A stretch of 64,000 nucleotides of DNA from Thermaurantiacus tibetensis (lineage in GTDB: Bacteria; Pseudomonadota; Alphaproteobacteria; Sphingomonadales; Sphingomonadaceae), in contig NZ_JACHTM010000002.1 of the NCBI RefSeq assembly GCF_015354055.1, forward strand, positions 62,001-126,000, in the 5' to 3' direction. Below the pieces are notes generated by a model. The model was not told the DNA's origin. It searched no databases and saw only the letters and a program-made list of their open reading frames with translations. Position numbers and translations under genes: made by a program. Positions 1 to 64,000 of the stretch are shown here, piece by piece (position 1 is the stretch's first letter; every line of letters starts with the position of its first letter).

Positions 1-600
1 ACCCTCACCGGGCTCGGCGAGCGGGCGCACCTGCTCTCGGCCGAGACCGGGCTTGCCCAGCACGCCGCCGACCTCCTCGCCGTGCTCGACGCCGAAGAGA
101 TGACCGACGTGACGATCGTGGGCCATAGCTACGGCGCGCTTCCGGCCGCGCTCGCAACCGCGCATCCCGAAATCTCGCGCTACGTCTCGCTCGATGGCGT
201 GCCGGTGGTGGAAGGCCAGGCGCTGACCCATGGCCTGCCTGACGAGGCCGTCGCGGCAGCGGAGGCGACGCTGGTGGACGGCCTCGCCCTGCCGGCGCCG
301 GACCCTGCCACCTTCGACGTGCCCGAAGGCCATCCGGCCCATGCCTGGGCCAGGCGGCGGACGACTCCGATGCCCTGGCGCTCGCTCATCGAGCCATTGC
401 CGCCGCTCCCTGCCCGCTTCGCCAGCCTGCCGAAGGCCTATGTGGCGGCAGCCGCCAACAGCATGGCCGGGCCGGCCGCCGGCCGCGCGCAGGCGGAAGG
501 GCTCGGCTGGCAGATGGTGGTGATCGAGTCGGGGCACGACCTGCCGCTGACCGCGCCCGGCGAGACGGCGGCCGCCATCGCCCGGCTTGCGCGCGGCTAG
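1..600 (+). CDS. alpha/beta hydrolase, 5' end outside the window
   Basis: The reading frame is open from base 1 to the stop at 598-600, so about 199 C-terminal residues are present and the true start lies upstream. Seen: a TLTGLGER stretch at the left edge, typical of the salicylate-esterase / hydroxynitrile-lyase-like alpha/beta hydrolases; the nucleophile elbow GHSYG (Ser near base 127); and a C-terminal SGHDLPL segment that would supply the catalytic His. A GTG at 82 could be mistaken for a start, but the conserved segment before it is in frame. The substrate cannot be told; small esters or lactones are typical. The next gene runs convergently and overlaps by 4 bp. Confidence 0.85.
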   Translation, partial: TLTGLGERAHLLSAETGLAQHAADLLAVLDAEEMTDVTIVGHSYGALPAALATAHPEISRYVSLDGVPVVEGQALTHGLPDEAVAAAEATLVDGLALPAPDPATFDVPEGHPAHAWARRRTTPMPWRSLIEPLPPLPARFASLPKAYVAAAANSMAGPAAGRAQAEGLGWQMVVIESGHDLPLTAPGETAAAIARLARG

Positions 601-1088
601 GGCTGGCGCGGCCGGCCGGACCGCCAGCGGGCAAGCCCGGCCTCGATCTCGCGGGCGAGCGCCTCGCGCTCGGCCGCCGAGAGGAAGCTGCCGACGGCGA
701 GCCTCCGGTCGCGGCTGGCGAGCCAGAGCCGGTTGCGCGAATCGGGGAAGCGCTCGAGCTCGACCCGGACGGCCAGCGGCTGCAGCCGGTGGCGCTGGCG
801 GGCGCCGAGCGGGCTCACGCGGACGAGCTCGAGCGCCTCGGCATCAAGCCGGAGATGCTCGGCTGCCTCGCCCGAGCGGAAGGAGGCTCTGAGCGCCCAG
901 CCGAGGAGCAGCAGGTCGGCAAGAAGGAACGGCAGGATCGGCCAGGCGCCCAGCAGCAGGAAGCGCAACGCAAGGAGCGCGAAGACGAGCCCCACCCCGC
1001 CCAGCACGAGAGGCACGTGGCGCGGGTTCATGGACCGGTTGGGCCAGAGGTGGAGGTCAAGGAAGAGGGGCGGCTTGCCGTCTGCCAT
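597..1088 (-). CDS. DUF2244 domain membrane protein
   Basis: 163 residues. After a short N-terminal part come two adjacent hydrophobic stretches (about residues 25-45 and 47-67) separated by a short turn. A soluble C-terminal region with many Arg and Glu follows, ending in REIEAGLARWR. This is the pattern of DUF2244 proteins, common in alphaproteobacteria and of unknown function. It is often found near nth, as here, where nth is divergent and starts about 175 bp away. A GCTAGG box lies 9 bp before the ATG and may be the -10 of its promoter. Confidence 0.8.
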   Translation of the reverse strand: MADGKPPLFLDLHLWPNRSMNPRHVPLVLGGVGLVFALLALRFLLLGAWPILPFLLADLLLLGWALRASFRSGEAAEHLRLDAEALELVRVSPLGARQRHRLQPLAVRVELERFPDSRNRLWLASRDRRLAVGSFLSAAEREALAREIEAGLARWRSGRPRQP

Positions 1089-1262
1089 GGGCTGTGGCCT
1101 AGCAGGGACATGGACGCTCCGCTACGCGGCAAGGTGACGAGACCGGCTCGCACGGCGCGGGACAAGGCCGGGCGAGAGGGCAGGAGCGCGCGCGGCGCTG
1201 GCGGGGGGGAACCGGCCGAGAGCCGCGCCGCGGGCGGTGCGAACGCCCGGCCGCTGTCGGCC

Positions 1263-1976
1263 ATGCGGGTGAAACGCATCTTCGATGCCCTCGGTGCCGC
1301 CAACCCGGCGCCGGCAACCGAGCTCCACTACACCAGCCCCTACACGCTCCTCGTGGCGGTCGTGCTCTCGGCCCAGGCGACCGACGCCGGCGTCAACAAG
1401 GCGACGAAGCGGCTGTTCGCAGTGGCCGACACGCCCGAGAAGATGGTCGCGCTCGGCGAGGAGGGGATTGCCGCGCACATCCGCACCATCGGCCTCTGGC
1501 GGGCCAAGGCCGCGAACGTCCACGCGCTCTCGCGCCTTCTTCTCGAGAAGCACGGCGGCGAGGTGCCGCGCGACCGGGCGAGCCTCGAGGCGCTCCCCGG
1601 CGTGGGGCGCAAGACCGCGAACGTCGTTCTGAACGAGGCCTTCGGCGAACCGACGCTCGCAGTCGACACCCACGTCTTCCGCGTCGCACGGCGGATCGGG
1701 CTTTCAGCCGGAACGACGCCCGAGGCCGTCGAGCGCGATCTCGTGGCCCGCGTGCCGAAGCGCTGGGCGAAGGCCGCGCACCACCTCCTCATCCTTCATG
1801 GCCGCTACCTCTGCAAGGCGCGCGCGCCCGAATGCTGGCGCTGCCCCGTGGCGCAGGACTGCCGCTTTCCCGACAAGACCACGACCAAGCCCCAGAAGAC
1901 GCCGCGCCGCGTCAAGCCCGCGTTCAGCCGACCCGCGCAAGGGAGCACTGGGGGGCAAGAGGAGACGACGTCATGA
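1263..1976 (+). CDS. nth: endonuclease III, DNA glycosylase/AP lyase
   Basis: 237 residues. It removes oxidised pyrimidines and cuts the abasic site in base-excision repair. Seen: the family start TELHYTSPYTLLVAVVLSAQ; the helix-hairpin-helix LPGVGRKTANVV with the catalytic Lys; AVDTHV with the catalytic Asp; and a C-terminal 4Fe-4S ligand set C-x6-C-x2-C-x5-C (CKARAPEC..C..C). The frame stays open far upstream, but that part is shadow coding; ATG 1263 is the first Met that fits the family N-terminus. The C-terminal tail of about 35 residues, rich in Lys and Thr, is longer than usual. The stop overlaps the next start (ATGA). Confidence 0.95.
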   Translation: MRVKRIFDALGAANPAPATELHYTSPYTLLVAVVLSAQATDAGVNKATKRLFAVADTPEKMVALGEEGIAAHIRTIGLWRAKAANVHALSRLLLEKHGGEVPRDRASLEALPGVGRKTANVVLNEAFGEPTLAVDTHVFRVARRIGLSAGTTPEAVERDLVARVPKRWAKAAHHLLILHGRYLCKARAPECWRCPVAQDCRFPDKTTTKPQKTPRRVKPAFSRPAQGSTGGQEETTS

Positions 1977-2386
1977 GCATCTCCCGCAAGACCGCAGCCA
2001 GCCTCGCGGCAGCACTGCTGGTCGCGACAGCGGCCTCGGCGCAAGGGCGGGCAGAGCGACGCGCGGCGCTGATGTCCGCTTGGGTTCCCGCCGGCGAACC
2101 GCAGGACTGCATCCAGCTCAACCGCATCCGCGAGACCCGGGTGCTCTCGGACCAGGTCATCGACTTCGTGCTCGACAACGGCCAGGTGTTCCGCAACACC
2201 CTTCCGGCGAAGTGCCCGCAGCTCGGCTTCCAGGAGAGCTTCGGCTACCAGACCTCGCTCAACCTGCTCTGCAACGTCGACATCATCACGGTGATCATCC
2301 CCGGCATCGGCCCCAACACGGGCGCAAGCTGCGGGCTGGGGCGGTTCGTGCCCATGAAGCCGGCCGAGACCGCCCGGAAGCGCTAG
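1973..2386 (+). CDS. secreted DUF6491-type protein
   Basis: 137 residues with a clear Sec signal (SRKTAASLAAALLVATAASAQ, cut after AQ). The mature part has the pattern of the DUF6491 family common in sphingomonads: CIQLNRIRETRV near the start, FRNTLPAKCPQLGF, SLNLLCNVDIITV, and a terminal SCGLGRF. Four conserved Cys could form two disulfides in the periplasm. Its function is unknown. ATG 1973 overlaps the nth stop by 4 bp, so the gene is probably translationally coupled to nth, although a DNA-repair enzyme and an exported protein have no obvious common job. Confidence 0.8.
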   Translation: MSISRKTAASLAAALLVATAASAQGRAERRAALMSAWVPAGEPQDCIQLNRIRETRVLSDQVIDFVLDNGQVFRNTLPAKCPQLGFQESFGYQTSLNLLCNVDIITVIIPGIGPNTGASCGLGRFVPMKPAETARKR

Positions 2387-2408
2387 CCGCCCTCCCGAAC
2401 GTGCCGGG

Positions 2409-3659
2409 TCACCACGCGGCCTCCTTCTCGGCCGCGCGGGCGGCAAGCTCGGCCCGGGACAGGCGCTCGGACGCGGACTTCAGCTGGCCGCAGGCGGCCA
2501 TGATGTCCCGCCCGCGGGGCGTGCGCACGGGCGCCGAGATGCCGGCTTCGAAGATGATCGCGGAGAAGCGGGCGATCCGCGCGTCGGGCGAGCAGGCGTA
2601 AGGGCTTCCTGGCCACGGGTTGAAGGGGATGAGGTTCACCTTGGCCGGAATCCGGTAAGCGCGGATGAGGCGCACCAGCTCGCGCGCGTCCGCATCCGAA
2701 TCGTTCACCCCGTCGAGCATGACGTACTCGAAGGTGATCCGCCGGGCGTTGTTGGCTCCCGGATAGGCGGCACAGGCCTCGAGCAGCTCGGGAATGCCCC
2801 ACTTGCGATTGAGGGGCACGATCTCGTCGCGCACCTCCTTCCTGACCGCGTGGAGCGAGACGGCAAGGTTCACCCCGATCTCCTCGCCGGCGCGCGCCAT
2901 CATGGGCACCACGCCCGAGGTCGAGAGCGTGATCCGCCGCTTCGAGAGCGCGAGGCCCTCGCCATCCATCACCACGCGCAGCGCATCGCGCACGTTGTCG
3001 AAATTGTAGAGCGGCTCGCCCATGCCCATCATGACGATGTTGGTGAGGAGCCGCCCCTCCGGCTTGCTCGGCCATTCGCCGAGCGCATCGCGTGCGAGAA
3101 GCACCTGCCCCACGATCTCGCCTGCGGTCAGGTTCCTGACGAGCTTCATGGTCCCGGTGTGGCAGAAGCGGCAGTTGAGCGTGCAGCCCACCTGCGAGGA
3201 GACGCAGAGCGTGCCCCGGTCGGCGTCGGGGATGAACACCGCCTCATACGTCTCGCCGCCCGAACGCAGCAGCCACTTGCGCGTGCCGTCCGCCGAGACG
3301 AGGGCATCCACCACCTCGGGCCGGCCGACGGTGAAGTGGCGGACAAGCGCCTGCCGCAGCGGCTTGGCGAGATCGGTCATGGCCGCGAAGTCGGTCGCGC
3401 CGCGGCTGTAGATCCAGTGCCAGAGCTGGCGCGCGCGCATCCGGGCCTCGCGCGGGGTGACGAGGCCGGCCTCGACGAGGGCAGCGGCGATGGCGGCCCG
3501 GTCGAGGCCGACGAGATCGACAAGGCCATCGGCGCGCGGCGCCGGCGCGCGCGGCACGGGCACCGGCTCGACCGGGCCGGGGATGGGCATGAGCGGCGTG
3601 TCCACGGCCGTCAGATAGGCGCTCGCAGCGGCGCGCGGAAGACCGGCCGCCGCCGGCAT
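2409..3659 (-). CDS. rlmN: dual-specificity RNA methyltransferase RlmN
   Basis: Radical-SAM enzyme that methylates C2 of A2503 in 23S rRNA and A37 of some tRNAs. Seen: the cluster motif C-x3-C-x2-C in [12 protein letters not shown], the MGMGEPL SAM-binding segment, and a C-terminal CGQL Cys for the methyl-transfer cycle. The region around [12 protein letters not shown] is typical of the alphaproteobacterial family. The frame opens at 3659 (416 residues), but homologues I know begin near MPIPG, so ATG 3590 (393 residues) may be the real start; neither has a good ribosome-binding site. A CTAGGG box on this strand (3707-3712) is a possible -10. Confidence 0.95.
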
Positions 3660-3680
3660 TCGCCATGTGATGGCGGAGAA

Positions 3681-3699
3681 CTGTCAAAATGTTTGACAG
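3681..3699. promoter_or_regulatory. 19-bp palindrome, candidate sigma54 activator site (copy 1)
   Basis: CTGTCAAA-ATG-TTTGACAG is a perfect inverted repeat with 8-bp arms. It begins exactly 70 bp before the sigma54 element at 3751, and its centre is about 88 bp before the predicted start of transcription, the normal place for an enhancer-binding protein. A related element has the same spacing at 62028-62046. It also lies just downstream of the possible rlmN -10 and could affect that gene too. Confidence 0.7.
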
Positions 3700-3750
3700 A
3701 GCCGGACCCTAGCAAGCGCGCAACCCATTGATTTCACGCATGTGATGGCC

Positions 3751-3767
3751 TTGGCACGAAACTTGCA
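3751..3767 (+). promoter_or_regulatory. sigma54 (-24/-12) promoter of the PEP-CTERM gene
   Basis: TTGGCACGAAACTTGCA matches every defined position of the sigma54 consensus YTGGCACGRNNNTTGCW. Transcription would start near 3778. That leaves a 24-base leader with GGAGG (3790-3794) and ATG at 3802. Sigma54 with the PrsK/PrsR regulators is known to control PEP-CTERM genes in some bacteria, which fits the downstream gene. Confidence 0.88.
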
Positions 3768-3801
3768 CGTGTTCGCGCTGGTTTACAACGGAGGCGGAAC
3801 A

Positions 3802-4515
3802 ATGAAGCTGCATGGAGCCCTGGCCTCGGCGGCGCTGCTGGTGGCAGCGCCCGGGCTCGCTGCCGAGCAGAATGTCTGGTCGACGACCTTCGAGACGAGC
3901 GAGTTCGAGACCCCGGGGCCATTCCCATTCGGTATCCTTGCCGTCTCCTATGGGGGAAGTTCGATCCAGTCCGCGGTCGGCTTTCCGGGCATGGGCACGA
4001 AGATGCTGCGCAACGACACCAGCGGCACGACCACGCTACAGGTGTTCGGCCTTGGCGCCCACACCCATCTGCGCCTGAAGTTCGACATCGCCTTCATCGA
4101 CAGCTGGGATTCGGTCAACGGCACGGTGGCGCCCGACATCCTCTTCGTCGACTTCGCCGGCCAGAGCTACCAGTGGACGGTGAACAACGCCTCGGGCACG
4201 GTGTTCGACGTGGGGCCGGGCACGGTCATCTCGACCGGGACCAATCTCGGCTACAATTCGGTATGGCCCGACACGGTGGTGCGCTACGAGTTTCTCTTCC
4301 CGCACACGGCGCTAAACTTCAGCCTTGCCATCCGCTTCGGCGGCGCCGGCTTCCAGGGCGGGCTTGACGAGAGCTGGGGGATCGACAATTTCGCCCTGTC
4401 GGCGATCTTCCCCTCGGGGGGCGTGATCCCCGAGCCGGCGACCTGGGCGATGCTGATCGCCGGCTTCGGCCTCGTCGGCGGCATGGCGCGGCGGCGGCGG
4501 CTCGCCCGGGCCTGA
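3802..4515 (+). CDS. PEP-CTERM sorting domain protein
   Basis: 237 residues. It has a Sec signal (to about AAPGLAAE), a beta-rich body of about 190 residues with few charged residues and no recognisable enzyme motif, and a C-terminal sorting tag: PEPATWAM, a hydrophobic stretch, then the basic RRRR. Such proteins are exported, then cut and anchored by an exosortase (XrtA type), often together with exopolysaccharide. GGAGG 7 bp before ATG 3802 sets the start; in-frame codons upstream overlap the promoter. It is driven by the perfect sigma54 element at 3751. A strong hairpin follows, so it is a single-gene unit. The specific role of the body is unknown. Confidence 0.9.
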   Translation: MKLHGALASAALLVAAPGLAAEQNVWSTTFETSEFETPGPFPFGILAVSYGGSSIQSAVGFPGMGTKMLRNDTSGTTTLQVFGLGAHTHLRLKFDIAFIDSWDSVNGTVAPDILFVDFAGQSYQWTVNNASGTVFDVGPGTVISTGTNLGYNSVWPDTVVRYEFLFPHTALNFSLAIRFGGAGFQGGLDESWGIDNFALSAIFPSGGVIPEPATWAMLIAGFGLVGGMARRRRLARA

Positions 4516-4539
4516 CGGACCTCAGCGGGGGGGCGAGGG

Positions 4540-4563
4540 GCCGCGCCACCCGGGTGGCGCGGC
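4540..4563 (+). terminator. terminator hairpin after the PEP-CTERM gene
   Basis: GCCGCGCCACCC-GGGTGGCGCGGC is a perfect 12-bp inverted repeat starting 25 bp after the PEP-CTERM stop, followed by TCCTTTC. The stem is very stable, but the T-tract is short. It could serve either strand, because the histidine phosphatase gene on the minus strand ends at 4741. Nothing else is visible between 4516 and 4740. Confidence 0.7.
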
Positions 4564-4740
4564 TCCTTTCGCCGATGCCTGGGAGCCAAGGCCCGGGTGC
4601 GGCCTTCCGGGTCGATGTCCGCCCAAGCCCGCGCGGGGCGGCGTCCGGATTCGGTCAATGCCCCGGGGCAGCCGAGCCAATGGCGCTGGACGGTCGCAGC
4701 GTCCCGAAACCTGCCCGCTGGGAGCGGCTTGCGGCTGCGC

Positions 4741-5373
4741 TCAGGCGACCCGGGGCCCGATGCTGCCTGCCCCGGTGAGGAGCAGGGTCTCGGCGCCGTC
4801 GGCAATCCGGACGATCGAGCCCTGCGGCACGTCTTCGGCGATGGGCACGCCTTCGTAAGGCAGGCCACCGACGAGCAGGCCGCGCAGGACGCGCGCCGTC
4901 ATGCCATGGCTGATGACGATCGCGGGCGCGCCGGCCATGTCCGCCAGCCAGTCGGCAAGGCGGGCGGCGATGTCGGCATAATGTTCGCCGCCGGGAATGG
5001 GCATCCGGAACAGGCGGCGCGCCTCGTCGAGGATGGGGCCTTCGCGCGCGATGATCTCGGCATAGTCGCGGCCGGTCCAGTGGCCGACCTCGATCTCGCG
5101 AAGGCGGGCATCCTGGCGGACGGCGAACCAGTCGATGCCGAGATGGTCGGCGACGATCGCCGCCGTCTGGAGCGCGCGCGGGGCGGGGGATGACCAGAGC
5201 GGCGGCACCGGCTCGCCCGAGGTGCGGAAATGGGCCGCAAGCGCTGCACCCATGGCATCGGCCTGGCGGATGCCGGCGAGCGTCAGCGGCGTCACCGCCG
5301 CGTTGCCCTGCATCCGCCGGGCGCGGTTGTGGACGGTTTCGGCGTGGCGGGCGAGATAGAGGGGCTCGGGCAT
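4741..5373 (-). CDS. histidine phosphatase family protein
   Basis: 210 residues of the phosphoglycerate-mutase-like fold. Seen: the phospho-His motif LARHAET at residues 6-12, [11 protein letters not shown] with the phosphate-binding Arg, a conserved REIEVGHW with the acid/base Glu, and [11 protein letters not shown] with the second catalytic His. The substrate is not determinable; phosphosugar, nucleotide and broad-specificity phosphatases all look like this. ATG 5373 is preceded by GAGAGG about 9 bp upstream. It is convergent with the PEP-CTERM gene and divergent from the CoA-transferase, and looks monocistronic. Confidence 0.85.
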
Positions 5374-5437
5374 TGGAAACGCCTCTCGCCGGGCGCTAGG
5401 GGCCGGTCAACGGCACGAATCGGCAAGGGAGAACGGG

Positions 5438-6145
5438 GTGGCCAACAAGGTCTTCGCGAACGCGGCGGAAGCACTCGAAGGGCTCCTGTTCGACGGCATG
5501 ACGATCGTGGCCGGCGGGTTCGGGCTGTGCGGAATCCCGGAGAACTGCATCGCCGCCATCCGCGACTCGGGCGTGAAGGACCTCACCATCGTCTCCAACA
5601 ATGCGGGCGTCGATGGCTTCGGCCTCGGTCTCCTGCTCGAAAGCCGGCAGGTCAGGAAGATGATCTCCTCCTACGTCGGCGAGAACCGGGAATTCGAGCG
5701 CCAGTATCTCGCCGGCGAGCTCGAGCTCGAGTTCTGCCCGCAGGGCACGCTTGCCGAGCGGATGCGCGCAGGCGGCGCCGGGATCCCGGGCTTCTACACG
5801 AAGACGGGCGTCGGAACGGTCGTCGCCGAAGGCAAGGAGCACAAGGAGTTCGACGGCGAGACCTACATCCTCGAGCGCGGGATCCGGGCGGATCTCGCCA
5901 TCGTCAAGGCCTGGAAGGGAGACCGCTTCGGCAACCTCGTCTACCGGAAGACGGCGCGCAACTTCAATCCGATGGCGGCAACCGCCGGCCGGGTGACGGT
6001 GGCGGAAGTCGAGGAGCTGGTGCCCGACGGCGCGCTCGACCCCGACTGCATCCACACGCCCTCCGTCTTCGTGGACCGGCTGTTCCGGGGCAGCTTCGAG
6101 AAGCGCATCGAGCAGCGCACGGTGAGGGCGCGGCCGGCAGCCTGA
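5438..6145 (+). CDS. scoA: 3-oxoacid CoA-transferase subunit A
   Basis: 235 residues, alpha subunit of a succinyl-CoA:3-ketoacid CoA-transferase. Seen: the CoA-binding loop [24 protein letters not shown], and [15 protein letters not shown], all typical of the ScoA/SCOT N-terminal half. The enzyme moves CoA from succinyl-CoA to acetoacetate during ketone-body or PHB breakdown. The start is GTG 5438 behind AAGGGAGAA. The beta subunit lies 960 bp further on the same strand, with a phosphatase gene between, which is unusual since A and B genes are normally adjacent. Confidence 0.92.
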
Positions 6146-6155
6146 GGAGGCGGTG

Positions 6156-7121
6156 ATGGCGGCATGGGAGACCGGGCGGCCGGAGGCCAGGCGGAAGGCG
6201 GGGGCGGCCGCGCTCGGCCTTGCCCTGCTGCTTGGTGCCTGTGCGACAGCCCCCGCCGCGCGCCCGGCACCCCCGCCGCCGGCTGCGGCCGCGCCCGTCT
6301 CGCCCGCGCTTCAGGCGACCACCTGGACCTACGGCACGGCCGAAGCCGCGATGCTCGCCGAGGCCAGCTTCCGGGCGCTTGTCGACAAGGCGGAGTCCCG
6401 GCTCGGCAACCTCTACTTCGGCTCCGGGTTCGAGAGCGCGATCGTGCGCGAGGTGGAAGGCGGGCGGGCCCGCATGCGCGACTGCGACCTGACCTTCCGC
6501 CGCCCGGCCGTCGTCTTCGACATCGACGAGACGCTGGTGTGGAACATGGGCGCGCAGGCCGACCAGGTGCGGCGGGCAGCCGCCTTCGATCCGAAGCGCT
6601 GGGCCCGGTGGGAAAAGGACGGCGGCGACCGCCTCGTCGCGGTGCCGGGCGCGGTCGCGGCGGTCGAGGCGCTGCGGAAGCTCGGCATCACGCCGGTGTT
6701 CAACTCGAACCGCTCGGCAGCCCATGCGGCGGCAACGGTGCGGGCGCTCGCGCGGCTGGGCTTCGGCGAGGCGGTGCACGGCGACACGCTCTGGCTCGAG
6801 GGCGATGCCGACGGCAGCAGCCGCAAGCACGCGCGCCGCGTGGCGATCGCCGAGCGTTTCTGCGTGCTGGCGCAGGTGGGCGACCAGATGGGCGACTTCG
6901 CCGATGCCATCGACTTCGCCCCCGACGGCAGCCGCCGGCCGCCGGCCGAGCGCACGCGTGTTGCCGCGACCGTCTTCGGCCCGCTCTGGGGCGAGCGCTG
7001 GTTCCTCATCCCCAACCCCATGTACGGCCGCTGGAATGACCCGCCGCTGACGCTCGACGACGTGGTGCCCGAGGCGGCGCGCTGGACACCCAAGGAGGAA
7101 ACCGATGCCCTGGACCCGTGA
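6156..7121 (+). CDS. HAD-type acid phosphatase lipoprotein, class B / e(P4)-like
   Basis: 321 residues. The lipobox LLGAC (Cys about residue 30) marks export and lipid anchoring, followed by a Pro/Ala linker. The HAD domain is complete: FDIDETLVW (nucleophile and acid/base Asp), VFNSNRS (motif II with N in place of T before the conserved Ser), a Lys in the SSRKHARR region, and VGDQMGDF (motif IV acids). This is the outer-membrane e(P4)/HppA acid phosphatase type, which dephosphorylates nucleotides outside the cytoplasm. GAGGAGG sits 5 bp before ATG 6156. The end overlaps scoB by 17 bp, so the gene is embedded in the CoA-transferase operon. Confidence 0.85.
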
Positions 7122-7743
7122 CGAGATGGCCGCGCGCGCGGCCCGGGAACTGAAGGACGGCTTCTACGTCAACCTCGGCATCGGCATGCCGACGCTCGTT
7201 GCCAACCACGTGCCCGAAGGAGTCGACATCACGCTCCAGTCCGAGAACGGGATGCTGGGCATGGGCCCCTTTCCTTTCGAGGGGGAGGAAGACCCCGACC
7301 TCATCAATGCCGGGAAGCAGACGGTGACCGAGCTTCCGCGCACCAGCTACTTCTCGAGCGCCGACAGCTTCGCGATGATCCGCGGCGGCCACATGGACCT
7401 TTCCATCTTGGGGGCGATGGAAGTGGCGGAGAACGGCGATCTCGCCAACTGGATGGTGCCGGGGAAGATGGTGAAGGGGATGGGCGGGGCGATGGACCTC
7501 GTGGCCGGCACGCCGCGGATCGTCGTGATGATGGAGCATGTCGACAGGGCCGGACGGCCGAAGTTCGTGCCCCGCTGCACCCTGCCGCTGACCGGCAGGA
7601 ACTGCGTCGACGTGATCATCACCGACCTTGCGGTCTTCGAGCGGCCGGACCGAAAGGGCAGCCCCTTCCGCCTCGTCGAGCTGGCGCCCGGCGTGACGGC
7701 CGACGAGGTGGCCGCGAAGACCAGCGCGGCCTACCTCGCCTGA
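7105..7743 (+). CDS. scoB: 3-oxoacid CoA-transferase subunit B
   Basis: 212 residues, beta subunit of the CoA-transferase. Seen: [19 protein letters not shown], the SENGMLG motif whose Glu forms the glutamyl-CoA intermediate, [14 protein letters not shown], and the MGGAMDL loop. ATG 7105 is preceded by AAGGAGG and lies inside the end of the phosphatase lipoprotein gene, so translation is probably coupled. It works with ScoA encoded at 5438; the pair makes a normal heterotetramer. Nothing else for ketone metabolism is in the window. Confidence 0.93.
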
Positions 7744-7759
7744 GCCGGCCGGCGGCGGG

Positions 7760-8335
7760 TCAGACGCCGCCGAGCGCGCCCTGGCTCACCATGCACCAGA
7801 GCATGGGCAGCGAAAGCACCGTGTTGGTGCGGCTGAAGATCATCGCGGTCGTCGCCGCCTTGGCCTTGGTGTCGGCATCCGCCTCGACGATGCCGAGCGC
7901 CTTCTTCTGGTTGGGCCAGATCACGAACCAGACGTTGAACGCCATGACGAGCGCAAGCCACATGCCGAGCCCGATCACGCGGTAGCCGGGCGAGAGGGTA
8001 AGCGCCTCGACGAGATAGTTGTTGAGGAGCGCGATGACGAGGCCGGTCACCACCGTGAACAGCGCCGCCCAGCGGAACCAGAACAGGGCCTCCGGCGCGA
8101 TGTACTTGGAAACGCCTGGCTTCAGCTCGGCCGGAACCTTGGGCATCGTCGGGATCTGCACGAAGTTGAAATAGTAGAGAAGGCCGATCCACATGATGCC
8201 GAGCAGCACGTGGAGGAAGCGGAAGATCCCGTTGACGAGGGCGGGATTGTCGCCGTGGAAGCCCCACAGCACGATGATCGCGAGAAGGCCGCCAAGCCCC
8301 ACCGCGTTCCAGAGATTGCCCAGAAGCTTTGCCAT
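7760..8335 (-). CDS. PuuD-like membrane protein
   Basis: 191 residues with about four to five membrane helices. It resembles the membrane part of urate hydroxylase PuuD / DUF989: FLHVLLGIMWIGLLYYFNFVQ with a conserved His, ALFWFRWAALFTVVTGL, and a terminal RTNTVLSLPMLWCMVS. The cytochrome c domain carried by full PuuD proteins is missing. Short forms like this are common in sphingomonads and often carry the PuuD name, but urate oxidation is not supported by the context, since no purine genes are near. A quinone- or haem-linked role is possible. The start at 8335 is the first Met of the family-like N-terminus. Confidence 0.65.
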   Translation of the reverse strand: MAKLLGNLWNAVGLGGLLAIIVLWGFHGDNPALVNGIFRFLHVLLGIMWIGLLYYFNFVQIPTMPKVPAELKPGVSKYIAPEALFWFRWAALFTVVTGLVIALLNNYLVEALTLSPGYRVIGLGMWLALVMAFNVWFVIWPNQKKALGIVEADADTKAKAATTAMIFSRTNTVLSLPMLWCMVSQGALGGV

Positions 8336-8461
8336 GTGTCACTCCTTGCCCCATGAGGCCGCGCGCCGCGCCAAGGCCGCGCAAGCACGCGGAAAGCGGA
8401 CCCCCTTAATCCCCTTTTCCGGGGGCTTGCAATCCTCGCGAGCGGCCGCGAGCGGGAGGCC

Positions 8462-9343
8462 ATGCGCGGCGGGCCGATCCTCCTCTACCTCTTCGGCATC
8501 GCCGTCTTCTGCGCCATGGACGCCATCATGAAGGCGCTCGTGCTCACCAACCCTGCCGTCGCCGCCACCTTCTGGCGCTACATTGCCGCGCTCGTCTTCA
8601 TCCTGCCCTTCTGGTGGCGCGAGGGGCGCCCGCCGGTGCGCCGGGACATGCTCGCGCCCCACCTGCTGCGCGGGGTACTGATCGCGGCCGCGGCCTATTT
8701 CTTCTTCTGGTCCCTGACCGTCCTGCCGCTCGCCGAGGCGGTCACCTTCGCCTTCGTGGCACCACTGATGATCCCGCCGCTTGCCGCCCTGTTCCTTGGC
8801 GAACGGCTGGAGGCGGGAAGCCTGCTTGCCATCCTCGCCGGCTTTGCCGGCGTGCTGGTGGCCGTCGGCACCGATGTCAGCGCGATCCCGCGCGAGCGCC
8901 TGCTCGGCGTGGGCGCGGTCCTCGTCTCGGCGGCGAGCTACGCCGGTTCCATCGTCCTCATGCGGGCGCGGGCCAGCCGCGACGGCCCCTCGATCCTCAG
9001 CATCCTCGGGGCCGTCATCCCGGCGGCGCTGCTGCTGCCCTTCGTCCTGCTGCTGCCCGAGGGGCGCGTGCCCGCCCCCGCGGACTGGCCGCTGGTGCTG
9101 GGGGCGGGCCTCGCAGGCGCGGTTGCGCTCCAGTTCATCGCCCGCGCCTATGCCCGCGCCGAGGCGCAGACGCTTGCCCCGTTCGAGTACACGGCGCTCT
9201 TCTGGGCAGCGCTGTTCGGCTGGATCTTCTTCGCCGAGCCGCTGTCGTGGCGGACCCTTCTTGGCGCGCTCGTCATCATCGCGGCCTGCCTGTGGCAGGC
9301 GCGGCGGGCCGTCGTTCCCGCGCCGTCGAGCCCGGCGGGCTAG
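8462..9343 (+). CDS. DMT-superfamily (EamA) transporter
   Basis: 293 residues with ten hydrophobic stretches arranged as two EamA repeats of about 140 residues. The first begins FGIAVFCAMDAIMKALVL and the second LGVGAVLVSAASYAGSIVLM. The repeat ends carry GERLEAGSLLAILAGFAGVLV and FAEPLSWRTLLGALVIIAA, the usual EamA helix 5 pattern. Substrates of this family are metabolites such as amino acids or purines; none can be assigned. GCGGGAGGCC lies just before ATG 8462. The stop overlaps the convergent GST gene by 4 bp. Confidence 0.85.
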   Translation: MRGGPILLYLFGIAVFCAMDAIMKALVLTNPAVAATFWRYIAALVFILPFWWREGRPPVRRDMLAPHLLRGVLIAAAAYFFFWSLTVLPLAEAVTFAFVAPLMIPPLAALFLGERLEAGSLLAILAGFAGVLVAVGTDVSAIPRERLLGVGAVLVSAASYAGSIVLMRARASRDGPSILSILGAVIPAALLLPFVLLLPEGRVPAPADWPLVLGAGLAGAVALQFIARAYARAEAQTLAPFEYTALFWAALFGWIFFAEPLSWRTLLGALVIIAACLWQARRAVVPAPSSPAG

Positions 9344-9954
9344 GCGGCGAAGGTGCCGCGGGCATCGAGCCGCTCGAGCCAGGGCGGCACGAAGGCAAGC
9401 CCCTCGGGCAGCGGCACGCCGGCGGCCGGCGCGAAGCGGAGGAAGCAGCCGAGCGGAATGTCGGCAAGGCTGAAGCGGTCGCCGCAGACAAAGGCGCGGC
9501 CGGCGAGCAGCCCGTCGAGCACGCGCAGGCGGTCGGCCCAGTGCGCGAGCATCTCGGCCCCGGCGGCCTGCGAAAGCAGCGGGAGCCGGGGGCTGAAGAA
9601 GTCGCGCGCGACCGTGGCGCGGAAGCCGAGCGTGAAGGGCTCGATGACGAGGAGATCGAAACGGCGCAGCCACATCCGGGTCTCGGCCCGCTCGGCGGGC
9701 GTTCTGCCGAGGAGCGGCGGCTCCGGGTGAAGCTCCTCGAGGAGCTCGCAGATGGCGGTCACCTCGGTGACGACGGTGCCGTCGTCGAGCGCAAGCGCCG
9801 GGAGCTGGCCGAGGGGGTTGATGGCGCGGAAGGCCTCGCCCCGGTTCTCGGCCCCCATGATGTCGACGGGCACCCTCTCCAGCGCGATGCCCTTCTCGGC
9901 CATGAAGGTGCGCACCACCTGCGGATTGGGGCCGAGGCTGTCGTAGAGACGCAT
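9340..9954 (-). CDS. glutathione S-transferase family protein
   Basis: 204 residues. The N-terminal thioredoxin-like domain (residues 1-80) starts MRLYDSLGPNPQVVRTFMAEKG and contains NPLGQLPALALDDGTVVTEVTAICELLEE, the cis-Pro and glutathione-binding segment. An all-helical C-terminal domain follows, with the GST N-capping pattern FSLADIPLGCFL. The catalytic position near Ser6 or Asn9 suggests a bacterial nu- or theta-like enzyme. ATG 9954 is preceded by AAGGAGGGAGGATCC. No linked substrate pathway is visible. Confidence 0.85.
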   Translation of the reverse strand: MRLYDSLGPNPQVVRTFMAEKGIALERVPVDIMGAENRGEAFRAINPLGQLPALALDDGTVVTEVTAICELLEELHPEPPLLGRTPAERAETRMWLRRFDLLVIEPFTLGFRATVARDFFSPRLPLLSQAAGAEMLAHWADRLRVLDGLLAGRAFVCGDRFSLADIPLGCFLRFAPAAGVPLPEGLAFVPPWLERLDARGTFAA

Positions 9955-9998
9955 GGATCCTCCCTCCTTGAACTGCGTGCCGGCGGGCGCCTAGCAGC

Positions 9999-11321
9999 AT
10001 GTCCGTGACACCCGCCAGCCTGCCGCGCACCCACTTCGCCCTCGTCTTCGCGGCGCTTCTCGTGACAGCGGCAGGCAACACCGCCCTCCAGTCGGTGCTG
10101 CCGGTCATCGGCCGGGCCATCCGGATCCCCGACATGGGGATTGCGCTCGTCTTCTCGCTCTCGGCCCTCATCTGGACCTTCTCCGCCCCCTACTGGGCGC
10201 TGCGCTCCGACCGGCGCGGCCGCCGGCTGCTGCTCCTCGTGGGTCTCGGCGGCTTCGGGCTCTCGATGCTGCTGTGCGCCCTCGTCATCCTCGCCGGCCT
10301 GCGCGGCCTCATCGCGCCTCTGGTCACCTTCGCCCTCTTCACGCTGGCGCGCGCGCTCTTCGGCGTGTTTGGCTCGGCCGCCAACCCGGCCGCCCAGGCC
10401 TTCGTCGCCAGCCGCACGACCCCGGCCGAGCGCACCAACGCGCTCGCGCTCCTCTCCTCGGCCTTCGGGCTCGGCACCATCGTCGGCCCGGCGGTCGCCC
10501 CCTTCTTCATCCTCCCTGGAGTCGGCCTCTCGGGGCCCATGTTCGCCTTCGCCGGCGTGGCCGCCGTCGTCGCCCTCCTCGTGCGCCGGGGCCTGCCCGA
10601 CGACGACCCGACCCATGCCCCGCCGCCCGGCGGCGGCCGGGGGGCCGCAGCCTCCATCGCTTCGGTCGGCGGCGCACCCTCCTCGGCGCACGTGCTTGCC
10701 GCGGAAGCCGCGAGCGAATCGGGCGAGCGGCGGCGCGTCTCGGTGTTCGACACGCGCGTGCGCGCCTTCATGATCTACGGCTTTGCCACCGGCTCGCTCC
10801 AGGCGGCAACCGGCCAGGCGCTCGGCTTTCTCATCATCGACCGGCTCGCGGGTGGCGCCGCCGCAGGCGAGTCGGCCAAGCTCATCGGGCTTGCCTTCAT
10901 GGCCGGCGCCGCCGCGACGCTCCTGGCCCAGTGGGGCATCGTGCGCCTCTTCGCCATGACTCCTTCGCAGCTCATGCGCTGGGGCGCGCTGGTGGCCGCC
11001 GCCGGCACGGCGGGGATCGCGCTTGCGCACGATTTCCATGCCCTCGTCATCGCCTTCGCCCTCCAGTCGGCGGGCTTCGGCATGACGCGGCCGGGCTTCA
11101 CTGCCGGGGCGTCGCTTGCCGTCAACCGCGCCGACCAGGGCGCGGTCGCGGGCGCGGTCACCGCCGTCAACGGCGCCTGTTTCGTCGCTGCGCCGGCCAT
11201 TGGCATCGGCCTCTACGAGCTTGTCCCGGCGCTCCCCTACTGGCTGGGCGCGGCCGGCTGCCTCGCGCTTGCGCTCTACGCCTTCCGCAACCGGCAGCTG
11301 CGCGACAGCGGCCCGCGCTGA
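9999..11321 (+). CDS. major facilitator superfamily transporter
   Basis: 440 residues and 12 predicted helices. Seen: the loop 2-3 motif A variant YWALRSDRRGRRLLLLVG, VFGSAANPAAQAFVASRT in helix 4-5, and LLSSAFGLGTIVGPAVAPFF in helix 5. A long central loop (about residues 205-250) contains a low-complexity Gly/Ala/Pro segment. It resembles drug or tetracycline-type efflux proteins (DHA1), but the substrate is unknown. TTGAAC (9968-9973) and CTAGCA (9991-9996) are 17 bp apart. If they form the promoter, transcription starts next to the ATG and the message is nearly leaderless; GTG 10005 would then be an alternative start. Confidence 0.85.
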   Translation: MSVTPASLPRTHFALVFAALLVTAAGNTALQSVLPVIGRAIRIPDMGIALVFSLSALIWTFSAPYWALRSDRRGRRLLLLVGLGGFGLSMLLCALVILAGLRGLIAPLVTFALFTLARALFGVFGSAANPAAQAFVASRTTPAERTNALALLSSAFGLGTIVGPAVAPFFILPGVGLSGPMFAFAGVAAVVALLVRRGLPDDDPTHAPPPGGGRGAAASIASVGGAPSSAHVLAAEAASESGERRRVSVFDTRVRAFMIYGFATGSLQAATGQALGFLIIDRLAGGAAAGESAKLIGLAFMAGAAATLLAQWGIVRLFAMTPSQLMRWGALVAAAGTAGIALAHDFHALVIAFALQSAGFGMTRPGFTAGASLAVNRADQGAVAGAVTAVNGACFVAAPAIGIGLYELVPALPYWLGAAGCLALALYAFRNRQLRDSGPR

Positions 11322-11348
11322 CGGCCGGCCATTCCTCTCACGCCCGCC

Positions 11349-11648
11349 TCAGGCGACGAGCAGCTGCCAGTCTTCCCGCCCGGCCATGACGGCGACGAGC
11401 CCGCGCGGCGCGACTCCGGCAGGCAGATCCGCCGCCGCGACGCCCGCCTCCGCCATCGCCGCCTGGCAGGCGGAGAGCTCGGCGCCAAGCTCCCGGAGCG
11501 CGGCCAGGCGGGGACAGTCGGTGAAGTCGGGGCCCTTCAGCAGCACCGCAACCGGCCGGCCGAGCGCGGCTGCAACCGCCGCCGCCTCGAGCGCGGCTGC
11601 GGCACGCGGGCCTTCGCGCGCGGTCAGGACGAGGAGCAGACCGGGCAC
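11349..11648 (-). CDS. DsrE-like small protein
   Basis: 99 residues with GTG start. Alternating beta/alpha pattern: [23 protein letters not shown], and ELSACQAAMAEAGVAAADLP, where the single Cys sits as in DsrE/DsrF/TusD-like sulfur carriers, then GLVAVMAGREDWQLL. It overlaps the end of the ThiF-type E1 gene by 25 bp, so the two are translated together. A DsrE-fold protein next to an E1-like adenylyltransferase suggests sulfur-transfer chemistry, but no partner sulfur carrier (MoaD/ThiS) is present here. Medium certainty. Confidence 0.6.
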   Translation of the reverse strand: MPGLLLVLTAREGPRAAAALEAAAVAAALGRPVAVLLKGPDFTDCPRLAALRELGAELSACQAAMAEAGVAAADLPAGVAPRGLVAVMAGREDWQLLVA

Positions 11649-12379
11649 GCCGGATCCTTCGGCACGCGGATGCGACGGAGGGACAGCGTCAGGGCGTCGA
11701 AGAGCGCAAGCTCGCCCGGCGGGCGGGCGGCAAAGCCGGTCAGGAGGCGGATGGCCTCGAGCGCCTGCAGGCTCCCCATCACGCCCGCGAGCGCGCCGAG
11801 AACCCCGCGCGCCGCGCAGGTCTCGCCCGGCCGGTCCTCGGCCGCGCCGGCAAAGCAGGCCCAGCAGGGCGAATCGGCCAGGTGGCCGGCGAAGACCCCG
11901 AGCTGGCCCTCGAACCGGCCCATGGCGGCCGCCACCAGCGGGAGGCCGAGGGCGACGCAGGCGCGGTTGACGACCGCGCGGGCGGCGAAGCTGTCGGTGC
12001 CGTCGAGCACGAGGTCATGGCCGGCAAGAAGGGCCGCGGCGTTCGCCTCGGTCAGCCGCTCCGCGCGCGCCAAGATGCACACATGGGGGTTGAGCGCGGC
12101 CAGCCGCTCGGCCGCCACCTCGGCCTTCGGCCGGCCGATGTCGGCCGTGGCGTAGAGCGTCTGGCGCTGGAGGTTGGAGAGGGCGACGCAATCGTCGTCC
12201 ACGATGGTGAGCTGCCCCACGCCAGCGGCGGCCAGGCAGGGAAGTGCTGCCGAGCCGAGCCCGCCCGCCCCCACCACCGCCACCGCCGCGGCCTTGAGCC
12301 GCGCCTGGCCGGCGCCGCCCACTTCGGGAAGCACGATGTGGCGGGCGTAGCGCTCGAGCTCGAGGTCAGAGAGGGTCAT
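11624..12379 (-). CDS. HesA/MoeB/ThiF family adenylyltransferase
   Basis: 251 residues, E1-like enzyme that adenylates the C-terminus of a ubiquitin-like sulfur carrier. Seen: [19 protein letters not shown] (ATP-binding P-loop), [14 protein letters not shown] with the Arg/Gln of the active site, [13 protein letters not shown], and two zinc Cys pairs, CWAC and CPVC. Length fits MoeB without a rhodanese domain. ATG 12379 overlaps the dut stop (ATGA). It could act in molybdopterin or thiamine synthesis; the neighbours do not decide which. Confidence 0.88.
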
Positions 12380-12822
12380 GCCCGCCCGGTCGAGCCGAAG
12401 CCGCCCTCCCCCCGCGCGGTCGGCTCGAGTTCGGCCACTTCCTCGACCGCCGCGCGCACGACGGGGGCCACGACAAGCTGGGCAATCCGCATGCCGCGGG
12501 CGATCGCAACCGGCGCTGCGCCGAGATTGGCGAGGATCACCTTGAGTTCGCCGCGATAGTCGGAGTCGACCGTGCCCGGCGCGTTGAGCACGGCAAGCCC
12601 GTCGGCAAGCGCAAGGCCCGAGCGGGCGCGGACCTGGAGCTCGAAGCCCTCCGGCACCGCCACCTTGAGGCCGGTCGCGACGGCCGCGCGAGCGCCGGGG
12701 GCGAGCTCGAGGTCCTCGGCAGCACACACGTCCATGCCGGCCGCGCCGGCGGTCTGGTAGGCCGGAAGCGGCAGGCCCTGCCCGTGGGGCAGGCGGGCAA
12801 TGCGGAGGACGGGCGCGCTCAT
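12376..12822 (-). CDS. dut: dUTP diphosphatase
   Basis: 148 residues, the trimeric dUTPase that hydrolyses dUTP to dUMP. All five motifs are present: AGMDVCA (1), RARSGLA (2), [17 protein letters not shown] (3, catalytic Asp), [13 protein letters not shown] (4), and the flexible C-terminal [12 protein letters not shown] (5). ATG 12822 overlaps the coaBC stop by 4 bp, and dut itself overlaps the E1 gene by 4 bp, giving tight coupling. coaBC-dut is a widespread bacterial pair. Confidence 0.96.
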
Positions 12823-14012
12823 GCGGGTGCGAACCAGCGGGCCAGGCGGTCGGCAAGCCGGGCGGCCACTTCCTCCTTCGTCCCTTCCGGCAGGCTCTCC
12901 ACGCCCTCGGCCGTCACGAGGTGGACGGCGTTGCGGCTGCCGCCCATCACGTCGCCCGAGACGTCGTTGGCGACGATCATGTCGCAGCCCTTGCGCGCCA
13001 GCTTGGCCTTGGCGCGGGCAAGGAGGTCGTGCGTCTCGGCGGCAAATCCCACCACCCGCGCGGGGCGGTGCGGGCCCGGCGCGGCCAGGCGGGCGAGGAT
13101 GTCGGGGTTCTCGACGAGCGCGAGGGCCGGCGCCACCTCCCCCTTGGCGAGCTTGGCCGCCGCCGGCTCGACGCGCCAGTCGGCAACGGCGGCCACCATC
13201 ACGGCAAGGTCGGCCGGAAGAGCGGCGAAAACGGCGGCCTCCATCTCCCGCGCGGTCTCGACATCCACGCGGGTGACGCCCGGCGGCGTCGGCAGCGCGA
13301 CCGGGCCGGCGACGAGCGTGACGCGGGCGCCGCGGGCAGCGAGCGCCTGGGCAATGGCGAAGCCCTGGCGGCCCGAGGAGCGGTTGGCGAGGTAGCGCAC
13401 CGGGTCGATCGGCTCGTGCGTGGGGCCGGCCGTCACGAGGGCATGGCGGCCGGCAAGCGGCCCCGCGCCGGGTGCGAGCGCTGCGGCGATGGCCGCGAGA
13501 ATGGCCGGGGGCTCGGGCAGGCGGCCCGGGCCATGCTCGCCGCAGGCCATGGGGCCGACATCGGGTTCGAGAACCGTCACCCCCCGGCGCCGGAGGGTCG
13601 CCACATTGGCCTGCGTTGCCGGGTGCTCCCACATGCGGACGTTCATGGCCGGCGCCACCATGACCGGCGTGTCGGTGGCAAGAAGCAGGGTGGAGGCGAG
13701 GTCGTCGGCGAGGCCCGCCGCCATCCTGGCCATGAGATCGGCGGTCGCCGGGCAGACGAGGACGAGATCGGCCGCGCGGGAGAGGCGGATGTGGCCCATC
13801 TCGGCCTCGTCGTCGAGGTCGAAGAGCTCGGTGTAGGCGCGCGTCTCGGCGAGCGCGGCGGCGGCAAGCGGGGTGATGAACTGCTGCGCCGCCCGCGTGA
13901 GCACGGGGGTGACGTGGCCCCCTTGCGCGCGGACGAGTCGGATGAGCTCGAGCGCCTTGTAGGCGGCAATGCCGCCGCCGATGACGAGAAGGAGGCGCCT
14001 GCCGGCGAGCAT
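12819..14012 (-). CDS. coaBC: bifunctional phosphopantothenoylcysteine decarboxylase/synthetase
   Basis: 397 residues catalysing two steps of coenzyme A synthesis. The N-terminal CoaC half (to about residue 185) has the flavoprotein start [16 protein letters not shown], the substrate-recognition APAMNVRMW, and the active-site Cys in [12 protein letters not shown]. The CoaB half begins [24 protein letters not shown] and has AVADWRVE and ANDVSG. ATG 14012 follows a GCTAGGGGCGGGAGC stretch in which CTAG may be the -10, leaving little or no leader. The gene is downstream of ubiE-ubiB with a 50-bp gap. Confidence 0.96.
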
Positions 14013-14062
14013 GCTCCCGCCCCTAGCGGCGCCGCTGCCGGCTGCCAATCGGCAGGGTCCGC

Positions 14063-15583
14063 TCAGCCGAGGAGCGCCATCGCGCCAGCCCCCAGCGCCG
14101 CACCGAGCGCCAGCCACGGCCAGCGGGCCGGCCGCGGCGGGGAAAGCGGCGGAAGCGGGATGGCGGGCGGAGCGGCGCCGTCGGGCGGCAGAAGGGCGAG
14201 CGCGCGCCGCGCCGCACCGGGAAGCGCGCCGATGAGCCCCGCACCGCGCAGCAGGCGGTCGGCAAGGCGCGCCTCGGGCCCAAGCTCGTCCCGGATCCAG
14301 CGCTTCACGTAAGGACTGGCGGCGTCCCACATGTTGATGTCGGGGTCGAGCGCGCTCGCCACGCCCTCCACCATCACCATGGTCTTCTGCAGCAGCAGGA
14401 GGTGCGGCTGCGTCTCCATGTCGAAGCTGCGGGTGATGGCGAACAGCCCGTCGAGGAGACCGCCGACCGAAATCTCGGAGGTGGCGCGGCCGCGGATGGG
14501 CTCGCCCACGGCCCTGAGCGCCGTCGCGAAGGCCCCGCGGTCGTGGTAGGGCGGCACATAGCCCGCCTCGAAGTGGATGTCGGCGACGCGCCGGTAGTCG
14601 CCGGTGATGAGCCCGTAGAGGATCTCGGCCAGATAGACCCGGGCGCGGCGGTCGAGCCGGCCCATGATCCCGAAGTCGAGGAAGGCGATGCGGCCGTCGG
14701 GGCAGAGCAGCAGGTTCCCCTGGTGGAGGTCGGCGTGGAAGAAGCCGCGGCCGATCGCCTGGGCCAGGAAGGCGCGCACGACGGTCCGCGCCAGCGCCGG
14801 CCGGTTGGCCCCGCTGGCCTCGACGGCGGCAAGGTCGGTCAGCTTGATGCCCTCCACCCATTCGAGCGCGAGCACGCGGCGGCTGGTGTAGTCCCAGATG
14901 ACCGCCGGCACCCGCACGCCAGGCTCGGCGCGCACGGCATCGGCCAGCTCCGAGGCGTTGCCCGCCTCGCGCCGGAGGTCGAGCTCGGCCAGCGTCCACT
15001 GGCGGAAGGTGGCGATCACCTGCCGGGGCCGGAGCCGCGCGAACTCGCCGCCCAGCGCCTCCAGACGGTCGGCGGCCCAGGCGTAGCTCGCAAGCGCCGA
15101 GGTGAAGCGCTCCTCGATGCCGGGCCTCAGCACCTTGAGCGCCACCACCTGCCCACGGTGGGTGACGGCGCGGTGCACCTGGGCGATCGAGGCCGCGCCC
15201 GCCGGCTGGCGGGAGATCTCGGCGAAATGGGCGCGCCAGCCGCCGGGCAAGGCGCGGTCGAGCTCGGCCTCGATCGCCTCGAAGGGAGCAGGCTCGAGAT
15301 CGTCCTGGAGGCGGCGGAGGTCGGCCGCCACCTCGGCGCCGACAAGGTCGGGCCGCGTGGCAAGCGCCTGGCCGAGCTTGACTGCAGCCGGCCCGCAGGC
15401 GCGCAGGCCGCCGGCGAAGTCCGGGGGGTCGGGCGCGAAGGCGCCAAGCCGCAGCAGCCGCGCGAGAAGGCCGAGCTCCGCCGGCACGTCCGGGTGGCGC
15501 TCGAAGGGCCGGAGCGCCCCGTGCCGGGCCAGCCGGCGGGCGTCTGCCAGAAGACGCAGCGCGTGGCGCGAGGCGAGGAGCAA
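14063..15583 (-). CDS. ubiB: ubiquinone biosynthesis accessory kinase-like protein UbiB
   Basis: 506 residues of the ABC1/ADCK atypical kinase family needed for ubiquinone synthesis. Seen: the family KxGQ motif in AAVKLGQALATRPDL, AAGASIAQVHRA replacing the P-loop (A-rich), VALKVLRPG with the ATP-binding Lys, and FHADLHQGNLL with the catalytic loop. Two hydrophobic C-terminal segments would anchor it in the membrane. The start must be the TTG at 15583, since the codon just before it is the TGA that ends ubiE in the same frame. GGAAGG lies 5 bp ahead of the TTG. Confidence 0.94.
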   Translation of the reverse strand: MLLASRHALRLLADARRLARHGALRPFERHPDVPAELGLLARLLRLGAFAPDPPDFAGGLRACGPAAVKLGQALATRPDLVGAEVAADLRRLQDDLEPAPFEAIEAELDRALPGGWRAHFAEISRQPAGAASIAQVHRAVTHRGQVVALKVLRPGIEERFTSALASYAWAADRLEALGGEFARLRPRQVIATFRQWTLAELDLRREAGNASELADAVRAEPGVRVPAVIWDYTSRRVLALEWVEGIKLTDLAAVEASGANRPALARTVVRAFLAQAIGRGFFHADLHQGNLLLCPDGRIAFLDFGIMGRLDRRARVYLAEILYGLITGDYRRVADIHFEAGYVPPYHDRGAFATALRAVGEPIRGRATSEISVGGLLDGLFAITRSFDMETQPHLLLLQKTMVMVEGVASALDPDINMWDAASPYVKRWIRDELGPEARLADRLLRGAGLIGALPGAARRALALLPPDGAAPPAIPLPPLSPPRPARWPWLALGAALGAGAMALLG

Positions 15584-16333
15584 TCAGACCTTCCAGCCGC
15601 GGTGGATGGCAACTGCCCCGCCAAGGATGGGGGTGACGGCGACCCGGCGAAAGCCGGCGGCCTCGATCATGGCGGCGAAGTCTTCCATGCGCGGGAACCG
15701 GCGGATCGATTCGACGAGGTAGCGGTAGGCCTCGGCATCGCGGGCGACGGCAGCGCCGATCCGGGGCACCACCTGCATCGAGTACAGGTCGTAGAGGCGG
15801 GCGAAGCCCGGCCATTCGGTCGTCGAGAACTCGAGGCAGAAGAAACGCCCGCCCCAGCCGAGCACGCGGTGCGCCTCGGCAAGCGCCCGGTCGACGTGGG
15901 TCACGTTCCGGATGCCGAAGGCGACGGTGACGGCCGCGAAGGCCCCGTCGGCGAAGGGAAGGGCCTCGGCATTGGCTTCCACCCAGTCGAGCCCGGCGAT
16001 GCCCCGCGCGCGGGCCCGCGCTTCGCCGACCGCCAGCATCTCGGGGTTGATGTCGGCCACCGTCACCCGGGCGCCCGCGCGGGCGAGGCGGAAGGCGATG
16101 TCCCCGGTGCCGCCGGCGAGGTCGAGGATGGCCTCGCCGGGCCGCGGGCGCACCAGCTCCACGAACCGGTCCTTCCATGCCCGGTGGAGGCCCGCCGACA
16201 TGAGGTCGTTCATGAGGTCGTAGCGGCGCGCGACGCGCATGAAGACGTCCTTCACCCGCGCCGTCTTCTCCTCGGGCGGCACGTCGGCAAAACCGAAGGG
16301 GACGGTGGCGGGCGCCGGTGGTGGTTCGGTCAT
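15584..16333 (-). CDS. ubiE: demethylmenaquinone/ubiquinone C-methyltransferase UbiE
   Basis: 249 residues, SAM-dependent C-methyltransferase of ubiquinone synthesis. Seen: FGFADVPPEEKTARVKDVF (family N-terminus), YDLMNDLMSAGLHRAWKD, the SAM-binding LDLAGGTGDIAFRLA, FGIRNVTHVDRALAEAHRVL, and the typical C-terminal GGAVAIHRGWKV. Transcribed away from mutM, with 44 bp between the two starts. The last codon is followed by TGA and immediately by the ubiB TTG, so the two are an obligate translational pair. Confidence 0.96.
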   Translation of the reverse strand: MTEPPPAPATVPFGFADVPPEEKTARVKDVFMRVARRYDLMNDLMSAGLHRAWKDRFVELVRPRPGEAILDLAGGTGDIAFRLARAGARVTVADINPEMLAVGEARARARGIAGLDWVEANAEALPFADGAFAAVTVAFGIRNVTHVDRALAEAHRVLGWGGRFFCLEFSTTEWPGFARLYDLYSMQVVPRIGAAVARDAEAYRYLVESIRRFPRMEDFAAMIEAAGFRRVAVTPILGGAVAIHRGWKV

Positions 16334-16377
16334 GCCTGCCCCTTGCCCGAGCTCAGGCCTGCTGTCACGGCGGCGCG

Positions 16378-17190
16378 GTGCCCGAGCTTCCCGAAGTCGA
16401 GACGGTGGTGCGCGGCCTCTCGCCCCTCCTCGAAGGGCGGCGGCTGGAGCGGGTGCTGGTGCGGCGGGCGGACCTGCGCTGGCCCGTGCCGCCGGACCTC
16501 GCAGCGAGGCTCGAGGGCGCGCGCATCCTCCGCCTCGCGCGCCGGGCGAAATATGGCCTCGCCGAGACCGACCGCGGCGACACGCTCATCTTCCACCTCG
16601 GCATGTCGGGCCGGTTCCGGCTGGACCCGGAGCCCCTGCTGCCGCACGACCATGTCGTCCTCGAGGCGGGCGGGCGGCGCCTTGCCTTCCACGACCCGCG
16701 CCGGTTCGGCTCGCTTCACCTCGCCCCCACGGCGGAAGCCGGCCGCCATCCGCTCCTTGCAGATCTCGGACCGGAACCGCTGTCGGACGCCTTCGACGGC
16801 ACCCACCTCGCGCACGCGGCAGCCGGCCGGAGGGCCGCCATCAAGGCGCTGCTCCTCGACCAGCGGGTCGTCGCCGGGCTCGGCAACATCTACGCAAGCG
16901 AGAGCCTCTTCCGGGCCGGAATCGCCCCCGCCCGCCCGGCAGGCCGGATTGCCCTTGCCCGCCTCGAGTCGCTCGCAGCTGCCGTGAAGGCGGTGCTCGC
17001 CGAGGCCATCGCGGCCGGCGGCTCGTCGCTTCGGGACCATGTGGCGGTCTCGGGCGAGCTCGGCACGTTCCAGCACCACTTCCGGGTCTATGGCCGCACC
17101 GGCCAGCCCTGTCCGGCCTGCGGACGGCCGCTCCGGCGGTTCCTGCTCGGCCAGCGTGCGACCTACGCCTGCCGGCGCTGCCAGCGCTGA
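16378..17190 (+). CDS. mutM: formamidopyrimidine-DNA glycosylase
   Basis: 270 residues. It excises 8-oxoguanine and formamidopyrimidines using the N-terminal Pro. The GTG at 16378 is followed directly by PELPEVE, the invariant Pro-Glu catalytic start, which fixes the start although the frame is open to 16318. Also seen: LGMSGRF, the conserved NIYASE, and a C-terminal zinc finger C-x2-C-x16-C-x2-C (CPACG..YACRRC). Length equals the E. coli enzyme within one residue. It lies upstream of rpsT and dnaA, a common sphingomonad order. Confidence 0.97.
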   Translation: MPELPEVETVVRGLSPLLEGRRLERVLVRRADLRWPVPPDLAARLEGARILRLARRAKYGLAETDRGDTLIFHLGMSGRFRLDPEPLLPHDHVVLEAGGRRLAFHDPRRFGSLHLAPTAEAGRHPLLADLGPEPLSDAFDGTHLAHAAAGRRAAIKALLLDQRVVAGLGNIYASESLFRAGIAPARPAGRIALARLESLAAAVKAVLAEAIAAGGSSLRDHVAVSGELGTFQHHFRVYGRTGQPCPACGRPLRRFLLGQRATYACRRCQR

Positions 17191-17203
17191 GCGTGCCCGC
17201 CGC

Positions 17204-17232
17204 TTGACCGGCTGGCGAGCGCCGGCTATCGG
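17204..17232 (+). promoter_or_regulatory. housekeeping promoter of rpsT
   Basis: TTGACC (17204-17209), a 17-bp spacer, and TATCGG (17227-17232). Transcription would start near 17239, giving a leader of about 50 bases to the rpsT ATG at 17289. The same arrangement (TTGACx-N17-TATNGN) occurs before rpmH. Confidence 0.6.
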
Positions 17233-17288
17233 GCCGCTCCCGCGAGGCCGGCCGAGCCGCCCTCGCGCCTTCGGAGTGTGTGGAGCAG

Positions 17289-17558
17289 ATGGCGAATACT
17301 CCCTCGGCCGAGAAGCGGATCCGCCGCAACGCGCGCCGCGCGGCGATCAACAAGGCCCGCCGGTCACGGATCCGGACCTTCGTCAAGAAGGTCGAGGCGG
17401 CCATCGAGTCGGGCGTCCGCGCCCAGGCGCTCGAGGCCTTCGCTGCGGCCCAGCCCGAGCTGATGCGCGGGGTCTCGAAGGGCGTGCTCCACCGGAACAC
17501 CGCATCGCGCAAGATCTCCCGGCTTGCGAAGCGGATTGCCGCGCTGCCGGAGGCCTGA
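17289..17558 (+). CDS. rpsT: 30S ribosomal protein S20
   Basis: 89 residues, very basic, helical. It starts [20 protein letters not shown] and contains the S20 core [19 protein letters not shown] and [14 protein letters not shown]. It binds 16S rRNA near the 5' domain. The ATG at 17289 gives the normal S20 N-terminus; a TTG/GTG slightly upstream is not needed. GGAGC precedes it. The gene stands alone between mutM and the long dnaA leader. Confidence 0.97.
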
Positions 17559-18257
17559 CGCCGCGCCAGTCGGCGGGCTCCGTCATCCTTTCGTCATCAA
17601 AGCGTCATCCTGACGTCGGGGGCGTCATCCCCGCTTTGCGCCTTGCGCCAACGAGTTGCGGGGCGTTGCTGATACGTTGAGGCGGGCGCCGATTCGGCTG
17701 CTGCAATCCGAATGTCACATCTTCCGTGCGGTTTTTCAGGCACTTGGGGAATTCCCTCGGCGTGCCAAAGCCTTGGCCTGTCAACCGATTTATTTGCAGT
17801 TCCATGAATTTCTGACCCTTGCAGCCGCGCGCGGTTCTTTGGTTTAGTCGCAAGCGGCGGGCCCCCGCGCTGAAGCTGCAAGGCGGAAGCCGCGAATCGG
17901 GCTCCGGGTTCAGGAATGCCGAGCTGGTGAGGGGCGGGTCGGGTCGCCCGCTCCGTTCCGAAGGACAGGCTGCCGGAGCCATCCGGCAGCCGACGGGTTC
18001 GTCTGCCCGCACCTCGCGTGGGGGCGGGGAGGCAAAGTGGACGATGCGAGGGGACATGCGCGCACGACAAGGTCCGGAAAAGAGACCGGAAGCGGGAACG
18101 GAAGCCGTGGGTCGCACGGGGCGCGACACCAGGTCTCCGCGGCGATCCAGATCCGGGCCCTAGCGCCGCTTCCGGCCCGTGCGGGGACGCACGGGCGACA
18201 TCCTCGCCGCCGGGTGCCACCGGCCGACCACATCTCCGTTCGGGAGTTCAGGCGTCC
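17559..18257 (+). other. rpsT-dnaA intergenic region
   Basis: About 700 bp without a convincing gene. The first 300 bp are distinctly more AT-rich than the neighbourhood. They hold the phased CGTCATC repeats, a GGGAATTCCC palindrome (17747-17756) flanked by GGCAC/GTGCC, and a weak promoter-like pair TTGCAG (17819-17824) and GTTTAG (17842-17847). A CTAG at 18160-18163 may be a second -10. I saw no TTATCCACA-type DnaA boxes, so I do not call an origin. The later 400 bp are very GC-rich and could form a structured dnaA leader. Confidence 0.6.
17581..17629. repeat. CGTCATC repeats with 11-bp phasing
   Basis: CGTCATC occurs at 17581, 17592 and 17603, exactly 11 bp apart. A degenerate copy, CGTCGGG, is in phase at 17614, and another exact copy is at 17623. 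One copy per helical turn puts all on the same face of the DNA. It starts 23 bp after rpsT and lies about 630 bp before dnaA. Confidence 0.75.
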
Positions 18258-19715
18258 ATGCCATATCAGGGGCAGTTGCGCAGCGCGTTTGCAGATGAGA
18301 CCAGTCGAGTCCGGCCGGCGGGCGGAGGGGCGTCCACGCGCCCGAGCCCGCCGATGTCGCCGGGCTCGCTGCAGCATGGGCTCGACGCTGCGAAGCGGGC
18401 GCTTCGCCAGGCGCTGGGAGCCGAGACCTACGCCAGCTGGCTCGAGCCGCTCGCGCTGCTCCGAATCGAGGGCAGCTGCGCGGTGGTCGCCCTTCCGTCG
18501 CGCTTCATGGCCGACTGGGTGCGCAACCATTTCGAGGACGAGGTCCGCGCCGCCCTCGCCGAGTCGCTTCCGGGCGTGACAGGCGTCCGCTTCGAGTCCG
18601 CCTGCGCTGCCACGATCGGGCCCGCAGGCAGCGCCCCGGCGGGCGCTCCGGCGCCCGCCCCGGGGGGCGAACCCCTCGGCCTGCCGCTGTTCGAGCCGCG
18701 CTACAGCTTCGACCAGTTCGTGACCGGCAAGTCGAACGAGCTTGCCTTCAACGCCGCGCTGACGCTTGCCAGCGCCGTCGGCCAGAGCGTGACGGTGGGC
18801 TTCAACCCGCTGTTTCTCCACGGGCCGACGGGCTTGGGCAAGACCCACCTCATGCACGCGATCGGCCAGAGCGTGCTCGCCCGGCTGCCGTCGGCCCGGG
18901 TCGTCTACCTCTCGGCCGAACGCTTCATGGTCGAGTTCCTGGCCGCGCTGCGCGAGCGCGAGACCATTCGCTTCAAGCAGCAGTTGCGTTCCGCCGATCT
19001 TCTCATGATCGACGACGTGCAGTTCATCGCCGGCAAGGACTCCACCCAGGAGGAGTTCTTCCACACCATGAACGAGATCATCGGCGCCGGCCGGTGGCTC
19101 GTGATCTCGGCCGACCGCAGCCCGCAGAACCTCGAGGGAATCGAGAGCCGCATTCAGTCGCGCCTCGCCTGGGGCCTGGTTGCCGACATCAACCCGGCCG
19201 ACTACGAGCTCCGCCTCAATATTCTCAAGGCCAAGCTCGCGGCCATGCCGGCCGCAGAAGTGCCGGACCCGGTCATCGAGTTCCTGGCCCGGCGGATCGT
19301 CGCCAATGTCCGCGAGCTCGAGGGCGCGCTCAACCGGGTGATCGCCTACGCCAACCTGACCGGGCGCGCGGTCGATGTGGATTTCGCCCGCGAGGTGCTC
19401 GCCGACGTGCTTCGCGCCCACAGCCGCAAGCTCACCATCGACGACATCCAGCGGCGCGTGGCCGAGCACTATCGCCTGAAGCTTTCGGACCTCGTCTCGC
19501 CCCGCCGGGCGCGCGAGGTGGCACGGCCTCGGCAGGTCGCCATGTATCTTGCGAAGCAGCTCACCCCGCGCTCGCTCCCCGAGATCGGCCGGCGCTTCGG
19601 CGGGCGCGACCACACGACGGTGATGCACGCGGTCAAGCGCATCGAGGCGCTGCGCGCGCAGGACCATGAGCTCGACCGCGACATCCAGCACCTGAAGCGG
19701 GTACTCGACGGCTGA
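18258..19715 (+). CDS. dnaA: chromosomal replication initiator DnaA
   Basis: 485 residues. Domain I (about 35-120) includes the [11 protein letters not shown] segment, then a short Ala/Pro/Gly linker. The AAA+ domain follows with Walker [11 protein letters not shown], Walker [14 protein letters not shown], the ERFMVEFL region and the sensor [10 protein letters not shown]. Domain IV ends with the DNA-binding signature [19 protein letters not shown] 18258 is my choice; the frame is open upstream, and ATG 18354 (MSPGSLQ) is an alternative that would remove a low-complexity N-terminus. A long 5' region suggests post-transcriptional control. Confidence 0.95.
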
Positions 19716-19780
19716 GGGCGACGCTCGGCGCTGCGGTCGAAGCCCTGGCAGCGCTGCTGGCCGCACGGACGGGACATGCC

Positions 19781-20113
19781 GTGGGGCTCGGCGAATCTGC
19801 CCCCGGAGAGGGAGTCCGGCTGCGGCTCGACGTCGACGGCCTGTCGCCGGAGCCGGTGCCACGCCTGCAGCCCTCGACAGACCCCGGACGGCCGCCGGAG
19901 AGCCTCCTGCCCTGGGTGATCCGGCTTCGCCTCACGGCGGAGGACGGCGGAACCCTCCCTGCGCGGCTCGAGGCGCTGGAAGCAGCCGCGAACGCGCTCG
20001 CCGCGGCACCGCTGGCGGGTCAGGGCTGGCAGGGGCAAGCGCTCATCGACACGCCGCCCGACGGCGCCTCCGGCCCTGCCCTCCACATCGGGCTCCGGGT
20101 GATGGCGCGCTGA
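19781..20113 (+). CDS. hypothetical protein after dnaA
   Basis: 110 residues from a GTG at 19781. The frame is already open and protein-like from the dnaA stop ([18 protein letters not shown]), so the real start may be a non-standard codon further up. Seen: [50 protein letters not shown] and a terminal [10 protein letters not shown], an amphipathic beta/alpha pattern with no motif I recognise. No close ribosome-binding site is visible. It might be a real small gene cotranscribed with dnaA; function unknown. Confidence 0.4.
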
Positions 20114-20149
20114 GGCACCTCTCGCCCGAAGCAGCGCCGCGCTGGCGCC

Positions 20150-21601
20150 TCAGGGCTTCAGTTCGCGCGCGAGCGCCTTCCGGGTCTTTTCGCCATAGGG
20201 CGGGCGGAAGCCGGCCAGCCCTGCGACATCGAGCTTCGGCTGGCGGTAGACGGCCCGCGCGTGGCTGAAGGTCCGGAAGCCGTCGAGCCCATGGTAGTGG
20301 CCCATGCCGGACGGGCCGATGCCGCCGAACGGCAGGTCCTCGGCGGCAACATGGAAGATGACGTCGTTGACGGTGACCCCGCCCGAGATGGTGCGGTCGA
20401 GCACGCGCCGCTCCTCGGCCGGGTCGGTCCCGAACCAGTAGAGCCCGAGCGGCCGGTCGCGGCCGTTGATCCGGTCGATCGCCTCGTCGATCGTGCGGTA
20501 GCGGACGATGGGCAGCACGGGCCCGAAGATCTCCTCCTGCATGACCGTCATCTCGTCGGTGACGTCGGCAAGCAGCGTCAGGGGCATCTTGTTGGTGTTC
20601 TGCCTCGTGAAGTCCTCGTTCGCTGGGTTCACCTCGATGACGCGCGCACCCATGTCCCGGGCGTCGGCGATCAGGCCCTCCAGCCGGTCCCGGTGCCGCT
20701 TCGAGATGACGCTGGTGTAGTCGGGGTTCGCGAGCATCGTCGGATACATGGCGGCGGTGGCGACCTTGAGGCCATCGATCACCTCGGCCTCCTTCTCCTC
20801 CGGCACGAGGAGCCAGTCGGGGGCGAGACAGATCTGGCCCGCGTTCATGAGCTTGCCCATGGCGATGCGCTGCGTTGCCTGGGCGATGTCGGCCGAGCGG
20901 GAGACGATGGTGGGGGACTTGCCGCCGAGCTCGAGCGTGACGGGGACGAGGTTCCTGGCTGCCGCGGCCATCACATGCCGGCCGATGGCCGTCGCGCCCG
21001 TGAAGATGAGGTGATCGAAGGCAAGGCCTGAGAAGGCCTTGCCGACCTCCGGCCCGCCGGTGACGACGGCGACTTCGCTCGCATCGAAGGCCTCGGCGAT
21101 GGCCTGCTTCATCAGGTCTGACGTGGCGGGCGTGTACTCCGAGGGCTTGATCATCGCCCGGTTGCCGGCGGCGAGCACGTTGGCGAGCGGTGCGAAGGTG
21201 AGGTTTACCGGGAAGTTCCACGGCGAGATGATGCCGACCACGCCCTTCGGGACCCACTCGACATGGGCGCGCGCGCCAAGAAGGCCGAGCGGAAAGTCGA
21301 GCCGGCGGCGCTCCGGCTTCATCCACCGCTCGACATGGGAAAGCGCGTGGCGAAGCGGCTTCACCGAGGCCATGATGTCGGTCATGAGCGACTGCTCGGC
21401 CGAGCGGTGGCCGAAGTCGTCGGAAAGTGCCTTCACGAAGCCGTCCTTGTGGCGGATGACGGCGTCGATGGCCCGGCGCAGGCGGTCCTTGCGGACTTCG
21501 GCGGAGACGGGGAGTTCGGCGGTGAAGGCGGCCTTCTGGCGGGCAAGCAGCGCTTCCATCGCGGCGATGTCACGGGCGTGGGTCTCGGCGATGACGTTCA
21601 T
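20150..21601 (-). CDS. aldehyde dehydrogenase, coniferyl aldehyde dehydrogenase-like
   Basis: 483 residues, NAD(P)-dependent aldehyde oxidation. Seen: ISPWNFPVNL with the catalytic Asn, KPSEYTP cofactor Lys, FTGATAIGRHVM Rossmann turn, LELGGKSP with the general-base Glu, and NAGQICLAPD with the nucleophile Cys. The ASVKPLRHALSHVERWMKPERR segment is typical of coniferyl-aldehyde dehydrogenases and fatty-aldehyde class 3 enzymes. ATG 21601 is preceded by AGGAGG. The SDR gene lies just upstream on the same strand, so the two may act in sequence on an alcohol/aldehyde substrate. Confidence 0.88.
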   Translation of the reverse strand: MNVIAETHARDIAAMEALLARQKAAFTAELPVSAEVRKDRLRRAIDAVIRHKDGFVKALSDDFGHRSAEQSLMTDIMASVKPLRHALSHVERWMKPERRRLDFPLGLLGARAHVEWVPKGVVGIISPWNFPVNLTFAPLANVLAAGNRAMIKPSEYTPATSDLMKQAIAEAFDASEVAVVTGGPEVGKAFSGLAFDHLIFTGATAIGRHVMAAAARNLVPVTLELGGKSPTIVSRSADIAQATQRIAMGKLMNAGQICLAPDWLLVPEEKEAEVIDGLKVATAAMYPTMLANPDYTSVISKRHRDRLEGLIADARDMGARVIEVNPANEDFTRQNTNKMPLTLLADVTDEMTVMQEEIFGPVLPIVRYRTIDEAIDRINGRDRPLGLYWFGTDPAEERRVLDRTISGGVTVNDVIFHVAAEDLPFGGIGPSGMGHYHGLDGFRTFSHARAVYRQPKLDVAGLAGFRPPYGEKTRKALARELKP

Positions 21602-21690
21602 GGGGCTCCTCCTCAAAGGCGAACATAGGGCGGCCGGCGGCTGCGGCAAGCGCCACCCTGTCTCCTGCCCGGCCGGGCTCCGGCCCGGCG

Positions 21691-22461
21691 TCAGACGATG
21701 GTGGCGCCGCCGTCGACGACGAGGGCCTGGCCGGTCGTGAAGCTCCCGGCCCTCGAGGCGAGAAAGACGGCGAGCCCCGCGATCTCGTCGGGCTGGCCGA
21801 TACGCTTGAGCGCCGAGCCGGCGGTCGCCTGGGCGAGGATGTCGGGATTTTCCCACAGCGCGCGGGCGAAATCGGTCTGGATGAGGCCGGGGCAGATCGC
21901 GTTGACGGTGACGCCCCGCGGGCCGAATTCGGCGGCATAGTTGCGGACCATCTGCAGGTCGGCGGCCTTGGAGATGTTGTAGGCGCCGATGACGGTCGAG
22001 GCCTTGAGCCCGCCGATCGAGGAGATGACGATGATGGAGCCCTGGCCACGCTCGAGCATCTGGGGCGAGAGCATCTGGATGAGCCAGTGGTTCGAGACGA
22101 CGTTGTTCATGAGGATCTTCACGAACTGCTCGTCGGCAATTCCCGTCATCGGGCCGAAATAGGGGTTGGAGGCGGCGTTCAGCACGAGCGCCGTCACCCT
22201 GCCGAAGCGGGCGAGCGCGAAGTCGGCGAGGCGCCGGAGGTCGTCCTTCGACGAGATGTTGGCCGGGCAGGCAACTGCCGCCTCGCGGCCGACCGCGGCG
22301 TTGATCTTGGCAACCGCTGCGTCGCAGGCGTCCGCCTTGCGGCTGGAGACGACGACCTGGGCGCCATGTTCGGCCATGCGGTGCGCGATGCTCTTTCCGA
22401 TCCCGCGCGACGAGCCGGTGATGACCGCGACCTGATCCGTGAGGTCGAAGAGACTGGGCAT
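21691..22461 (-). CDS. short-chain dehydrogenase/reductase
   Basis: 256 residues, NAD(P)-binding Rossmann enzyme. Seen: TGSSRGIGKSIA cofactor loop, VLNAASNPYFGP (NAAS for the NNAG motif), ISSIGG with the catalytic Ser, YNISKAAD with the YxxxK pair, and a C-terminal ALVVDGGATIV. The resemblance is to DHRS4-like carbonyl reductases. Three in-frame Met are close together. I use 22461 because GGAGG lies 7 bp upstream of it, whereas it abuts the ATG at 22467. Upstream of the aldehyde dehydrogenase gene with an 89-bp gap. Confidence 0.88.
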   Translation of the reverse strand: MPSLFDLTDQVAVITGSSRGIGKSIAHRMAEHGAQVVVSSRKADACDAAVAKINAAVGREAAVACPANISSKDDLRRLADFALARFGRVTALVLNAASNPYFGPMTGIADEQFVKILMNNVVSNHWLIQMLSPQMLERGQGSIIVISSIGGLKASTVIGAYNISKAADLQMVRNYAAEFGPRGVTVNAICPGLIQTDFARALWENPDILAQATAGSALKRIGQPDEIAGLAVFLASRAGSFTTGQALVVDGGATIV

Positions 22462-23048
22462 GGGCATTCCTCCGGCCATGCCCTTGCCGGGGCGGGGCGT
22501 CGCAGACAAGCCGGAGACGCGAGCGCTCGAACCGCGGCGTCACGGCATCCCGGGGTGCGCGCGGAGACGGAGGCCAGGCCGCCGGGAGGCTGCCCCGGCC
22601 TTCACGTCCGAAACGCGGCGGGCTGGCCTGCCGGTGGACGCTCGCAGACCGCGTCGTCAAGCAGCTGGGCCTGGAGCCAGCTCCGGGGGAGAGGTTTGCG
22701 CGCGGTGAGGACTCCCGTGGTCCCTCACATGATCCTCGGGCCGCGATGCAGCTGGCGACGGCAGGGAGATTCACCGGGTCACGCGCGCCGTGTCAGAGCA
22801 AGGCAGCCGGCCGTCGCACCGTCGAGGACGAGGAGGGTCGGGCCCGCGCCCCCGGCGGCCTGACGCCCGGCTGGCGGCTGCCACGGCGCGAGACGTGGGG
22901 AAGGTCCGGGCGCGAGGCGGCCTGCGGGCCTGCCGGAAGCAAGAGGAACGGCAGGATGTCGCCCCGCCGCCAAGACCCGGTTGCTCCTTGGCCGGAGCCC
23001 TTCTAACCGGACCAAACCGGCAGCGTGCCGGGGCAGCAAGGGACCGGA
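22462..23048. other. 587-bp region without a convincing gene
   Basis: GC-rich sequence between the divergently transcribed SDR and MFS genes. All frames give only Arg/Pro/Ala-rich shadow ORFs, and I saw no tRNA-like fold or obvious repeat. It must hold the promoters of both genes, but no pair of boxes is clear enough to call. Confidence 0.5.
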
Positions 23049-24248
23049 ATGGCGAGCCACTCGACCGCTTCCACCGCCTGGCGCGCGACGGCGACGGTCT
23101 CGGCCTATTATGCGCTCTTCGGCGCCTTCATCCCCTGGCTCAGCCGCTGGATGGAGACGGTGGCCGGCTTCTCCGGCGAGACCATCGGCCTCGTCTTCAC
23201 CATCTCGACCCTGGCGCGGATCCTCATCGGGCCGCTCACCTCGGCCTGGGCCGACGGCCGGCGCGACCGGCGCACCCCCATCGTCGCGCTCGGGGTCATC
23301 ACGCTCCTCGCCTTCCTCGCCCTCATCCCGCGCGGGCTCGTGCTCAAGGACTTCGCGCTCCTGTTCGTGACACAGGTGACGGTGTGGGGCCTCATCGCCT
23401 TCCTCGAGGCGGCCCTGTTCCGCCTGACCGGCAAGAGCGAGGGGCCGGCCTATGGGTTCGCCCGGGGCCTCGCGTCGGCCGCCTTCATCCTCGGCAACTT
23501 CGGCGTGGGGCTCCTCATCGACTGGTTCGATGCCCGCGCCATCCTGGCCTGGATGATCGTGATGGCGGCGGTGATGGTGCTCCTCGCGACGCAGATGACG
23601 CCCGAGCCGCAGGAGCGCGAGGCGGGCCAGCCCTTCGCAGCGCGGCTCGCCGAGGGCCTCGCAATGCTGAAGCGGCCCGAGTTCTTCCTGCTCGCCTTCG
23701 CGGCCGGCATCATCCAGGGCGCGCACCAGTATTATTACATCTTCTCGAACCTCATCTGGCGCGACGCGCAGGGCTTCTCGGGCTTCACCATCGGCACGCT
23801 GCAGGCCCTCGGCGTCTTCGCCGAAGTCCTGTTCCTCATGTTCGTGGCGGGGCGGCTCGAGCGGGTCTCGCCCGCCACCCTCATCCTCCTCGGCGGCCTT
23901 GCCTCGGTGGTGCGGTGGGTGGGCCTCTCGATGGAGCCGGGCCTTCTGCTGCTGGTGCCGCTGCAGGTGCTGCACGCGCTCACCTTCGCCTTCACCTTCC
24001 TTGGCACGATGCGCGGGATCCAGCTGCTGTTCGGCGACGAGCGGGGGGCGACGGCGCAGATGATCTACCAGAGCCTTGCCAATGCGCCGGCAACCGCGGC
24101 GGCCAGCTACCTGGCCGGCCGGCTCTACGGCGCCGGCTTGGGTGCGGATGGCTACTGGAGCATGGCGGCACTCGGCGGCGTGGGCGCGGTGATGGCCGGG
24201 CTCCTGCTTCTCCGGCTCCGGTCAGGCGCAGGGCTGAGGAGAGCCTAG
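23049..24248 (+). CDS. MFS transporter, LacY/nucleoside-symporter-like
   Basis: 399 residues and 12 predicted helices. It starts with ATVSAYYALFGAFIPWLSRWM and has the GPLTSAWADGRRDRRTPIV loop (motif A) and TFLGTMRGIQLLFGDERGATAQMIYQSLANAP, as in the MFS_1-like group that includes 3-phenylpropionate permease HcaT and nucleoside H+ symporters. GACCGGA lies before ATG 23049; an in-frame GTG at 23025 is possible but lacks a site. The substrate is unknown. Confidence 0.85.
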   Translation: MASHSTASTAWRATATVSAYYALFGAFIPWLSRWMETVAGFSGETIGLVFTISTLARILIGPLTSAWADGRRDRRTPIVALGVITLLAFLALIPRGLVLKDFALLFVTQVTVWGLIAFLEAALFRLTGKSEGPAYGFARGLASAAFILGNFGVGLLIDWFDARAILAWMIVMAAVMVLLATQMTPEPQEREAGQPFAARLAEGLAMLKRPEFFLLAFAAGIIQGAHQYYYIFSNLIWRDAQGFSGFTIGTLQALGVFAEVLFLMFVAGRLERVSPATLILLGGLASVVRWVGLSMEPGLLLLVPLQVLHALTFAFTFLGTMRGIQLLFGDERGATAQMIYQSLANAPATAAASYLAGRLYGAGLGADGYWSMAALGGVGAVMAGLLLLRLRSGAGLRRA

Positions 24249-24688
24249 GCCTCTTCGTCAGGGTCAAGCCGGCGCGGGGCGGGCGGGTCGAGGTCGCGCC
24301 TGACGCGCGGGGAGCGGAGCAGGGCGTCGATGCGGGCGCCTTCGGCGAAGCTCTCGTCCACGCGGAACCGGATTTCGGCCGCGAACTTGGTGTTGACGGC
24401 GCGCGCGAGGGCCTGGCGGATTTCCCGGGCATGGGCCTCGAGCGCGGCGAGCACGGCGGCCTCGTCTGCCGCGGTGCCGCCCACCGGCATGATGTAGGCG
24501 GTGGCGTGGCGCAGGTCGGGCGAGACCCGCACTTCCGAGACCGAGACGATGCGGGATTCGAGCGCCGGGTCGCGCAGGGCGCCGCGGGCGAGAAGGTCGG
24601 CAAGGGCGTGGCGCATGGCCTCGCCCACCCGGAGCGTCCGCAGCGACCGGCCGGCGTCATCCACGCTGCGCTTCATGCCGTCCTCCAT
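24245..24688 (-). CDS. rbfA: ribosome-binding factor A
   Basis: 147 residues, KH-like fold, needed for late 16S rRNA maturation of the 30S subunit. Seen: the LRTLRVGEAMRHALADLLARG start, VSVSEVRVSPDLRHATAYI (family signature), and RFRVDESFAEGARID. The tail is acidic and basic by turns (RRDLDPPAPRRLDPDEEA). Last gene of the rimP-nusA-rnpM-infB-rbfA operon, 56 bp after infB. Met5 at 24676 is an alternative start. The stop overlaps the convergent MFS gene by 4 bp. Confidence 0.95.
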   Translation of the reverse strand: MEDGMKRSVDDAGRSLRTLRVGEAMRHALADLLARGALRDPALESRIVSVSEVRVSPDLRHATAYIMPVGGTAADEAAVLAALEAHAREIRQALARAVNTKFAAEIRFRVDESFAEGARIDALLRSPRVRRDLDPPAPRRLDPDEEA

Positions 24689-24744
24689 GGCCCCTGCTCA
24701 TGCCGCCCCCTGCCGGTCCCGCCCAGAGACGCGCGGCCCTGCGC

Positions 24745-27618
24745 TCAGAGGCTGCGCAGGCGCTCCTCGATCTCGTAGGTCTCGATGACGTCGCCTTCGC
24801 GCACGTCCTGGAAGCCCTCGAGGCCGATGCCGCACTCATAGCCCTTCTGCACTTCGGTGACATCGTCCTTGAACCGCCGGAGCGAGGCAATCGAACCGTT
24901 GTAGACGATGACGTCGTCCCTCAGCACCCGGGCCTTGAGGTTGCGCTTGATGAAGCCCTCGGTGACGAGGCAGCCGGCGGCCTTGCCGAACTTGCCGGCC
25001 TGGAAGACGGCGCGGACCTCGGCGCGGCCGACGACGTTCTCGAAATATTCCGGCCCAAGCTTGCCTGCCATGGCCACCTTGAGCTCGTCGAGAAGGTCGT
25101 AGATCACGTCATAATATTTGATCGGCACGCCGGCCTGGTTCGCCACCTCGCGCGCCTTGGCGTTGGCACGGACGTTGAAGCCGATGATGAGGGCGCCCGA
25201 AGCGCGCGCGAGCGTGACATCCGATTCGGTGATGCCGCCCACGCCCGAGTGGAGCACGCGCACCCGGATCTCGTCCGTCGAGAGCTTGTTGACGGCCGCC
25301 ACGATCGCCTCGACCGAGCCGTGAACGTCGGCCTTGACGACGATCGGGAACTCCTGCGCCTTCGCCTCCTTCATCGCCGAGAACATGCTCTCAAGCGTGG
25401 CGGGCGCGGCCGCGGTCCGCTTGGCGGTTGCCTGCTTCTGCCGGTAATCGGCGATCTCGCGGGCGCGGGCCTCGCTCTCGACGACGGCGAGCCGGTCGCC
25501 CGCTGCCGGCACGCCCGAGAGGCCGAGCACCTCGACGGGTGTCGAGGGCAGCGCCTCCTTCACCGTCTGCCCCTTGTCGTTGATGAGCGCGCGCACCTTC
25601 CCCCATTCGGCACCGACGACGAAGATGTCGCCCTGGCGGAGCGTGCCGCGGCGGACGAGGACGGTGGCCACCGGGCCCCGGCCCTTGTCGAGCTTGGCCT
25701 CGATGACGACGCCCTCGGCCGAGCGGTCGGGGTTGGCCCGAAGCTCGAGAAGCTCGGCCTGGAGAAGGATCTTCTCGACGAGCTCGTCGAGGCCGGTCTT
25801 CTTCAGGGCCGAGACTTCGACATCGAGCACGTCGCCGCCCATCGCCTCCACCTGCACGTCGTGCTGGAGGAGCGCGGTGCGGACACGGTTCGCGTCGGCG
25901 CCGGGCTTGTCCATCTTGTTGATGGCGACGATCATCGGCACGTTGGCCGCCTTGACGTGGTTGATGGCCTCGATGGTCTGCGGCATCAGCCCGTCATCGG
26001 CCGCCACCACCAGGATGACGATGTCGGTGACGGAGGCGCCGCGCGCCCGCATCTCGGTGAAGGCCTCGTGGCCGGGCGTGTCGAGGAAGGTGATCCGCTC
26101 GCCCGACTTCACCTGCACCTGGTAGGCGCCGATGTGCTGGGTGATGCCGCCGGCCTCGTGGGCGGCGACGTCGGTGCCACGCAGCGCATCGAGCAGCGAC
26201 GTCTTGCCGTGGTCGACATGGCCCATGATCGTGACGACGGGCGGGCGAGGCTTCAGGTCCTCGGGGCGGTCGGCCTCGCCCTCGAGACCGATCTCGACGT
26301 CGGCGTCGGAGACGCGGCGGGCGATGTGGCCGAACTCGGTGACGAGAAGCTCGGCGGTGTCCTGGTCGATGGTGGCCGTGATCGTCGTCGGCATGCCCAT
26401 CTTGAAGAGGGCCTTGACGAGATCGGCCCCGCGCTCGGCCATGCGGTTGGCCAGCTCCTGGACGGTGATGGCCTCGGGGATCTGCACCTCGCGCGGAGTC
26501 TTGGCCGAAGCCGCCATTCCGCCGCCGCCGTGGGCGCGCTTCTGCTTCTCGGCGGCGCGGCGGAGCGAGGCAATCGAGCGGGCGCGGATCCCGTCGTCGT
26601 CGCCGAGCGCGCGGGCGATGGTGAGCTTGCCGGACTGGCGCCGGTCATCGGTGCGCGAGCGCGCGGGCTTCTGCGGCTCGGAGGTCCGCCCTGGCACCCG
26701 GGCCCGGAGCGTCGCCGCACGCCGGCGGCCGGCCTCGTCCTCTTCCTCGTCCTCCACGGCGGGCACGACGATGGCGGGCGCCTCGGCGGCGCGCCGCGCC
26801 TCCTCCTCGGCACGGGCCCGCTCCTCGGCCTCGGCGCGCGCCTTCTCCTCCTGCCGGCGCCGTTCGGCCTCCTCGCGCTCGGCGCGTTCCCGCTCCTCAC
26901 GGATCCGCGCTTCCTCGGCGCGCTGGAGCCGTTCCTCCTCGGCGAGGCGGAGCATCAGCTGCTGGCGCTCGCGCGGGGACAGCTTCGGGTTCTGGAGCGC
27001 CTTCTGGATCCGCGCGAGCTCGGGCGAGAGGGTCGGCACGACCGGGGCGGGGGCAGGGCGAGGCGCGGCCGCGGGCGGCTTCGGGGGCGATGGCCGGGCC
27101 TCCGGGGCCGGTTCGGACGCGGAAGCAGGCGCGGCAGCTGGCGCCGCCGGCCGGGCTGCCGGCTCTGGCGCCGCTGCCGGCTCCGGCGCTGCGGGGACGA
27201 CAGGTTCAGCCGGCTTCGGCTGCGGCCGCGGGGCGAGCACCTCGACCGGCGCATCGGTGTAGACGGGCCGCGGCGGCGGGGGAGCGACCGGCTTCGCGAC
27301 CGGGGCCCGGGCGACGGGGCCTTGCGCCCCCCGGGCCTCGGCCGCGGCACCGCCCGCGCCGACGAGAGCCGGCGCGCGCTCGACCGGCGCACGAGCGGGA
27401 GCCGCCGCCGGTGCGGCCGGAGCCCGCCCGGCGGGCGCGGCGGCGGCCGGCGCCGGCTCCGGATCACCGGGCTTGCGGAAGACGCGCGCCTTCTTGGTCT
27501 CCACCAGCACCTTGTGGGTGCGGCCGTGGCTGAAGCTCTGCTTGACCTGGCTCACCTCGGTCTTCTTGAGCCCGAGGGCAGGCCGGAGCCCCAGTTTCGG
27601 CTTCTCGTCTTCGCTCAT
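24745..27618 (-). CDS. infB: translation initiation factor IF-2
   Basis: 957 residues, GTPase that brings fMet-tRNA to the 30S subunit. The N-terminus (residues 1-50) has the IF2-associated [16 protein letters not shown] helix. Next comes a low-complexity Pro/Ala linker, then a highly charged Arg/Glu helix (about 210-290), then an IF2_N motif ([21 protein letters not shown]). The G domain starts near residue 464 with [17 protein letters not shown] and NKMDKPG, and the C-terminal domains include [19 protein letters not shown] 27618 has AAGGA 5 bp ahead and overlaps the rnpM stop by 4 bp. Confidence 0.97.
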
Positions 27619-28391
27619 TCCGATCCTTCGTTCGCTTGCGCGGCGCCCCGCGCGATGCCGGACTCCGCCCCCTCGCCCGGGTCCGCGCACGCGCCGGGCT
27701 CCGGCGGTGCCGATGTCCGTGCGTGCGGGAGCCGCCCGTAGGCACGAAGCCGCGCCAGGTCTGCCAAGACCCGCGCGGCCGCCCTGCCGTCCGTGATGCC
27801 GACGTGAACCATATTGTCACGGCCCAGCGCCCGGGACAAGCGCTCGCGCTCGATCGGCAGCCGGTAGCTCGACGGATTCGCCCGCCCGCCGCTGCGCAGC
27901 GCCTGCTCGAGCTTCGCCACCCCGTCGGCGGCCGCATCCCCGGCGTGGAGCAGGGCGACCAGCCGGCCGGCCCGGGCGGCGGCGTCGAGCTTCTCGGCGC
28001 CGAAGAGGAGGCGGCCGGCGCGATGCTCGAGCCCGAGACGAGCGAGGAAGCGCCGTTCGAGGCCGTCACCGATGCAGGCGGCGAGATCGGCCGGAACCGG
28101 GGGCGGCGGACGGCGCCAGGCGCGGGCGAGCGCCCGGGCAAGCGTGCCGCGCCGGACCGCCTCGGCGAGCATCGCGCCGTCGGCCGCAACCCAGGCGCCG
28201 CGGCCGGGCAGCCGAGCGGCGAGATCGGGGACGACCTGCCCGTCGGGCGCCTCGACCAGTCGGATGAGCGCCGCGCGCGGCGCCCGGGCGCCGGTCAGGA
28301 TGCAGCGCCGCTCCGGCCCCGCGCCGGAGTCGGCGGCGGGGCTCAGGACAGCCGGAGAGGCGGGCGCCGGCTCATGGACGGCGGAGCGCAT
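27615..28391 (-). CDS. rnpM: YlxR/RnpM family RNA-binding protein with L7Ae-like domain
   Basis: 258 residues. The YlxR (DUF448) domain covers about residues 26-100, with GPERRCILTGARAPRAALIRLV and LPGRGAWVAADG. A second domain (about 115-215) has the L7Ae-like ERRFLARLGLEHRAGRLLFG and KLEQALRSG pattern. The tail of about 40 residues is Pro/Glu-rich. In Bacillus the single-domain protein binds RNase P RNA; the two-domain alphaproteobacterial form is less studied, so the symbol is by family only. Between nusA (42-bp gap) and infB (4-bp overlap), its standard position. Confidence 0.9.
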   Translation of the reverse strand: MRSAVHEPAPASPAVLSPAADSGAGPERRCILTGARAPRAALIRLVEAPDGQVVPDLAARLPGRGAWVAADGAMLAEAVRRGTLARALARAWRRPPPPVPADLAACIGDGLERRFLARLGLEHRAGRLLFGAEKLDAAARAGRLVALLHAGDAAADGVAKLEQALRSGGRANPSSYRLPIERERLSRALGRDNMVHVGITDGRAAARVLADLARLRAYGRLPHARTSAPPEPGACADPGEGAESGIARGAAQANEGSE

Positions 28392-28433
28392 GCGCGCCTC
28401 CCGCCGGACCGAAGGGGGAAGGGGGCCGCCGCG

Positions 28434-29978
28434 TCACGCCGCGTCCTCGGCGAACCAGTGGGCGCGCGCGGCCATGATGATGGCGTTGCCCTGCTCTTCG
28501 GTCAGGTTGAAGGGGGCGAGCACGCCGGCGGGGATCTCGCGGCGCTTGTCGCCCTTGCCGATCAGCTCGTCGGTCGAGAGGTTGGCGAGGTCGTCGCGCG
28601 TGCGGATCCCCTTCTGGCCGAGGCGGACCAGCATCGCCTCGGTGAGGTAGGGCAGCTCGGCGAGCGCATCCTCCACGCCGAGCGCGCGGCGCTGTTCGCG
28701 CAGCGCCGCCTCGCGGCGCTCGATGGCCTCCTCGGCGCGGCGCTGCAGCTCGGCCGCGGTCTCCTCGTCGAGCCCCTCGATGGACGCGATCTCCTCCTGG
28801 TCGACGTAGGCCACCTCCTCGAGGCTGGTGAAGCCCTCGGCGACCAGCAGCTGCGCCAGCGTCTCGTCGAGATCGAGCTCGCGTTCGAAAAGCTCGGAGC
28901 GCTCGACGAACTCGCGCTGCCGCTTCTCGCTCTCGGCCGCCTCGGTCATGATGTCGATCTGGTGGCCGGTGAGCTGGCCGGCGAGGCGGACGTTCTGGCC
29001 GCGGCGGCCGATGGCGAGCGAGAGCTGGTCGTCGGGCACCACCACCTCGAGCCGGCCCTCCTCCTCGTCGATCACCACCTTCGTCACCTGCGCCGGCTGG
29101 AGGGCATTGACGACGAAGGTCGCGGTGTCCTCCGACCAGGGGATGATGTCGATCTTCTCGCCGGCAAGCTCCTGGACCACCGCCTGGACCCGGCTGCCGC
29201 GCATGCCGACACAGGCGCCCACCGGGTCGATCGAGCTGTCGCGGCTGACGACGGCGATCTTGGCGCGGCTGCCGGGGTCGCGGGCGCAGGCCTTGATCTC
29301 GATGACCCCGTCGTAGATCTCGGGCACTTCCTGCGCGAACAGCTTCTTCATGAACTCGGGGTGCGCGCGCGAGAGGAAGATCTGCGGGCCCCGGTTCTCG
29401 CGGCGGACCGACATGATGTAGGACCGCACCCGGTCGCCGACGCGCAGGACCTCGCGCGGGATCTGCTGGTCGCGGCGGATGACACCCTCGGCCCGGCCGA
29501 GGTCGACGACGATGTGGCCGAACTCGACCCGCTTCACCACCCCGGTGATGATCTCGCCCTCGCGGTCCTTGTACTCCTCGTACTGGCGCTCGCGCTCGGC
29601 GTCGCGGACCTTGGTCACGATGACCTGCTTGGCGGCCTGCGCGGCAATCCGGCCGAACTCGATGGGCGGCAGCGGGTCGATGATGAAGTCGCCGACCTTG
29701 GCCGACGGATCGCGGGCGCGTGCGTCGGCAAGGGCGATCTGCTTGAAGTGGTCGTCCACCTGCTCCACCACCTCGAGCACCCGCCACAGCCGGAGGTCTC
29801 CGCTGCGCGGGTCGATCTTGGCGCGGATGTCGTTGTCGGCGCCGTAGCGGGCGCGGGCAGCCTTCTGGATGGCTTCCTCCATCGCCTCGATCACGATCAT
29901 GCGGTCGATCGACTTCTCGCGGGCGACCGCGTCGGCAATCGCGATGAGTTCGGCCTTGTTGGCGGCAATCGGTGTCAT
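28434..29978 (-). CDS. nusA: transcription termination/antitermination protein NusA
   Basis: 514 residues. N-terminal RNA-polymerase-binding domain (1-130), S1 domain (GEIITGVVKRVEFGHIVVDLG), and KH1/KH2 domains with VGACVGMRGSRVQAVVQEL and DDQLSLAIGRRGQNVRLA. Two C-terminal acidic helix-hairpin repeats follow (ETLAQLLVAEGFTSLEEVAYV; LVRLGQKGIRTRDDLANLS). It modulates pausing and termination at the elongating polymerase. ATG 29978 overlaps the rimP stop by 4 bp. Confidence 0.97.
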   Translation of the reverse strand: MTPIAANKAELIAIADAVAREKSIDRMIVIEAMEEAIQKAARARYGADNDIRAKIDPRSGDLRLWRVLEVVEQVDDHFKQIALADARARDPSAKVGDFIIDPLPPIEFGRIAAQAAKQVIVTKVRDAERERQYEEYKDREGEIITGVVKRVEFGHIVVDLGRAEGVIRRDQQIPREVLRVGDRVRSYIMSVRRENRGPQIFLSRAHPEFMKKLFAQEVPEIYDGVIEIKACARDPGSRAKIAVVSRDSSIDPVGACVGMRGSRVQAVVQELAGEKIDIIPWSEDTATFVVNALQPAQVTKVVIDEEEGRLEVVVPDDQLSLAIGRRGQNVRLAGQLTGHQIDIMTEAAESEKRQREFVERSELFERELDLDETLAQLLVAEGFTSLEEVAYVDQEEIASIEGLDEETAAELQRRAEEAIERREAALREQRRALGVEDALAELPYLTEAMLVRLGQKGIRTRDDLANLSTDELIGKGDKRREIPAGVLAPFNLTEEQGNAIIMAARAHWFAEDAA

Positions 29979-30556
29979 TGGCGTACCTGTCCGGGTGTTC
30001 GGGTTGACCTGCGGCCGTCTGGCGCTTCCTCGACGACGACGTCCGCGCCGCGCATGTCGAGCGGAGCGGTCGCGGCAATCAGCGCATCCGTCAAGAGCAG
30101 TTTCGCGGTGCGGATGTCGGCAAAGGGCAGCCGCACCCGCCCGACCCCCTCGGCGTCGAGCAGGATGTCCTCGCCCGCAACGCCGGCCAGCGCGCCCTGG
30201 AAGCGCTTGCGGATCGCCCCGCCGATCGCGATCCCGTGGGCGAGCTCGATGCGCGCCTGGTGGGGCACGAAGCGGTCGAAGTCGGCCAGCCGGGTGAGCG
30301 GGCGGTCGATGCCGGGCGAGGAGACCTCGAGCCGGTAGGGCCCGGGAATGGGGTCCGCCGCCTCGAGCACCGGCGAGAGCGCGCGCGAGAGAGCCGCGCA
30401 CTGGTCGAGGTCGAGCTGGCCGGTCGCAGGGTCCTCGGCCATCACCTGGAGCGTGAGATCCCGCCCGCCCGACAGCTGCACGCGCACGAGCGCGAAGCCG
30501 GCAGCTTCCACCACCGGCTCGATGAGATGGCGAAGATCGGCGCGGTCGACAGCCAT
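29975..30556 (-). CDS. rimP: ribosome maturation factor RimP
   Basis: 193 residues, needed for 30S subunit maturation. Seen: LIEPVVEAAGFALVRVQLSGG, the family YRLEVSSPGIDRPLTRLADF, and the C-terminal SH3-like IRTAKLLLTDALI. I use Met 30556, since it gives the normal ten-residue lead before LIEPVV. Met 30613 is also downstream of the predicted transcription start; the first Met of the open frame (30640) lies inside the -10 box and is excluded. First gene of the rimP-nusA-rnpM-infB-rbfA operon. Confidence 0.93.
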   Translation of the reverse strand: MAVDRADLRHLIEPVVEAAGFALVRVQLSGGRDLTLQVMAEDPATGQLDLDQCAALSRALSPVLEAADPIPGPYRLEVSSPGIDRPLTRLADFDRFVPHQARIELAHGIAIGGAIRKRFQGALAGVAGEDILLDAEGVGRVRLPFADIRTAKLLLTDALIAATAPLDMRGADVVVEEAPDGRRSTRTPGQVRQ

Positions 30557-30639
30557 GTCCGAACGCCAACGGGCCTCCGCCCCCCCGGAGCCGATCTCCG
30601 GACGGTCCTGCATGAACGCGCCATGTAGGGGGCGACCCA

Positions 30640-30668
30640 TCTATAGGGTTTTGCGGGCGCGGTTGCAA
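30640..30668 (-). promoter_or_regulatory. promoter of the rimP-nusA-infB operon
   Basis: On the minus strand: TTGCAA (30663-30668), 17-bp spacer, TATAGA (30640-30645). Transcription would begin near 30632. It stands out as an AT-rich patch in the gap to the divergent hisG. It also rules out the ATG at 30640 as the rimP start. Confidence 0.7.
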
Positions 30669-30699
30669 CGGCGCGCCTGGCCCGGCAGAAGCGGCGGCC

Positions 30700-31380
30700 A
30701 TGCCACCCCTGCCGCCCGACCCGCCGCTCGTCCTGGCGCTGCCCAAGGGCCGGATCCTCGCCGAGGCGCTGCCGCTGCTTGCGCGCGCCGGCATCCGGCC
30801 CGACCCGGCGGTCGCCGACGAGGCCAGCCGGGCGCTCCGCTTCGGCACCTCGCGCGCCGGGCTCGAGGTCATCCGGGTGCGCAGTTTCGACGCAGCGACA
30901 TTTGTGGCCTTCGGCGCGGCGCAGCTCGGCGTGGTGGGGAACGACGTGGTGGCCGAGTTCGGCTATTCCGAGCTTTACGCGCCCCTTGACCTCGGCATCG
31001 GCCGCTGCCGGCTGTCGCTCGCCGGCCCCGCCGGCCGTGCCGTCGAGCTCGCCACGCGAAGCCATGTCCGCGTGGCCACCAAATATCCGGCACTGGCCAA
31101 GGCCTGGTTTGCCGCGCGCGGCATCCAGGCCGAGTGCATCCGCCTGAGCGGCGCGATGGAGCTTGCGCCCGCCATGGGCCTCGCCCCGCTCATCGTCGAC
31201 CTCGTCTCGACCGGCCGGACGCTTGCCGAGAACGGCCTCGTCGAGCACGCCGTCCTGCTCGAGGTGACGTCGCGCCTCGTCGTCAACCGGGTTGCGATGA
31301 AGACCAACCCCGCCGTCGGTGCGCTCGTCGACGCCGTCGCTGCCGCGGTGGCCGGGGCGCGGGCCGCCGAGGCCGCCTGA
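30700..31380 (+). CDS. hisG: ATP phosphoribosyltransferase, short form
   Basis: 226 residues, first step of histidine synthesis (ATP + PRPP to phosphoribosyl-ATP). Seen: [43 protein letters not shown] and [16 protein letters not shown] (PRPP-binding loop). The length is that of the short HisG, which in other bacteria needs the regulatory partner HisZ; hisZ is not in the window. Followed after 6 bp by hisD. Confidence 0.95.
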
Positions 31381-31386
31381 AGCCCC

Positions 31387-32682
31387 GTGCGGCGGCTGCG
31401 CACGCGAGACCCCGGCTTCGCGGCGGCCTTCGCCGCGCTGGTTGCCGACACGCGCGACGGCGGGACCGACCCCTCCGCCGACGTGGCGGCCATTCTCGGC
31501 CGGGTCCGCCGCGAGGGCTTCGCGGCGGTTGCCGACCTCACGCACCGGTTCGACGGCATCCGCCTGACCGAGGCGGATGCCGAAGTGCCGGCTGCCGAGC
31601 GGGCGGCCGCGGCCGCGCAAGTGGCAGCGCCCGTCCGTGCGGCGCTTGCGCTCGCGGCCGAGCGGATCCGCGCCTTCCATGCCGAGCTCCGGCCGGCCGA
31701 CCGCGCGCTGACCGATGCCGCGGGCGTGCGCATGGGGGTGCGCCACACACCCGTCGCCCGGGCCGGGCTCTACGTGCCGGGCGGCCGCGCCGCCTACCCT
31801 TCCTCGGTGCTCATGAACGCCATTCCGGCCGCCGTTGCCGGCGTCGGCGAGCTGGTGATGGCAACGCCCGTGCGGGGCGGGGCGCTGGTTCCGGAGGTGA
31901 TGCTGGCGGCCGAGCTTGCCGGAGTCGCGCGGGTGTTCCGCATCGGCGGCGCCCAGGCGATCGCCGCCATGGCCTGGGGCGTGGGCCCGGTCCCGCGCTG
32001 CGACGTGATCGTGGGGCCAGGGAACGCCTGGGTCGCCGAGGCGAAGCGCCAGCTCTACGGCGAGGTGGGGATCGACATGGTGGCGGGCCCGTCGGAAGTG
32101 CTGGTGGTGGCCGACCGGAGCGCGCCTGCTGCCCTCGTCGCAGCCGACCTCCTCGCCCAGGCCGAGCACGACCCGGCCGCCCAGGCCCTTCTCATGACCG
32201 ACAGCCCTGCCCTTGCCGATGCCGTCGAGGCCGAGGTGGAGCGGCTGCTGCCGACGCTCGCCACCGAGGCAGTCGCCCGCGCGAGCTGGGAGGCGCATGG
32301 CACCGCCATCCTTCTCGAGGATCTCGCCGAGGCGCCGGCGCTCGTCGATGCGCTCGCGCCCGAGCACCTGCAGCTGATGGTGGCAGAGCCTCGGCCGCTC
32401 GCGGCCGCCATCACGAACGCGGGCGCCATCTTCCTCGGCGCGATGACCCCGGAGGCGATCGGCGACTATGTCGGCGGGCCGAACCACGTGCTCCCCACTG
32501 GCCGGCGCGCCCGCTTCGCCTCGGGCCTCTCGGTTGCGGACTTCCTGAAGCGCACCACCTTCCTCGAGGTGCCCGAGGCCGCCTTCGGCCCCTTGGGCGA
32601 GGCGGCGGCGGCGCTTGCGGAGGCCGAGGGGCTTTCGGCCCACGCGCTCTCGGTCAGGCTGCGGCTGGGAAGGCCTGGTTGA
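31387..32682 (+). CDS. hisD: histidinol dehydrogenase
   Basis: 431 residues, catalyses the last two oxidations of histidine synthesis. Seen: ARAGLYVPGGRAAYPSSVLMNAIPA, the signature stretch DVIVGPGNAWVAEAKRQLYG, GIDMVAGPSEVLVVAD, AQAEHDPAAQA with Glu/His of the active site, and GPNHVLPTGRRARF. GTG start at 31387. The 3' end overlaps the convergent serine hydrolase gene by 29 bp. Confidence 0.96.
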   Translation: MRRLRTRDPGFAAAFAALVADTRDGGTDPSADVAAILGRVRREGFAAVADLTHRFDGIRLTEADAEVPAAERAAAAAQVAAPVRAALALAAERIRAFHAELRPADRALTDAAGVRMGVRHTPVARAGLYVPGGRAAYPSSVLMNAIPAAVAGVGELVMATPVRGGALVPEVMLAAELAGVARVFRIGGAQAIAAMAWGVGPVPRCDVIVGPGNAWVAEAKRQLYGEVGIDMVAGPSEVLVVADRSAPAALVAADLLAQAEHDPAAQALLMTDSPALADAVEAEVERLLPTLATEAVARASWEAHGTAILLEDLAEAPALVDALAPEHLQLMVAEPRPLAAAITNAGAIFLGAMTPEAIGDYVGGPNHVLPTGRRARFASGLSVADFLKRTTFLEVPEAAFGPLGEAAAALAEAEGLSAHALSVRLRLGRPG

Positions 32683-33961
32683 GCGCCTGCTGGAGCTCGC
32701 GCCCCACCGGAAAGCGGCTGCTCGGCAGATACTGGAGGAGCAGGACGACCGCGTAGCGGCGCACCGGGTCGACGTGGAACAGCGTGCCCGCAGCACCACC
32801 CCAGCCATAGACTCCGGCCGGGGTGCCTGCAGGGTCGGCGGCGCGGGTGTCGAACAGGGTGACCGAGCCGCCGGCCCCGTAGCCCGCCGGAGGCATGCCC
32901 GGGCCCGGCTGCCAGAAGACGCCGGGCTCGAGGAGGTTGCCCATGGCAAGCCGGGCGATGCCGGCGGGCAGCACCCGGCGGCCTTCGAACAGGCCGTCGT
33001 TGAGGAGCATCTGGGCAAAGGCGGCGAAGTCGCGCGCGGAGGAGACAAGGCCCGCGCCGCCGGCAAGGAGCGTGGGGCGCTGAAAATAGTCGCTCGCATC
33101 CGGGCCATCGACGCGCGTGGGCCGGTCGACCGGCGTCATGGTGGCAGGGTCGACCCAGCCGTAGGCGGCAGCGAAGCGCGCGCGGTCCGCCGGAGGGACG
33201 ACGAAGCCGGTCGACGCCATGCCGAGCGGGCGGAACAGGCGGCGCTCGAACAGCCGGTCGAGGGGCTCGCGCTCGCGCGCCTCGAGCATGGCGCCGACGA
33301 GGTCGAGGCCGACGGCGTAGCGCCAGGCGGTGCCGGGCTCGAACATGAGGGGAAGCGTGGCCAGCCGCGCGGCGAAGGTGGCAAGGTCCGGCGGCGGCGC
33401 ATCGCCTTCCCGAAGCGCAAGGCTGCCCGTCGGGGCCAGGCCCAGGCGGCGGTAGGCCTGCTCGAGCGGGCCGTCGCCGGAGATGGTGTAGGAGAGCCCC
33501 GCCGTGTGGGTGAGGAGGTGGCGCAGCCTCATGGGCCGCTCGGCCGGGCGCGAAGCCAAGTCCTTCGCCGGGTCGAGGAGGACCCGCATCTCCCGGTAGG
33601 CAGGGAAGACCTCGGCCACGGGCATGTCGAGGCCGAGGATGCCCTCGCCCACCGCCTGCATGGCGGCCATCCCGGTCACGCACTTCGTCATGGAGTAGAT
33701 GCGGAAGAGCGTGTCGGCATCGACGGCACGGCGGCCGCCGAATTCGGTCACGCCGGTTGCCAGATAGTCGGGCCGGAACCGCCCTGGCCTGACGAGGGCG
33801 AGGATGGCGCCCGGCACCCGGCCCTCTGCCACCTGGCGGTCGAGGAAGGCCTCGAGCGGGGCATAGCGGCTGCCGGCGCGGGCGAAGGCGGGCGCCGGTG
33901 CGGCAGCTGTCGCGAGTGCCGCGAGGAAGGCCCGGCGGTCGACCTGCCCGAACCCGCCCAT
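32654..33961 (-). CDS. serine hydrolase, beta-lactamase class C family
   Basis: 435 residues. The N-terminus has RRAFLAALATAAAPAPAFA, a Tat-like signal without the full twin-Arg consensus, so it is probably exported. Seen: SMTK (the SxxK nucleophile and Lys), HLLTHTAGLSY, and FQRPTLLAGGAGLVSSARDFAAFAQMLL. This is the esterase/EstB-like or D-aminopeptidase group rather than a true AmpC; its C-terminus is GWGGAAGTLFHVDP in place of KTG. ATG 33988 is in frame but would overlap the patatin gene by 19 bp; 33961 gives the more usual signal length. Confidence 0.85.
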   Translation of the reverse strand: MGGFGQVDRRAFLAALATAAAPAPAFARAGSRYAPLEAFLDRQVAEGRVPGAILALVRPGRFRPDYLATGVTEFGGRRAVDADTLFRIYSMTKCVTGMAAMQAVGEGILGLDMPVAEVFPAYREMRVLLDPAKDLASRPAERPMRLRHLLTHTAGLSYTISGDGPLEQAYRRLGLAPTGSLALREGDAPPPDLATFAARLATLPLMFEPGTAWRYAVGLDLVGAMLEAREREPLDRLFERRLFRPLGMASTGFVVPPADRARFAAAYGWVDPATMTPVDRPTRVDGPDASDYFQRPTLLAGGAGLVSSARDFAAFAQMLLNDGLFEGRRVLPAGIARLAMGNLLEPGVFWQPGPGMPPAGYGAGGSVTLFDTRAADPAGTPAGVYGWGGAAGTLFHVDPVRRYAVVLLLQYLPSSRFPVGRELQQALNQAFPAAA

Positions 33962-33969
33962 GCCGGCGG

Positions 33970-36276
33970 TCAGCGTCCCTCCTCCCATGCGTCAAGCCCC
34001 CCTTCGATCCGGTCGAGGAGCGGCCCGGCGGACCCCAGCCGGGCGCGCTCGGCGGCGACGATGGCACGGAACAGCCGCGCCTTCCAGCCATCGGCCGCAG
34101 CCCTTGCCGGGTGGTCGCCGGGCACGGCCGAGAGCAGGATGTCGACGAGCCGCTCGGCCGCATTGAGCCGGCCCCAGAGATAGTCGTTCTCGCGCCAGGC
34201 GCGGCTGAAGAAGGCGCCGAAGGCGTTGAGCCGCCAGCCCATGAGCTCGGGTGCGACGCCGCGGGCCGAAAGCAGCGCCATGTCGTCGGGCGAGATGCGG
34301 TCCACCTTGATGGCATCGAGGCTGTCCGGGTTGCCGTCGCCAAGCAGCGGCAGGAGCACGCTGTCGTAGAAGGGGTAGCCGAGCCAGTCCCGCACCACCG
34401 CGCGCCGCACGGGGCCGGGAAGGCCGGGGGCAGCGAGCGCCTGGAGGAGGGCGGAGTCGGCCGCGCGGTCGAGGGCCTCGAGCGCGAGATCGGCGGCAAG
34501 CCCCTCGAGCGCGGGCGCGGCCGCGGCGAAGTCCCCGGCCAGGAGCGCGCGGGCGGCGGCGCGGGTGCCGTCTGACAGGCGCGCAGCGGCGGCGGGCGCG
34601 GCATAGGTGGCGTCAGCTGCATAGGCCGCGGCCTTCAGCGCCTCGAGCGCGCGGCGGCTCGTCTCGTCGTGGGCCGCCTCGATGTGGGCGTTGAGCCGCC
34701 GGACGAGGAAGCGCAGCTTGCGCACCCGGTAGCCGAGGTCGAGCCGGTCCGGGTCCACGAGCGTGCCGCCGCGGGCAAGCCGGTCGGCGAGGTCACCGGG
34801 TGCTGCGGCGCCGGGCGCTGCGGTTGCGAGAAGGGCGGCGGCGTCGGCCAGCACCAGGGTGCGGCGCAGACCCCGGTAGGCGGCATGGGCGTAGCCCGCC
34901 TCCCTGGCGGCAAGCCGGGCAACGTGGCCACGCGCCCGGGCAAGCCGGGCAGGCGTCAGCGGCAGCAGCAGGAAGCGCGGGCCGACCGCCCGTGCGACAG
35001 CCGCCTCGACGTCGGGGGTCATGTCGTCGATGACCGCGCGGGTGCGGGCCGCGGCAGCGGACATGCGGGCGATCGTCTCGAGGTTGTCGCGGATCGGCTG
35101 TTCGCGGGGGATCTGGGCGAGCGCGCGGAGCATCGCCGTCAGGAACCCGGGCGGGCGGTTGCGGCCGAGCCCGCCGCCCAGCAGGTCCACGCCCGGCTTC
35201 GGGTCGATGTAGACGAAGCGCCGGTCCACCTCGCGGTAGGCGGGCTTGGCGCGGATGGCCTCGATCGCGGGGCCGAAGGGCGCGTTGTCGAGCACGCTGC
35301 CGTCGATGAGGAGCACCTCCTCGGCCGGCCGGTCGCCCTTGAGCTGGGTTTCGGCGAGCCACGCCCGGTCAGGCCAGTCGGCGCCCGTCTCGGCTGCGCG
35401 GGCGTCCACCTCGGCCAGCGAGGCGGCCGGAAAGGCGCCGGGAAAGGAGGAGGTGGCGCGCGCGGCAAAGACGAGGCTCAAGCGGCTCGCAAGCTGGCGG
35501 GGCGGCGCGCCTCCCTCCGGCCCAACCCGTGGGGCAGCGCCGGCGACCGGCGGCGCGCGGAAGGCGAGGATGCGCCGGTGCTCGGTCTCCTCGACGACCG
35601 GGGGGGAGTGGATCGGAATGGCCGTGCGGGTGCCGAAATAGTCGGTGACGGTGACGAAGAGGTCGAAGCCGAGCGTGGCCGGCAGCAGCGCGGGGCCGCG
35701 CGACCCCGTTTCCATGGCGGCGAAGGCCTCGTCGAGCATGGCCACCACGCGCGGGCCCGAAAACGGCGGCTTGAACCAGCGGCTCCGCACGAACCGGCCG
35801 AGCTTCTCGGCCACCTCCCGGCCCGTCCGGTCGGAGCGGAGGGTGGCGAGCGTCTCCGAGCGCTTCCGCGCGTACCAGGCGACCGGCTCCTTGTAGAAGG
35901 CAACGAAGCGGCTGCCGGGCCGCGCGTCGGGGTCGAGCAGGCGGTCGATGTCGGCCCCGTCGAGCCACATGTCGGTGACGGGGTCGAGGTCGAGCCCCTG
36001 GACGATGGCGGCGCCGAGGAGGATGCCGTTGATCCCCCCTGCGCTCGCGCCGGCGATCACGTCCACCACGACGCGCAGGTCGACGGCGGTGCCGAGCGCG
36101 TCGAGGAGTGCGCGCCAGACCGGCTCGCTGTCGCCGGCGGCAAGGCTTCGGCCCGCCTGACGCGCTTCGCTCGCCCGGAGCAGCTTCCAGAGCTCGCGGG
36201 TGACGCCGTGCATGTAGATGACGAGACTGATCCCGCCGTAGCAGACGAGGGCGAGGCGGAGCTCCTTCTCGCGCAT
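33970..36276 (-). CDS. patatin-like phospholipase with C-terminal DUF3376-type region
   Basis: 768 residues. The N-terminal patatin domain has LVCYGGISLVIYMHGVTRELWKL and the nucleophile elbow GASAGGING. The second dyad residue is in LLIDGSVLDNAPFGPAIEAI (DGS/DG). A helical region of about 350 residues follows and ends YDSVLLPLLGDGNPDSL and NDYLWGRLNAAERLVD, the layout of the patatin-related proteins found in sphingomonads and actinobacteria. It is a likely lipid acyl hydrolase; no signal peptide is seen. The downstream serine hydrolase on the same strand may be cotranscribed. Confidence 0.88.
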   Translation of the reverse strand: MREKELRLALVCYGGISLVIYMHGVTRELWKLLRASEARQAGRSLAAGDSEPVWRALLDALGTAVDLRVVVDVIAGASAGGINGILLGAAIVQGLDLDPVTDMWLDGADIDRLLDPDARPGSRFVAFYKEPVAWYARKRSETLATLRSDRTGREVAEKLGRFVRSRWFKPPFSGPRVVAMLDEAFAAMETGSRGPALLPATLGFDLFVTVTDYFGTRTAIPIHSPPVVEETEHRRILAFRAPPVAGAAPRVGPEGGAPPRQLASRLSLVFAARATSSFPGAFPAASLAEVDARAAETGADWPDRAWLAETQLKGDRPAEEVLLIDGSVLDNAPFGPAIEAIRAKPAYREVDRRFVYIDPKPGVDLLGGGLGRNRPPGFLTAMLRALAQIPREQPIRDNLETIARMSAAAARTRAVIDDMTPDVEAAVARAVGPRFLLLPLTPARLARARGHVARLAAREAGYAHAAYRGLRRTLVLADAAALLATAAPGAAAPGDLADRLARGGTLVDPDRLDLGYRVRKLRFLVRRLNAHIEAAHDETSRRALEALKAAAYAADATYAAPAAAARLSDGTRAAARALLAGDFAAAAPALEGLAADLALEALDRAADSALLQALAAPGLPGPVRRAVVRDWLGYPFYDSVLLPLLGDGNPDSLDAIKVDRISPDDMALLSARGVAPELMGWRLNAFGAFFSRAWRENDYLWGRLNAAERLVDILLSAVPGDHPARAAADGWKARLFRAIVAAERARLGSAGPLLDRIEGGLDAWEEGR

Positions 36277-36294
36277 GGGCGGCCCGGGCCGGGC

Positions 36295-37299
36295 TCAGTA
36301 GTCCTCGAGAACCTGGTCGGGCGGCCGGTGGCCGTCGGCGAACACGCGGATGTTGGTGATGACCTTTTCGCCCATCTCCTGCCGCGCCTCGAAGGTGGCC
36401 GAGCCCATGTGCGGCAGCAGCACCACGTCGGGGCGGCCGAGGAGCCCGGGGTGGATCGCCGGCTCGTGCTCGAACACGTCCAGCCCGGCGCCGGCGATGT
36501 GCCCGGCCTCGAGGGCGGCGACGAGCGCTGCCTCGTCGATGAGCGTACCGCGCGCGACGTTGATGAGGAAGGCGTGGCGCTGCATGAGCTTCAGGCGCCT
36601 GGCGTCGATGATGTGGTGCGTCTCGGGCGTCTCGGGGCAGTTGAGCGACACGATGTCGACCCGGGCCAGCATCGCGTCGAGGGTCGGCCACCAGGTGGCC
36701 TCGAGCGGGCCCTCGACCGCCTTCGGCAGCCGGTTGCGGTTGTGGTAGTGGATGGAGAGGCCGAAGGCCCGCGCGCGCGCCGCCACCGCCTGGCCGATCC
36801 GCCCCATGCCGACGATGCCGAGCCGCTTGCCGGTGATGCGGTGGCCGAGCATGCCGGTCGGCGACCAGCCGGTCCAGCTGCCGTCGCGGATGATCCGCTC
36901 GCCCTCGGCAATCCGCCGCGGCACGGCAAGGATGAGCGCCATCACGAGGTCGGCGGTGTCGTCGGTGAGGACGCCCGGCGTGTTGGTGACGGTGATGCCC
37001 CGGGCGCGGGCGGCTGCGAGGTCGATGTGGTCCACCCCCACGCCGAAGTTGGCGATGAGCTTCAGCTGCGGTCCGGCTGCGGCGATGAGCCCGGCGTCGA
37101 TCGTGTCGGTGACGGTGGGGGCGAGCACCTCCGCCTCGGCGACGGCAGCAAGAAGCTCCTCGCGCGTCATCGGGTGGTCGTCGAGGTTCAGCGTCACGTC
37201 GAAGAGTTCGGCCATGCGCGTCTCGACCGCCTGCGGCAGCCGCCTCGTCACGATCACCCGCGGCTTGTGGTCGAACTTCGTGAAGCGCGGGGCAGCCAT
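36295..37299 (-). CDS. D-2-hydroxyacid dehydrogenase, glyoxylate/hydroxypyruvate reductase-like
   Basis: 334 residues. Seen: ANFGVGVDHIDLAAARARGI, the Rossmann loop GIVGMGRIGQAVAARARAFG, SLNCPETPETHHIID, and the catalytic triad: Arg in NVARGTLIDE, Glu in FEHEPAIH, His in LLPHMGSAT. The family reduces glyoxylate or hydroxypyruvate with NAD(P)H. The substrate is inferred only. It ends 18 bp before the patatin start, on the same strand. Confidence 0.9.
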   Translation of the reverse strand: MAAPRFTKFDHKPRVIVTRRLPQAVETRMAELFDVTLNLDDHPMTREELLAAVAEAEVLAPTVTDTIDAGLIAAAGPQLKLIANFGVGVDHIDLAAARARGITVTNTPGVLTDDTADLVMALILAVPRRIAEGERIIRDGSWTGWSPTGMLGHRITGKRLGIVGMGRIGQAVAARARAFGLSIHYHNRNRLPKAVEGPLEATWWPTLDAMLARVDIVSLNCPETPETHHIIDARRLKLMQRHAFLINVARGTLIDEAALVAALEAGHIAGAGLDVFEHEPAIHPGLLGRPDVVLLPHMGSATFEARQEMGEKVITNIRVFADGHRPPDQVLEDY

Positions 37300-37330
37300 G
37301 GGGCGGACGATAGGGGAGGCCCTTCCTCCC

Positions 37331-37360
37331 TTGCAAGCGCCGGCAGGGCCGGCCTATTCG
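37331..37360 (+). promoter_or_regulatory. possible promoter of the SH3/GGDEF pair
   Basis: TTGCAA (37331-37336), 18-bp spacer, TATTCG (37355-37360). Start of transcription would be near 37367, next to the in-frame GTG 37368 and 10 bp before ATG 37377, so the message would be leaderless or nearly so. Confidence 0.4.
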
Positions 37361-37376
37361 GCGCGCCGTGCGAGCC

Positions 37377-37958
37377 ATGCGGGTCATTCTCGCTCTCTTC
37401 CTCGCCCTCGCGCCCGGGCTTGCCGGTGCCAGGGCGCAGCCGGCGGGGGTGCAGCCGGGGGGCGCCGCAGGCGCGCCGGCGGGAGGCGCGGACCCGGCGA
37501 AGATGAGCCCCGATGCGCGCCGGAACCTCTCCGGCCTGCCGGTGCCGCGCTTCATGTCGCTCCGGGCCACGCGCGCCCACCTGCGCGCTGGCCCCGGCAC
37601 CGCCTACCCGGCGCGCTGGACGCTCCTGCGCCCCGACGGCCGGCCAGGCGTCCCGCTCGAGGTCATCGCCGAGTGGAACATCTGGCGGCAGGTGCGCGAT
37701 GCCGAGGGCGAGACCGGCTGGGTCGACCGGGCGATGCTGTCGACCGAGCGGACCTTCCTCGTCACTGGCGAAACGCGCACGCTCCATGCCCGGCCCGACC
37801 TCGCCGCGCCACCGGTGTGGCGGGCCGCGCCCGGCGTGGTCGGCCGGATCGTGACCTGCGCCGAGCGCTGGTGCCGGATCGAGGTGGAGGGGCGGTCGGG
37901 GTGGATCCTGCGCGAGCAGGGGTTCGGAACCTACGCCGGCGAGGCGGTCGGCGGGTGA
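37377..37958 (+). CDS. secreted SH3-like domain protein
   Basis: 193 residues. The signal peptide is VILALFLALAPGLAGARAQ. Two bacterial SH3-like (SH3_4) units follow. The first has SLRATRAHLRAGPGTAYPARW and WRQVRDAEGETGWVDRAML; the second has RTLHARPDLAAPPVWRAAPGVVGRIV and CRIEVEGRSGWILREQ. Such domains usually bind cell-wall material in the periplasm. GTG 37368 is an alternative start. The stop overlaps the next gene's start (GTGA). Confidence 0.82.
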   Translation: MRVILALFLALAPGLAGARAQPAGVQPGGAAGAPAGGADPAKMSPDARRNLSGLPVPRFMSLRATRAHLRAGPGTAYPARWTLLRPDGRPGVPLEVIAEWNIWRQVRDAEGETGWVDRAMLSTERTFLVTGETRTLHARPDLAAPPVWRAAPGVVGRIVTCAERWCRIEVEGRSGWILREQGFGTYAGEAVGG

Positions 37959-38488
37959 GCCGGCTCGCCTGGGCGCTCGCCGCCACCGGCTGGGCCATGG
38001 CCGCGGCGGCGCTCGCGGCCGCCGGCCGGGCGCGGCGCACGGCAGAGACCGACCCGCTCACCGGGCTTCCCAACCGGCGCGGACTCGCCCGGGCGTGGCA
38101 GCGGGCGCGAGGGGACGCCTCGCTCCACTTCCTCGACCTTTCGGGCTTCCGGGCGGTCAACGGGGCACACGGGCACGCGGTCGGAGACCGGGTGCTTGCC
38201 GAGGTGGCGCGCCGGCTTGCCGCCGCGCTCCCCGCCGGGGCCATGCTCGCCCGGCACGGCGGCGACGAGTTCGTGGTGCTTGCCCCCCCGGAAGCCGACC
38301 CGGCGCCGGCGCTCGCGGCCGCGCTTGCCGCGCCGGTGCGACTTCCCGACGGCGGTTCCGTCACGCTGGGGCTCTGGCTCGGCGCGGCGCCTGCCGGCAG
38401 CGGAAGCCTCGAGCGCGCCCTTGCCGCAGCGGTCGCCGACATGCGTCGCCGCCGGCTGGCCGCTTCAGCACCCGTTCAAGCCGCCTGA
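37955..38488 (+). CDS. small membrane-anchored GGDEF diguanylate cyclase
   Basis: 177 residues. One membrane helix (about residues 4-27) is followed directly by a GGDEF domain: DPLTGLPNRRGL, LDLSGFRAVNGAHGHAVGD (metal Asp and guanine-binding Asn/Asp kept, second Asp of DxD replaced by Ser), and an intact RHGGDEFVV. No RxxD inhibitory site precedes GGDEF, and the usual DxALYxAK end is eroded. It is probably active in making c-di-GMP, without product inhibition. GTG start inside the SH3 gene's stop, so the two are coupled; a cell-wall sensor controlling c-di-GMP is a reasonable guess. Confidence 0.8.
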   Translation: MSRLAWALAATGWAMAAAALAAAGRARRTAETDPLTGLPNRRGLARAWQRARGDASLHFLDLSGFRAVNGAHGHAVGDRVLAEVARRLAAALPAGAMLARHGGDEFVVLAPPEADPAPALAAALAAPVRLPDGGSVTLGLWLGAAPAGSGSLERALAAAVADMRRRRLAASAPVQAA

Positions 38489-38502
38489 CCGAGACTTGGG
38501 CC

Positions 38503-39516
38503 ATGTCTCGCCAGGCTCTCGCCGCGCTTGTGCTTGGCACGCTCCTCGCGGTTCCCGCCGCGGCGACCGGCCCGTGGGACCACGCTGACCGCTGGGGGGC
38601 GGGCGGCTGGCAGAACGGCCGGGTCTACCCCTCCGCGGCGGACTGGTGGGGCCGGCCGGCACCTGCCCTCTCCGCCTTCATGGCCCCTCTTGCCGGCTAC
38701 GGCCGCTGGGTGGCGCACCCCGGCCTCGGCCGGGTGTGGCTGCCGCGCGTGGGCCACGGCTGGCAGCCCTACCGCTTCGGTCACTGGATCCGTCATGCGC
38801 GCTGGGGCTGGACCTGGCAGGCCGACGAGCCGTTCGGCTGGGTCGTCTTCCACTACGGCCGCTGGGGCTTCGACCCGCGGCTCGGCTGGTTCTGGGTGCC
38901 GGGCACTGCGTTCGCGCCGCACTGGGCGGATGTCCGCTGGTCAGCCCGCTGGCACGCCTGGGCGCCGCTGCCGCCGCCGGGCTGGGCCGGCGGGGGGAGC
39001 TGGACCTGGGGGCCGCGCGGCTGGGACTTCGGCTACCCCGGCTGGGTCCACGCCCCGCGCGGGGCCGCCTTTCGGCCCGGCTGGCAGCCGGCGCCCCGCC
39101 CGCCCCGGGCCGCATTCGAGCGGATGACGCCCAACGCGCCGCTGCCGGTGGCGGCCACGCCTCCGGCCGCCCTCCTGCCGGACCGCGCCCCCGCCTGGTC
39201 CGACTCCGCGCCCGCGCGGGAACCGGCACGCCTGCAGGGCGGCCGCGAGGGCTGGGCCCGTCCCGTGCCCCCGGCGCGCGTCACGAACGGCTGGCCCGAG
39301 GCCGGCGGGATCGCCGATACCGAAGCACCGAACCGCCCCGGGCTGGCGACCCCGCAGCCGCTGCCAGCCCCCGCCCCGTCCGCGGCGCCCCCCGTGGCCG
39401 CGCCCGCCCCGGGCTGGGCCGCGCGGCCGCCGGCCGCGCGCACACCGGAGATGTACCGGCCCTCTCCCGGGCTGCGCGGCGGCTTCGAGGAGGGAGCGGG
39501 CGCGAACGAACCCTGA
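38503..39516 (+). CDS. Trp-rich secreted DUF6600-type protein
   Basis: 337 residues. It has a signal peptide (ALAALVLGTLLAVPAAA), then about 160 residues packed with Trp and aromatic repeats: GYGRWVAHPGLGRVWLPRV, GWQPYRFGHWI, GWTWQADEPFGWVVFHYGRWGFD, GWFWVPG. This is the DUF6600 / YXWGxW-like pattern. The C-terminal 170 residues are Pro/Ala-rich and low in complexity. The function of the family is unknown; the form suggests an envelope or matrix protein. ATG 38503 lies 14 bp after the GGDEF gene. Confidence 0.8.
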   Translation: MSRQALAALVLGTLLAVPAAATGPWDHADRWGAGGWQNGRVYPSAADWWGRPAPALSAFMAPLAGYGRWVAHPGLGRVWLPRVGHGWQPYRFGHWIRHARWGWTWQADEPFGWVVFHYGRWGFDPRLGWFWVPGTAFAPHWADVRWSARWHAWAPLPPPGWAGGGSWTWGPRGWDFGYPGWVHAPRGAAFRPGWQPAPRPPRAAFERMTPNAPLPVAATPPAALLPDRAPAWSDSAPAREPARLQGGREGWARPVPPARVTNGWPEAGGIADTEAPNRPGLATPQPLPAPAPSAAPPVAAPAPGWAARPPAARTPEMYRPSPGLRGGFEEGAGANEP

Positions 39517-39554
39517 AGGGCCAGTCCCGCCACGCAGGCGCCTTTCTCCGCATC

Positions 39555-39582
39555 TTGCTCTGCATTGCAGGCTTGTGATAAT
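39555..39582 (+). promoter_or_regulatory. sigma70-type promoter of the second PEP-CTERM gene
   Basis: TTGCTC (39555-39560), 16-bp spacer, GATAAT (39577-39582) preceded by an extended TGT. The start would be near 39589, with GGGGAAAAG before ATG 39615. No sigma54 element or CTGTC-N9-GACAG site is found here, in contrast to the first PEP-CTERM gene. Confidence 0.5.
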
Positions 39583-39614
39583 TCGAGCTTGGCGACTCGT
39601 CGGGGAAAAGCGGC

Positions 39615-40292
39615 ATGGGCAAGGCTTCTGGAGCGGTCGGCTGGATGCTTGGTGCCGCCATCGCGCTCGCGCACCCGGTTGAGGCCGGCGTGCACATGAT
39701 CACCTGGACTCCGTCAGGAAGCGAGACGCTCGAGGTGCGGATCGGCGGCCTCGCCCCCGGCGACCCGGTGGACGTGACGACAAGCTTCGTCTGGCAGTGG
39801 GCGAGCTACTGGTGGGAGGACCGGTTCGAAGACGGCTGGGTGCTCTGGGGCAATGACTATTTCGGCGGTGACGGCTTTGACCTGCTGCCCGGCCAGCCGG
39901 TGTGGCGAAGCCTCGTGCTCGAAACCTCCGGCTACGGCAGCGGAGTGATTCTCGGCGCGTCGCTCGGCGCTTACCTCAGCCGAAGCGCCGACGAGGCGTT
40001 GCTCACCCTGCGGTGGCGCAGCCGCGCGCGCGATGTCTGCGACTCCATCCCCGAGCGGCGGCGCGTGAGCTTCGCCACCTGCGGCGCCACCTTCTGGCCC
40101 GGGCCGGAGGAGCTCTGGAGTCAGATCGACATCATGACGGGAAGTTCGCCTTCGTTCGTCGAGGTGCGGACCCTTCCGTGGACGGGCCCGGCACTGCCCG
40201 AGCCGGCGACCTGGGCGATGCTGGTGGCGGGCTTCGGCCTGGTGGGCGGGGTGTTGCGGCGCCCGAGGCGGAGGACGGCTGCCGTCGCCTGA
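39615..40292 (+). CDS. PEP-CTERM sorting domain protein
   Basis: 225 residues. The N-terminal hydrophobic segment (about residues 8-24) serves as signal peptide. The body is beta-rich and aromatic (TTSFVWQWASYWWEDRF) with two Cys that could pair, and no enzyme motif. The C-terminus is the sorting tag PEPATWAM, then a hydrophobic stretch, then RRPRRR. Predicted exosortase (XrtA) substrate. The tag is almost identical to that of the protein at 3802 although the bodies differ. A circularly permuted ATP-grasp gene follows 40 bp later. Confidence 0.88.
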   Translation: MGKASGAVGWMLGAAIALAHPVEAGVHMITWTPSGSETLEVRIGGLAPGDPVDVTTSFVWQWASYWWEDRFEDGWVLWGNDYFGGDGFDLLPGQPVWRSLVLETSGYGSGVILGASLGAYLSRSADEALLTLRWRSRARDVCDSIPERRRVSFATCGATFWPGPEELWSQIDIMTGSSPSFVEVRTLPWTGPALPEPATWAMLVAGFGLVGGVLRRPRRRTAAVA

Positions 40293-40332
40293 GGCTTGCG
40301 CGCCGCCCGCCGCCCCGGCACAGTCGCGTGCA

Positions 40333-41811
40333 GTGGGTGCGGCGTTCGACGAGATGTTCGGCCACGGGGGCTATCCGGAGCGGGTGGACCCGCAGGCGGT
40401 TCGGCCCGCCTACGCCCAGGTGGCCGCCTGGCTCGCTGCCTCGAGCCAGGAGCTGCTCGAGACCCGCCGCCGCCAGGCCGAGCTCTTCTTCCGCCGGATC
40501 GGCATCACCTTTGCCGTCTACGGCGACCCGGATGCCGACGAGCGGCTGATCCCCTTCGACATCATTCCCCGGATCATCTCGGCGGAAGAGTGGGCGGTCG
40601 TCGAGGAGGGGCTGAAGCAGCGGGTCGCGGCGCTCAATGCCTTCTGCGCCGACGTCTACGGCGCCCGCGAGATCCTGCGGGCTGGCGTGTTGCCCGAGGA
40701 CCTGGTGTTCGCGAACCCGCAGTTCTGTCTCCACCAGCTCGGCTTCCGCCCGGCCGGCGGCGTCTGGGTGCACATTGCGGGCATCGACCTCGTCCGCACC
40801 GGCCCGGGCGAGTTCCTCGTCCTCGAGGACAATGCGCGCACCCCCTCGGGCGTCTCCTACATGCTCGAGAACCGCGAGGTGATGCTGCGGCTCGTGCCCG
40901 AGCTCATCACCGGCGAGACGGACGAGGGCGGCGTGCGCCCCGTCGAGACCTACCCCGAGCAGCTCTATGCCACGCTCCGCTCGGTCGCCCCGCCCGGGTG
41001 CCGCGGGGAGCCGACGGTGGCGCTCCTGACCCCCGGCCTCCACAACAGCGCGTACTACGAGCACAGCTTCCTCGCCGACAAGATGGGGGTGGAGCTGGTC
41101 GAGGGTTCCGACCTCTTCGTCCACGATGATGTGCTCTACATGCGCACGACCGCCGGCCCGGCCCGCGTGGACGTGCTCTACCGGCGGGTGGACGACGCCT
41201 TCCTCGACCCGCTGGTCTTCCGGCCCGACTCGCTTCTCGGCATCCCCGGCCTGGTCCGCGCCTGCCACGCCGGCAACCTCACCCTCGCCAACGCGATCGG
41301 TACCGGCATCGCCGACGACAAGGCGATCTACAGCTACATGCCCGAGATCGTCCGCTTCTACACCGGCCGTGATCCCATCCTCCCCAACGTGCCGACCTGG
41401 CGCTGCCGGGAGCCCGAGGCACTGGCCGAGGTGCTCGACCGCCTGCCCGAGCTCGTCGTGAAGGAAGTGGACGGCTCGGGCGGCTACGGCATGCTGGTCG
41501 GCCCGCACGCGACTGCCGCCGAGGTGGAGGCCTTCCGCGCGAAGCTTCGGGCCGATCCGGCGAAGTTCATCGCCCAGCCGACGCTTGCCCTCTCCACCTG
41601 CCCGACGCTGACCGATGCCGGCATCGCGCCGCGCCATGTCGATCTGCGCCCCTTCATCCTGACTGGCGCGCACGGCGTTACCGTGATCCCGGGCGGGCTC
41701 ACGCGGGTCGCCATGCGGGAAGGCTCGCTCGTCGTGAACTCGAGCCAGGGCGGCGGCACCAAGGACACCTGGGTGCTCGGGCCCGGCACCGATGCCCGGG
41801 CTTCCTCCTGA
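40333..41811 (+). CDS. circularly permuted ATP-grasp protein
   Basis: 492 residues, type 2 circularly permuted ATP-grasp (DUF404/407-like). Seen: FDIIPRIISAEEWAVVEEGLKQRV, FLVLEDNARTPSGVSYMLENREVM (metal/ATP residues), ALLTPGLHNSAYYEHSFLADKMG, LVEGSDLFVHDDVLYM, and VVKEVDGSGGYGMLVGP. Such enzymes are predicted amide-bond ligases. First gene of an operon with the alpha-E, transglutaminase and Anbu genes, described by comparative genomics as a predicted peptide-tagging or peptide-synthesis system. GTG start; the stop and next ATG share one base (TGATG). Confidence 0.93.
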   Translation: MGAAFDEMFGHGGYPERVDPQAVRPAYAQVAAWLAASSQELLETRRRQAELFFRRIGITFAVYGDPDADERLIPFDIIPRIISAEEWAVVEEGLKQRVAALNAFCADVYGAREILRAGVLPEDLVFANPQFCLHQLGFRPAGGVWVHIAGIDLVRTGPGEFLVLEDNARTPSGVSYMLENREVMLRLVPELITGETDEGGVRPVETYPEQLYATLRSVAPPGCRGEPTVALLTPGLHNSAYYEHSFLADKMGVELVEGSDLFVHDDVLYMRTTAGPARVDVLYRRVDDAFLDPLVFRPDSLLGIPGLVRACHAGNLTLANAIGTGIADDKAIYSYMPEIVRFYTGRDPILPNVPTWRCREPEALAEVLDRLPELVVKEVDGSGGYGMLVGPHATAAEVEAFRAKLRADPAKFIAQPTLALSTCPTLTDAGIAPRHVDLRPFILTGAHGVTVIPGGLTRVAMREGSLVVNSSQGGGTKDTWVLGPGTDARASS

Positions 41812-42752
41812 TGCTCTCGCGCAACGCCGCCAACCTCTACTGGCTCGGCCGTTACGTCGAGCGCGCGGACTATCTGTGCCGGCTGCTCGATGCCACCATC
41901 CGCCTGGCAGCCCTTCCGGCCACCCACGGCGGCGCCGGCACGGCGTGGGAGGCGGCGATCCTGTCGGCAAGCGCCGCCGAGGCCTTCGCATCCACCGGGC
42001 GGCGGATGACCGACACCGAGGTCTCCCGCTTCCTCGCCGTCGACCCGGCGAACCCGAGCTCCATCCGCTGCTGCCTCGAGCGCGCCCGCACCAACGCCCG
42101 TGCGCTGCGGACTGCGCTCACCGCCGAGACCTGGGAGGCCATCAACGCCGCCTGGCTCGAGGTGCAGCGGTTCGGCACGAGCGTGGGCGAGACCCTGACG
42201 CTCATGCGCCTCGTCGAGACAGTGAAGCAGTCCCTCCTCGCCTTCGACGGTGCCGCCCACCGCAACCAGCTGCGGGAGCCCACCTACTGGTTCATGCGGC
42301 TCGGCACCTCGATCGAGCGGGCCGACAACACCGCCCGCCTGCTCGACCAGAAGTATCACATTCTCCTGCCGCGAACCGAGCCCGTCGGCGGCAGCCTCGA
42401 CTACTTCCAGTGGACCACCATCCTGCGCACCGTCTCGGCGCTCACCGCCTACCGCTGGGTCTACCGCGATGCGGTCAAGCCCTGGCTCGTGGCCGACCTT
42501 CTCATCCTCCGGAAGGCCATGCCACGCTCGCTCGCCGCCTGCTACGAGGACGCGGTCTTCTACCTCGACCGGCTCGCGCTCGACCGCGGCCGGCAGGGCC
42601 CCGCCAACCGGCTCGCGGTTGCCGGGCTGAAGCGGCTGGAGGCGGAGACGATCGACACGCTCTTCCAGCGCGGACTCCACGAGTTCCTCCTCCAGTTCAT
42701 CGCGGACAACAATGCGCTGGGCGATGCGATCGCCGAACAGCATCTGTTCTAG
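41811..42752 (+). CDS. alpha-E domain protein
   Basis: 313 residues, all helical. It begins LSRNAANLYWLGRYVERADYLCRLLDA and has TNARALRTALTAETWEAINAAWLE, TYWFMRLGTSIERADNTARLLDQKYH and WTTILRTVSALTAYRW, the signature of the alpha-E (DUF403) family. The conserved Glu/Arg pairs are thought to form an active or binding site, but no reaction is established. Always found with the permuted ATP-grasp protein, as here. Confidence 0.92.
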   Translation: MLSRNAANLYWLGRYVERADYLCRLLDATIRLAALPATHGGAGTAWEAAILSASAAEAFASTGRRMTDTEVSRFLAVDPANPSSIRCCLERARTNARALRTALTAETWEAINAAWLEVQRFGTSVGETLTLMRLVETVKQSLLAFDGAAHRNQLREPTYWFMRLGTSIERADNTARLLDQKYHILLPRTEPVGGSLDYFQWTTILRTVSALTAYRWVYRDAVKPWLVADLLILRKAMPRSLAACYEDAVFYLDRLALDRGRQGPANRLAVAGLKRLEAETIDTLFQRGLHEFLLQFIADNNALGDAIAEQHLF

Positions 42753-42791
42753 CCTCTGGTGGCGGGCGGCGCGGACGGGCATGGGGCGGCC

Positions 42792-43661
42792 GTGCGACTC
42801 CTGATCGACCACCGCACCGTCTACCGCTACGAGGGGCCGGCCTCGGCCATCGTCCAGGTGCTGCGGCTGACCCCGCGGCCGGGCGACTCCCAGGCGATCC
42901 TGCGCTGGCGGGTGGACGTCGAGGCAGACGGCGCGATCAAGCCCTTCACCGACGCCCACGGCAACCTCGCGCACATGTTCTACGCCGATGCGCCGCTCGC
43001 CGAGCTCGCCATCCACGTCGAGGGCGAGGTGCTGACGACCGACCGCGCCGGAATCGTGGGCGCCGGCGAGGAGCTGGTTCCGCTCGGCGTCTATCTCCGC
43101 TCCACCCCGCTTACCACGCCTGACGCAGCGCTCGCTGCGTTTGCCCGCACCATCCAGCACGAGAGCCCGCTTTCGCAGGCACACATGCTCATGGAGAGCA
43201 TCCACCGGCGGATGGCCTTCGACCCCGACGTGACCCACCCGGCAACCGATGCCGCCACCGCCTTCCGGCTCGGCCGCGGGGTCTGCCAGGATCTCTCGCA
43301 GGTGATGGTCACGGCCGCGCGGCTCCTCGGAATCCCGGCGCGCTATGTTTCGGGGCACTATGCCGCCCCCGACCACCCGGAGCAGGAGGCGGCCCACGCC
43401 TGGGCCGAGCTCCACCTGCCCGGGCTTGGCTGGGTCGCGTTCGACCCCACCCATGGCATCTGCGCCGGCGAGGGCCATGTGCGGGTGGCCGTCGGCCTCG
43501 ACTCGCTCGATGCCGCTCCCGTGCGCGGCACCCGCCGCGGCGGCGGGGCCGAGCGCCTTTCCGTGCAGGTCCACGGACGCGCGGCCCCTGCGGCCCCACC
43601 TGCCGACGGCGCCGAGCCCGACCTCTTCGCCGGGCAGGAGCAGCAGGAGCAGCGGCAATGA
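42792..43661 (+). CDS. transglutaminase-like cysteine protease
   Basis: 289 residues. N-terminal beta domain with LLIDHRTVYRYEGPAS. The transglutaminase core has the catalytic Cys in GRGVCQDLSQVMVTAARLLGI, His in EAAHAWAELHLPG and Asp in FDPTHGIC. It probably cleaves or forms amide or isopeptide bonds in products of the ATP-grasp enzyme. I use GTG 42792, which gives the standard N-terminus; GTG 42759 adds 11 unrelated residues. The C-terminal tail is Gln/Ala-rich. Overlaps the Anbu gene by 4 bp. Confidence 0.9.
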   Translation: MRLLIDHRTVYRYEGPASAIVQVLRLTPRPGDSQAILRWRVDVEADGAIKPFTDAHGNLAHMFYADAPLAELAIHVEGEVLTTDRAGIVGAGEELVPLGVYLRSTPLTTPDAALAAFARTIQHESPLSQAHMLMESIHRRMAFDPDVTHPATDAATAFRLGRGVCQDLSQVMVTAARLLGIPARYVSGHYAAPDHPEQEAAHAWAELHLPGLGWVAFDPTHGICAGEGHVRVAVGLDSLDAAPVRGTRRGGGAERLSVQVHGRAAPAAPPADGAEPDLFAGQEQQEQRQ

Positions 43662-44404
43662 CCTACTGCGTCGGCCTCCTCGTCAAGGAAGGGCTGGTGA
43701 TGCTGGCGGACACTCGCACCAACGCCGGCATCGACAACATCTCCCTTTACCGCAAGCTCCGCGTGTTCGGCGAGGAAGGCAAGCGGATCGTCGCCATTGC
43801 GTCGGCCGGGTCGCTCTCGGTCACCCAGGCCGCCATCAACAAGCTGCGCGAGGGCGTGCGGATCCCGGGACGCGAGGGGCTCTTCTTCGTCGAGACCGCG
43901 CCCACCATGTTCCGCGTGGCCGAGGTGGTGGGCCATGCGCTGAAGCAGGCGCGCCACGAGATCGACGAGACGGTCGACAGCGAGGCGGTGCAGACCGGGG
44001 CCTCCTTCCTCGTCGGCGGGTCGATCGGCGGCGGCGCGCCCTCCCTCTTCCTGATCTACGGCGAGGGCAACTTCATCGAGTGCGGGATCGAGACCCCCTA
44101 TCTCCAGATCGGCGAGCTCAAGTACGGCAAGCCGATCCTCGACCGGCTCCTCCTCTACCGGACGCCACTCAAGGAGGCGCTGAAGCTCGGGATCCTGTCG
44201 ATGAATTCGACCATCAAGTCGAACCTGTCGGTGGGCCTGCCCGTGGACCTCCTCGTGCTGAAGCCCGGCCACTCGGCCGCCATCACCTTCCGGATCGAGG
44301 CCGGCGACCCCTATTACGAGGAGCTGGGCCTCAGGTGGCAGCTGGCGCTCCAGGAAGCCCTGGATTCGATCCCCGACCCGCCCTATCTCCCGGCCGACGG
44401 CTGA
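43658..44404 (+). CDS. Anbu proteasome-like peptidase
   Basis: 248 residues, Ntn-hydrolase related to HslV and proteasome beta subunits. After Met removal, Thr would be the N-terminal nucleophile (M-TYCVGLLV). The catalytic Asp is in LADTRTNAG and Lys in YRKLRVF. Also seen: ASAGSLSVTQAAINKL and FLVGGSIGGGAPSLFLIYGEGNFIE. Anbu forms open helical assemblies in the species studied. Last gene of the four-gene operon; no ATPase partner (HslU-like) is adjacent, as is usual for Anbu. ATG 43658 sits within the transglutaminase stop. Confidence 0.93.
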   Translation: MTYCVGLLVKEGLVMLADTRTNAGIDNISLYRKLRVFGEEGKRIVAIASAGSLSVTQAAINKLREGVRIPGREGLFFVETAPTMFRVAEVVGHALKQARHEIDETVDSEAVQTGASFLVGGSIGGGAPSLFLIYGEGNFIECGIETPYLQIGELKYGKPILDRLLLYRTPLKEALKLGILSMNSTIKSNLSVGLPVDLLVLKPGHSAAITFRIEAGDPYYEELGLRWQLALQEALDSIPDPPYLPADG

Positions 44405-44533
44405 GCTCTGTTGCCCGGCCGCCACAGGACGCTCGGGACTGCGCGCAAGGCCCCGTTGCGCCCCCGCTTCCCCGTTTCGGTTGCATGACAGGAGGCCTAG
44501 TCTTCCCCCTCGACTTCGAGAGGGGTGCCAACC

Positions 44534-47500
44534 ATGCCGTCGACTGCCTTCCGCTCCGCGGCGCTTGTCCGGGTCTCGCTTCCCGCCCTGCTGCTCGCCG
44601 CGCCGGGCGCCTTCGCACAGCAGCCGTCCCCCACCACGGTGGCCGAGGCGCCCGAGGCGGCCGAGACCATCATCGTGACCGGCAGCCGCGTGGCACGCGA
44701 CCCCAATGCGGTCGCGCCCATCCCGATCCAGTCGCTCACCGGCGAGGAGCTGCTCCAGACCGGCAACACCGACGTGACCGCCGCGCTCCGGCAGATCCCG
44801 GCCCTGATCTCCTCGGGCACGGTTGCAGACTCGATCGAACGGGGCGCCGGCGGGGTCGGCCAGGCCACCCTCAACCTCCGCCAGCTCGGCTCCAACCGCA
44901 CGCTCGTCCTCGTCGACGGCCGCCGCCACGTCTCCGGCGTGCCCGACCGGCAGGCAGTCGACGTCTCGACCATCCCGCCCTCGCTCATCGAACAGGTGGA
45001 AGTGCTGACGGGCGGCGCCTCGGCGGTCTATGGCGCCGATGCCGTGACCGGCGTCGTCAACTACCGGCTGCGGCAGAACTTCGAGGGGCTCGAGGTCGAG
45101 GGCCAGGCGGGCACCTCGTCCAAGGGTGACGGGCAGGGCTACCGGATGTCTGCCACCTGGGGGAAGAACTTCCGCGAGAACCGCGGCAACTTCACGCTTT
45201 CGGCCGGTTTTGCGGAAGACAGCGAGGTGCTGCTCTCCGACCGCGCGTTCACCCGCGACAACGGCCGGGGCAACAACTCGACGACCTACGCCAACCCGGC
45301 GCTCCGCTTCCAGAAGGGCGACATCGACCCGGCGACGATGCCGAACTTCGCCCGCTTCTACCGGATCGGCGGGCCGGGCCCGCGCGCCACGCGGATCAGC
45401 TTCGGCCCGCCCATCCCGCTTCCCGGCACCGCCATCTACAACCAGGTGTTCGCCGACGGCCGCACGCCGACGGCCGCCGAGCAGGCGCTCATCGACCGCG
45501 CGCGCAACGCCCCCACCCGCGTCATCGGCCGCCAGCCGGTCTTTGCCATCTCGGCCAACAACGGCCTCCTGTTCCGCGCCGACTACGGCTTCTGGCGGGC
45601 CGACATCAACGGCAACGGCATCAACGACTGCAACGAAAGCTACATCGGCTGGACCGGCTTCGGCGGCGGCGGCTGCTACGTGACCAACCCCGACGGTTCG
45701 GTCCGCATCTTCCAGGACGGCATCATCTCGACCGCCTCCAACCAGTTCGGCGGCGACGGCGCGGTCGAGCGCGGCGATGCGACCTCGCTCCTGCCGGCCT
45801 CGCAGCGGCTCTTCGCCAACTCCACCGGCCGCTACGAGTTCTCGCCGGCGGCCGAGTTCTTCTACGACGCGAAGTACGCCCGCAACCGGACGACCAGCCG
45901 CTCCAACTACAACACCTTCTACGACAGCCTCTACATCTCGCCGGAAAACCCGTTCGTGCCCGCGGTGCTGCTGCCCGAGGTGATCGAGTCGGGCGGCCTC
46001 CTCGTCAGCCGCGACTTCCTCGACCTCGGGCCCGGCATCACCTCCTCGCTGCGCGAGACGCTGCGCTTCGTCGGCGGGCTGCGGGGAGACCTGGCCGAGC
46101 ACCTGCGCTACGAGGTCTCGGGGGTGTGGGGCCAGACCAAGTCGCGCACCACCTTCTCGAACTCGGTCCTCTACGACCGGCTGTTCGCAGCCCTTGACGT
46201 GGTGCGCGGACCCGGCGGCAACCCGGTCTGCCGCTCCGAGCTCGACCCGACGGCCGTGCCGCCCGGCTCCGACGTCTTCCCGGTCATCGAGAGCGGCTTC
46301 TTCACCTTCCGCCCGGGCCAGGGGCTGTGCAAGCCGGCCAACATCCTGCGCGGCGCCTTCTCGGTCAGCCCGGAGGCCGTGGACTTCATCACCACGCCCA
46401 CGACCGACCGCGCCAAGATCAACCAGGCGGTCATCACCGGCTTCCTCTCGGGCGAGAGCACCCGCTGGTTCTCGCTCCCCGGCGGCCCGGTCAGCTTCGT
46501 CGTCGGCGGGGAGTACCGGAAGGAGCGCTCCGAGAACATCCTCGACGATCTGGTCAAGGGCCTGCTCCCGCCCGGCTCGCCCGCCGGCCCGGCCGGCACC
46601 TTCATCGGCGACATCTCGGGCAACAAGTCGCTTGTCTTCGACGCCCAGAACCAGGTGTTCGACTCCGGCGGCAGCTTCGACGTGAAGGAAGTGTTCGGCG
46701 AGGTGCTGCTCCCCGTCTTCAAGGAGCGGCGCTTCTTCCACGACCTCTCGATCGGCGGCGCCGTGCGCTACGCCGACTACTCGACGGTGGGCGGCGCGCT
46801 CACCTGGAACGTCAACGGCAGCTACGCGCCCATCCCCGACATCCGCTTCCGCGGCACCTATAGCCAGGCAATCCGGGCGCCCGACGTGTTCGAGCTGTTC
46901 AGCCCGCAGCAGGGCGCCACCTTCCGCCCGCTCGACCCGTGCAACGCCTCCGAGATCGCCCGGCTCAAGTCATCCGACCCGGCCCGCGGCGCGATCCGCG
47001 AGCGCAACTGCCTCGCCGCCGTCACCGCGGCCGCCAGCGCGCTCGGAATCACCAACCCGGCCGCCTTCCTCGCGAACTACGAGGACCCGCTGACGGCCCG
47101 CTTCGGCGGCACCTCCGGCGGCAACCCCAACCTCGAGGAAGAGACCTCCCGCAGCTGGACGGCAGGGACCGTCATCCAGCCGCGCTTCATCCCCGGGCTC
47201 ACGCTCTCGGCCGACTATTATTCCATCCGGATCGAGGACGCGATCGCAGCCGTCTCGGCGCAGGACATCGTCAACACCTGCTACGACCTGCCCACCTTCC
47301 CCAACCGCTTCTGCGATCTCTTCGAGCGGCGGGTGCGCCCGCAGGACCGGGGCACGCCGACGGCCTTCGGCTTCCTCTCGCTCACCCAGACGCAGATCAA
47401 CTTCGGGAAGATCGAGACCTCCGGCGTCGACTTCTCCGCGAACTACCAGTTCGAATGGCGGAACAACGGGTTTGCCATCGGCTTCACGGGCAACTGGGTG

Positions 47501-47890
47501 GAGAAGCTCAACCGCTTCTTCGACCCGGTGCGGACCGATTTCGTGAACCCTGGCCTGCTCGAGACAGGCGCGCCGCGCTGGGCCGGGCTTGGCACCTTCG
47601 CGTGGAACCGCGGGCCCTTCACGCTCGGCTACCGCCTCCAGTGGATCGGCCGTCAGGCGATCGCCAGCGCGATCCAGATCGAGCGGCTCGACGACGAGTT
47701 CGGCCCCGCAGGGCTTGCCCCGCACTACTTCATCCATGACGTGAACATCGCGCTCGAGGTGAACGAGAACATCACCGTGAGCGCCGGCGTGAACAACCTC
47801 ATGGACAAGGAGCCCTACCTCGCCAGCCGCGCCTACCCGGTCTCGGGGCTCGGCCGGTTCGTGTTCGTGGGCGCCCGCGGCAGGTTCTAG
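44534..47890 (+). CDS. TonB-dependent outer-membrane receptor
   Basis: 1118 residues. Signal peptide LPALLLAAPGAFAQ. A TonB box-like ETIIVTGSR is followed by the plug: NTDVTAALRQIPAL, TLNLRQLGSNRTLVLVDGRRH and IEQVEVLTGGASAVYGADAVTGVVNY. The long beta-barrel ends in Phe (GLGRFVFVGARGRF), as outer-membrane proteins do. It belongs to the large sphingomonad group with substrates such as oligosaccharides, peptides or aromatics; no specificity can be given. GAGAGGGG precedes GTG 44525, an alternative start three codons earlier. Confidence 0.93.
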   Translation: MPSTAFRSAALVRVSLPALLLAAPGAFAQQPSPTTVAEAPEAAETIIVTGSRVARDPNAVAPIPIQSLTGEELLQTGNTDVTAALRQIPALISSGTVADSIERGAGGVGQATLNLRQLGSNRTLVLVDGRRHVSGVPDRQAVDVSTIPPSLIEQVEVLTGGASAVYGADAVTGVVNYRLRQNFEGLEVEGQAGTSSKGDGQGYRMSATWGKNFRENRGNFTLSAGFAEDSEVLLSDRAFTRDNGRGNNSTTYANPALRFQKGDIDPATMPNFARFYRIGGPGPRATRISFGPPIPLPGTAIYNQVFADGRTPTAAEQALIDRARNAPTRVIGRQPVFAISANNGLLFRADYGFWRADINGNGINDCNESYIGWTGFGGGGCYVTNPDGSVRIFQDGIISTASNQFGGDGAVERGDATSLLPASQRLFANSTGRYEFSPAAEFFYDAKYARNRTTSRSNYNTFYDSLYISPENPFVPAVLLPEVIESGGLLVSRDFLDLGPGITSSLRETLRFVGGLRGDLAEHLRYEVSGVWGQTKSRTTFSNSVLYDRLFAALDVVRGPGGNPVCRSELDPTAVPPGSDVFPVIESGFFTFRPGQGLCKPANILRGAFSVSPEAVDFITTPTTDRAKINQAVITGFLSGESTRWFSLPGGPVSFVVGGEYRKERSENILDDLVKGLLPPGSPAGPAGTFIGDISGNKSLVFDAQNQVFDSGGSFDVKEVFGEVLLPVFKERRFFHDLSIGGAVRYADYSTVGGALTWNVNGSYAPIPDIRFRGTYSQAIRAPDVFELFSPQQGATFRPLDPCNASEIARLKSSDPARGAIRERNCLAAVTAAASALGITNPAAFLANYEDPLTARFGGTSGGNPNLEEETSRSWTAGTVIQPRFIPGLTLSADYYSIRIEDAIAAVSAQDIVNTCYDLPTFPNRFCDLFERRVRPQDRGTPTAFGFLSLTQTQINFGKIETSGVDFSANYQFEWRNNGFAIGFTGNWVEKLNRFFDPVRTDFVNPGLLETGAPRWAGLGTFAWNRGPFTLGYRLQWIGRQAIASAIQIERLDDEFGPAGLAPHYFIHDVNIALEVNENITVSAGVNNLMDKEPYLASRAYPVSGLGRFVFVGARGRF

Positions 47891-47897
47891 GGCGAAG

Positions 47898-47936
47898 GCA
47901 CCCCCCGCGAGGCAGCCGGCCTTGCCTTGCGGGGTG
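47898..47936 (+). terminator. hairpin after the TonB receptor gene
   Basis: GCACCCCCCGCGAGGCA pairs with TGCCTTGCGGGGTGC, leaving a short loop and two small bulges, 8 bp after the stop codon. The T-tract is missing, so it is either a weak intrinsic terminator or an RNA-stabilising stem. Confidence 0.45.
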
Positions 47937-48054
47937 CGGGCCGGCGGGGGCAGCGGCCGGGGCACGACAGGTTCGGAACCCGGTCCGCGGGGCGGCGCGA
48001 GGCAAGCCGAACGGGACCGGACCCGCCTGGGGCGCTGCCCGCCGCTGCCCGCCG

Positions 48055-49197
48055 CTACTGGCGAAGCAGCTCGCGCGCCACGATCACGCGCATGATCTCG
48101 TTGGTGCCCTCGAGGATCTGGTGGACGCGGAGATCGCGCCACAGCCGCTCGATCGGATAGTCCATGAGATAGCCGTAGCCGCCATGGAGCTGGAGCGCCC
48201 GGTCGACGACGGCCGAGCCGACGTCGGTTGCGAACCGCTTGGCCATGGCCGCGAACTTCGTCTTGTCGGCCGCGCCCGCCTCCACCTTCGCGGCCGCGAG
48301 GTAGAGGAGCGCGCGCGCGGCCTGGAGCTCGGTCTCCATGTCGGCCAGCTTGAACTGGGTTGCCTGGAAGTCGACGATGGCGCGGCCGAACTGCTGGCGG
48401 GTGCGGGTGTAGGCGATCGCCTCGTCGAGCGCGCGCTGGGCGCCGCCCAGCGAGCAGGCACCGATGTTGAGCCGGCCGCCGTCGAGCCCGGCCATGGCGA
48501 TGCGGAACCCCTCCCCTTCCGCCCCCACCCGGTTCTCGACCGGCACGCGCACATGGTCGAAGTGGACGAGGGCGGTCGGCTGCGAATGCCAGCCGAGCTT
48601 CCTCTCCTGCGCGCCGAAGGAGACGCCTTCCATGCCCTTCTCGATGACGAGGCAGGAGATGCCGCGCGGGCCATCCTCGCCCGTGCGCACCATGGTGACG
48701 TAGAGGTCGCTCGCCCCGCCGCCCGAGATGAAGGCCTTGGAGCCGGTGACGACATAGTGGTCGCCCTCGCGCACGGCGCGGGTCTTGAGCGAGGCGGCAT
48801 CCGAGCCGGAGCCCGGTTCGGTCAGGCAGTAGCTGGCGATCGCCTCCATGGTGACGAGCGCGGGCAGGTAGCGCCGCTTGACCGGCTCGGCGCCGAAGCG
48901 GTCGATCATCCAGCTCGCCATGTTGTGGATGGAGATGAAGGCGGAGGTGGAGGGGCAGCCGTGGGCCATGGCCTCCATGACCAGCGCCGCCTCCACCCGG
49001 CCGAGTCCGGTGCCGCCCGAGGCCTCCGAGACGTAGATGGCCCCGAAGCCGAGCGCGCCGGCCTTGCGGAGGGTCTCGAGCGGGAAGATGTGCTTCTCGT
49101 CCCAGAGCGCGGCGTGGGGCGTGATTTCCTCGGCGGTGAAGCGGCGGGCCATGTCCTGGATGGCGCGCTGGTCGTCCGTCAGCTCGAATGGGTGCAT
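48055..49197 (-). CDS. acyl-CoA dehydrogenase, isobutyryl-CoA dehydrogenase-like
   Basis: 380 residues, FAD enzyme forming the alpha-beta double bond. Seen: IASYCLTEPGSGSDAASLKT (FAD/substrate loop), VTGSKAFISGGGASDLYV, RQQFGRAIVDFQATQFKLADM, LQLHGGYGYLMDYPIERLWRD, and QILEGTNEIMRVI with the catalytic-base Glu. The start of the protein and the FISIHNMASWMIDRFG region resemble mammalian ACAD8. It would act in valine breakdown, which ends in propionyl-CoA and methylmalonyl-CoA, fitting loosely with the mutase gene at 56191. A CTAGGG box lies 9 bp before the ATG. Confidence 0.9.
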   Translation of the reverse strand: MHPFELTDDQRAIQDMARRFTAEEITPHAALWDEKHIFPLETLRKAGALGFGAIYVSEASGGTGLGRVEAALVMEAMAHGCPSTSAFISIHNMASWMIDRFGAEPVKRRYLPALVTMEAIASYCLTEPGSGSDAASLKTRAVREGDHYVVTGSKAFISGGGASDLYVTMVRTGEDGPRGISCLVIEKGMEGVSFGAQERKLGWHSQPTALVHFDHVRVPVENRVGAEGEGFRIAMAGLDGGRLNIGACSLGGAQRALDEAIAYTRTRQQFGRAIVDFQATQFKLADMETELQAARALLYLAAAKVEAGAADKTKFAAMAKRFATDVGSAVVDRALQLHGGYGYLMDYPIERLWRDLRVHQILEGTNEIMRVIVARELLRQ

Positions 49198-49259
49198 GGG
49201 GCCGGCCCCTAGCAGCGGACGGGCTCTTGCGGGAGCGTCAGAAGCGAGAGGGAGGCGCG

Positions 49260-49288
49260 TTGACGCGGCAAGGAGGCTCGCCTATGGC
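49260..49288 (+). promoter_or_regulatory. promoter of the rpmH-rnpA-yidD-yidC operon
   Basis: TTGACG (49260-49265), 17-bp spacer, TATGGC (49283-49288). Transcription would start near 49295, about 58 bases before the rpmH ATG and also upstream of the ATG at 49328 discussed for rnpA. Confidence 0.6.
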
Positions 49289-49352
49289 CTCGCGCCAGAC
49301 TGCCGGGGCGGATCACGCCCGCGGCCCATGACCGACGTGAAGGACCCGCGAG

Positions 49353-49487
49353 ATGAAGCGCACCTATCAGCCGTCGCGGCTGGTTCGCAAACGGCGCCAC
49401 GGCTTCCGCGCCCGCATGGCAACGCCCGGCGGCCGCAAGGTGCTCGCCAACCGGCGCGCGCACGGCCGCAAGAAGCTCAGCGTCTGA
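49353..49487 (+). CDS. rpmH: 50S ribosomal protein L34
   Basis: 44 residues, full length for L34: [20 protein letters not shown] followed by [20 protein letters not shown] and KLSV. Highly basic, binds 23S rRNA. It begins the conserved rpmH-rnpA-yidD-yidC-engB block. The preceding AAGGACCCGCGAG gives a modest ribosome-binding site. The rnpA reading frame runs open across the whole of this gene in another frame. Confidence 0.97.
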
Positions 49488-49849
49488 CGGGTGCGGCAGC
49501 CGCCGGCTTCCGGCCGCTGCCGGCCATCACGCGCCGCGCCGATTTTCTCGCCGCCAACCGCGGGGTCCGCATCGTGACACCTGGGTTCATCCTCCTCGTC
49601 CGGCCGAACGGCCTCGGCCGGATTCGCGCGGGCTTCACGGTCAGCCGCAAGCTTGGCGGCGCGGTGGACCGCAACCGGGCGAAGCGGCGGTTGCGGGAGA
49701 TGGCGCGGCTCGTCCTGCGCGACCATGGCGTGCAGGGATGCGACCATGTGTTCATCGCCCGCCCGCTCGAGGCCGAGCGGCCCTTTGCGGCCCTGCTTGC
49801 CGATGCGCGGGCAGCGCTTGCCCGGGCGGCCGGCCGGGTGGCCGCATGA
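49484..49849 (+). CDS. rnpA: ribonuclease P protein component, start codon uncertain
   Basis: About 121 residues if it starts at the CTG at 49484, which overlaps the rpmH stop (CTGA). Seen: [38 protein letters not shown] (the RNR motif that contacts RNase P RNA) and [10 protein letters not shown]. No ATG, GTG or TTG exists in this frame between rpmH and the conserved part. The nearest ordinary starts are ATG 49328 and GTG 49337, upstream of rpmH, which would make rnpA contain all of rpmH out of frame as in Thermus. The protein identity is certain; the start is not. Confidence 0.85.
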
Positions 49850-50118
49850 GCGCACAGCCCGCGCCGGCGCGGCCAGGCCCGGTCGGGTGGCTGCTCATCG
49901 GCCTTGCCCGCGCCTGGCAGCTCACCTTCTCGGCGGTGCTTCCTCCCTCCTGCCGCTTCACACCCTCCTGCTCGGCCTATGCGATCGAGGCGGTCAGGGT
50001 GCACGGCGCCGCGCGCGGCGGCTGGCTCGCCATCCGGCGGCTTGCCCGCTGCCACCCCTGGGGCGGCATGGGGCACGACCCGGTGCCGCCGCCCGATCAC
50101 GAGGGCCAGACGCGGTGA
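49846..50118 (+). CDS. yidD: membrane protein insertion efficiency factor YidD
   Basis: 90 residues. Amphipathic N-terminus, then [36 protein letters not shown], which contains the three-Cys family signature, and [18 protein letters not shown] at the end. It helps YidC/Sec insert membrane proteins. ATG 49846 overlaps the rnpA stop (ATGA). yidC follows after 7 bp. Confidence 0.95.
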
Positions 50119-50125
50119 GACGCGC

Positions 50126-51874
50126 ATGAAGGAGGAAAGCCGCAACCTCGTCCTCGCGGTGGTGCTCTCTGCCATCGTGCTGTTCGGCTGGCAGTTCCTG
50201 GCCGAGCGCTACTTCCTGCCACCGCCCCCGCCGCCGCCCGCGGCCGAGGCGCCAGCCCCCGCGGTCGCCCCGTCCGCGGCGACCGACGGGCCTCTGGTGC
50301 CCGAGGCGGCGATCCCCGCCCCTGCCGCCCCTGCCGTCGGCCTGGCGCCGAAGACGGTCGCGCAAGCCCTCGCGGCCTCGCCCCGGGTTCCGATCCGCAC
50401 GCCGCGACTCTCCGGCTCGATCAATCTCGTCGGTGCCAGGATCGATGACCTCGTGCTCACCGACCATCGCACCGGCCTTGTGCCAAACGCGCCACCGGTA
50501 CGGCTGTTCGCCCCCTCGCCCGGGCCCGGCGCCTACTTCGCCGGCTTCGGCTGGGCGGGGCCGGGCGCGCCGCCGGCCGATGCCCGCTGGACGCCAAGCG
50601 GCGACGTGCTCGCGCCCGGCCGGCCGCTCACCCTCAGCTGGACGAGCCCCGCCGGCGTGACCTTCGAGATCCGCCTCGAGGTGGACGAGAACTTCCTGTT
50701 CACCGCCACCCAGCGGGTGGTGAACGGCAGCGGCGGCGCCGTCGCGGTCCGCCCCTACGGCTTCGTGAACCGCACCGGCACGGGGCCCGAGCGCGACGCC
50801 TTCAACCTCCACGTGGGACCCATTGCCGTCATCGACGGCAGGCTGCTCGAGAGCGACATCAGCTACGACCGCCTGCGCGAGCGCGGGCCGCAGACCTTCC
50901 GGACGACCGGCGGCTGGCTCGGCATCACCGACAAATACTGGCTTGCCGCGCTCATCCCCGACCAGAAGCAGCCGCTCGACGTGCGCTTCACCCACGCCGC
51001 GGAAGGCGACCGCTTCCAGACCGACTTCGTGGCCCCGGCGGAGCTCGTGGCCCCCGGCGCCGCCGCCGAAAGCCGTGCCCATCTCTTCGCCGGCGCCAAG
51101 GAGGTCGATCTCCTGAACCGGGTGCGCGACGAGCTCGGTGCGCCGCTCTTCGACCGCGCGCTCGCGTGGGGCTGGTTCTGGTTCATCGCCCAGCCGATCT
51201 TCCGGCTGCTCTCCTTCTTCCACGGCCTGTTCGGGAACTGGGGCCTCGCCATCATCGGGCTTACCCTCGTCGTCCGCCTGCTCCTCTACCCCATCGCCAA
51301 CCGGCAGTATGCCTCGATGGCGAAGCTCAAGGTCTTCGCGCCGAAGATGAAGGAGATCCAGGAGCGCTACAAGGACGACAAGGTGCGCCAGCAGCAGGAA
51401 CTGATGGAGCTTTACCGGCGCGAGAAGATCAATCCGCTCGCGGGCTGCCTGCCCATCCTGCTCCAGATCCCCATCTTCTACGCGCTCTACAAGACGCTTC
51501 TCATCGCCATCGAGATCCGCCACCAGCCGCTCGGCCTCTGGATCCGCGACCTCTCCGCCCCCGACCCGCTCACCCCGCTCAACCTCTTCGGGCTGCTTCC
51601 CTTCCAGCCGCCGGCGGTGATCGCGGTCGGCATCCTTCCGATCCTGCTTGGCGTCACCATGTGGCTCCAGTTCCGCCTGAACCCGACGCCCATGGACGAG
51701 GTGCAGAAGCTCGTCTTCTCGTGGATGCCGTGGATCTTCATGTTCCTGATGGCGCCGTTCGCAGCCGGCCTGCAGCTCTACTGGATCGTCAACAACATCG
51801 TCTCGATCGCCCAGCAGTGGTGGCTGAACCGCAAGTACGCGAGCCCGGCGCCGGCCCCTTCTGGCGGCAAATGA
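50126..51874 (+). CDS. yidC: membrane protein insertase YidC
   Basis: 582 residues. N-terminal membrane helix ([18 protein letters not shown]), a Pro/Ala linker, a large periplasmic domain (about 90-360), then the conserved core: [69 protein letters not shown] and [32 protein letters not shown]. The Arg of the hydrophilic groove is in the VVRLLLYP helix. It inserts proteins into the inner membrane, alone or with SecYEG. The stop overlaps engB by 4 bp. Confidence 0.97.
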
Positions 51875-52536
51875 CCGGGACGGCGGGGGAAGACGTCGGG
51901 CGAGAGGCGGAAGACGCGGAGGCCGAGGAGGCCGCGCGCCGGCTCTTCGCCGGCCCCGTCGCCTTCGAGCTCGGCGCGCCGCGCCTCGACCTGCTCCCGG
52001 CCGACGGGCTCCCCGAAGTTGCCTTTGCCGGCCGGTCGAACGTCGGGAAGTCCTCGCTCTTGAATGCGCTCGCCGGCCGCGCGGGGCTTGCCCGCACCTC
52101 CAACACCCCGGGCCGCACCCAGGAATTGAACCTGTTCCTCGTTGGCAGCCCCCCCGTCTTCCGCCTCGTCGACATGCCAGGCTACGGGTATGCCGAGGCA
52201 CCGAAGGACGTCGTGGCACGCTGGACGCGGCTCGTCGGCGACTATCTCGCCGGCCGGCCCACGCTGCGGCGGGTGCTTCTCCTCATCGACTCGCGGCACG
52301 GGCTGAAGCCGGTGGACCGGGAAGTGATGGCACGGCTCGACCGGGCGGCCGTCAGCTACCAGCTGGTGCTGACCAAGACCGACAAGGCGAAGGACGCGGG
52401 CGCCGTGGCACGGGAAGTGGCGGCCGAAGCGCGGGGTCACGTGGCGGCCCACCCGGAGGTGCTGGCAACGAGCGCGATGAGGGGCTTCGGCATCGCGGCG
52501 CTCCGGGTTGCCGTGCGTGCGGCAATCCTGCCCTGA
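51871..52536 (+). CDS. engB: ribosome biogenesis GTP-binding protein EngB (YsxC/YihA)
   Basis: 221 residues, TrmE-Era-EngA-EngB type GTPase for 50S assembly. Seen: G1 [17 protein letters not shown]2 [11 protein letters not shown]3 [10 protein letters not shown]4 TKTDK and G5 [10 protein letters not shown]. An acidic N-terminal extension of about 25 residues precedes the fold. Follows yidC in the usual order. A run of six A (AAAAAA) lies just after the stop, without a stem. Confidence 0.95.
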
Positions 52537-52603
52537 AGGTGGCAAAAAAGGGGCGAGCATCCGGCCGTGATTGCTGCTAGGCGGGCATGATGGAGTGGAC
52601 GGG

Positions 52604-54022
52604 ATGATCGCGCTCAACACGCTTCGCTTCGGCTCGCGCGAGCTGCTGCCGCTGATCGAGGGCGGCAAGGGCATTTCCGCCACCAACCACCGCTCCTCCG
52701 GCGCCTGGGCGGCAACCGGCGGGATCGGTACCGTTTCTGCCGTCAACGCCGACAGCTATGACGAGAACGGCCTGCCCATCCCTCAGGTCTACCGGGAGAA
52801 GACGCGCGTCGGCCGGCACGAGGAGCTCATCGCCTACGCGATAGAGGGCGCGGTCGAGCAGGTGAAGCGCGCCTTCGACATCGCCGCCGACGAGCTTCGC
52901 GCAGGCCGCGGCGCGCTCAACATCAACATTCTCTGGGAGATGGGCGGTGCCCAGCGCGTGCTCCAGGGCGTGCTCGAGCGCACCCGCGGCCTCGTCAGCG
53001 GCGTGACCTGCGGCGCCGGCATGCCCTACCGGCTTGCCGAGATCGCCGCCTCCTACGGCGTCAACTACTACCCCATCATCTCCTCCGCACGCGCCTTCCG
53101 GGCGCTGTGGAAGCGCGCCTATTCCAAGGCGGCCGAGTGGCTTGGCGCCGTCGTCTACGAGGACCCGTGGCTCGCCGGCGGCCACAACGGCCTCTCCAAC
53201 GCCGAGGACCCGGCGCAGCCGCAGGACCCCTACCCGCGCGTGCGCGAGCTTCGCGCCACCATGCGCGAGAGCGGCATTCCCGATGACGTGCCGATCGTGA
53301 TGGCCGGCGGGGTGTGGTACCTGCGCGAGTGGGCCCACTGGATCGACAACCCCGAGCTCGGGGCCATTGCCTTCCAGTTCGGCACCCGGCCGCTCCTCAC
53401 GCAGGAAAGCCCCATTCCCGACGCGTGGAAGGCGAAGCTCACCCAGATCGAGGAGGGGGACGTCATCCTCCACCGCTTTTCGCCGACCGGCTTCTACTCC
53501 TCGGCCGTGCGCAACGACTTCCTGAAGGAGCTCGAGGCGCGCTCCGAGCGCCAGATCGCCTTCTCGACCGAAGCGGCCGGCGACCACCAGTTCGTGCTCG
53601 ACGTCGGCGTGGCGCGCGGGCGGACCTACTATGTCACCCGCGACGACCTGCTGCGCGCCCGCGGCTGGGCCGGCCAGGGCTATACCGAGGCGCTCAAGAC
53701 CCCCGACAACACGCTCGTGTTCGTCACGCCCGAGAAGAAGGCCGAGATCCGCCGCGACCAGGCGGACTGCATGGGCTGCCTCTCCCACTGCCAGTTCTCC
53801 GCCTGGAAGGACCATGGCGACCACTCCACCGGCCGTCTGGCCGACCCGCGGAGCTTCTGCATCCAGAAGACGCTGCAGGACATCGCCCACGGCGGCGACC
53901 CGGAGCGGAACCTGATGTTCGCCGGCCACTCCGCCCACAATTTCCGCACCGACCCCTTCTACTCCAACGGCTTCATCCCGACGGTGCGCCAGCTCGTCGA
54001 CCGTATCCTGACAGGGGACTGA
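52604..54022 (+). CDS. nitronate monooxygenase / NAD(P)H-dependent flavin oxidoreductase family
   Basis: 472 residues, longer than the usual 320-350 of 2-nitropropane dioxygenases. Seen: FMN-binding TIM-barrel pieces GISATNHRSSGAWAATGGIGTVSA, SGVTCGAGMPYRLAEIAASYGVNYYPIISS, VVYEDPWLAGGHNGLSN and IVMAGGVWYLREWAHWIDN. An extra C-terminal part has ADCMGCLSHCQFSAW, a Cys-x2-Cys-x3-Cys cluster that could bind Fe-S or zinc, and RSFCIQKTLQDIAHGG. The substrate is unknown. I use ATG 52604, which gives IALNTLRFGSRELLPLI. A GCTAGGC box sits 21 bp earlier. Confidence 0.85.
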   Translation: MIALNTLRFGSRELLPLIEGGKGISATNHRSSGAWAATGGIGTVSAVNADSYDENGLPIPQVYREKTRVGRHEELIAYAIEGAVEQVKRAFDIAADELRAGRGALNINILWEMGGAQRVLQGVLERTRGLVSGVTCGAGMPYRLAEIAASYGVNYYPIISSARAFRALWKRAYSKAAEWLGAVVYEDPWLAGGHNGLSNAEDPAQPQDPYPRVRELRATMRESGIPDDVPIVMAGGVWYLREWAHWIDNPELGAIAFQFGTRPLLTQESPIPDAWKAKLTQIEEGDVILHRFSPTGFYSSAVRNDFLKELEARSERQIAFSTEAAGDHQFVLDVGVARGRTYYVTRDDLLRARGWAGQGYTEALKTPDNTLVFVTPEKKAEIRRDQADCMGCLSHCQFSAWKDHGDHSTGRLADPRSFCIQKTLQDIAHGGDPERNLMFAGHSAHNFRTDPFYSNGFIPTVRQLVDRILTGD

Positions 54023-54140
54023 GCCCGGGCCCCCGGGGGCGGGAGGGGAGGCACGCAGCAGGGGCCGGGGAGGCGCAACCGGCGCCGCAGGGGATGGCGG
54101 CGGATGCGAGGACTTGCCGCCGGGCGGGGAGAGACCGACC

Positions 54141-54800
54141 ATGGCCTCCATGAGTCGCCTGCCGTTCCTCGTCCTCCTCCCATTCCTCGTCCTCCTCGTG
54201 GCCGGGCTCGCGCCGGCCCGCGCGGAGAACGCGCCCCCCGCCCCCGCACGGGCCGAGGCCCCCGCGCCGCGGACCGAGACGGTCGCGCTCGAGACCCCGC
54301 TCGGCACCATCCGCGTTGCCGTCGAGGTGGACCGCGCGCCCGTGACGGCGGCCAACTTCCTCCGCTACGTGCGCGAGAAGCGGCTTGACGGCGCGAGCTT
54401 CTACCGTGCGCTGAAGCTCACGTCCGACGGCAGCCACGGCTTGATCCAGGGCGGCATCCGGAACGATCCGAAGCGGGTGCTGCCGCCCATCGCCCACGAG
54501 CCGACCTCGCGGACCGGGCTCTCGCATATCGACGGTGCCATCTCGATGGCGCGCGCCGCCCCCGGCACGGCAAGCGGGGACTTCTTCATCATCGTCGGCG
54601 GCCTTCCCGCGCTCGACGCGCAGGCCACGGGCGAGGGGGACACGGCGGGCTACGCCGTGTTCGGCCGCGTGGTCGAGGGGATGGAGGTGGTGAAGGCCAT
54701 CCTCGACTCCCCGGTGGACCCGAGCGCCGGCGAAGGCGCGATGAAGGGCCAGATGCTTGCCGCCCCGGTCAGGATCGGGCGCGCCATCCGCCTGCCCTAA
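54141..54800 (+). CDS. periplasmic cyclophilin-type peptidyl-prolyl isomerase
   Basis: 219 residues. Signal peptide FLVLLPFLVLLVAGLAPARA, then an Ala/Pro linker. Cyclophilin core: LETPLGTIRVAVEVDRAPVTAANFLRYV, GASFYRALKL and AISMARAAPGTASGDFFIIVGGLPALD, ending in GYAVFGRVVEGMEVVKAILDSP. The active-site Arg position is FYRAL; the usual QGG is IQGGIRND. It catalyses proline isomerisation in exported proteins. GGGGAGAG precedes ATG 54141. Confidence 0.9.
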   Translation: MASMSRLPFLVLLPFLVLLVAGLAPARAENAPPAPARAEAPAPRTETVALETPLGTIRVAVEVDRAPVTAANFLRYVREKRLDGASFYRALKLTSDGSHGLIQGGIRNDPKRVLPPIAHEPTSRTGLSHIDGAISMARAAPGTASGDFFIIVGGLPALDAQATGEGDTAGYAVFGRVVEGMEVVKAILDSPVDPSAGEGAMKGQMLAAPVRIGRAIRLP

Positions 54801-55426
54801 GACCTGCCTCGGGAGCGCCAACTTCGGGAGTCTGCACTTCACGGCGGCGTCTCGACGCGATCCCGACCATGCCGAAGCCAGCCACAAGAAAGGCCCAACT
54901 GGTCGGCTCTGGCGTCGCCGAGAAGCCTTGCGTGGCGTTGGTGACGGCACCCGCGGTGGTGAAGCGGCGCGCCCCGTTGCCGAGGCTGTAGACGGCTGGC
55001 GAACTGCTGGACAGTCCCGTTGACCGGAAGCCGGTCTCGGGATCGAAGATGAACGGCGTTGTCGAAAACCACATTCCCGGAAGCTCGGCAACCTGCCCGT
55101 CGACGATCACGAACGAGTCGCCGAGCGAGACGGAAGGAAGATGCTCGAGCCAGATGGTCAGGTCGACAAGACTGTAGAGCAGGTCGCCGGTGCCAATGAT
55201 GCCATCGCCGTTCGTGTCGGCGAAGAGGGGCGGGACGAGCACCTCGCGGGAGGCCCCCGACCTTCCGGTGGAGTGTGCCGAATGCGTCGACAAGGATGAA
55301 GCGACCGGTTGCCGGGTCGCGGACGATGGCCTCATTCATGAGGTCATTCGCAGCCCCACTCATCGAGGGCGAGGACTCATCTTCGGCGAACCGTGGCTCA
55401 GGCGGGCTTGGCCGCAACTCCGCGCT
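54769..55426 (-). pseudogene. broken PEP-CTERM protein with dockerin-like repeat
   Basis: Two overlapping reading frames together encode one protein. The upstream part (from about 55414) gives SMSGAANDLMNEAIVRDPATG and RFILVDAFGTLHRKV. A frameshift near 55250-55270, at a GGGGGCCTCCC run, leads to the other frame with PLFADTNGDGIIGTGDLLYSL (calcium-loop, dockerin-like) and ends in a sorting tag PEPTSWAFLVAGFGMVGIASRRRR. No good start codon is visible for the joined protein (TTG 55417). An in-frame TGA (55427-55429) separates it from the ORF upstream. Base composition is lower in GC than nearby genes. Either a decayed gene or a sequencing error in the homopolymer. Confidence 0.65.
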
Positions 55427-55768
55427 TCAGTCGGTGATGCGCTGGCGCACATCCGGCAGTTTCGGATTGCGAGGAACGAACATCCGCACCTCATCCCTTA
55501 CAAAAATGCTCCATCCACCATCGATGGCAGTGAAATCGCCTCCGGGCGGGGCCCCAACCCATCCCGCGCGCAGGGGTATGCCGGTGGCGTCCTTGCCATC
55601 CTTGTCGGTCTGCCAGATCTCCGCATAGGCGAAGGTGTAGACCGTGCGTTCCACCACCCGGCCACCGCCGGGTCGCGGAGACACGAAATCCTCCGCAATG
55701 ACGGGACTGGCGGCCAGCGACACTCCTGCGACCGGGAGACGCGGGCTCACAACGGTATCGGCATTCAT
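55427..55768 (-). CDS. hypothetical protein, possibly the 5' part of the broken PEP-CTERM gene
   Basis: 113 residues from ATG 55768. LPVAGVSLAASPVIAEDF may be a weak signal peptide. The rest has VVERTVYTFAYAEIWQTDKDGKDATGIP and GWSIFVRDEVRMFVPRNPKLPDV. No family is recognised. The stop TGA at 55427 is in the same frame as the first part of the pseudogene that follows, so the two may once have been one gene. TTGACC (55858-55863) and AATATC (55835-55840), 17 bp apart on this strand, may be its promoter. Confidence 0.45.
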   Translation of the reverse strand: MNADTVVSPRLPVAGVSLAASPVIAEDFVSPRPGGGRVVERTVYTFAYAEIWQTDKDGKDATGIPLRAGWVGAPPGGDFTAIDGGWSIFVRDEVRMFVPRNPKLPDVRQRITD

Positions 55769-55833
55769 CCGACACGCTCCGTCGGGAATATGGCGCAGGA
55801 TGCGCCCACAACTCTGCCCCCAAGCCAACGTCT

Positions 55834-55852
55834 CGATATTTTATTTGTATCG
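55834..55852. repeat. AT-rich inverted repeat CGATA-N9-TATCG
   Basis: CGATATTTTATTTGTATCG has 5-bp arms and a 9-bp AT-rich centre, in the gap between the hypothetical gene on the minus strand and the 52-residue membrane protein on the plus strand. It overlaps the -10 proposed for the minus-strand gene, so it could be an operator. Confidence 0.4.
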
Positions 55853-55894
55853 GAGTTGGTCAATCGGAGAAATCTCCGGTGCATCTGTTGCGGG

Positions 55895-55925
55895 TTGACA
55901 GACATCCCTCCCGTGTCGTCAGATT
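55895..55925 (+). promoter_or_regulatory. possible promoter of the 52-residue membrane protein
   Basis: A perfect TTGACA (55895-55900) is followed after 18-19 bp by TCAGAT/CAGATT. The -35 is convincing and the -10 is poor. It lies 42 bp before the ATG at 55943. Confidence 0.4.
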
Positions 55926-55942
55926 GGCGCGGGAGAGGGGAC

Positions 55943-56101
55943 ATGGAGAACGACGTCTGGGACCATGAGGTCTGGCCGGCCGAGCCAGTGCGCGAGGACA
56001 TGCGGGCCGAGCTTCTGGCCGGCGTGGCGGGGCTTGCCGTCGTCGCGCTGGCGATGCTGTTCCTCCTCGACCTGGTGCTGGGCTGGCACGCCGGCAGCTG
56101 A
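55943..56101 (+). CDS. 52-residue single-pass membrane protein
   Basis: Charged N-terminus (MENDVWDHEVWPAEPVRED, two Trp, acidic), then one hydrophobic helix LLAGVAGLAVVALAMLFLLDLVLGW and a short end HAGS. A strong ribosome-binding site, GAGAGGGG, lies 3-10 bp before the ATG, which together with codon use makes the gene credible. No family recognised. It precedes the methylmalonyl-CoA mutase gene by 89 bp; no functional link is evident. Confidence 0.65.
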   Translation: MENDVWDHEVWPAEPVREDMRAELLAGVAGLAVVALAMLFLLDLVLGWHAGS

Positions 56102-56190
56102 GCGGCTGGCAACAGGGCCGTCGCAGATGATTGCAGGAGGTTGACGCCGGGCGCCTGGCAATGGCTAGCAGCGCGCCGGAAAGGCGCGAC

Positions 56191-58350
56191 ATGGCTGACG
56201 AAACCCCGAGCAATCCCACCCTTGCCGACTGGGAAGCGCTGGCCGCGAAGGAAGTGAAGGGCCGCGACCTCGTCTGGCACACGCCCGAGGGCATTGCGGT
56301 GAAGCCGCTCTACACCGAGGCCGACCTGCCCGCGCTCCCGCCCGGCCTCCCTGGCTTTCCACCCTACACCCGCGGCATCCGCGCCACCATGTATGCCGGG
56401 CGGCCCTGGACCATCCGCCAGTACGCCGGCTTCTCGACCGCGGAGGAGAGTAACGCCTTCTACCGCCGCAACCTCGCCGCCGGCCAGATGGGCCTCTCGG
56501 TCGCCTTCGATCTTGCGACGCACAGGGGCTACGACAGCGACCACCCGCGCGTGGTGGGCGACGTGGGGAAGGCCGGCGTTGCCATCGACACCGTCGAGGA
56601 CATGAAGATCCTCTTCGACGGCATCCCGCTCGACCGCATGTCGGTCTCGATGACGATGAACGGCGCGGTGCTGCCCTGCATGGCCTTCTACATCGTCGCA
56701 GCCGAAGAGCAGGGCGTGCCGCGGGCGAAGCTCGAGGGGACCATCCAAAACGACATCCTGAAGGAGTTCATGGTCCGCAACACCTACATCTACCCGCCCG
56801 AGCCCTCGATGCGGATCGTGGCCGACATCATCGCCTACACCGCGCGCGAGATGCCGAAGTTCAACTCCATCTCGATCTCGGGCTACCACATGCACGAGGC
56901 TGGGGCGACCGCGGTGCAGGAGCTCGCCTTCACGCTGGCCGACGGCATGGAATATGTGCGCGCGGCGATGAAGCAGGGGCTGCCGGTGGATGCCTTCGCT
57001 GGCCGGCTCTCCTTCTTCTTCGCCATCGGCATGAACTTCTTCATGGAAGTCGCCAAGCTCCGGGCCGCGCGCCTGCTCTGGTCGGGCATCATGCAGGGCT
57101 TCGGCGCGAAGGACCCGAAGAGCTGGATGCTCCGCACCCACTGCCAGACGAGCGGAGTCTCGCTCCAGGAGAAGGACCCCTACAACAACGTCATCCGCAC
57201 GACGGTCGAGGCCATGGCGGCCGCGCTCGGCGGCACCCAGTCGCTCCACACCAACGCGCTCGACGAGGCGATCGCGCTTCCCACCGACTTTTCGGCGCGG
57301 ATCGCGCGCAACACCCAGCTCGTCCTCCAGGAGGAGACGGGGATCACCCGCGTGGTCGACCCGCTCGGCGGCTCCTACTATGTCGAGTGGCTCACCCAGG
57401 AGCTGGCCGACAGGGCCTTCGCTCTTATCCAGGAGGTCGAGGCGATGGGCGGCATGACGGCTGCCGTCGCCTCCGGCTGGCCCAAGGCCGAGATCGAGAA
57501 GGCCGCCGCCGAGAAGCAGGCCGGGATCGACTCGGGCGAGACGGTGATCGTGGGCGTCAACCGCTTCCAGCCGGCCAATGACGACGTGCCCGAGCTCCTC
57601 GAAGTGGACAACCGCGCCGTGCGCGAGGCGCAGATCGCGCGGATCCAGAAGGTGAAGGCCGGCCGCGACCCGGCGCGCGTCGAGGCCGCGCTTGCCGCGC
57701 TGGCCGAGGGCGCGCGAGGCAATGCGAACCTGCTGGCCCTCGCAGTGGAGGCCGCCCGCGCGCGCGCGACGCTGGGCGAGATCTCCGACGCGCTCGAGGG
57801 CGTGTTCGGCCGCCATGTTGCCGAGGTGAGGACGGTGACCGGCATCTACGGCCCGCGGCTTGCCCGCCACCCGCTCACCGCTGCGGTGAAGGAGGGGATC
57901 GCCTCGGTCGCATCCCGGCTCGGCCGCACCCCGCGCGTGCTCATCGTCAAGATGGGGCAGGACGGCCACGACCGCGGCGCCAAGGTCGTCGCCTCGGCCT
58001 ATGCCGACCTCGGGTTCGAGGTGATGGTGGGGCCGCTCTTCCAGACTCCGGCCGAGGCGGCGGCACTCGCGCTCGACTTCGGGGCCGACGTGGTGGGGGC
58101 CTCGTCGCTTGCCGCCGGCCACAAGACGCTGATCCCGGAGCTCGTGCAGGCCCTCAAGGACTCCGGCCGGCCCGACATCCGGGTGGTCGCCGGCGGGGTC
58201 ATCCCGCCCGATGACTATGCCTATCTGAAGGAGAGGGGCGTGCAGGCCATCTTCGGCCCCGGCACCAACGTCGTCGAGGCGGCAGCCGAGCTCCTGCGCC
58301 TGCTTGGCCACAACATGCCGCCTGCCGAGGAGCTTGCGGCCGCCGAGTAG
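56191..58350 (+). CDS. scpA: methylmalonyl-CoA mutase
   Basis: 719 residues, adenosylcobalamin enzyme converting methylmalonyl-CoA to succinyl-CoA. The N-terminal substrate barrel has [41 protein letters not shown], and [20 protein letters not shown]. The C-terminal B12 domain (from about 585) carries the cobalamin His in [14 protein letters not shown] (DxHxxG) and [21 protein letters not shown] 56191 has AAGG 6 bp ahead; ATG 56161 is an alternative. Full-length catalytic chain, enough for a homodimer; no small subunit, epimerase or MeaB chaperone is adjacent. Confidence 0.95.
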
Positions 58351-58356
58351 CGGCGC

Positions 58357-59139
58357 TCAGGCCTCCTGCAGGCGGACGCCGAGGTCGGCTTCGGCGAGCG
58401 CGGCGAGATCGGGCGCGAGCGGCGGCGGCGAGAGGTCGAGCCCGTGCCCCAGCCGCTCGGCGATGGCGGTGAGGCCGGCAATGCGGGCATGGGCCTTGCT
58501 GTTCGCGCCGATGAGGTGCCAGGGCGCGAACGGGCTCTCCGTCCGCTCCAGCATCTCCTCGATCGCCGCTTCATAGGCCCTGCGCTGGCGGCGGTTGCGG
58601 AAGTCCTCGGGGCCCATCTTCCAGCGCTTCCACGGGTTCTCGAGACGCTCGCGGAACCGCTCGTCCTGCTCCTTCTGGCTGATGTGGAGGAAGAGCTTCA
58701 CGATGACCGTGCCGGTCGCCGCGATCATCCGTTCGGTCTCGACGATCTCGCCATAGGCGCGGCGCCATTCCGCCTCGCTGGCGAACCCCTCCACCCGTTC
58801 GACGAGGACCCGGCCGTACCAGGTGCGATCGAAGATGGTCCACGTCCCCGTGGCCGGCAGACGGCGCCAGAAGCGCTGCAGCCAGTGCTCGGCCTTCTCC
58901 TGCGCGCTCGGGGCAGCGATTGGCACCACTTGGAAGAAGCGGGGGTCGAGCTCGGCGGTCAGGCGCTTGATGAGGCCGCCCTTGCCGGCCGCGTCCCAGC
59001 CTTCGACCAGGATCAGGCCGGCCCGACCGGCGCGGCGGCAGGCGATCTGGAGCGCATAGAGCCGGAGCTGGAGTGCCCTGAGACGGGCCTCGTGATCCTC
59101 GGGCGGCTTCGGGTGGGCGAGCGAATCGAGGCGGCTCAC
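58357..59139 (-). CDS. polyphosphate kinase 2 family protein
   Basis: 260 residues, single-domain PPK2. Seen: Walker A EGWDAAGKGGLIKRLTAELDP, a lid with FWRRLPATGTWTIFDRTWYGRVLVERVEGFA (Walker B FDRTWYGR), VKLFLHISQKEQDERFRERL and APWHLIGANSKAHARIA. It transfers phosphate between polyphosphate and nucleotides; which nucleotide class cannot be told. ATG 59139 overlaps the def stop by 4 bp, so it is cotranscribed with peptide deformylase. The 3' end is 6 bp from the convergent mutase gene. Confidence 0.9.
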   Translation of the reverse strand: MSRLDSLAHPKPPEDHEARLRALQLRLYALQIACRRAGRAGLILVEGWDAAGKGGLIKRLTAELDPRFFQVVPIAAPSAQEKAEHWLQRFWRRLPATGTWTIFDRTWYGRVLVERVEGFASEAEWRRAYGEIVETERMIAATGTVIVKLFLHISQKEQDERFRERLENPWKRWKMGPEDFRNRRQRRAYEAAIEEMLERTESPFAPWHLIGANSKAHARIAGLTAIAERLGHGLDLSPPPLAPDLAALAEADLGVRLQEA

Positions 59140-59705
59140 GCCGCCCGCACGCGCGCCGGAGCTGGCGAGGTCTTCCGGGGCGCCTCCGCCCGGGCCTTGG
59201 CGAGCTTCTTGAGCAGCATGTCGCGCTTCAGGCGCGAGAGATGGTCGATGAAGAGCACCCCGTTCAGATGGTCCATCTCGTGCTGGAGGCAGGTGGCGAG
59301 AAGGCCGTCGAGCACGGCCTCATGCTCCTGCCAGTGCTCGTCGCGCCAGCGCGCGCGGACGACGGCCGGCCGTTCCACCTCGGCATACTGGTCGGGCACG
59401 GAAAGACAGCCCTCGTTGTAGACCGAGCGCTCGGCCGAGGGCTCGAGGATCTCGGGGTTGATGAAGACGCGCGGGTTGCGGGTGCCCTTCCCCTCGGCGT
59501 CAGGCGGGCCGTCGCCCAAGTCCATCACCAGAAGCCGGAGCGGCACGTCCACCTGCGCGGCGGCAAGCCCGATTCCGGGCGCCGCGTACATGGTCTCGAA
59601 CATGTCGGCGATGAGGGTGCGGATCTCGTCCGTCATCGCCTCGACGGGCGCGGAGACGCGCCGCAGCCGTGGGTCGGGCACTTCGAGGATGGGGCGGATG
59701 GCCAT
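59136..59705 (-). CDS. def: peptide deformylase
   Basis: 189 residues, removes the formyl group from new proteins. All three motifs: GIGLAAAQVD, EGCLSVP (metal Cys) and QHEMDHLNG (two metal His and catalytic Glu). The C-terminal tail (AEAPRKTSPAPARVRAA) is longer than the core. CTAGAT lies 7 bp before the ATG on this strand, which as a -10 would give a leaderless message. Near recR and fmt; the def-fmt pair works on the two ends of formyl-Met chemistry, but here fmt is divergent. Confidence 0.96.
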   Translation of the reverse strand: MAIRPILEVPDPRLRRVSAPVEAMTDEIRTLIADMFETMYAAPGIGLAAAQVDVPLRLLVMDLGDGPPDAEGKGTRNPRVFINPEILEPSAERSVYNEGCLSVPDQYAEVERPAVVRARWRDEHWQEHEAVLDGLLATCLQHEMDHLNGVLFIDHLSRLKRDMLLKKLAKARAEAPRKTSPAPARVRAA

Positions 59706-59748
59706 GGCGGCAATCTAGGCGCGCGCGGGAGCGGTGAAAAGCCCCGCC

Positions 59749-60357
59749 TCAGAGCGGCCGGCGCAGCCGGAGCGCCTGGGCAAGCGTCCCTTCATCCAGG
59801 TGGTCGAGCTCGCCGCCGACCGGCACGCCATGGGCGAGCTGGCTCACCCTGACCGGATAGCCTTGGAGCCGGGCTGCGACATGGTGGGCAGTCGTCTGCC
59901 CTTCGAGCGTGGCGGCAAGCGCGAGCACCACCTCGGAGACGCCGTCGAGCCGGGCGAGGAGCGGCGCGATCGCGAGATCCTCGGGGCCGACGCCGTCGAG
60001 CGCGGAGAGCAGCCCGCCAAGCACATGAAAGCGGCCGGGGAAGAGGCGCGCGCGCTCGAGCGCCCACAGGTCGGCAACGTCGGCCACGACGCACAGGAGC
60101 GCCGGGTCGCGCTTCGGGTCGGTGCAGATGCGGCAGGGGGTCGTCACGTCGAGGTTGCCGCAGACGGGGCAGCGGGCGAGCGCCGCATCCACCCGGGCCA
60201 GCGCCTCGACAAGGGGGGCGAGGAGCCGTTCGCGGTGCTTCAGAAGGTGGAGCAGCGCGCGGCGCGCCGACCGCGGCCCGAGGCCCGGCAGGCGCGCAAG
60301 CAGCGCCTGGGCCACCTCAAGCGCATCGGCAGCAGGCTTCGCGGGCTCGGCTCCCAT
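59749..60357 (-). CDS. recR: recombination protein RecR
   Basis: 202 residues. Helix-hairpin-helix [21 protein letters not shown], zinc finger C-x2-C..C-x2-C ([16 protein letters not shown]), Toprim domain [28 protein letters not shown], and the C-terminal [26 protein letters not shown]. It acts with RecF/RecO in gap repair. ATG 60357 is 15 bp from the divergent fmt start, so the two promoters overlap. Confidence 0.96.
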
Positions 60358-60372
60358 TGCTAGGGCCCTGCC

Positions 60373-61281
60373 ATGCGCCTCGCCTTCATGGGAACCCCCG
60401 AATTCGCCGTGCCGGCGCTCGATGCGCTCGTCGAGGCCGGCCACGAGGTCCGCGCCGTCTACACCCAGCCGCCGCGCCCCGGGAACCGGGGCCGGATCAC
60501 GCCGTCGCCGGTGCATCGGCGGGCGGAGGCGCTCGGCCTTCCCGTCCGCACGCCCGAGCGGCTGCGGAGCCGGGACGAGGCCGAGGCCTTCGCCGCGCTC
60601 GACCTCGACGCCGCGGTTGTCGCCGCCTACGGCCTCCTCCTGCCGCGCACCATTCTCGAGGCGCCCCGCCACGGCTGCTTCAACATCCACGCCTCGCTCC
60701 TGCCGCGCTGGCGCGGGGCGGCACCCATCCAGCGCGCCATCATGGCCGGCGACGCCGAGACGGGCGTGACCATCATGCGGATGGAGCCCGGCCTCGACAC
60801 CGGCCCCATGCTCCTCAAGGCCGCGACACCCGTCGACGGCAAGACGGCCGGCGCGCTGGCCGCCGAGCTCGCCGCCATGGGCGCACGGCTGATGGTGGAC
60901 GCGCTTGCCCGCCTGGGCGAGATCGAGCCCGAGCCGCAGGACGCGGCGCGCGCCACCTACGCGCCCAAGATCGACAAGGCCGAGGCACGGATCGACTGGC
61001 ACCGCGACGCCGAGGCGCTCGAGCGGCTGGTCCGGGCGATGGAGCCGTCGCCGGGCGCCTGGTTCGAGGCAGGCGGCGAGCGCGTCAAGCTGCGCGCAGC
61101 GGAAGCGGAGACCGGCACGGCTGCCGCAGGACCTCCCGGACGCGTTGACGATACGGGCCGGGTGACCTGCGGTGCGGGGGTGCTCCGCCTCCTCACGGTG
61201 CAGCCGGCAGGCCGTGCCGCCATGTCGGCGGAGGCTTGGCTGCGCGGGGCGCGCCTCGGCCCCGATCCGCGCCTCGCATGA
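60373..61281 (+). CDS. fmt: methionyl-tRNA formyltransferase
   Basis: 302 residues, formylates initiator Met-tRNA. Seen: [62 protein letters not shown] (Asn/His catalytic pair) and GLDTGPML with the catalytic Asp. The C-terminal domain is present. GCTAGG (60359-60364) is 8 bp before the ATG, pointing to a leaderless or very short leader. The stop overlaps the truA start by 4 bp. Confidence 0.96.
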
Positions 61282-62078
61282 CGCGCTTCCGGCTCACCCT
61301 GGAGTGGGACGGCAGGGGCTTCATGGGCTGGCAGCGCCAGGCCCATGGCCCGTCGGTCCAGAAGGCGCTCGAGACCGCGCTCCACGAGGTGACGGGCGAG
61401 GCCGCCACCTTCCACGCCGCCGGGCGAACCGACGCCGGCGTCCATGCGCTGGCCATGCCGGCCCATGTCGATGTCGCGCGGGCGATCACCCCCTTCCGGC
61501 TGATGGAGGCGCTGAACGCGCGCCTGCGGGCCCAGGGCGCGCTGGTGGCGGTGCTCGCCTGCGAGGTGGCGCCGCCCGGCTTCCATGCGCGCTTCTCCTG
61601 CATCGGCCGCGCCTATGTCTACCGGCTGGTGATGCGGCGGGCTCCGCTCACGCTCGAGGCGGGGCGCGCGTGGCGGGTGCCGCGGTCGCTCGACCTCGAC
61701 TCGATGCGCGCCGCTGCGGCGTTGCTGGTCGGCCGGCACGACTTCACGACCTTCCGTTCGGTCCACTGCCAGGCCAGCTCGCCGGTCAGGACACTCGACC
61801 GGCTCGACGTCGTTGCAACCGACGCCGAGCGGCTGGAGGTGCGGACAGCGGCGCGCTCCTTCCTCCACCACCAGGTCCGCTCCATGGTGGGCGCCCTCGT
61901 GCTGGTCGGGCTCGGCCGATGGAGCGTGGCCCGGGTGGGCGAGGCCCTGGCCGCGCGGGACCGCAGCGCGCTCGGGCTCAACGCGCCGCCAGACGGCCTG
62001 CATTTCGCTGGCGCCCGCTACCCGGACCTGTCGGAAGATTTTACAGTTGCCGCAGCCGCGTTCGGCACAGCGCGTTGA
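61278..62078 (+). CDS. truA: tRNA pseudouridine(38-40) synthase TruA
   Basis: 266 residues. Seen: [18 protein letters not shown], the catalytic [18 protein letters not shown] (Asp), [11 protein letters not shown] and [18 protein letters not shown]. It modifies the anticodon arm of tRNAs. ATG 61278 overlaps the fmt stop, which removes the upstream open frame. The last 50 bp of this gene contain the proposed activator site (62028-62046) of the next gene, so the coding sequence carries a regulatory element. Confidence 0.96.
62028..62046. promoter_or_regulatory. 19-bp element, candidate sigma54 activator site (copy 2)
   Basis: CTGTCGGAAGATTTTACAG keeps the CTGTC-N9-(G/T)ACAG form of the element at 3681-3699, has the same length, and begins exactly 70 bp before the sigma54 element at 62098. 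It lies inside the 3' end of truA. The right half has one mismatch to a perfect palindrome in the outer arm. Confidence 0.6.
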
Positions 62079-62097
62079 CCTGAAACTGTTTTCGGTT

Positions 62098-62114
62098 TTG
62101 GCATGGTTCTTGCA
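62098..62114 (+). promoter_or_regulatory. sigma54 (-24/-12) promoter of the 60-residue gene
   Basis: TTGGCATGGTTCTTGCA matches the consensus YTGGCACGRNNNTTGCW at all but one defined position (T for C). It lies 20 bp after truA in a clearly AT-richer patch. Transcription would begin near 62125, with AGGGGGAA before GTG 62147. Confidence 0.82.
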
Positions 62115-62146
62115 TATAAACCGCGCTAGGGGGAACAGCGACAGGC

Positions 62147-62329
62147 GTGGACACCAGCATGCGCGAGACCAGAGGCCCGAGCGGACGCACCGCGCTCCTC
62201 GTCTGGCTGGTCGGCCTCGCGCTCGGCGTGGCCGCCGGAGTGGGCACCGCCAAGCTCCTGCTCCCTGCCCGCGACGGCGGCGTGCTGCCCGAGGGCCAGT
62301 CGATCAGGGACAGGCTCTTCGGCGACTAG
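62147..62329 (+). CDS. 60-residue membrane protein under sigma54 control
   Basis: Basic N-terminus (MDTSMRETRGPSGRT), one membrane helix ALLVWLVGLALGVAAGVGTA, then a short tail LLLPARDGGVLPEGQSIRDR ending LFGD. No family recognised. The GTG start has AGGGGGAA 11 bp upstream; ATG 62159 is the other choice. It has its own near-perfect sigma54 promoter and the shared upstream element, and lies at the edge of the exosortase-A locus, so I infer a role in that system. Its TAG stop is on the same CTAG as the stop of the convergent decarboxylase gene. Confidence 0.6.
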   Translation: MDTSMRETRGPSGRTALLVWLVGLALGVAAGVGTAKLLLPARDGGVLPEGQSIRDRLFGD

Positions 62330-63564
62330 CCGCCGTCGACGAGCCGCTCCCGGGCGGGCGGGTGGCCGAGGAAGGCCTCCGGGCTCGCCGTCCGCCCATA
62401 GGCGCCGGCCATGAAGACCGCGATGAGGTCGCCCACCTCGGTCGCTGACAGCTCGACCTTCTCGGCCAACCGGTCGAGCGGCGTGCACAGGCAGCCGACG
62501 ACGGTCGCGACTTCCGGCGCACCGCCGGCACGCGAGGCGTTCGCGATCGGGTAGTTGCGCCGCACGCCTGCGCCGAGGTTGCCAGTGGCGGCCAGCTGGT
62601 GGTGCATGCCGCCGTCGGTCACGAGGAAGAGGGTGCCTGCAGACATCTTCCGGTCGACGACTCGGGCGAGATAGACTCCGGCTTCGGCCACGAGATAGCG
62701 GCCGAGTTCGATTGCAAAGACGGTCTCGGCAAGTGCAGGTGGCGTACGGGCGAGGGTGCGGCGCAGCGCGTCTCCGACGGCCGCCAGGTCGAGCGGCCGG
62801 TCGGCAGGAAAGTAAGGCACGCCAAAGCCGCCGCCGAGGTTCAGGAACCGCACCCGCCCCGCCACGTGCGGCGCCAAGGCGGCGGCGAGGGCAACTGTCG
62901 CCGCCTGGGCTTCGGCGATCGCCCGCGCATCGAGGTTCTGCGACCCTGCGAAGACGTGGAGGCCAAGGACGTCGAACGCAGGGTCAGCCATCGAGGCCAG
63001 CACGGCGGGCGCGTCGACTGCATCGACGCCGAAGGGGCGCGCGCCCCCGCCCATCCGCATGCCGCTGCCGCGCAGCTCGAACGGCGGGTTGACGCGAAGC
63101 AGCACCCGCGCCCGCCGCCCCAGCGACCTGGCAATCGCCAGCGCGCGGGCCGCCTCGCCGGCGGATTCGATCGAGAGCACGGCACCTGCCCGGATGGCAG
63201 CCTCGAGCTCACGGTCGCGCTTGCCGGGCCCGGCGAACCCCACCCGCTCGGCCGGCATGCCAGCGGCAAGGGCCGCGGCAAGCTCGCCCTCGGAGGCCAC
63301 GTCGAAGCCATCGACGAGGGGCGCGATCGCCCGCAGCAGCGCAGGCATGGGGTTGGCCTTGACGGCGTAGTGCAGGCGAACCCCGGCCGGCAGGGCCGCG
63401 CGCACGGCCGTGATCCGCTGGCGGACAAGTGCCATGTCGTAGAGGAAGAGCGGCGTGTCCCCGGCGTCTGTCACCCAGGCCTCGGCCGGCCGGCCGGCCA
63501 CGAGGAGCCGGCCTTCGGCGTCGCGCCCGAAGCCCGGCGGGATACGGGCGTCGAGACCGGTCAT
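62326..63564 (-). CDS. pyridoxal-dependent decarboxylase, exosortase A system-associated
   Basis: 412 residues, fold type III PLP enzyme like diaminopimelate/ornithine decarboxylase. Seen: LHYAVKANPMPALLRAIAPL (PLP Lys), LNLGGGFGVPYF (phosphate-binding Gly loop), ELGRYLVAEAGVYLARVVDRK, and VGCLCTPLDRLAEKVEL with the active-site Cys of the partner subunit. The pattern, together with the neighbouring AMP-ligase, fits the TIGR03099 family found in exosortase-A/exopolysaccharide loci. Its product is unknown. ATG 63564 overlaps the ligase stop by 4 bp. Confidence 0.88.
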   Translation of the reverse strand: MTGLDARIPPGFGRDAEGRLLVAGRPAEAWVTDAGDTPLFLYDMALVRQRITAVRAALPAGVRLHYAVKANPMPALLRAIAPLVDGFDVASEGELAAALAAGMPAERVGFAGPGKRDRELEAAIRAGAVLSIESAGEAARALAIARSLGRRARVLLRVNPPFELRGSGMRMGGGARPFGVDAVDAPAVLASMADPAFDVLGLHVFAGSQNLDARAIAEAQAATVALAAALAPHVAGRVRFLNLGGGFGVPYFPADRPLDLAAVGDALRRTLARTPPALAETVFAIELGRYLVAEAGVYLARVVDRKMSAGTLFLVTDGGMHHQLAATGNLGAGVRRNYPIANASRAGGAPEVATVVGCLCTPLDRLAEKVELSATEVGDLIAVFMAGAYGRTASPEAFLGHPPARERLVDGG

Positions 63565-64000
63565 GCCCCGTGGTCCGCGCGGAGCCGAACGCGGTCGATC
63601 TTGCCGTTGGGCGAGAGCGGGAAGGCCGGCAGCAGGCGGATGTCGGAAGGGGCGAGATGCGCTGGCGCCTCGCGGCGGAAATGCGCCGCAAGCCGGGCGC
63701 GGACGGCTTCGTCTGAGAGCCCTTCGGCGGGCACCGCCAGCAGGCGGATGCGCATGCCGGCCTCGGCATCGGGAATGCCAAGCGCCATCGCGGCGCTGAC
63801 CGCCCCGCTCGCCATCGCCAGCTCCTCCACTTCGGTCGGCGAGACGCGCATCCCCATCGTCTTGATCATCTCGTCTTGGCGGCCGACGAAGCGCAGGAGC
63901 CCGCCCGCCTCGCGGACGACGGTGTCGCCCGACCACACCGCCATGCCGCCGTAGCGGGAGGCCGCAGGCGCGGGGCGGAAGCGTTCGGCCGTCCGCTCCG
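63561..64000 (-). CDS. acyl-CoA ligase (AMP-forming), exosortase A system-associated, C-terminal part
   Basis: Open from the right edge of the window, so the start lies outside; about 145 residues are present. Seen: ERTAERFRP and VWSGDTVVR at the edge, LLRFVGRQDEMIKTMGMRVSPTEVEELA (AMP-ligase hinge with Asp and the following Gly) and PLSPNGKIDRVRL with the catalytic Lys of motif A10. This matches the TIGR03098 type that pairs with the PLP decarboxylase. It would activate an acyl or amino-acyl group for a carrier protein; a small acyl carrier gene usually lies nearby but is not in view. Confidence 0.85.
   Translation of the reverse strand, partial: ERTAERFRPAPAASRYGGMAVWSGDTVVREAGGLLRFVGRQDEMIKTMGMRVSPTEVEELAMASGAVSAAMALGIPDAEAGMRIRLLAVPAEGLSDEAVRARLAAHFRREAPAHLAPSDIRLLPAFPLSPNGKIDRVRLRADHGA

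Follow-up and report, generated by a model that had tools for sequence, protein, structure and literature searches.

A phased direct-repeat array upstream of dnaA in several sphingomonad genera, probably a Pho box

The arrest of replication that accompanies nutrient exhaustion is usually explained either by ppGpp or by loss of the DnaA protein. Transcriptional activation by PhoB classically depends on a -10 hexamer placed about 10 bp past the final unit of the PhoB site, which stands in place of the -35 hexamer. The site itself, the Pho box, consists of two or more 7-bp units related to CTGTCAT that are arranged as direct repeats with an 11-bp period (PMC4415409, PMC3131613), and PhoB bound to such sites can act as an activator or a repressor depending on position (PMC10294691). 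In Caulobacter, severe cytoplasmic phosphate starvation lowers dnaA RNA (PMC11208175) and the loss of DnaA on starvation is mainly translational (PMC10723716).

The present work concerns an array of direct repeats found between rpsT and dnaA in a 64,000-nucleotide stretch of the Thermaurantiacus tibetensis genome, referred to below as the window. The array contains more than two CTGTCAT-related direct repeats with an 11-bp period, as a Pho box does. It is probably best read as a Pho box, that is, a tandem PhoB site, through which PhoB probably controls dnaA directly, and the comparisons described below suggest a direct link from phosphate hunger to DNA replication in several sphingomonad genera.

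Anatomy of the array and its surroundings

The upstream neighbour of the array, rpsT, encodes ribosomal protein S20 (17289-17558, + strand, stop codon at 17556-17558; TIGR00029, over cut-off), and the presumed target, dnaA, lies at 18258-19715 on the same strand (TIGR00362, over cut-off); two relatives share its MPY start, which supports the ATG at 18258. The core of the array consists of three exact CGTCATC half-sites, the Pho-box units, at 17581-17587, 17592-17598 and 17603-17609, which are spaced at an exact 11-bp period and lie on the + strand, with the rpsT stop 22 bp upstream and the dnaA ATG about 650 bp downstream. A degenerate fourth unit, CGTCGGG, follows in phase at 17614-17620 (+), and the triplet formed by units two to four, including this degenerate unit, has a score of 20.2. 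These three exact copies, the fourth copy in phase and their restriction to one strand are as the first-pass annotation described them. It had also listed a fifth copy near phase: a CGTCATC is indeed present at 17623-17629 (+), but it lies 20 bp past the third copy, off the 11-bp phase, and it may or may not belong to the site. The placement of the array inside the most AT-rich part of the region was mistaken, because the array has a GC content of 57% and the AT-rich peak (46-52% GC) is found at 17750-17850, around the dnaA promoter.

The full CGTCATC triplet occurs once in the 2.75-Mb genome. When up to three mismatches are allowed, the sole additional match is the array itself, displaced by one unit, and a control search of the whole genome with the reversed pattern gave no matches. 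Only two 7-mers in the window are present in three copies with a constant period of 8-30 bp, the array being one of them, and none of 15 first-order Markov shuffles of the window contains such a phased 7-mer. The single heptamer CGTCATC is found 40 times on the two strands of the window, against about 12 occurrences expected from shuffles; the copies outside the array are scattered and probably reflect codon use.

Several other kinds of element were considered and rejected. No Rfam family was found at the array, and a stable RNA structure across it was ruled out (z = 0.37), as was a dispersed or CRISPR-like repeat, since the triplet is single-copy. The repeat itself does not form a convincing intrinsic rpsT terminator. 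DnaA boxes and an origin were likewise ruled out, there being no TTWTNCACA with up to one mismatch between rpsT and dnaA, which bears out the earlier remark that the repeats are unlike DnaA boxes. Two GANTC sites of the CcrM type do lie between the two genes, at 17691 and 17894, and GATTCG is frequent at a similar place in relatives, as it is in the methylation-controlled dnaA promoters of other alphaproteobacteria.

Conservation and spacing relative to the dnaA promoter

In every one of the five genus genomes, rpsT is followed by three GTCAY-like units with exact 11-bp spacing on the strand of dnaA; those in the four other genomes are GTCATcaaagtGTCATgcttctGTCAT, GTCATatcctgTTCATcgaactGTCAT, GTCATgtttctTTCATgagatcGTCAT and GTCATggaaccGTCGCgaaactGTCAC. 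The spacers between the units have changed among the five genus members, nothing comparable was found on the reverse strand of the post-rpsT regions in the genus, and none of 200 shuffles of each region reached the array scores. In a family-wide sample, forward triplets with a period of 11 bp and a score of at least 19, a threshold that was set after the first arrays had been seen, were detected in 23 of 74 loci and in 9 of 43 genera; the sample was ranked by rpsT similarity, so this share of genera is not an unbiased frequency. The same 74 loci contain no triplets on the dnaA strand at periods of 7-10 or 12-18 bp, and a single match in all on the reverse strand. The view suggested by a narrow first sample, that the feature is nearly confined to the genus, was thus overturned by the wider sampling, and about 34 of the 43 genera are without a strong array. 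Among up to 80 more distant alphaproteobacterial loci, none has a strong array upstream of dnaA. The first-pass annotation had staked its interpretation on conservation of the repeat upstream of dnaA in the closest genomes, and this conservation extends over all five genus genomes and eight further genera.

These comparisons also bear on whether the array could be a product of chance, or a decaying tandem duplication, with no function. Such an origin would fit the over-representation of CGTCATC in the window, most of which lies outside the array, but it is refuted by the comparative data, in which a triplet that is single in the genome is retained by every genus member despite changed spacers and in which the 11-bp period is specific across 74 loci; its probability is accordingly close to negligible.

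The position of the array was evaluated relative to the dnaA promoter. The predicted core promoter, TTGCAG-N17-GTTTAG, lies at 17819-17847 (+) and is conserved in the five genomes, and a strongly conserved dnaA upstream element (GTCAACCGATTTATTTGCAGTT / GTCAACCGAWWTATTTGCAGTT) at 17780-17801 (+), 39 bp before the start of the -35 hexamer, was used as the spacing reference. The core of this element, GTCAAnnnnWTTATT, recurs across the family in most sampled genera, and in some genomes its sequence is an imperfect inverted repeat, GTCA...TGAC. Between the end of the array and the element lie 171, 173, 172, 173 and 171 bp in the five genus genomes (171 bp from the third unit in the window), which places the window array about 210 bp upstream of the dnaA -35. 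Array positions come from direct measurement, because the G001 array is misplaced when the intergenic regions are aligned with MAFFT. The DNA between array and element is at or near shuffled identity in most genome pairs involving G001 or G004, and the distance from rpsT to the array drifts between 23 and 91 bp across the genus. Conservation and the fixed promoter spacing together lend good support to the original interpretation of the repeats as a helically phased site for cooperative protein binding that is connected with dnaA.

The distance between array and element differs from one genus to another: it is 49 bp in all five genomes of genus g84 and also in g93, 115-116 bp in g21, 161 bp in g59 and 174-182 bp in g116, while the two units of g4 share the register of g84. 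The array-to-dnaA spacing does not correspond to a constant number of helical turns across genera. A single GTCAC half-site in the window, at 17714-17718 (+), falls within 1 bp of the position of the middle unit of the proximal g84 array; a half-site at this position is kept in three of the five genus genomes, with GTCAC/GTCAT counterparts in G002 and G003, and it is possibly a remnant or a weak site. Taken together, these sequence relationships are read as indicating that the functional site may have moved during evolution, yet stayed tied to the dnaA promoter.

The region directly after rpsT offers a different purpose for the array. A strong intrinsic terminator after rpsT is present in most family members, and a stricter scan accepted none there in any of the five genomes of the genus (17559-17760 in the window). 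Because no clear intrinsic terminator is found there, rpsT and dnaA may be partly co-transcribed in the genus of the window. A protein bound to the array could then act as a roadblock that stops read-through from rpsT and replaces the lost terminator, a role that would be compatible with the lack of a -10 hexamer after the array. However, in g84, g93 and g21 an intact terminator precedes the array, and the spacing of the array is fixed relative to dnaA rather than to rpsT; for these two reasons a roadblock is demoted as the main purpose of the array and is regarded as quite improbable.

Sharing of the motif with phosphate genes

The genomes of the genus were searched for GTCAT-N6-GTCAT-N6-GTCAT with up to two mismatches and without prior choice of genes. 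The five genomes contain 28 matches, compared with none for the reversed pattern, and the only exact matches among the 28 are the dnaA arrays of G000 and G001. Boxes directly upstream of pstS were found in the three genomes of the genus in which pstS was resolved, G000 (GTCATaaaaccGACAT), G003 (GTCATaataccGACAT) and G004 (GTCATaaaagcGTCAT); each box is followed by 10 bp and then by TAGGGA, TAGGGC or TACGGG. The PstS proteins fall below the TIGR02136 cut-off, yet TIGR02136 is their only match, and in G000 pstS heads a pstSCAB operon. In G000 and G003, phoU-phoB is preceded by a four-unit, partly degenerate array with the same ending as the pstS boxes, so that the related boxes at pstS and phoU-phoB comprise two to four units. 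The motif of the dnaA array is therefore also present at core phosphate genes of the same genome, as is expected of a Pho box.

Other matches precede genes for TonB-dependent receptors, one of them beside a purple acid phosphatase, an endonuclease/phosphatase-like protein and a secreted proline-threonine-rich protein. In two genomes a triplet precedes a PlcP-like metallophosphoesterase, although the PlcP label is tentative, the protein being a calcineurin-like phosphoesterase. A candidate member of the Pho regulon is a secreted lipoprotein-like protein that contains a PTPTPTP stretch and matches nothing in Pfam or NCBIfam; it has a Pho-box-like triplet upstream in several genomes (L049, L057, L045, L245). 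A phased GTCA array near an alpha/beta hydrolase is kept in four genus genomes (L054, L046, L060, L047) with no obvious gene start after it; in L054 the gene for a LysR-type regulator ends about 500 bp before the array. An apparent groES-groEL pair in G004, judged by ORF sizes only, has a two-unit box upstream (L167:9166).

The association extends beyond the genus. When at most one mismatch was allowed, a search for GTCAY triplets in one genome from each of four other genera recovered the dnaA array in all four and a pstS site in two (G160, G193), and in G199 the dnaA array is the only match in the genome. The protein expected to read these sites is also present: the genome's PhoB scores over the NCBIfam cut-off for TIGR02154, its DNA-binding domain matches that of E. 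coli PhoB (1GXP, 3T72; VYVEQRTVDVHIRRLRKA vs VYVEDRTVDVHIRRLRKA), and its recognition helix is one residue off that of the E. coli protein.

The sharing of the motif favours PhoB over its relatives as the candidate binding factor, which the first-pass annotation left unnamed; the interpretation given in that annotation is partly supported overall. Each genus genome encodes several further OmpR/PhoB-type response regulators, any of which might bind the array and couple a different signal, such as envelope stress, to dnaA. There are precedents for such an arrangement, since the dnaA promoter of M. tuberculosis is bound by MtrA, whose motif resembles GTCACAgcg (PMC2945938), and WalR controls dnaA in S. 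aureus (PMC10746227), and the units of some dnaA arrays are GTCAC and not GTCAT. Against this stands the occurrence of the same phased motif at pstS and phoU-phoB of the same genomes and at pstS of two other genera, and another regulator of this type is consequently considered unlikely, albeit with an appreciable residual chance.

Possible mode of action and comparison with known systems

A TA-type hexamer about 10 bp past the last unit was found in none of 22 dnaA arrays as opposed to 10 of 18 other sites, a comparison that is post hoc, includes some orthologous sites and is indicative only. The dnaA array thus departs from the layout of PhoB-activated promoters, and because no -10 follows it, the array probably does not initiate a transcript itself and more likely lowers or modulates dnaA from far upstream. 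A repressive effect is favoured, since in Caulobacter replication comes to a halt on phosphate starvation and dnaA RNA falls when cytoplasmic starvation is severe, and since much phosphate is stored in DNA. In the proposed sequence of events, PhoR would phosphorylate PhoB when phosphate is scarce; several PhoB molecules, each occupying an 11-bp unit, would bind cooperatively along the same helical face in a head-to-tail array; and from a position about 210 bp ahead of the -35 the bound array would adjust the transcription of dnaA. The predicted effect is negative, with less DnaA, fewer initiations and phosphate spared.

We infer with moderate confidence that the array is a Pho box at which phosphorylated PhoB would bind in cells and adjust dnaA transcription. 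A broader proposition is advanced tentatively and with slightly more doubt than belief. It holds that direct repression or retuning of dnaA by PhoB, exerted from an upstream array of fixed spacing, would constitute in several sphingomonad genera a hard-wired, transcriptional-level stop of new replication rounds on phosphate starvation, and that the site has been relocated repeatedly. Weighing against a PhoB-dnaA connection, the distance to the -35 is large for classical PhoB action, the array has no -10 after it, most sampled genera are without a strong array, spacing differs between genera, the loss of DnaA in starved Caulobacter is mainly translational (PMC10723716), and similar repeats are used by other regulators of the OmpR family. 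In addition, many E. coli PhoB sites, mostly within genes, are transcriptionally inert (PMC10294691), and this, together with the genera that are without a strong array, raises the prospect that the array is a genuine PhoB site that is inert or serves as a local sink, with dnaA not regulated by it. The conservation of the array, its restriction to a single strand and its constant distance from the promoter within each genus over diverged DNA speak against an inert site, which is judged improbable.

If PhoB does act through the array, then phosphate sensing would be wired directly to the initiator of replication. The maintenance of a fixed spacing over otherwise diverged DNA would also offer a way to study how a promoter is influenced by a response-regulator array at a distance.

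No report of a Pho box at dnaA was found in the open-access literature that was searched. For Caulobacter crescentus, in which phosphate starvation lowers the DnaA protein by a main documented route that is translational, the available portions of the two starvation papers (PMC10723716, PMC11208175) likewise make no mention of one. The array resembles the pstS-type Pho box of E. coli (CTGTCAT, 11-bp units) in consisting of direct repeats with a GTCAT core, arranged head to tail on the strand of the target; it differs in that there is no -10 ten bp downstream, the -35 is about 210 bp away, and the target is dnaA instead of a phosphate gene. The closest parallels at dnaA itself are MtrA of Mycobacterium tuberculosis (PMC2945938) and WalR of Staphylococcus aureus (PMC10746227), which belong to other phyla and are different regulators responding to other signals. 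MtrA boxes are situated just downstream of promoters, whereas the array described here lies upstream at a spacing that is fixed within genera, an indirect indication that the site is tied to the dnaA promoter. In both known cases an OmpR/PhoB-type regulator binds the regulatory region of dnaA, as PhoB is predicted to do in the present one.
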